IMG/VR virus record: IMGVR_UViG_3300025151_000335
Location: 1 to 22,456 of that record
Source: a virus
DNA: 22,456 nt
Direction: 5' to 3' (one strand)
A program made the translations under genes and the position numbers. Under the pieces are notes generated by a model that was given only the letters and a program-made list of their open reading frames with translations, made no database searches and was not told the origin of the DNA. Below are positions 1 to 22,456 of this stretch, in pieces. Positions within the stretch are counted from its first letter, which is position 1, and every line of letters starts with the position of its first letter.

Positions 1-2
1 AT

Positions 3-41
3 CATATGATGCTATATTCTGTCAAGCCCAAGGAGAAATAA
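3..41 (+). CDS. 3' end of an upstream plus-strand gene (partial)
   Basis: The frame starting at base 3 is open from the edge and ends with TAA at 39-41, reading HMMLYSVKPKEK then stop. The stop shares its last A with the ATG of the exonuclease gene (TAATG), the same coupling used repeatedly elsewhere in this window. The final codons AAG GAG AAA also supply the ribosome binding site of the next gene. Only 12 residues are visible, so no product can be named. It could be a chance open frame. Confidence 0.4.
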   Translation, partial: HMMLYSVKPKEK

Positions 42-631
42 TGTACATATTTTTGGATACCGAAACCACCGGACTGATGCCTGACCTGCATGAGATCATC
101 GAGATTGCACTGATTACAACCGACAGCCAGTTCAACATAACCGGTACACATGTTTATAAGATCAAGCCGCAGAACCTCAAAGGCGCAGACCCAGATGCCC
201 TTGCCATCAACGGATACACAGACGCCGGATGGGCAGATGCTATGGATCCGTTCGAAGCAGCACATGCTGTGCGTGAAGTACTCGACATCCACAAGCGCAG
301 CATACTGGTGGCCCACAACCACATCTTCGACCTGAACTTCCTACAGCAGCTATTCCGTCGAAACATGATCGACGAGCAAATATGCAACCCCATAATAGAC
401 ACCCGAGGAGTAGTGCTCGAAACCTTCAAGCCCTTTGGACTGGGGGGTACTTCCATGAATAAAGTTTGTTTCTTTCTGCAATGGGAAAAGCCACAACACC
501 GTGCCTACGATGATGCCAAACTCTGTCTCCGCATTATGAAAGCCAGCAAAAGAAGTTACCTCAATAATGCAATACGCTTGCTCATTACTCGGCTTTGTGA
601 TACAATAGGATTGAATTATTCATGTATGTGA
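41..631 (+). CDS. DEDDh-family 3'-5' exonuclease (DnaQ-like)
   Basis: A 196-aa protein with the complete DEDDh exonuclease signature: D6 and E8 in the DTETTGL motif (Exo I), D97 in AHNHIFDLNFL (Exo II), and H153 with D158 in HRAYDDA (Exo III). Family members remove nucleotides from DNA or RNA 3' ends using two metal ions held by these residues. The length fits a stand-alone domain with no polymerase attached, so roles in replication proofreading, recombination or host-nucleic-acid turnover are all possible. The start is set by a strong AAGGAGAAATA leader directly before the ATG. The frame stays open upstream to the edge with no alternative start. It is on the opposite strand to all other complete genes here and converges with them, so it probably belongs to a separate DNA-metabolism transcript. 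Confidence 0.9.
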   Translation: MYIFLDTETTGLMPDLHEIIEIALITTDSQFNITGTHVYKIKPQNLKGADPDALAINGYTDAGWADAMDPFEAAHAVREVLDIHKRSILVAHNHIFDLNFLQQLFRRNMIDEQICNPIIDTRGVVLETFKPFGLGGTSMNKVCFFLQWEKPQHRAYDDAKLCLRIMKASKRSYLNNAIRLLITRLCDTIGLNYSCM

Positions 632-645
632 ATGGTTTTCTCCTC

Positions 646-724
646 GTAGGGCAGCCCCCGATTATTATCCTATTCTTAGAGCAGTGGTTGGTTAAAGAGT
701 ATTGGGCTGTCCTACTTTCTTTTT
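646..724 (+). terminator. Rho-independent terminator after the exonuclease gene
   Basis: GTAGGGCAGCCC (646-657) pairs with GGGCTGTCCTAC (704-715): 12 pairs, one of them G-U. The right arm is followed by TTTCTTTTT on the plus strand. The 46-nt loop is long for an intrinsic terminator. The hairpin lies in the convergent gap between the exonuclease and the minus-strand operon, and its right arm covers the stop codon (712-714) of the 115-aa gene. No T-run follows on the minus strand, so it looks directional for the plus strand. Confidence 0.6.
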
Positions 725-1059
725 AGTGAGCTAACTCTACGCCCACGACCAACCTTAGACTTCTCACGACGCTTACGAGCCAACTGGCTCTTAGACATCT
801 CACCTCTGGTCTTTGGTGTCTTCTTTGACACACGCTTTGTTGGACGACAGTAAGGTGTCTTCTTGCCACCTGCGCCACATGGCTTGCCACCCTGCTGCCT
901 CCAGTCTTCCTTTTGCCAGCGTTTCAATGAAGCACCCTTTTTTGTCTTGCGTACCTTGCCTTTGCCCTTACGACACTTAGCAATGGCCTGAGATGCTCTT
1001 GCACTTGGAAAGACTTTGTATGACCGTTTGACTTTTTTGTAACACGCGTCTTTAGGCAC
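712..1059 (-). CDS. Small very basic protein with two marine-phage Cys/Trp motifs
   Basis: A 115-aa protein, extremely rich in Lys and Arg. Two blocks stand out. Residues 3-31 run KDACYKKV...YKVFPSARAS...AKCRK, with Cys6 and Cys29. Residues 42-95 run GASLKRWQKEDW, then KPCGAGGKK, CRPTKRVSKKTPKT and GEMSKSQLARKRR, with Trp48, Trp53, Cys61 and Cys71. I recall both patterns from separate uncharacterised small proteins of marine phages and large algal viruses; the second resembles what I remember as DUF5872. No function is established. Charge and size suggest nucleic-acid binding, perhaps in the virion (inference). The start codon is GTG at 1059, preceded by GAGGTG inside the end of the amidase gene. 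It is the last gene of the minus-strand operon. Confidence 0.8.
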   Translation of the reverse strand: MPKDACYKKVKRSYKVFPSARASQAIAKCRKGKGKVRKTKKGASLKRWQKEDWRQQGGKPCGAGGKKTPYCRPTKRVSKKTPKTRGEMSKSQLARKRREKSKVGRGRRVSSLKRK

Positions 1060-1061
1060 AA

Positions 1062-1487
1062 CTACACCTCTGCATTTGAACTTTTACAATGCTTAAAATA
1101 TTGAATTATTTTGTATAAATTAATGCCAGGACATAATGTATTTGCCCAATCACGATGACATGACACATCGTTCCATGTAAGGTCATACTCTTTACATAGT
1201 TGATCTATTTTCCATTCAAGCTTTTTGCTTTGCTTTGGAGTTGGTGTAATGTTTTCAAAATTGCCTACAACACAAATGCCAATCGAATAACGGTTCTTGC
1301 CTTTGACATGTGCACCAATCTTGTTGACTGGTCTGCCCTCTGCCAATGAACCATCACCCAATATAATGTAATGGTAGCCAATGTCTGACCAACCATTGTT
1401 GTATACATGCCAATCTCGAATGTCATCTACAGTAGCGTTTGCATTAGATGCACTGTGATGCACAATAATCTTTTTAATTTGTCTCAT
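1062..1487 (-). CDS. N-acetylmuramoyl-L-alanine amidase (T7 lysozyme type endolysin)
   Basis: A 141-aa Amidase_2/PGRP-fold protein, close to the 151 aa of T7 lysozyme. It cuts the bond between N-acetylmuramic acid and L-alanine in peptidoglycan, releasing progeny. Zinc ligands fit H10 (IIVHHSAS), H111 and C119 (HRDWANTLCPG). The catalytic tyrosine fits Y38 in DIGYHYI. T117 sits where PGRPs have Thr and T7 has Lys128. The chosen ATG at 1487 puts the first strand where it falls in relatives and overlaps the 60-aa gene by 14 nt, but its ribosome binding site is poor. A GTG at 1565 with AAAGGTGG upstream would add 26 residues with a KRNR-plus-hydrophobic start (see findings). In T7 the homologue also inhibits the phage RNA polymerase; nothing here tests that. 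Confidence 0.9.
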   Translation of the reverse strand: MRQIKKIIVHHSASNANATVDDIRDWHVYNNGWSDIGYHYIILGDGSLAEGRPVNKIGAHVKGKNRYSIGICVVGNFENITPTPKQSKKLEWKIDQLCKEYDLTWNDVSCHRDWANTLCPGINLYKIIQYFKHCKSSNAEV

Positions 1488-1656
1488 CGATTTGCCCGAC
1501 AATATCCCCAAGTAATGCTGCGCCAAGAGATAACAAATCATAAGCCAACTCCTGTTTCTCTTCACGGTCTAAGCCACCTTTGCTAAAACGAATCAACTTG
1601 CCCAACAATCGTATGGCTTGTACCAACACCTGCTGGTCTACCCTTACTTTCCTCAT
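1474..1656 (-). CDS. Hypothetical 60-aa helical protein
   Basis: A 60-aa protein of no recognised family. Residues 1-28 are basic and amphipathic (VLVQAIRLLGKLIRFSKGG). After an acidic turn (DREEKQE) comes a second apolar helix, LAYDLLSLGAALLGDI. The apolar stretches are too short and too interrupted to call a transmembrane segment. A lysis accessory role is suggested only by position: its ATG overlaps the stop of the 37-aa basic peptide (ATGA), and its 3' end overlaps the amidase start. AAAGG lies 9 nt before the ATG. It is tightly packed between plausible genes and starts with a good coupling signal, so it is probably expressed. Confidence 0.65.
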   Translation of the reverse strand: MRKVRVDQQVLVQAIRLLGKLIRFSKGGLDREEKQELAYDLLSLGAALLGDIVGQIDETN

Positions 1657-1766
1657 CGCTTTTTACCTTTGCTATAGGCTTTGCGTGCCTTCTTAGCTGC
1701 TGCTTTGGTTTTCATGTGGGCTTTCTTCTTCGGCTTTGCCTTTACTTTCGCCTTCATGTATTTCAT
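1653..1766 (-). CDS. Hidden 37-aa lysine-rich basic peptide
   Basis: This short gene overlaps the last 74 nt of the RusA-like gene in another frame. It starts MKYMKAKVKAKPKKKAHM and ends KKARKAYSKGKKR, and is mostly Lys, Ala and Arg with no acidic residue. Support comes from a strong AAGAGGT placed 4 nt before the ATG at 1766 and from a stop that overlaps the next ATG as ATGA, the coupling used throughout the operon. A second in-frame ATG lies at 1757. The composition resembles the start of the 100-aa basic protein (MPKSKAKAKPKK). Nucleic-acid condensation or membrane activity are guesses. Lys-rich reading could also arise by chance from purine-rich coding DNA. Confidence 0.55.
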   Translation of the reverse strand: MKYMKAKVKAKPKKKAHMKTKAAAKKARKAYSKGKKR

Positions 1767-2160
1767 CGATACCTCTTATGGTTATTGTGGTGTGGGGTTC
1801 TTCATTCAACGCTGCCATATACTTAACTGCGCTGATTGATACTACTATATTATCATCTAATAAGACGCCTGCGTCAACCAAACAATCCAAAGTGCTTTTG
1901 ATGCAGTTGTCTATGTCGGGCTTCTTGCTTTTGTATATGCGACGCACCTGACGCTTTGGAGTGTTTGCCAATCGCTTAAACACATACTCAACATGTATGC
2001 ATGTATTGTCTGTCAACGCATCCTTTGTGTTTTGATTGCGTAGCTGAATAATGGCTGACTTCTTGTAATCCGTATAATGCTTTGGCAGATAGGCACGCCC
2101 CATCCGTGTCACCCGTGGACGAGGGGCTGCTACTGGCTGTCCTTCTATTACCAGTTTCAT
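1693..2160 (-). CDS. rusA: RusA-family Holliday junction resolvase
   Basis: A 155-aa protein with the RusA signature. KPDIDNCIK gives D82, D84 and K88, and LLDDNIV gives D103. The D, D, K, D spacing is identical to E. coli RusA D70, D72, K76 and D91, the metal-binding and catalytic residues. The N-terminal GQPVAAPRPRVTR strand is also typical. RusA enzymes are homodimers that nick four-way junctions symmetrically. In phages they resolve recombination or replication branches before packaging. The C-terminus after about residue 133 is a charged Ser/Glu/Lys-rich tail that may be disordered; its DNA also encodes the 37-aa peptide in another frame. The start overlaps the 100-aa gene stop as ATGA, behind a weak AAGAAG leader. 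Confidence 0.9.
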   Translation of the reverse strand: MKLVIEGQPVAAPRPRVTRMGRAYLPKHYTDYKKSAIIQLRNQNTKDALTDNTCIHVEYVFKRLANTPKRQVRRIYKSKKPDIDNCIKSTLDCLVDAGVLLDDNIVVSISAVKYMAALNEEPHTTITIRGIDEIHEGESKGKAEEESPHENQSSS

Positions 2161-2459
2161 TTCTTCTTGGTAATCTTGCTAACAGGCTTCTTTGACCACA
2201 TACGGCAACTCCAGTAACCTGCTTTGGTCTTATCTGTTTTGCTTGAGCAGTTGTGCCTTTTGCGAAAGTTAGAACGGGCTTTGGGGTTGTCTCTGCGGAT
2301 TTCCATGTTTGGATCTCCAAACTTAACAGTCTTTACATTCCCACTTTTTGTCCGTACACGAACAACAAATTTCTTTTTGCCGTAACCGGCTTCGCCTTTC
2401 TTTATTCGTCGTGGACTATGTGGTTTTTTAGGCTTGGCCTTGGCCTTGGATTTGGGCAT
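2157..2459 (-). CDS. Basic 100-aa protein with RHNC / YWSCRMW motifs
   Basis: A very basic 100-aa protein. After a Lys/Ala/Pro-rich leader (residues 1-20) it has KKGEAGYGKKKFVV, then KFGDPNMEIRRDNPKAR (46-62), FRKRHNCSS (65-73) and GYWSCRMWSKK (81-91). I recall the combination GDPNM, RHNC and YWSCRMW from many uncharacterised marine phage proteins. The two cysteines (71 and 85) with His69 could bind a metal, but this is untested. It overlaps the holin-like gene by 32 nt and the RusA-like gene by 4 nt. TAGGA lies 8 nt before the ATG. A small virion-associated or nucleic-acid-binding role is an inference from charge and late-gene context. Confidence 0.8.
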   Translation of the reverse strand: MPKSKAKAKPKKPHSPRRIKKGEAGYGKKKFVVRVRTKSGNVKTVKFGDPNMEIRRDNPKARSNFRKRHNCSSKTDKTKAGYWSCRMWSKKPVSKITKKK

Positions 2460-2781
2460 GTTTGTATCCTACTACTGCTTTTATTTCTTTAACATCGTTT
2501 TCGATGGGGTTTAAACGACCATGCAATCCTGCAATGGCTTTGCGAAATACCTCTGTCTGCTCAGCATGCTCTTGGTGCAAAATAGTTTTCATGTCATCCA
2601 AACGGTTGCATATTTGATTTTGCGCTTCCATTTGTTTGTCTATCTGCTCAAGATGTTTGTCTACTATTTGAGGTATGTACTTGCCTGCAAACTTACCAAG
2701 TCCCCATAAAATCGCAACTGCCAATGACAATGCACTGACAGGTCCAGTCAAAAAGTTCATTACCATTTCTTGTGTGGTCAT
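2428..2781 (-). CDS. Single-TM coiled-coil protein, holin candidate
   Basis: A 117-aa protein with one membrane segment near the N-terminus (about residues 12-32, TGPVSALSLAVAILWGLG). A long, heptad-rich, charged region follows, from about residue 38 to 103 (HLEQIDKQMEAQ, then RLDDMKTILH, then IENDVKEIKAVV). The C-terminus is hydrophilic and Gln/Gly-rich. One TM plus a coiled coil is common among small phage holins and XhlA-like membrane proteins. The position just before the amidase cluster supports a lysis role, with the caveat that a spanin-like or virion membrane role would look similar. GAGGCATAAA precedes the ATG, one base after the stop of the 295-aa gene. Confidence 0.65.
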   Translation of the reverse strand: MTTQEMVMNFLTGPVSALSLAVAILWGLGKFAGKYIPQIVDKHLEQIDKQMEAQNQICNRLDDMKTILHQEHAEQTEVFRKAIAGLHGRLNPIENDVKEIKAVVGYKHAQIQGQGQA

Positions 2782-2782
2782 T

Positions 2783-3670
2783 TTATGCCTCAGTATTTAG
2801 CTTACGCCATTTCAAATTAAAGTCCCATGTTTTCGTGGGCGATGGATTAGCACCACCGTTAACCGTATCAATAAACATATTAAACATGACGCCTAATAAA
2901 ACAGTATCAGCGGAATCATTTGAAAAGCCGCTGGTGCTGTCTTGTTGTTGTCCAATTACAGTTTGAGGATACTCTAAGGGGATAGATGTCTTATCTGCAT
3001 AAGCCATAAAATCACCTTGGGTTAAACATATTGTTTTATTGTCTGAACCGTCTATGCCTTGTGCAACTGTAACTGTATGAACCAAATGTTTAAGGTCTAT
3101 TCCAGCAGCATAAGCATATATAGTTCCTCTTAGACCGGCTGTTGTTTGGTCTCTCATTCTACGAACAAAAGCGTCATTAGCTATTAGTGTAGAGCCTGAT
3201 TTTGTATGAAGAAAACCGTGCCCATAAAAGCCTCCTTTAGGGGCTGAACTGAAAGGTGGAGGACTTAAAGAACTAAACAAACAAACACCTAAGGGATACC
3301 CTATATCTGTTTGGTAAGTGCTTCCCGATGTCATGTTGTAGATTTCTATAGATATTTGAAAAACTGCATTATTTCCATCACCATTGTCTAAGTCATCAAG
3401 ACTAAAACCGGTGTCGAAATAAACAACACCGACATCATTTCGAGGAAAGTTATTAAAAACACCAACTGCATTATTTGCGATTGAAATCCGATTTTCATAA
3501 CCGCTTTGAGGACTGGCTGAAAGCGTAAAGGTTTGATAACTTTGGGCGTCTGTCTGTAAATCTGATGGGGTTAATGAAGTCCAAGCACCAGCATTACCAC
3601 CACCTCCACCACCACTGTCAGTAGCAGGAGGTATGGCAACATTCTGAAAGTTTACTCTTGATATAGGCAT
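2783..3670 (-). CDS. Beta-rich structural protein with polyglycine hinge, tail appendage candidate
   Basis: A 295-aa protein without a recognised family. A short N-terminal segment (residues 1-18, MPISRVNFQNVAIPPATD) is joined by a run of six glycines (about 20-25) to a domain rich in Thr, Ser, Tyr, Phe and alternating polar/apolar strands. That layout suits a short anchor plus an exposed beta domain, such as a receptor-binding or fibre-tip protein. The base composition is more A/T-rich than many neighbours. The start codon overlaps the stop of the 127-aa gene (TAATG) and is preceded by TTTACTGGAGAGAG, identical to the capsid gene leader. Function is inferred from context and composition only. 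Confidence 0.65.
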   Translation of the reverse strand: MPISRVNFQNVAIPPATDSGGGGGGNAGAWTSLTPSDLQTDAQSYQTFTLSASPQSGYENRISIANNAVGVFNNFPRNDVGVVYFDTGFSLDDLDNGDGNNAVFQISIEIYNMTSGSTYQTDIGYPLGVCLFSSLSPPPFSSAPKGGFYGHGFLHTKSGSTLIANDAFVRRMRDQTTAGLRGTIYAYAAGIDLKHLVHTVTVAQGIDGSDNKTICLTQGDFMAYADKTSIPLEYPQTVIGQQQDSTSGFSNDSADTVLLGVMFNMFIDTVNGGANPSPTKTWDFNLKWRKLNTEA

Positions 3671-4053
3671 TACTCTCTCCAGTAAACTTCAGTCTTTGTC
3701 CAAGTGTATGTGCCTGCATCAACCTTTGCATGAATGTAGATTTCACCCTGAGTGTATATGTTGGCTTCTACTTCATATAAAGCCACACCAACGGTGTTAG
3801 TCGTTACACCAGTCGCAAGTGTAGCTTCTGTGTCAGGAATAAGGATGTCATCACCAGCCGCATCACGGCTTACTTGAATGCTTACCTTTGTCGTTGAAGA
3901 CAAAGTACCACGCACACGAATAAGGCTCAGTGTAATGTTGCTGGGCAACTCCACACTCATGTACTTTGCAGCTGCATAAGATGTAGAAGTGACCGATACT
4001 GAGCTATCTGGTTCGACTATCTTTTGTTTGTTTAATTGACCTGTTTGTGCCAT
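3670..4053 (-). CDS. Small beta-rich putative virion protein
   Basis: A 127-aa protein of unknown family with Ser/Thr/Val-rich strands such as SVSVTSTSYAAAKYMSVEL, KVSIQVSRD and EIYIHAKVDAGTYTW. It has no signal peptide, membrane segment or catalytic motif. The look is of a compact beta sandwich, as in small head or tail accessory proteins. It follows the giant ejection protein after a 24-nt gap. AAGGGGG lies before the ATG with a wide spacing. Its last five codons (YWRE and stop) form the ribosome-binding region of the next gene, so the two are probably translationally coupled. Confidence 0.6.
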   Translation of the reverse strand: MAQTGQLNKQKIVEPDSSVSVTSTSYAAAKYMSVELPSNITLSLIRVRGTLSSTTKVSIQVSRDAAGDDILIPDTEATLATGVTTNTVGVALYEVEANIYTQGEIYIHAKVDAGTYTWTKTEVYWRE

Positions 4054-4077
4054 GATGCACCCCCTTATTTGTATACA

Positions 4078-7000
4078 TTATTTTGGTGACAGTATAGCCT
4101 CTTTCTGTTTCTGCCTTTTTAATTCTGCTCTAATAAACATTGCCTCTGGCGTATCATCTCGTGTCATTGACATCAATCCCAACTCATAAGATAATGCTGC
4201 ACTCATCTGTAACTGCATTGGATTTGCCATGCCTGTCTGCCGATACAAATCTTGTATCGCAGAATAATACCCACGGTCATACTGCATTTTATCAATACCA
4301 AGGTTCATTATGTCAACATCAGATGCGTATTGCAACTTTAAAGTATCCATAAATCGCCTTTGCAAGCCTGTAACGAACAATAAACTGTCAAGTGAATAAA
4401 ACACTTTTTCAGCTATATCATCTCCAAATTTATAGGCTTGTCCTTTATAAGTTGGATCACCTTCTCTTGGTGCAACTTGTTCTACATTAAATATGTATTT
4501 AAACTCTCTACCGTACAAAGGTGGTTGCTTTTCCATTAAAGCCACATAATGAGGCGGTACAAATCGTGTGCCTTGATACGGGTTTAATTTACCCTTGCCT
4601 TGATATTGTCCTGCCAAACCAAATAATATATTTGTAAGAGGCATTAAAGGTTGTCGATCTATTAATGCTTGTGCAAACTGTGAAGTCAATTCACCTGATG
4701 AAATATCAGCATCTTCATATGCTATTGATGCACTAATCGCTGCTGCATAAGCCATACCATCAATTAATATGCCCATGCTTTCATATGCTGGATTGTAAAA
4801 CCCTACAGCCATTTCGTTGCGTTCTAAGCCTTTATTGGTCACATATCGGAATATGCGTGCATGTTCTCTGGTGTCACCAACATAATAACTTTCCTGCTGC
4901 TTAGCATATCCTTCTTGTGCACGCAATATACGCAGTACATCACCCTTACCACGCCACAATGCACCCACAACACCTTTAAAACTCATCCATTGAAACGACC
5001 AAAAAGCAACGGTACTACCTGCAATTTTTTCCATTGAACTGTTGCGTGCCTTACCATAGTCTAACAATGCCTCACGGCTTCTGGTTGCTGCTTGCTGTGG
5101 GGTCAGTCCGTCGTACAAGGCCTCCGCAAATACAGCACGGCGCAATCTCATATCAGTGTAATGCGACCACATGGTGTACCGTGTACGCTTCGATGGATCT
5201 AAATACCATCGCACAAACTGCTGTGATTTGGCAGCCGTTTGAAACTCACTCGTCAATGCCAACTCACGCATCAATTCTGACATAGAAGTCTTCTGAAATT
5301 GCGCTGCACTAAAAGTAGTTGCTATGTTTTCGCTGCTAACTAAGTCTGCATATTGACCGTAAGTAATGGTTTGACCATTGCGTGTAACCATCATGACTTC
5401 ATCAGGAGCCCAGTTGCCACGAACAAACTTATGGTCGGCATGCAACCAAGACAAACTGCGCAATGTATTGTTTATACCCAATTCTGTTGACATCAACAAT
5501 GGCGCACTAATCAAGTTTACACCAAGGTATCTGGTATTCGGTGCACCCATACCACCCAATAGACCAGTATTGGATATGCGATTTAAAATATCAAACATGT
5601 TTCCTAACATGTAAGATCTATTTTGTTGGTATATTTCTTTTCTGCCTTTTGCATAGTTCTCTGTATACATTCTGTAGTTTTGAATTATATCGGTCCAGTC
5701 ATCGCCTCGAGCCAATGCTTTCAAGTTTTCAAACTCTTTAAACATTTCTTGACCCATAAACAGTGCAACACCCTCAGAGGGTAATACAGACAAGTATGGA
5801 CGGTACATACCAATAATTTCGGCTGCAAAGTTATCTGTGGTTGCTGGTCCAATGGTCACACCATAGCTGCGCAGCATGTTGTCTATTTCTTTTTCTACAT
5901 ACACCAAGGGTGCAGTACCAGCCACAAGTTGCGACATGTCATCAGTAAACAATCGCAAGTCAGCAAGATTACCTGTATATGCACCATTTAAACCAAAAAT
6001 GCCTGCAATGCCTGCTCGACTATACTTTGGCTGTGCTTTAAAATTAAAACCAGCAGCCTCTAATAGTGCGTGAAGATCATAAGTAAATTGTTGATATGCT
6101 TGACCATAGCTACCTTTGTTGACAATCTTTGTAAGGTTTCTCGACGGTCCTTTGTTTGCAACTTTGGCTTTGACCATACCATCAATCATACTGGTTGATA
6201 TTCTACCCAGATCCCGTGAAGACATCATCAATACTTTTTCAGCACTCTTTCCAATGGTGTCTACTAGTTGTCGAGATGCACGAAACACATCCTCATAAAA
6301 TTCATCGGTTCTTTCTGGATATATTTTACGCAGTTGTTCTTCAAAGTTCATCTTTGCTGCTTGCAAATTAGCAGGTTGGTTTGCAAACTTCTCACCACCT
6401 CTTGCCAGTCGAAAACTTTCTTGTAGTTCAAAGTTATTCAATGCATAGAACAATGGATGCTTTTCTGTTTCAAACATCATTTTGATCGTCGTACTGGTGA
6501 CACGGCGAGGTGATATTGACTTCTGTAATTTTTGGATTGGTGTTAGTACCAAGTCCATGTACATCGATGGGTACAACATCAGTAGCTCATCAATGCCAGC
6601 CTTCATTACCACTTCACCACGCAGGCTTAGCGTCAACAAAGTTATACCCTCAGTCCATGCCAAGTCTGTGTCACCACCTACTTTGCTTGCTCGTAGCTGT
6701 GTTGATTTAAGTGCAGGATTGTCTTCTACAATCTTAGCGGCTGTTTTCTGAAGCAATGCCGTGCTTAAACCATCAGCCTCTGCGGCAGCCTCACGCAGGT
6801 ATCGCACAAACTGTCCAGTCTTCATCTGTCTGGTCTGCGGCACAAACCATATGTTATCAAAGAACCTAGACAATATGACGAACAGTTGCTCTTGAACCAC
6901 AGCGTTGTACAATGTGGTTTCAATGGCTTCAGCCTTAGGCACAACCACATCATCTATGCGGTATCCAACAATGTCTTCTTCTACTAAGTCTTCAACATCA

Positions 7001-10000
7001 AAGCCTTCTAGCCAAGTATTAAACCGCTGTTCACTTTTGATTTCATTGACTGCTCGTTTGTATGCAACCTCTGTTGCTTTTTTCTCTGACATAGACTTGC
7101 GCAAATGTCGATACTCACGCTCATATCTTGAGTTAACCAAGCTAAACTTGACTTTGACCTGCTCATCAAATGCAGACACCAACAATCTATTCAACACCAC
7201 AGTGCCGTCTTTGTCTTGCTTCATAAAATGTTCAATGTCATTTATAATTTGATCGAAAGCCGTACTACGCAAGTTGTTGACACGGTATTGTAAATCTAGG
7301 TAAGGCTTAGGCGTCTTGCTTATTTTGGGGTCTTTGATCTTAACGGATGACAAGTACGCACGGTTGGTCACAACTTCTTGACCGGCTTGAAGCATTTGTT
7401 GTCTTGTCTTTAAAACTATTGAAGGATTAAATACACTGACTATACCTTCAAAAGCACCTCGAGCATCTTGTCGCACCATGTTTGCATATTCAATTGCTTT
7501 GGTCCTTGCTCGAGCCTGTGCCACACTGTTGCTGCGCATTTCAGCAGCCTCAATGTACCCTGTCTGCGTCATCAATATGGGCTGTCTTGATTCAGCCACC
7601 GCAGTATCCCATGCGTGTCCTAAGACTGCCTGCTCATAAATACGGTACTCATCTGCAGTCAACTTTTGCAGCAAGTTGTTGTCTAGCTTAGACACAATCT
7701 TCTGAAGACCCTGTGATGAACGCACTTCATCCAAACCAATGCCAGCTACAAACGCATCAATCATGTCATCGCTGTCTGCAATCAATCGACCTGCTTGGTC
7801 TTTTTGAGTCAGTCTGGTTACAATGTTTGCCACCTTTTCTTGGTTCGCTCGAGACCAGTGCCCAATGTTGATTATTCGGTTGCCCCCAACTAATATCTGA
7901 TTGACAGGAAGCCTTGCAAACAACTCATCTTTAACTTGATCCCGCAGCGTTCTGTACATTGCTTCTTGCAATACCTCTGGATCATCTGCCAGTATTCTAT
8001 AAAAGTCATCTGGTACTGCGTCTGGATTGTTTGTTCTGTAGCTTTCAAGCAGTTTGCCTCTATACTTGCCATGCTTTACACCGGCACGCATTAAATTACT
8101 GCGAAACGCTGAACCATACAATGACGCCTTTGGAATGACGCCACCCTGTCGCAACACACGCACATCGTTGGCTATTTCATCAGATACTGCCAATGCGCCC
8201 GCAAATGGGTTGTCTTTCTGTCTTGATGCTGTGTGCCACTTGTTGTAGCCTTCATCCATAACTGTGCGCACAAATGGGCTTGTGCCTCTATTTATAGACC
8301 TGTTCTCTAATCGATGTAGCTGTAGTTCAGTCAGATTGTCAGCAACTTCTCGAGCTGCTGTGTCTTGCATGCTGCGTATTGATGCCTTCTTAATACTGCT
8401 TTGGTAGCCACCCTGCAATCCTTCATCTACCAACATGTTCAGTTCATTTCTATAAGCACGCTTAGCACCCATAGATTTTAAACTATTTAATCCATCTAGC
8501 AGTGCTTCAGTTTCGCTAAATCGTTCAAGTCGAACCAAGGCTTTTTGTATTTCATCACTTGACTTAGTCAAACCTCTAAGAACTTTAGCTTGTGTTGCTG
8601 AAGATGGACCAGTTGTTTGTAATAAAAAATCTGCTACTTCGTATGCTGGTCTTGTTGCACCTTTAACACCTAACCGCAAAATTCTTGCGGGTGCACGAAC
8701 AAAATAACCGGCTGCATCTATTGGCATAAGCATATCAGTAACAAATGCACCAACACCTGCGGCTGTATCCGCAAGATACAATGGTGCGATTGATGCATAC
8801 TCAAACGGCGACAATGTACCACTGGCAATCTTGTCTTGATAATACTTTATGTCCATATTCAAGTTAGGTGCAGCCTTTTTTACCTCGAATACAGTGACAC
8901 CTTCGGCAACACCTGCTGCCATTGAATTTAAAGTTGTTGACGCATTGGCCCATGCACGGTCTGATTGCACAGGTTGAAACATACTAATTGATGGCAAAAA
9001 TTCATTGTATGCTTGTATAGCACTCAGTTGATTTATCTTGTAGCTAAAATCTGTAGGGTTAACTGGATTGCCTTCTTCATCAATCGTATATGTCAAAGCA
9101 TCTGCCACAACAGCGGTTGCGGCTGATGGTAATACACCAACCATACGCAAAGTATAGCTCATTGGACTTTCAACTAAAATGTCTTGATTTTCATATGCTT
9201 GAACAACAGGATCTAAAGGGCTATCTATTTTTCCAGATCTTAAATCTTTAATACTTTCTATTACATCTACATTAGGTACATCTCCTCCTGCAATAGTCCG
9301 TATTGTTTGTAATGGTGTAAAATATTCTTCTACTTTTCCATCATATGTTGGTAATTTAGTACGGTCAGTTTTTACTTGACCAGTCTGTGGATCTCGTTTG
9401 CCAAGTACTTGTGGTTGCATAGCTAGAAGCATACTTTCATTAAAAGTCATTCCACGCACTCGACCCGTTTCTGGATCACGCATGGTGCCTGCTGCAAAAT
9501 CAACCTGTTCTACAGGATCCCTAATCTGTGCCAATAGTGACTGTTGTCCTGATGGATCTAATACAATACGGTCTTGTGTGCGCTGTACAGCCTGTTCAGC
9601 CTCTGCTCGTGCTTCCTCTTCAGGCTTACCTTGCTTAAGTGCATCCACATACACCTTATCGTATATGCGGGTATTCAACATCAACTCTGCTTCCGGCGTC
9701 ATAAACCGTGCTGACATAAGATCACGGCTTTGCATTGGTAGAGGCGATGCTGTTAAATCAGCCATAATTGCTTGAGTTTCTTGCACTTGTTGATTGAGAA
9801 ATGCTCTTTCAGCCTCTAGCTGTGCTACCCGACCATCGTCTACCATTGGTGGCAACTGTGCCTGCATTATCTGCTCATCAATCAATCTGATTTGGTCTCT
9901 CAATGCAGTCTGTTGATCTTTGATGTTAGAGATCTGCTGACCACGCAACTCACGGGCAAGGCCGCCACGCAACATGCTATCTAAGGATTGAAAAGGCGTC

Positions 10001-10194
10001 AGGTCAACAGCCCGTCCTTGGCCTGCATTGGCAACTGCCAACTGTGCTTCTATGATCGCATTGCGTATGTATGGCTTGTCTTCATCAGGCGTTTCCTGTG
10101 CATTCAATATAGTTTGCAACTGCAATATATTGCCTTGCACTGCATTGATGTCAGACAATACATCTGCATTAAGTTGACCTTGTGGTTGGCTCAT
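4078..10194 (-). CDS. Giant internal virion (DNA ejection) protein, T7 gp16 position
   Basis: A 2038-aa protein, the largest gene here; T7 gp16 has 1318 aa. Residues about 10-150 are Gln/Glu/Leu-rich and predicted coiled coil. Apolar, Ala/Gly-rich segments at about 348-370, 470-498 and 1808-1832 could insert in a membrane. A segment at about 1680-1750 (RLRRAVFAEALYDGLT, AATRSREALLDYGKAR, then an aromatic FWSFQW stretch) resembles a pattern I associate with the C-terminal helical regions of large phage polyvalent or ejection proteins. I see no lytic transglycosylase, peptidase or RNA polymerase motif. As third of a 202-655-2038 aa trio it fits the ejection complex that carries DNA across the cell envelope. 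GAGGCAATTAA precedes the ATG, which abuts the previous stop. Confidence 0.75.
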   Translation of the reverse strand: MSQPQGQLNADVLSDINAVQGNILQLQTILNAQETPDEDKPYIRNAIIEAQLAVANAGQGRAVDLTPFQSLDSMLRGGLARELRGQQISNIKDQQTALRDQIRLIDEQIMQAQLPPMVDDGRVAQLEAERAFLNQQVQETQAIMADLTASPLPMQSRDLMSARFMTPEAELMLNTRIYDKVYVDALKQGKPEEEARAEAEQAVQRTQDRIVLDPSGQQSLLAQIRDPVEQVDFAAGTMRDPETGRVRGMTFNESMLLAMQPQVLGKRDPQTGQVKTDRTKLPTYDGKVEEYFTPLQTIRTIAGGDVPNVDVIESIKDLRSGKIDSPLDPVVQAYENQDILVESPMSYTLRMVGVLPSAATAVVADALTYTIDEEGNPVNPTDFSYKINQLSAIQAYNEFLPSISMFQPVQSDRAWANASTTLNSMAAGVAEGVTVFEVKKAAPNLNMDIKYYQDKIASGTLSPFEYASIAPLYLADTAAGVGAFVTDMLMPIDAAGYFVRAPARILRLGVKGATRPAYEVADFLLQTTGPSSATQAKVLRGLTKSSDEIQKALVRLERFSETEALLDGLNSLKSMGAKRAYRNELNMLVDEGLQGGYQSSIKKASIRSMQDTAAREVADNLTELQLHRLENRSINRGTSPFVRTVMDEGYNKWHTASRQKDNPFAGALAVSDEIANDVRVLRQGGVIPKASLYGSAFRSNLMRAGVKHGKYRGKLLESYRTNNPDAVPDDFYRILADDPEVLQEAMYRTLRDQVKDELFARLPVNQILVGGNRIINIGHWSRANQEKVANIVTRLTQKDQAGRLIADSDDMIDAFVAGIGLDEVRSSQGLQKIVSKLDNNLLQKLTADEYRIYEQAVLGHAWDTAVAESRQPILMTQTGYIEAAEMRSNSVAQARARTKAIEYANMVRQDARGAFEGIVSVFNPSIVLKTRQQMLQAGQEVVTNRAYLSSVKIKDPKISKTPKPYLDLQYRVNNLRSTAFDQIINDIEHFMKQDKDGTVVLNRLLVSAFDEQVKVKFSLVNSRYEREYRHLRKSMSEKKATEVAYKRAVNEIKSEQRFNTWLEGFDVEDLVEEDIVGYRIDDVVVPKAEAIETTLYNAVVQEQLFVILSRFFDNIWFVPQTRQMKTGQFVRYLREAAAEADGLSTALLQKTAAKIVEDNPALKSTQLRASKVGGDTDLAWTEGITLLTLSLRGEVVMKAGIDELLMLYPSMYMDLVLTPIQKLQKSISPRRVTSTTIKMMFETEKHPLFYALNNFELQESFRLARGGEKFANQPANLQAAKMNFEEQLRKIYPERTDEFYEDVFRASRQLVDTIGKSAEKVLMMSSRDLGRISTSMIDGMVKAKVANKGPSRNLTKIVNKGSYGQAYQQFTYDLHALLEAAGFNFKAQPKYSRAGIAGIFGLNGAYTGNLADLRLFTDDMSQLVAGTAPLVYVEKEIDNMLRSYGVTIGPATTDNFAAEIIGMYRPYLSVLPSEGVALFMGQEMFKEFENLKALARGDDWTDIIQNYRMYTENYAKGRKEIYQQNRSYMLGNMFDILNRISNTGLLGGMGAPNTRYLGVNLISAPLLMSTELGINNTLRSLSWLHADHKFVRGNWAPDEVMMVTRNGQTITYGQYADLVSSENIATTFSAAQFQKTSMSELMRELALTSEFQTAAKSQQFVRWYLDPSKRTRYTMWSHYTDMRLRRAVFAEALYDGLTPQQAATRSREALLDYGKARNSSMEKIAGSTVAFWSFQWMSFKGVVGALWRGKGDVLRILRAQEGYAKQQESYYVGDTREHARIFRYVTNKGLERNEMAVGFYNPAYESMGILIDGMAYAAAISASIAYEDADISSGELTSQFAQALIDRQPLMPLTNILFGLAGQYQGKGKLNPYQGTRFVPPHYVALMEKQPPLYGREFKYIFNVEQVAPREGDPTYKGQAYKFGDDIAEKVFYSLDSLLFVTGLQRRFMDTLKLQYASDVDIMNLGIDKMQYDRGYYSAIQDLYRQTGMANPMQLQMSAALSYELGLMSMTRDDTPEAMFIRAELKRQKQKEAILSPK

Positions 10195-12162
10195 TTAATT
10201 GCCTCTATTGCGTGCTAATCTTCGTGCAAATTGTCTAGTAGCAAAATCTGACATTACATTGTTTTGATCCATTCCAAGATCGCCATATTCTAGATTTTCA
10301 AACTGACTTGCCGTCAAAGGATTTTCAATAACAGTATTGCCAGCCAATTGATCTAAAGGTCCAAAAAATTGTTGTTGATTTAATAATGCATCAAACTGTG
10401 AGGACTCTAATGGTTTAGGTGGCGATTGTACAGGCTGTGCAGCGGGCGGTTCTACTCGACTTCTAAATAAGCGATCAAGTAATCTTGGTTTTTCTTCCGG
10501 AGGTTGAACCTCTGTCTGTGGCGTTTCTACTGCTTGTTGCACAGCAGCCTCTTGCTGAACATCCTGTGTTTCAACTGGTGCTTCAGTGGATGCATTCTTA
10601 TTCATAAATAAAGCCGCATAGTAAGCCCGTGCTTCATCTTGGTCTTCTTTTGAACGCAACCCTTCTGCCGTCTGCTGTACCAACTCATCAGCCGTTAACA
10701 TCTGGTTTTGACTGGCTTCAAACAACTGTGTGGCAAACTTTTGTGCACGGCCCTTTGGTGTAAACGATGGGTCACTTTGCATATCATCAAACAGTGCTCC
10801 AGCAGTTGTGCCATATCGCTGCATGACCTGTTCGCCTTTGGTCAAACTGTTGTACCAGTTCCTATAGTTTTCACTGTCTCTAAGATTGGCCTGAATAGAT
10901 CGATCAGTCTGCTGTATCTTTGAGCCCACCTCAGGCACATAAATACCCTTTCTGATGTCTTTGCGCTGCTCCTTGGTGTACATACGCATCGGGCGTGGTG
11001 TCGTAGCCAAATAGCGTTGTGCTGCAATCCGCTCCAAGTCAGGTGCTTCTTGTCTGTCAAAGGCATCTAACTGTGATCTAGTTTGTGCTGCCTTCTGTCG
11101 TTGACGCAATACTGATGTTGTAACAAACGGTACAAATTCTTCTGGAACCAATGCAGGGTTTTCATCATTAAACTTCTTGGCCTCATTAAAGTCTTCCGCT
11201 ATTTTTTCAACAGTCGTATTATTCTTTTCAGCAATCTCTTCTAGCATTTGTGGTGACACATTAAAATCAGTCACTTCAAGCGCACGAAAATAGTCTTTCA
11301 ATGCAGGGTTTTTATAAAACAATCGCTCTGCTTTTTTGATTGTTTTTGAATCACCACCAAGATCTTTACGAGCATCTTCTATGTCATCATATAAGTCTTT
11401 TAAAGTATCAATGGCTTCAGATGTAGATGTCCCGTAGTCTGGCAATTGACCTAGCTTTATGGCTTTGCGTTCTGCTAAATATTCAGGAGTAAAATCGGCT
11501 GGATTTACACCAGATAACTGATTTATTTTATAGTTAATGCCTGCTTCAAATGTTTTTGGATCAAATCCCTTTGATGCTAATGCACTCATCAATTGATCTC
11601 GTATACCAGCTATAACAACAGCTTTTTCATCAACATCGCCTTCAGCTATTTGTCTTAATTCGTTTGCAGCAGCATCTAAAATAGTACCAATACTAGCTGC
11701 AACATTTTCTTGACTTGTTGCTTCATTAACACCTAGCAAACCTCGATATATTAAACTACTGGTTTTACCACTTGAAGGATAGCTGTCATAATTAAACAAA
11801 TCTTCTACAGCAGCAATCGCATCAGCCTCTGCTTCTGCAACATCAGTGCCTCTTTTCTTGGCTGCTTTTTCAATTTGAGCAATAATCGACTGAGTTTTTA
11901 CTTGAGCCATAAAGTATTGAGACAACACACCGGCCGACGGCTTGCCTTCTTTGATTGCTTTTTGTCTTTGTTCAAGTGCTAATTTAAGAAACTTATTTGA
12001 TTCAGTTTCGTACTTCATTGCATATTGTAATAGCTTTGCTTTTTGCTCTTCCTCCGCAATGCCTAGTCTTCTTAATCTCTCAGCCTCTTGGTTGTAGATT
12101 TCCATCATTATTGGACCATATCCAACCTGACCAATAGTGCCGTAAAATTGACCTTGTTTCAT
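10195..12162 (-). CDS. Internal virion protein, T7 gp15 position
   Basis: A 655-aa, almost wholly helical, charged protein. Residues 20-130 are rich in Glu, Lys, Ala and Leu, with coiled-coil character. Residues about 535-605 are Pro/Gln/Glu-rich and probably flexible (ETPQTEVQPPEEKPRLLD). The C-terminus is basic (RRLARNRGN). No enzyme motif is visible. Size and place, between a gp14-like small protein and a giant protein, match T7 gp15 (747 aa), part of the periplasmic ejection tube. Residues 211-217 (YKINQLS) recur in the giant protein at 385-391 with different codons. GGAGGAGTTTTAG precedes the ATG, directly after the stop of the 202-aa gene. Direct homology is not shown, only role by order. 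Confidence 0.7.
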   Translation of the reverse strand: MKQGQFYGTIGQVGYGPIMMEIYNQEAERLRRLGIAEEEQKAKLLQYAMKYETESNKFLKLALEQRQKAIKEGKPSAGVLSQYFMAQVKTQSIIAQIEKAAKKRGTDVAEAEADAIAAVEDLFNYDSYPSSGKTSSLIYRGLLGVNEATSQENVAASIGTILDAAANELRQIAEGDVDEKAVVIAGIRDQLMSALASKGFDPKTFEAGINYKINQLSGVNPADFTPEYLAERKAIKLGQLPDYGTSTSEAIDTLKDLYDDIEDARKDLGGDSKTIKKAERLFYKNPALKDYFRALEVTDFNVSPQMLEEIAEKNNTTVEKIAEDFNEAKKFNDENPALVPEEFVPFVTTSVLRQRQKAAQTRSQLDAFDRQEAPDLERIAAQRYLATTPRPMRMYTKEQRKDIRKGIYVPEVGSKIQQTDRSIQANLRDSENYRNWYNSLTKGEQVMQRYGTTAGALFDDMQSDPSFTPKGRAQKFATQLFEASQNQMLTADELVQQTAEGLRSKEDQDEARAYYAALFMNKNASTEAPVETQDVQQEAAVQQAVETPQTEVQPPEEKPRLLDRLFRSRVEPPAAQPVQSPPKPLESSQFDALLNQQQFFGPLDQLAGNTVIENPLTASQFENLEYGDLGMDQNNVMSDFATRQFARRLARNRGN

Positions 12163-12771
12163 CTAAAACTCCTCCAAAAAGCCCGGATATACATAGTTAG
12201 GTGGCGGTTGATTTTTTGCCATTTCTTCCAATATTCTTAGTTTGTCTTCATCAAATTGTATTTGTCGATCCGTTGCTAGTTTCTGTTGATACGCTTGTGC
12301 ACCCAGTTCAGCACCTGATGCAAGGGCCTCAGCACCGCCTGTAAGCATCATTTGACGGCGTCTACGGCGTTGTGCCTCTAGCTGTGCTATCTCAGCCTCA
12401 TCACGGGCTATGGCTGCTTCTTGTTGCTGTTGAAGCATTTGCTGTGCTGCCAGCCTGCCCTGCTGTCTCACTTGGTCCTCAATCAACATTTGACGGTATG
12501 CTGCACCCTGCCCTAAGTCTTGTCCTGCCATCTGTGCAGCACGCTGTGAAGCAGCCTCACGCTCAATGGTCTGCAATGGCTGCATAATCTGTCGTTGTGC
12601 CCGCTGACGCTCTTGAGGCGTCATACCTAAACGACCCATGGCTTCTTGTCTTTCAAGTTGTCGAAGGCGTTCTCTATCGTCTCTATTAAACTCTTGCGCA
12701 CCTGCTGCAATATTGCCACCAACTCTGGCAGCAGTTCCAATCCCTAATAATGCTAGTGTTACTGGATCCAT
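12163..12771 (-). CDS. Small internal virion protein, T7 gp14 position
   Basis: A 202-aa protein. Residues 4-26 are an apolar Gly/Ala-rich helix (TLALLGIGTAARVGGNIAAG) able to associate with membrane. A long Gln/Arg/Glu/Ala-rich coiled coil follows, residues about 30-140. A second Gly/Ala-rich stretch lies at about 143-160, and the end is Pro-rich (QPPPNYVYPGF). T7 gp14 is 196 aa and forms the outer-membrane part of the ejection channel. The matching length, apolar helix and gene order make this the likely equivalent. GAGGAAGAT precedes the ATG. Confidence 0.7.
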   Translation of the reverse strand: MDPVTLALLGIGTAARVGGNIAAGAQEFNRDDRERLRQLERQEAMGRLGMTPQERQRAQRQIMQPLQTIEREAASQRAAQMAGQDLGQGAAYRQMLIEDQVRQQGRLAAQQMLQQQQEAAIARDEAEIAQLEAQRRRRRQMMLTGGAEALASGAELGAQAYQQKLATDRQIQFDEDKLRILEEMAKNQPPPNYVYPGFLEEF

Positions 12772-12778
12772 ATCTTCC

Positions 12779-13423
12779 TCAAATGAAAAACGCTTCTAGT
12801 GAAAATCCCCAAGCCGTATGATACGCATTGGCTTGACTGGCAGTGCACAATCCAATGTTCAATGTGCCAGCAGACTGTGCTTCATTTGCATAAAAGCCAC
12901 TGGTATTGAAACCACCAGACACTTGGTTCAACGCTATAACATTGCTCTCAATAACCGATAATGTGCTAATGGTCTGGTTTATGTTGTTAGGTTCGCCTGT
13001 ATACACAGAAATGTAAGTCTCACCTTTTACTGGATTGACCGCATCATACTTGCTGTAGCTGTTCATCCACCATTGAAACAAATAGCTACATGGACGCACA
13101 AACTTTATTTGAAAGCTAGTCTTTGGTATGACTTGTCGAAATGTGGTTGCCGTGACCTTAGAGTTCCACCGTGTACTAAACTGCAAACTAAGATTAACGC
13201 CACCATTGTTTTGACCACCGTATATACCAGACACATGCGTGCTGACATTGCGAATAGGGTCAAACTCTGGAGCCATAATGTGGTTAGGGTCTACAAACTG
13301 TGTTGCTTGTATTGCACTGGTCTCAATCTTGTGTGCATATACCTTTACACCATCCAAGTTTGCAACGACTGTATCTCTGTCTATTTTACTGCCAGAAGAT
13401 AATGATGTAAAGGTGTAAGCCAT
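12779..13423 (-). CDS. Beta-rich tail protein of unknown role
   Basis: A 214-aa protein with strands rich in Thr, Ser, Asn, Val and aromatic residues (VVANLDGVKVYAHKIE, VNLSLQFSTRW, TYISVYTG, WGFSLEAFFI). No membrane segment, signal or enzyme motif. The C-terminus is aromatic and apolar, as in subunits that pack into an assembly. It is third of three similar-looking genes between the nozzle and the ejection proteins. The start overlaps the previous stop (CTGATG) behind AAAGGACAGACTG. A tail-fibre, spike or collar role is an inference. Confidence 0.6.
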   Translation of the reverse strand: MAYTFTSLSSGSKIDRDTVVANLDGVKVYAHKIETSAIQATQFVDPNHIMAPEFDPIRNVSTHVSGIYGGQNNGGVNLSLQFSTRWNSKVTATTFRQVIPKTSFQIKFVRPCSYLFQWWMNSYSKYDAVNPVKGETYISVYTGEPNNINQTISTLSVIESNVIALNQVSGGFNTSGFYANEAQSAGTLNIGLCTASQANAYHTAWGFSLEAFFI

Positions 13424-14295
13424 CAGTCTGTCCTTTGTATAATCGCAGAGATTTGCATGTTGTAAACATCTATTGTGTCAGAACTTTCAACATACGAAGT
13501 ATTAGTTGTATACTCTAAATAATTTCGTCGTGCAGTACCACCTGAGTTTTGTTCCCAGACGCCACGGTAAACACCACCAACTACAATACGCAATCCATAG
13601 ATTGTTACATTTGAACCTGTGTTCTTGTAGTAGTATGTACCATTTACATTGTTCTTGTCATAAGTACGCACTGTTTCTGAACCACCATCATGCGTAAAGT
13701 AAAAGTGCGGAACTATTGCTGTTGAGGCAATACCATTGGTCGAAGACAACACCACATCTGTTGGCTCAGCATATCGACCACCAGTAATCTGATTGCTCCA
13801 GTCACCTTGATTGGGTACTTCAGTCCAGTTGGTAAGGGTTGCATCTGTAATGTCCCATTGCAGCCAAAAAGCCCAACAGGCATTTGATTGGTTTGTGGCG
13901 TTGCTTGTACTTACAGTTGTTGTAGTTTCACATCTGCCACTATAGTAGACACGCAACATATCATTAGTGCTAAGAGTAACTCCAACATCTAACTTAGTAT
14001 AAGCACCACCACTGTCTAAAAGAGGTGTTCCAGTTCTATTTACAACATAAGATCTATTCGTAGTTAAGTCATTATTAGTACCAACATCACCATATTTTAA
14101 AGTAACAAGTTGTATTCCTGACTTGCCGTTTAAAGTTTCACTTTCCATCTGTGCCAAATCCACAGATTGGTCTCTAATGTTGGATGCATCAATTTGTGCC
14201 GTGGTTGCATCGGCAATGTCCTGAAACTTATCGTTGATGTCGGTTGTCGATAATGTATCGCCGCCTTTAAAACTGGAGTTTGTTATTGTGCTCAT
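13423..14295 (-). CDS. Putative tail fibre or appendage protein
   Basis: A 290-aa protein. The N-terminal block (residues about 5-60) has FKGGDTLSTTDINDKFQDI followed by helical DATTAQIDASNIRD and a loop reading NGKSGIQ. That layout, an FN-like start with regularly spaced Asp/Asn, is common in phage tail-fibre attachment ends. The rest is beta-rich with many Thr, Asn, Tyr and Trp. The start is set at the ATG at 14295, which overlaps the stop of the 206-aa gene (ATGA) and has GAGG 5 nt upstream. A GTG two codons earlier has no usable ribosome binding site. Receptor binding is an inference. Confidence 0.6.
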   Translation of the reverse strand: MSTITNSSFKGGDTLSTTDINDKFQDIADATTAQIDASNIRDQSVDLAQMESETLNGKSGIQLVTLKYGDVGTNNDLTTNRSYVVNRTGTPLLDSGGAYTKLDVGVTLSTNDMLRVYYSGRCETTTTVSTSNATNQSNACWAFWLQWDITDATLTNWTEVPNQGDWSNQITGGRYAEPTDVVLSSTNGIASTAIVPHFYFTHDGGSETVRTYDKNNVNGTYYYKNTGSNVTIYGLRIVVGGVYRGVWEQNSGGTARRNYLEYTTNTSYVESSDTIDVYNMQISAIIQRTD

Positions 14296-14912
14296 CGCCA
14301 CCTCACCACGGTAAATAGCTGAACACCAAACATGTGCATGATTGGGTCACTGTCGCTGTACCCACCGTTTGCACCTGTCATACGCCAATCAACCGTAATC
14401 TCATTTGTGCCCTTTGTAACAGGCACATCGCCACATATCCGAAAACTTATAAACGGTTGAACAAAGTAACCAGCCCCAACAATCGGCACACCATTTAAGT
14501 TCAATCGTATTTTTAACTTGTTTGGGCTTACATCTTGTGCTTCATACTGATTAATGTACAGACTGCCTTTCAGTTCAACATGCAAAAACCCTTCATGACA
14601 ATCAGACAATGATTGAGATATGGTTGTTGATGCCCAACCACCTTGGTACTCTGAAAACTGCACGCATCCAAAGTAACTATACGACGAGCCACTGGGTTGA
14701 CTAACAAAGCTAGTATTGGCGGTCAGTGCTGTAGTTGCTGCTGTCAACAGTGCATTGTCTTTAAGATGTGTGCGATTGCACCAGTCATCATTCAATGCAG
14801 TACGGTCTAAGCCACCATTAAATGTGCCTTTGTGCGTATCGTATTCGTCATTGAACTGCTGTGCTTGAACCAGCGCATTGCTCTGGGGAAAGCCTTGTGT
14901 CCATTCTTTCAT
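14292..14912 (-). CDS. Putative tail fibre or appendage protein
   Basis: A 206-aa protein. The N-terminal segment QFNDEYDTHKGTFNGGLDRT and the following LNDDWCNRTHLKDNAL match a pattern common at the attachment end of fibre-like proteins in short-tailed phages: an asparagine-rich repeat with a GGLD turn. From about residue 65 on it is beta-rich, with an ending (PIMHMFGVQLFTVVRW) typical of a packed apolar core. It follows the nozzle-like gene with an ATGA overlap; TAGGAGG lies 9 nt before the ATG. No enzyme motif is seen. It probably attaches to the tail. Confidence 0.6.
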   Translation of the reverse strand: MKEWTQGFPQSNALVQAQQFNDEYDTHKGTFNGGLDRTALNDDWCNRTHLKDNALLTAATTALTANTSFVSQPSGSSYSYFGCVQFSEYQGGWASTTISQSLSDCHEGFLHVELKGSLYINQYEAQDVSPNKLKIRLNLNGVPIVGAGYFVQPFISFRICGDVPVTKGTNEITVDWRMTGANGGYSDSDPIMHMFGVQLFTVVRWR

Positions 14913-17005
14913 GCTGGCTTACCTCCTACAATCTTGGTATCAATCACCGTATAGTGTATGTCGTACCCTATAATAGTTGTATCATTTTGAGTTTCAATCT
15001 CGAAGGCAAATTGTGAGCAGGCATTGGTCGCCACGCCATATCGTATCTGTGTTAGAAACTGGTCTTCCCAAGTATCAGTGTCTAATACAGCCTTGTCATA
15101 TACAAACTGGTCCACATGGTCTGGGCGTTGTTGTTTCATACTTGTTGCATCAATACCAGTGTAAGCAAAGTCAATATAATGCTTAAGTGGCAAAGCCGTG
15201 TCACCAGCCGTCAAGCAATACAGAACAACATGGTGCACTTTCTTTTTGATGGTTGGGTTACCAAAGTCATGCCACCTACTTGTGTATCTTGAAGTAAAGG
15301 CTTCATTGTCTACAATCGTATCGCCTTCTTTGCTTTGACCTTTGACACGCCTATGGGACAACACAAACAAACCTGCTGGGTCTCCTGCCGCAAAAGCTCC
15401 TGTATGGTGACCAAAGATTAGATTGCCTGCTCTATCGGCTGTCAGACAGCTAACTGGGGTATTGTTGCGTATACTCCAGCCCTGCTTATCTACATGATAA
15501 ACAATGCCTATATTTGGCTTCTCGGCCCCTTCCTGTGCAAAGTAGCAATGCCACTCGCTGAACTTAGGACTGTACGCTGCCACGGCACGGCTTAGCACTG
15601 CCTTGTTTATCGACTTGATGGTTCTATGAATGGGGTTGCTTATCTTCTGGATCTGCGCCACTGCACCACCGTAAACACCAGCACCACCGCCACTGAATAA
15701 ATAAACACCGTCATCTGCCAAGAACAAAACACCAATCTCTGGTATGGTTGTAATGGTATTCGTCGCAACTGTGCCGACATTGCGGCTTACTTGTGTCAGT
15801 TGAAAGTTTGGATAACTTCCTGTGACGACATCTATTGCTCGTTCACGAAATACCAATAAAGTACTGTAGTAACTGTGCAATCCTGTAATCCCGCCACCTT
15901 CTGAGTTTCCGACGGTAATAAAGTCCAAAGCACCAAACTGGTCAGGCTTCAATGGATTGCTGTAGTAAAGAGTATGCGCATCGCTCGTTCCACCATTGAG
16001 AAACAAGCATCCTTGAAAGTCTACCCCAACGGTTGCGCCAGCCGCTGGAAAAACGACACTGTCTAGGTCACTGGGTGCGACGCTACCCAATGCACCCGAG
16101 TTTGTGCTGTCATAGTACAACTCATCCACATTGTTAGGGACAGTATCCACATAGTAAAATGTCTCATCGTTGCCTGCGTCTGCACTAAAGTTTTTTGTGC
16201 GATATATGTTGCGTGCAACCACATTGTTATCGCCCCGTGGTATTTCAATTGCAACGGCATAGCGTAAGTCTGCGTATGCAACATCTGTTTGACTGGTCCA
16301 CGCCACAGTTTCAGATGCTGCCGACAACGGGCTTTCACTGCCAGTTTCAGATATGTAGCTGACTTTGTACTTAAAACGATTGTTTTTTGGGTTGTCTGGG
16401 TCAGGCAAACCAAGCCCTCGCCCCGTACCACGGTCAAACCAAATCGATATGCTGTCACCATCTGCGGCATCGGCATACTGTGGATCGACTTGCCACACGG
16501 ATGGTGGAGGTGGACGCTGGTCAAAACCCAATGCAGTAAACAATGGTTTGTTAAAGAAACTGCTGCGGTCAATGGGCCAGCCATCAAACTTGAGAGGTTC
16601 ATCCTGACCGTTGACCACAATGGTAAACTTGCCGTAAGGAATATACTGGGTCGGCAACTCATTGTTTGTGGGCACATTGCGCCCTGATTGCAATGTAGTC
16701 AATGCCATCGAGCCAGTAGCGTCATTGACATAATACAAAGTGCCTTGCGAGCTAAGCAATACCGTTTCCATAGCACGGTTTCGACGGCTGTGAATATACA
16801 CACTGTCCACACGCAATAAGTTCTGAAAAGGATTGAAACCATTGGTTGGAACTGGATTATACCGCTCGTATCCCCAACGGGTAGACCACCCACCACTGTC
16901 TTCGTCGACTGTCCAGTTTACGATGTCACTGGCACTAGCCTCGGGCTGTGGCAACAATTGGTTTATGCCACCCAAGGCTCGAATACTAATGACACGGTTT
17001 TTCAT
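14909..17005 (-). CDS. Tail nozzle-like protein (T7 gp12 / stabilisation protein type)
   Basis: A 698-aa beta-rich protein. It has the N-terminal pattern of such proteins (RALGGINQLLPQPEASASDIVNWTV, split here by me as RALGGINQ and SASDIVNW), then repeated blade-like segments: KFTIVVNGQDEPLKFDG, LFLNGGTSDAHTLYYSNPL, LLVFRERAIDVVTGSYP and GVLFLADDGVYLFSGG. These suggest a beta-propeller like that of T7 gp12, which forms the tail nozzle through which DNA leaves. The ATG at 17005 overlaps the adaptor stop (ATGA). An upstream in-frame start at 17077 would overlap the adaptor gene by 76 nt and is not needed. Exact family assignment requires a profile search. Confidence 0.7.
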   Translation of the reverse strand: MKNRVISIRALGGINQLLPQPEASASDIVNWTVDEDSGGWSTRWGYERYNPVPTNGFNPFQNLLRVDSVYIHSRRNRAMETVLLSSQGTLYYVNDATGSMALTTLQSGRNVPTNNELPTQYIPYGKFTIVVNGQDEPLKFDGWPIDRSSFFNKPLFTALGFDQRPPPPSVWQVDPQYADAADGDSISIWFDRGTGRGLGLPDPDNPKNNRFKYKVSYISETGSESPLSAASETVAWTSQTDVAYADLRYAVAIEIPRGDNNVVARNIYRTKNFSADAGNDETFYYVDTVPNNVDELYYDSTNSGALGSVAPSDLDSVVFPAAGATVGVDFQGCLFLNGGTSDAHTLYYSNPLKPDQFGALDFITVGNSEGGGITGLHSYYSTLLVFRERAIDVVTGSYPNFQLTQVSRNVGTVATNTITTIPEIGVLFLADDGVYLFSGGGAGVYGGAVAQIQKISNPIHRTIKSINKAVLSRAVAAYSPKFSEWHCYFAQEGAEKPNIGIVYHVDKQGWSIRNNTPVSCLTADRAGNLIFGHHTGAFAAGDPAGLFVLSHRRVKGQSKEGDTIVDNEAFTSRYTSRWHDFGNPTIKKKVHHVVLYCLTAGDTALPLKHYIDFAYTGIDATSMKQQRPDHVDQFVYDKAVLDTDTWEDQFLTQIRYGVATNACSQFAFEIETQNDTTIIGYDIHYTVIDTKIVGGKPA

Positions 17006-18294
17006 GGTGTATGTCTCAACGCTGTATAGATTGGCTGTGCGTCTGTGCGCCCATCCGGCATAAACTGTTTGACCCAACGCTTTGGAGCCTGCGTGAGATA
17101 CCGCTTCTCCATCTTGACCACTTCACTGTCGGCTTTCATTCTGTACATATTGGATTGAGTTAAGTTATCAGTCTTCATGTATATTTGCTCAAGAGCCATG
17201 TATGCCAACACCAAGTGGTGTGCATTGGGAAACTCTGGCGTGTCATGGTCCTCAACCAGCCGTGGGGGTTTGTACATATACCGAACGGTCATGTCGTAGT
17301 CTGCATCTTGCCGTGGATATAAACGAAACCGTTGAGTACAACCATCTGGATATGTATAGCGTGGTTGGTTTTGCTCAAAAGTTTGTGCCTGTAAATCTGA
17401 TAAACTTAAAGTAGTAAAAGCGGTTGCAGTGGTGTATGTAGGACTAAAACTTGAAGTACCTGAGCTAGTTTGTGCCAATCTCCACACATTAAGATCTTCA
17501 TCTGGACAACGCACATAAATCTTTCTATAGTATCCAGAGTTTACACCAGATCCCAAAGAAACAAAATCGATACGCAAATCTTCATTATCAGCAAGACTTA
17601 CACTTGAAACTTTTGACAAAGCACTTTCACGGTATGTACCACCCTGTCCATAACTGTATGTCATTGCAACATCTATAGTTCGAACACCCTGTCCAGCCGC
17701 TGTAGTAGTAGCTGTGGCTTGAACTTTTCGGGGAGCAACAACATTGAAATCATCAAACTGTACCCAATAGTATGGCATGTTGACTTCATCCAACGGTAGG
17801 TTCCACCACTCGTCTTCGTAGCGGGTCAAAGGTATCATTCTTCCAGGTTCTACCGGCGTTATCGTTAAGCTGCGTTTGGCAACCTGCATAATCTGAATAC
17901 AGTCTTGAGGTAGATCTATGTATCTCATTTTGAATGTAACTGTGCCTGCTGCCGCAGTAGCAGGAAAATTTGCGTTTACATAAACAACACTAGCGGCCCT
18001 AAATACAACTTCGTATTCAGTTCCTTCAACTTCAACTATATGTCCTGCAGCCCATTCTGGTGATGTGCCAGTTATAGCTAAAACATTTGATAATCCTACA
18101 GGAGTTCCTGTAAGAGACACATCTTTGTATGCTGTGACCTTGGCTTCCTTCTGTGCAAATAGAAAGGGCTTTTCTGCAAATAACCTTCGATAGCAGTCAT
18201 TGATAATGTCGTCTGTCTGTCCATCGAAGGTGGTATTGGCTGGGTCATAGTCCAATATGTTTGTGATGTAATCTCGTATCTCAGACAAACGCAT
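17002..18294 (-). CDS. Head-to-tail adaptor / gatekeeper-like protein (T7 gp11 type)
   Basis: A 430-aa protein. The N-terminal helical part (residues 1-45, LSEIRDYITNILDYDP and DDIINDCYRRLFAEKPFLF) and the C-terminal helical part (about 320-410: RFRLYPRQDADYDMTVRYMY, PNAHHLVLAYMALEQIYM) flank a beta-rich insert. That is the arrangement known for adaptor proteins of short-tailed phages, which sit between portal and nozzle. The gene lies exactly there. Its AGGAGCACAC leader and ATG follow an intrinsic terminator by a few bases, so expression depends on read-through or a separate start. The middle of the gene is clearly more A/T-rich than its ends (see findings). Confidence 0.7.
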   Translation of the reverse strand: MRLSEIRDYITNILDYDPANTTFDGQTDDIINDCYRRLFAEKPFLFAQKEAKVTAYKDVSLTGTPVGLSNVLAITGTSPEWAAGHIVEVEGTEYEVVFRAASVVYVNANFPATAAAGTVTFKMRYIDLPQDCIQIMQVAKRSLTITPVEPGRMIPLTRYEDEWWNLPLDEVNMPYYWVQFDDFNVVAPRKVQATATTTAAGQGVRTIDVAMTYSYGQGGTYRESALSKVSSVSLADNEDLRIDFVSLGSGVNSGYYRKIYVRCPDEDLNVWRLAQTSSGTSSFSPTYTTATAFTTLSLSDLQAQTFEQNQPRYTYPDGCTQRFRLYPRQDADYDMTVRYMYKPPRLVEDHDTPEFPNAHHLVLAYMALEQIYMKTDNLTQSNMYRMKADSEVVKMEKRYLTQAPKRWVKQFMPDGRTDAQPIYTALRHTP

Positions 18295-18306
18295 GTGTGC
18301 TCCTAG

Positions 18307-18344
18307 AAAAATGCCCCACCACGAGGGGCAACAAGTGGTGGGGC
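18307..18344 (-). terminator. Intrinsic terminator between decoration and adaptor genes
   Basis: On the minus strand GCCCCACCAC (18344-18335) pairs perfectly with GTGGTGGGGC (18322-18313), a 10-bp GC-rich stem with a 12-nt loop, followed by ATTTTTC. This is a classic rho-independent terminator. It fills most of the 66-nt gap at 18295-18360. The loop carries GCCCC, which can instead pair with GGGGC of the downstream arm, giving a competing shorter hairpin. No promoter is evident after it, so partial read-through into the tail genes seems likely. Confidence 0.8.
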
Positions 18345-18360
18345 GTAGAACAACTCTAAA

Positions 18361-18834
18361 TTAGAATTGCTTGATAACAAATACAGTTGCGACATTGGTA
18401 GCATCTGCTTCAGCAGCAATCGCAATAATAGGACGCTGTGCAACTGTAGCAGAACCACTTTCATCAATGTCAGCAGCAACTGCGGCACGACCTGCCGTTG
18501 ATCCAACAATTAATCGTGAACCAGCAGCAGTAGAACCATCAACATTTGCACTGACATGAATACCAGCAACCGTAACTTTTACAATATCGCCAGATGCTGC
18601 ATCTTCTAATGCAAACCCAACAGCTACAGTAGCAGTAGCAGTACCAGTATCGGCTTGAACTGCATACAATGCTTTGTCACCATCTTCTGTTTGACTAAGG
18701 TCGACAGCAACCAAATCATTAGCAGTAATTGCTTCAGCAGCAATAAATGATTCAATCTGACGACGAAAAGAACTGGTTACACCTGAGCCATCCTCAACAG
18801 GATTAAGGCTTTGTAGAATAGTATTAGTAGCCAT
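18361..18834 (-). CDS. Small capsid decoration-like protein (DUF2190-like)
   Basis: A 157-aa Ala/Val/Thr/Gly-rich beta protein without enzyme motifs. Segments such as TATVAVGFALEDAASGD, DIVKVTVAGIHVSA and AAGSRLIVGSTAGRAA follow the pattern of DUF2190-type and other capsid cement proteins: a small beta barrel with repeated G-D/V-V turns. The gene directly follows the major capsid gene with a TAATG overlap, the usual place for a head decoration protein. GGAGAGGCAGACTA precedes the ATG. It ends just before a strong terminator, so it should be made at levels close to the capsid protein. Confidence 0.6.
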   Translation of the reverse strand: MATNTILQSLNPVEDGSGVTSSFRRQIESFIAAEAITANDLVAVDLSQTEDGDKALYAVQADTGTATATVAVGFALEDAASGDIVKVTVAGIHVSANVDGSTAAGSRLIVGSTAGRAAVAADIDESGSATVAQRPIIAIAAEADATNVATVFVIKQF

Positions 18835-19925
18835 TAGTCTGCCTCTCCATTCAATAACAGGCCGTGGCCTGAAAGGTTTGCAGTGGTAATCTGGGTACGA
18901 ACCATGATGTTTGCTGCCATAGCAGCATAACCACTGATGCGTTCATAATCACCAAGTTCAAAGTATGCATCCTTATCGAAGTATACATTGAACAGTTTAG
19001 AGTTCAAGAAGTACTGAGATACTTTACCATTAGCTCGATCTACACCATCATTATATCCAACACCTGTAATTGGCAAGTTGGGGTCAATGTACATCATTGC
19101 GCCATTGAACAACAGACCAAGTTTACCGGCCATATTACGCTCCTCAGTCATTGAGGTGTAACGCTCTTGGGTAAAGAGGCTGTTCTTGTATAGCTCATAG
19201 CTGTCAGGTGAAGAAAGAATAATGTCTACTTCGCCTTCTGGTGCGTAGATTTGAGTTTGAATCATCATCTGTGTCATTGCACGGAAAAGTGTTTCACCTG
19301 ATGGGTCATAAGCACCACCAGAAGAACCACCAACATCAAATGCAGCATTGATGAACTGGTTTTGCCATGAGGACTGGTAGTCAGACTTGGCAAGTCCACC
19401 AACAGTAGCTGTTTGTGAACCAAAGGCCAAAGTATCAAACCAACCACTTTGACGAACTGTAGAACCAAAAGTACCAATACCAGCACCATTAAGGCTCTCA
19501 AGTTCAGTAAGAACAGTTGAGTTACCAGCAACAACTTGCTTACAGTATTCACGCTGAAGCATACCCATGACTGACTTGAGACGGGCTTCAGCAATCTTGA
19601 TGACTGCACGGTCACCTTTGTTAGATAGCTGTTCCTTCTCTGTCAAGACGATAGGCGCAATAAAGTCGCACCAGTTGTAAGTCGCTGTTCGGAGTGGGTC
19701 ACGCACAGCAAGGTTCACGGCCTCATAACCGGTGCTTAGCTGGGTGATGTTTGAGTGTTCAGTGAGGATTGTTGGGCAGTCAACTTTCTGACCACCATCG
19801 GATTGTTCGACATTACCTGCACGCTGAACCGCATCGAGGAGAGGGATTGCACGGAAGGTGTTATCCACTTCTCGATCACGGAGGATACGCAGGGTCGACG
19901 CTAAAATATCTGGTTGTATAGCCAT
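18834..19925 (-). CDS. Major capsid protein (HK97-fold type)
   Basis: A 363-aa protein, a usual size for a phage major capsid protein, and it follows a scaffold-like gene. Features fit the HK97-type fold: an N-terminal helical arm (residues 1-35), a PLRTATYNWCDFIAPIVLTE strand region, a long helix (GDRAVIKIAEARLKSVMGML, about 104-123) like the spine helix, and a later EVDIILSSPDSYELYKNS segment common in the A domain. Codons here are rich in C-ending forms and the reading is uninterrupted. The gene has the largest 5' gap in the operon (113 nt), with its own candidate promoter and paired hairpins, and a GGAGAGAG ribosome binding site. This suggests separate, strong expression. Confidence 0.85.
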   Translation of the reverse strand: MAIQPDILASTLRILRDREVDNTFRAIPLLDAVQRAGNVEQSDGGQKVDCPTILTEHSNITQLSTGYEAVNLAVRDPLRTATYNWCDFIAPIVLTEKEQLSNKGDRAVIKIAEARLKSVMGMLQREYCKQVVAGNSTVLTELESLNGAGIGTFGSTVRQSGWFDTLAFGSQTATVGGLAKSDYQSSWQNQFINAAFDVGGSSGGAYDPSGETLFRAMTQMMIQTQIYAPEGEVDIILSSPDSYELYKNSLFTQERYTSMTEERNMAGKLGLLFNGAMMYIDPNLPITGVGYNDGVDRANGKVSQYFLNSKLFNVYFDKDAYFELGDYERISGYAAMAANIMVRTQITTANLSGHGLLLNGEAD

Positions 19926-20038
19926 CGCTCTCTCCAGTAAAGATTAAATTAAGGTTTCAGTTCAGCGTGTCCCTTTCGGGGGCTGTGAATACGGCGTGTC
20001 CCATACGGGGGCCTCATCAAAGATTGTATACATCAAAA
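19926..20038 (-). promoter_or_regulatory. 113-nt leader of the capsid gene
   Basis: This is the longest non-coding stretch in the minus-strand operon. Read towards the capsid gene it holds a candidate promoter box at its start, two tandem short hairpins, an A/T-rich stretch (TTAATTTAATC) and TTTACTGGAGAGAG before the ATG. The layout suggests a structured messenger leader controlling capsid synthesis or RNA stability. No T-run follows either hairpin, so they do not look like terminators. Confidence 0.55.
19965..20012 (-). repeat. Two tandem hairpin repeats upstream of the capsid gene
   Basis: GCGTGTCCC-TTTC-GGGGGC (19965-19983, plus strand) and GCGTGTCCC-ATAC-GGGGGC (19994-20012) match at 17 of 19 positions, offset by 29 nt. 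Both differences lie in the four bases between CCC and GGG. In the minus-strand RNA these become CCC-GAAA-GGG, with a GNRA-type tetraloop, and CCC-GUAU-GGG. Flanking CC and ACACGC bases are also kept in both copies. Confidence 0.8.
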
Positions 20039-20053
20039 TTACTTTTGTTGCAA
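20025..20053 (-). promoter_or_regulatory. Candidate sigma70-like promoter for the capsid gene
   Basis: On the minus strand TTGCAA (20053-20048) and TATACA (20030-20025) are 17 nt apart. Each matches 4 of 6 consensus bases; the overlapping TACAAT would match 5 of 6 at 19-nt spacing. Transcription would begin near 20018 and include both hairpins. The site overlaps the last codons of the scaffold-like gene. Such matches are frequent by chance, and the phage may use its own polymerase. Confidence 0.3.
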
Positions 20054-20887
20054 GATGTGATTGTAAATGTCCCAAGCATTGAGTGTTTCGTCTTTGGGCA
20101 CTGTGACCCCAGACTTACGACCTGAGCCCACAGCAAGTCCAGCCGCTCTGGCTGCCTTCTTGGTGCGCTTAATGCGTTGGTCTTGTTGTGCTTGTTGTGC
20201 CTTGGCCCGTCGTCCCTGCACAATCCAATAAGCCGCCTCAAGGTCAAGGTGCTCATTATCGGTCAAGGTTTGATGGACTTCTTTACGAAATGCTTGATCG
20301 GTTTTGAGTTCCGGATGTTGAACCATAAAGGCTTCTAACTTACTCTGCGCTTGAAACTGCATTTGTTCCTGACGCATAGGTTCTAAGATGCTGCTCAATC
20401 TTTCAGCAACCACCTTATTAACATACGCATTGAACGACTGCGGGTCAAACGGGTCAAACTGTACATCGTCACCGTGCGCCAGTTCTGTAATCGCTTTGTA
20501 AGCGTCGCTGTCGGTAAGTGCCTTTTGTTGTCGTGCCAGTTCCTTTCGCTGTTGTGCGAGGTCTTGTGTCTTACGAGTATAGTCTGCCCTGAGACTGGCC
20601 ATTGCTCGTTGTACATCTTCTGGTGCTCCTTCTAGTACACTTTGCCAACTTTCACCTTCACGAAGCGTTTCTTCTTTGGCTTCCTCAGGTTCAACATCTG
20701 TATTAGATTGACGCTTTTGATGTGCCTCGAGCAGGCTTTCAATGCGTTGCTCGTACTCATCAAGTTTAGGTGTAGCACCCGAAGCAGGTTCCTCTATGGC
20801 TGTATCTGCCGGTGTGGGTTCTGTGCTCTCCTGCTCCGGAGCTACGGGTTCTGGTGCTGCTTCAACAGTGGTTGGGGTTTCTTCCAT
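20039..20887 (-). CDS. Scaffold-like capsid assembly protein
   Basis: A 282-aa protein with the usual scaffold layout: an acidic, Pro/Glu-rich disordered N-terminus (residues 1-40), a long charged coiled coil (about 95-125, YTRKTQDLAQQRKELARQQ, and again about 160-200), and a basic C-terminal region (RIKRTKKAARAAG, about 239-251) that could contact the capsid shell. Scaffolds guide procapsid formation and then leave. It lies between the portal region and the major capsid gene, the standard position. AGGAGAATGTA precedes the ATG, which overlaps the preceding stop (TAATG). There is no protease motif. Confidence 0.8.
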   Translation of the reverse strand: MEETPTTVEAAPEPVAPEQESTEPTPADTAIEEPASGATPKLDEYEQRIESLLEAHQKRQSNTDVEPEEAKEETLREGESWQSVLEGAPEDVQRAMASLRADYTRKTQDLAQQRKELARQQKALTDSDAYKAITELAHGDDVQFDPFDPQSFNAYVNKVVAERLSSILEPMRQEQMQFQAQSKLEAFMVQHPELKTDQAFRKEVHQTLTDNEHLDLEAAYWIVQGRRAKAQQAQQDQRIKRTKKAARAAGLAVGSGRKSGVTVPKDETLNAWDIYNHILQQK

Positions 20888-21399
20888 TACATTCTCCTAG
20901 CGAAATCCATATCCATTTTTTCATCATCTGCTTCTTCTTCATCCGCTTCTGCACGCTCTTCAACGGCTTCTTCGGCTTCAGGAAACATTTCTTCTGATAA
21001 AAAGTCTTTAAACTTAGTATTCTTGCTTAGCTTATCAAGTTGTCCAATAACAGTAGCCAAGTCACGGTCAGCCTCAATGTCCTCGAGGTTAAGATCAATA
21101 GCCATGCCAGCATCTTCAGCAGCCGCAGCAATCGCCATGACCATCTGCACCAACTCCATTGGGAAACGAGTTTGTTCACCATCTACTTTCTCAATGGCTT
21201 CAAACTCCATCATCGGTGCAAACTTATTGAGGGTATCAACCAATCGGTTCAACATTCGCTCACTGAACCGCCCTTCAGGTAGCTCAATCGCCATGACGCT
21301 TTCGATTTCAAAGTCAATGCGGTCACCGACCTTACGCATGCGTTCTGCTGCATCCATTTCGTTTGGCATACCGCCCATATCCATTTGATTCATACCCAT
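20887..21399 (-). CDS. Acidic Met-rich protein of the head module, unknown function
   Basis: A 170-aa protein. It starts with a Met/Asn/Gly-rich segment (MGMNQMDMGGMPNEMD), then a helical body (about 20-130), and ends in a strongly acidic tail (residues about 140-165, many Glu/Asp) finishing with a basic RRM. It could be a scaffold partner or portal accessory. No family is recognised. The start chosen is the ATG at 21399, 6 nt after GGAGG in the last codons of the preceding gene. A longer reading from 21435 would remove that fit and has no ribosome binding site. It sits one base after the preceding stop. Confidence 0.7.
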   Translation of the reverse strand: MGMNQMDMGGMPNEMDAAERMRKVGDRIDFEIESVMAIELPEGRFSERMLNRLVDTLNKFAPMMEFEAIEKVDGEQTRFPMELVQMVMAIAAAAEDAGMAIDLNLEDIEADRDLATVIGQLDKLSKNTKFKDFLSEEMFPEAEEAVEERAEADEEEADDEKMDMDFARRM

Positions 21400-21400
21400 G

Positions 21401-21865
21401 TTATTCCTCCGAGATTGCTCTTGCCGCTGCGGCAAATGAGTTGGTTTTTTTCATCGTGCGAGAAAAGGTTTGCACTGTTCTCTCATGCTCAATAGCATCA
21501 TTTATTTGTTCATGCATATTGGTTTCGATTTCTTCATTGCTGACCGGACGCACACCCATTTCTTGCATAACTTTGTCTTTGTGTGCATGACTTTCAATGT
21601 ATCTGCCCAGTGCCTTATCGTAGTAACCCTTTTGATTAATGCCATTGACAGGTATCGGACGCAGTCGACCAGCCACATAACCAGCATCATGTTTACATGC
21701 CTGACAGGGAATCTTAAATGTCATGTCATTGATGTCATACCACCACACATAAGTCACATGGCTGCATATGTCCCCACGGCAATGATACTTGCGAGGACTA
21801 AGCCCACGGGCACTGTGAAACTCTCTGTGGGTCATATATCTATATTGTGCTTTTATCTCAGACAT
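21401..21865 (-). CDS. Cys/His protein next to the portal gene, putative zinc binding
   Basis: A 154-aa protein. C29, C34, H36, C54, C57 and H59 form a C-X4-C plus C-X2-C arrangement (YHCRGDICSH and IPCQACKHD) suggestive of a small zinc fold. Residues about 62-112 (VAGRLRPIPVNG, YYDKALGRYIES, HAHKDKVMQEMGVRPVSN) resemble a pattern I recall from a small conserved protein beside the portal gene in several short-tailed phages, where a G-x-Y-D and I-x-S-R/H-x-x-H/K stretch precedes a terminal N-E. Its function is unknown. It overlaps the portal stop by 8 nt. Confidence 0.65.
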   Translation of the reverse strand: MSEIKAQYRYMTHREFHSARGLSPRKYHCRGDICSHVTYVWWYDINDMTFKIPCQACKHDAGYVAGRLRPIPVNGINQKGYYDKALGRYIESHAHKDKVMQEMGVRPVSNEEIETNMHEQINDAIEHERTVQTFSRTMKKTNSFAAAARAISEE

Positions 21866-22456
21866 TAGGTAGTATCCTGCTTATGTTTTGTGGACTTGGT
21901 TGTTGTACGCCAAGCCCTGATGCTGCCATGGGGTCCACGCTACCCATGCCAGCCGCCATCGCAGGCTGCGGTGCTTCAGGCATAGCATTTTGCAGAGGTT
22001 GAACCTCTGGCATGAGGTCTTCTGGAAGATCGTAGTTGCGCACAATCTGCTCGAGCAACTTGTCATTGGGCACACCCAACGCCTGTAAAGTCGGTATCAG
22101 ATTAAGAAACTCTTGCTTCTTTACACTGTCGCTTACTGGCGTACTGCCCATGTCCTGCGCATAAATAGAAAAGTCACCATCCAAATCTTCACCTTTCAAG
22201 ACTTGTGTAGCACCATCCAGCACAATCACATCTGCATCTTCAGTCAAAAAGACTTGCATCATTGACACATATACAGCCGAAAGATGCTCCAACATTGCAT
22301 CTCGCTCTCTGGCCAGTCGACCCACTTCCGATGAAGAGTAAGCCGCCAAAGCCGTTACCTCAGTCGCTGTCGCCTTGGTGGCCTCACCCCGTGTAAACGG
22401 AGCCATAACCGACCCACGCTGAAAGTCGTCATTGACTTGATTGACATACTGCTGAA
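21858..22456 (-). CDS. Portal protein, C-terminal part (cut by window edge)
   Basis: The frame is open to the right edge; 198 residues are visible. The start NQVNDDFQRGSV, followed by APFTRGEATKATATEV and a long helix (SSEVGRLARERDAMLEHLSA), matches the stem/wing helical region of portal proteins of short-tailed phages. The later VKKQEFLNLIPTLQALG and LLEQIVRNYDLPEDLMP region is also usual for them, with a Pro/Gln/Met-rich disordered tail at the end. The dodecameric portal is the DNA entry and exit channel of the head. An ATG at 22406 is internal and not the true start. The N-terminus and terminase genes should lie beyond the edge. Confidence 0.8.
   Translation of the reverse strand, partial: QQYVNQVNDDFQRGSVMAPFTRGEATKATATEVTALAAYSSSEVGRLARERDAMLEHLSAVYVSMMQVFLTEDADVIVLDGATQVLKGEDLDGDFSIYAQDMGSTPVSDSVKKQEFLNLIPTLQALGVPNDKLLEQIVRNYDLPEDLMPEVQPLQNAMPEAPQPAMAAGMGSVDPMAASGLGVQQPSPQNISRILPNV

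Follow-up and report, generated by a model that had tools for sequence, protein, structure and literature searches.

Tandem bulged hairpins in the leader of a phage major capsid gene: a structured RNA element and likely docking array for a specific reader

The N-boxB system of lambdoid phages relies on short hairpins, and the specificity of its reader varies between related phages. Very abundant mRNAs can carry hairpins or leaders at the 5' terminus, as in the ompA-type stabiliser and the leader of T7 gene 10, and the guanidine-II (mini-ykkC) RNA consists of a tandem pair of small hairpins and has a conserved motif. The pan motif consists of small tandem hairpins with conserved bulged bases and has been read as a dimeric protein-binding motif (Weinberg 2010, PMC2864571). 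The put element of HK022, about 70 nt long, has two stem-loops close to the promoter (PMC9378689). The element analyzed here had no match above the gathering threshold among the 4227 models of Rfam 15, either in the analyzed stretch or in 12 loci; a permissive Rfam search returned chance-level matches only. No description of it was found in a literature search of incomplete coverage.

The stretch of viral DNA under study (hereafter the window) is 22,456 nt long and carries two small hairpins in the leader of a gene for a major capsid protein (MCP; Table 1). The two 19-nt repeats noticed upstream of the capsid gene in the first-pass annotation are real. They occupy positions 19965-19983 and 19994-20012 (start-to-start distance, 29 bases) and are the only copies in the window at up to three mismatches, whereas two copies were obtained in 0 of 100 shuffles. 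They were said to differ at all four loop bases; in fact mismatches occur at 2 of the 19 positions, both within the four-base loop. The mRNA strand of the repeats is the minus strand, and on it the loops read GAAA and GUAU, so that one loop is of the GNRA type, as annotated, and the other is not. Stem and flanks had been described as constant. This is correct for the inner 3-bp helix (CCC/GGG) but not for the outer flank, which varies on both sides jointly because the two copies, folded as mRNA, have different outer helices (GGC/GCC in one and CAGC/GCUG in the other), a pairing that had been overlooked. The outer and inner helices are split by an internal loop, C/ACAC. The folding energy of the 113-nt leader is unremarkable (z = +0.66); the structural evidence is therefore comparative, not energetic. 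Neither hairpin has the U run on its 3' side that would mark an intrinsic terminator or attenuator, and a terminator scan lists none in the leader. The rest of the window was also searched for further copies, as had been proposed: a covariance model built without the window matched exactly the two repeats (hairpin 1, 12.2 bits, E = 0.23; hairpin 2, 18.0 bits, E = 0.003) and nothing else.

Table 1. Features at the MCP locus (positions in the window; hairpin sequences are those of the mRNA, written 5' to 3')
Feature	Position	Strand	Basis or remark
MCP gene, 363 aa	18834..19925	-	PHROG 9953 major head protein, E 8.9e-24
Ribosome-binding site region, GGAGAGAGCG	19926..19935	-	sequence; hairpins do not overlap it
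157-aa gene, second in the MCP transcription unit	18361..18834	-	no PHROG match
Upstream gene, 282 aa, scaffold-like by position	20039..20887	-	no PHROG or Pfam match
Predicted sigma70-like -35, TTGCAA, in the last codons of the upstream gene	20048..20053	-	17-nt spacing to -10; position conserved in the window family
Predicted -10, TATACA	20025..20030	-	ends 11 nt 5' of hairpin 1 (11-15 nt in relatives)
Hairpin 1 (5' copy in the mRNA), GGC-C-CCC-GUAU-GGG-ACAC-GCC	19993..20013	-	contains the second repeat
Hairpin 1 internal loop, conserved 3' side, ACAC (R plus the bulge YAM)	19996..19999	-	sequence; C/ACAC and C/ACAA recur in leaders
Hairpin 2, CAGC-C-CCC-GAAA-GGG-ACAC-GCUG	19963..19985	-	contains the first repeat
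Hairpin 2 internal loop, conserved 3' side, ACAC	19967..19970	-	sequence; same recurrence in leaders
Strong intrinsic terminator, 32-nt stem-loop, -20.3 kcal/mol, then ATTTTTCTA	18304..18344	-	closes the MCP unit

All genes around the repeats are on the minus strand. Members of the window family share a promoter-like pair, TTGnnn-N17-TAnnnT/A, that ends 11-15 nt before hairpin 1. The predicted -35 overlaps Leu-Gln codons, and its conservation alone is ambiguous; the -10 lies after the stop codon. Transcription is predicted to start near 20018, with hairpin 1 beginning about 5 nt later. The terminator is found 489-514 nt past the MCP stop codon in all window-family members tested. In phages whose MCP belongs to Pfam family PF19821 (see below), promoter scores were moderately raised (p = 0.0018), with clear promoters in some and weak ones in many soil phages, and a strong terminator follows the MCP gene in 25 of 112 cases, compared with 1 of 116 upstream controls. 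Predicted promoter and terminator together would make the hairpins the first structure of a separate MCP transcript; by this prediction from sequence, the MCP has its own transcription unit with the hairpins at its 5' end. Elsewhere in the window, the minus strand encodes a 2038-aa protein of the structural region with no PHROG or Pfam match (4078-10194) and a RusA-like resolvase (1693-2160). The only large plus-strand gene (2-631) encodes a DnaQ-like exonuclease (Pfam RNase_T).

Twelve contigs related to the window, with MCP identities of 60-99%, are organized in the same way ahead of the capsid gene. Their stems change with pairing kept (CAGC/GCUG, GGC/GCC, UCUC/GAGA), and the 3' strand of the internal loop is ACAC or AUAC throughout. 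The first hairpin is degenerate in L004, and one clear hairpin each is present in L013 and L014. Read from the outside inward, the general motif has an outer helix of 3-6 bp followed by a C.A mismatch or a C-G pair, a 3'-side bulge of three bases (Y-A-M) that adjoins the C.A or C-G, and an inner helix of 2-6 bp beginning with CC/GG. The loop that closes the hairpin is variable, measures 3-7 nt, and is of the GNRA type in 74 of 157 cases. Leaders contain 1-4 hairpins at loose spacing (median gap, 12.5 nt). The median distance from the end of the hairpins to the start codon is 47 nt (86 leaders), and about 24 nt separate them from the ribosome-binding site in the window. When leaders were folded locally without reference to the motif, the dominant internal loops were C/ACAA (36), C/ACAC (27), and a CAA bulge beside C-G (45), all three of which are absent from the 15 commonest loops of control segments.

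The seed alignment was a gapless 23-nt set (A3). In 31 hairpins that exclude the window, double changes were found at all five outer-helix pairs (5/5), and outer-helix covariation was 0.605 compared with 0.187 in shuffled alignments (reached in 0 of 500); the signal collapsed in slid registers. Because these 31 hairpins had been picked with a pairing filter, an independent test was made on hairpins anchored by the core sequence, ignoring the outer arms. Outer pairs 1-5 again lay above all 500 shuffles, whereas pair 6 did not. Inner pairs 1 and 2 do not vary (CC/GG) and thus carry no information on covariation; longer inner helices vary with pairing retained. Wobbles on the mRNA strand were G.T in 27 cases and A.C in 5 (40 and 20 expected), a bias that favors the transcript as the acting strand. 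We regard it as nearly certain that the element is a structured RNA, as the first-pass annotation had supposed: in related leaders the loops and the stem sequences vary but pairing is retained, the reverse of what it had named as counter-evidence (loops kept, pairing lost). Its reasoning must be amended in that the loop is dispensable and the bulge between the helices, which it had not noticed, is the conserved signal. Helix covariation is combined with a fixed position in the leader of one type of gene, as is expected of a structured cis-regulatory RNA.

The distribution of the element was assessed by protein-free pattern scans of viral contigs, followed by a pairing filter. Nearly all tandem hairpins detected in this way lie ahead of capsid genes, mostly of family PF19821. 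No similarity between the window MCP and PF19821 MCPs was detectable by BLASTP or by profile comparison (probability 0.3%). Motif-blind samples were obtained by gathering PF19821 loci by protein alone. In the first sample, at least one hairpin was present in 74 of 76 leaders and at least two in 56 of 76, compared with 6 of 274 control segments taken from the same contigs. The second sample, which overlaps the first in part and extends to 54% MCP identity, gave 70 of 74 leaders. Capsid leaders account for 94 of 94 covariance-model matches in 488 kb of loci. Matches also cluster in capsid leaders in about 40 whole phage records (most of them about 45 kb), with two weak exceptions. A tandem match in L096 proved false, being located within coding sequence for a DTP-rich peptide. 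A weak one-pattern scan of genome contigs for prophage copies gave no PF19821 relative.

Assignments in named phages are weaker than those in the metagenomic set, and model R2 found the element in 0 of 5 named-phage records at E 0.3. Yersinia phage YeP4 carries two AUAC hairpins and possibly one more, a form with UAG was recognized by eye in Vibrio phages VP2 and phiVC8, and bulge forms occur in HTVC028P and MW202510. The element is absent from TPWB-05, Piluca, and vB_EcoM_APEC, where the MCP gene directly follows the previous gene; it is therefore not essential to every such phage. The pelagiphages HTVC010P, Lederberg, and Skadi (L174, L175, L182) have a single hairpin, identified by eye, about 50-80 nt before the MCP start. 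Its internal loop, with UGC as the 5' strand and AGAACN as the 3' strand, differs from the window type, and its outer arms are AGRRA/UUUCU or AGAAU/AUUCU. A third kind of MCP (PHROG 1357) is represented by L021, in which two exact copies of GCCCCCGAAAGGGACACGC are placed around the start of the gene preceding the MCP, with the outer helix in one copy only. At this place (minus strand, near 3860-3925) the AT-rich phage carries two GC-rich 19-mers that are identical to the core of window hairpin 2 and also read in frame as the peptide APERDT.

Although the search placed no constraint on the last base of the bulge, this position is always A (73) or C (46). Hairpins of the same leader agree in this letter (0.94, versus 0.52 in shuffled sets; 0 of 500), and mixed A/C leaders are rare (4 of 49). 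Agreement of the loops within leaders is at chance (0.11 versus 0.12), as is that of stem positions, which indicates that no hairpin of a leader is a recent duplicate of another. Gene conversion keeping the duplicates alike was rejected, since loops and stems are no more alike within leaders than between them. On a tree of the MCPs of these phages, the letter requires at least 10 switches, a repetition that common descent alone does not explain. In three close pairs, with MCP genes 82-93% identical, the letter differs by A to C point changes in every hairpin, and the leaders can be aligned at 75-83% identity; in L219/L229 and L254/L259 the copies of hairpin 2 differ at the bulge letter alone. 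Wholesale exchange of leaders was rejected as the cause of the switches, because in these three pairs the changes sit in place in alignable leaders. Coordinated change at several separate sites points to one trans-acting reader, and the sequences thereby imply that a reader of the bulge letter co-evolves with the hairpins. We propose tentatively, at somewhat less than even odds, that the letter forms a readable RNA code, in which each phage would use one letter and a dedicated phage or host reader, and lineages would switch letter and reader specificity in concert. Such switching would perhaps keep capsid control private from co-infecting phages or evade a host factor.

In about 20 fetched genomes, no shared protein family has residues clearly tracking A or C, and alignment columns of the MCP, scaffold, and neighboring proteins do not clearly beat shuffles when compared with the letter; scaffold columns 148-149 and the small gene of family G003_016 are weak leads. 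The MCP was rejected as reader; the two MCP families have no detectable similarity, and none of its columns tracks the letter beyond shuffles. We likewise rejected a small reader gene common to all these phages in the interval from scaffold to leader, as the ORFs found there are of several unrelated kinds. Among L183-L262, a small ORF, often rich in Lys/Arg, is located between scaffold and leader, 170-320 nt before the MCP start. These ORFs include a Cys/His knuckle-like kind, a kind with SQAQAGF...KLAKHVRKK, and others.

Structure, conservation, gene specificity, predicted promoter and terminator context, and concerted letter switches were computed here. The reading that we prefer (probability roughly 0.55) is that of a cis RNA array at the 5' end of the MCP mRNA, docked by a letter-specific reader that makes MCP expression high or timed. 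Transcription would start about 5 nt ahead of hairpin 1 and run through one to four bulged hairpins (two in the window), leaving about 24 nt between the last hairpin and the ribosome-binding site. Every hairpin would present one recognition surface, the Y-A-M bulge by C.A or C-G, held between the outer helix and the CC/GG inner helix. The array would be docked by a phage-encoded or host-encoded RNA reader with sequence specificity, able to discriminate between A and C at the final base of the bulge. This reader would then raise or time MCP expression, and the likeliest route is protection of the 5' end against decay or assistance to translation. A docking array for a specific reader is likely. 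From the concerted letter we infer that a trans-acting reader exists, and it is probably a protein. A positive effect on MCP expression is a reasoned guess from the position of the array.

The same hairpins could act passively, blocking 5'-end-dependent decay (RppH, RNase E) with no specific partner, in the manner of the ompA 5' hairpin. Hairpin 1 is indeed predicted to begin about 5 nt into the transcript, the MCP has a separate (predicted) transcription unit, and abundant late mRNAs gain from stability. A stabiliser of this kind needs stable stems only, whereas here the bulge is conserved across wholly changed stems and its last letter is phage-specific; we consider it quite unlikely. The first-pass annotation had left the choice between a stabiliser and a protein site, and since the letter in the bulge is phage-specific, the protein site is the better fit and the passive stabiliser the poorer one. 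In autogenous control, the MCP or the scaffold protein would bind the hairpins and repress its own translation. The coat proteins of RNA phages are a precedent for such translational control, and the element is almost exclusive to capsid-gene leaders. The chance of autogenous control appears similarly small, considering that the element is common to two MCP families without detectable similarity, that no MCP column tracks A/C beyond shuffles, and that the hairpins end well ahead of the ribosome-binding site and the start codon, at the distances given above. Sequestration of the ribosome site was rejected, complementarity between leader and ribosome site being no better than in shuffled or unrelated leaders. 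Leaders of soil phages end in GGCGGGAUAGCC, which is able to pair with the 5' half of hairpin 2. This sequence recurs in the last 12 nt before the MCP start (L219, L229, L254, and other soil phages), a recurrence that hairpin pairing does not explain.

Tandem stem-loops near a predicted promoter in phages also bring to mind a nascent-RNA element of the HK022 put kind, acting on RNA polymerase to suppress pausing or termination. However, the MCP unit closes with a strong terminator rather than running on, the element is confined to one gene, the number of hairpins varies from 1 to 4 at loose spacing, and no put-like sequence or Rfam match was found; we therefore judge a put-like function improbable. 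The reader might also not be a phage protein at all but a host factor or an RNA acting in trans, and the A and C types would then mark different hosts. No phage family tracks the letter, and a three-base bulge could pair in trans. On the other hand, the letter switches between phages with 93% identical MCP genes, so that hosts would need to differ often at that depth, and this explanation is rather unlikely. Two near-identical 19-mers upstream of a late gene could finally be a double-stranded DNA site or a twice-repeated promoter for a phage RNA polymerase, a possibility already raised in the first pass. The compensatory stem changes and the excess of G.T over A.C wobbles speak against a DNA site, and no T7-like RNA polymerase domain was detected, in a search whose controls were also silent. 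We assign next to no probability to this explanation.

If a docking array with a letter-specific reader is the right reading, the hairpins represent an undescribed family of cis-acting RNAs at the capsid gene of many tailed phages, which would extend from the window's family to soil phages and, as variants, to some phages of Yersinia, Vibrio, and Pelagibacter. It would point to a further layer of control on the amount of shell protein. The concerted A/C letter provides a handle on the reader, as both hairpin types could be used as paired baits. A private, switchable pair of RNA and reader would be practically useful.

Compared with known systems, the element shares features with several and differs from each. 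Guanidine-II has its conserved bases in the loops (ACGR), whereas here the loops vary and there is no Rfam match. A stabiliser of the ompA type or the T7 gene 10 leader requires no conserved internal-loop letters, unlike the hairpins described here. HK022 put, which was compared by description only, is likewise a phage cis element with tandem stem-loops near a promoter; however, put is compact, belongs to early operons, and acts on RNA polymerase, whereas here the hairpins are separate and loosely spaced, the MCP unit has a terminator, and the bulge motif is unlike that of described put. In N-boxB, loop and stem determine the specificity of one hairpin, which is accompanied by boxA; in the element described here the loop is unconstrained, and an internal bulge repeated in each hairpin carries the letter. 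The pan motif resembles the element in that conserved bulged bases interrupt small hairpins, which mostly occur as tandem copies within a 5' leader. It has two bulged A residues and precedes bacterial pantothenate genes, whereas the hairpins described here have a single 3-nt YAM bulge on the 3' side by C.A or C-G, occur in one to four copies, and precede phage capsid genes.
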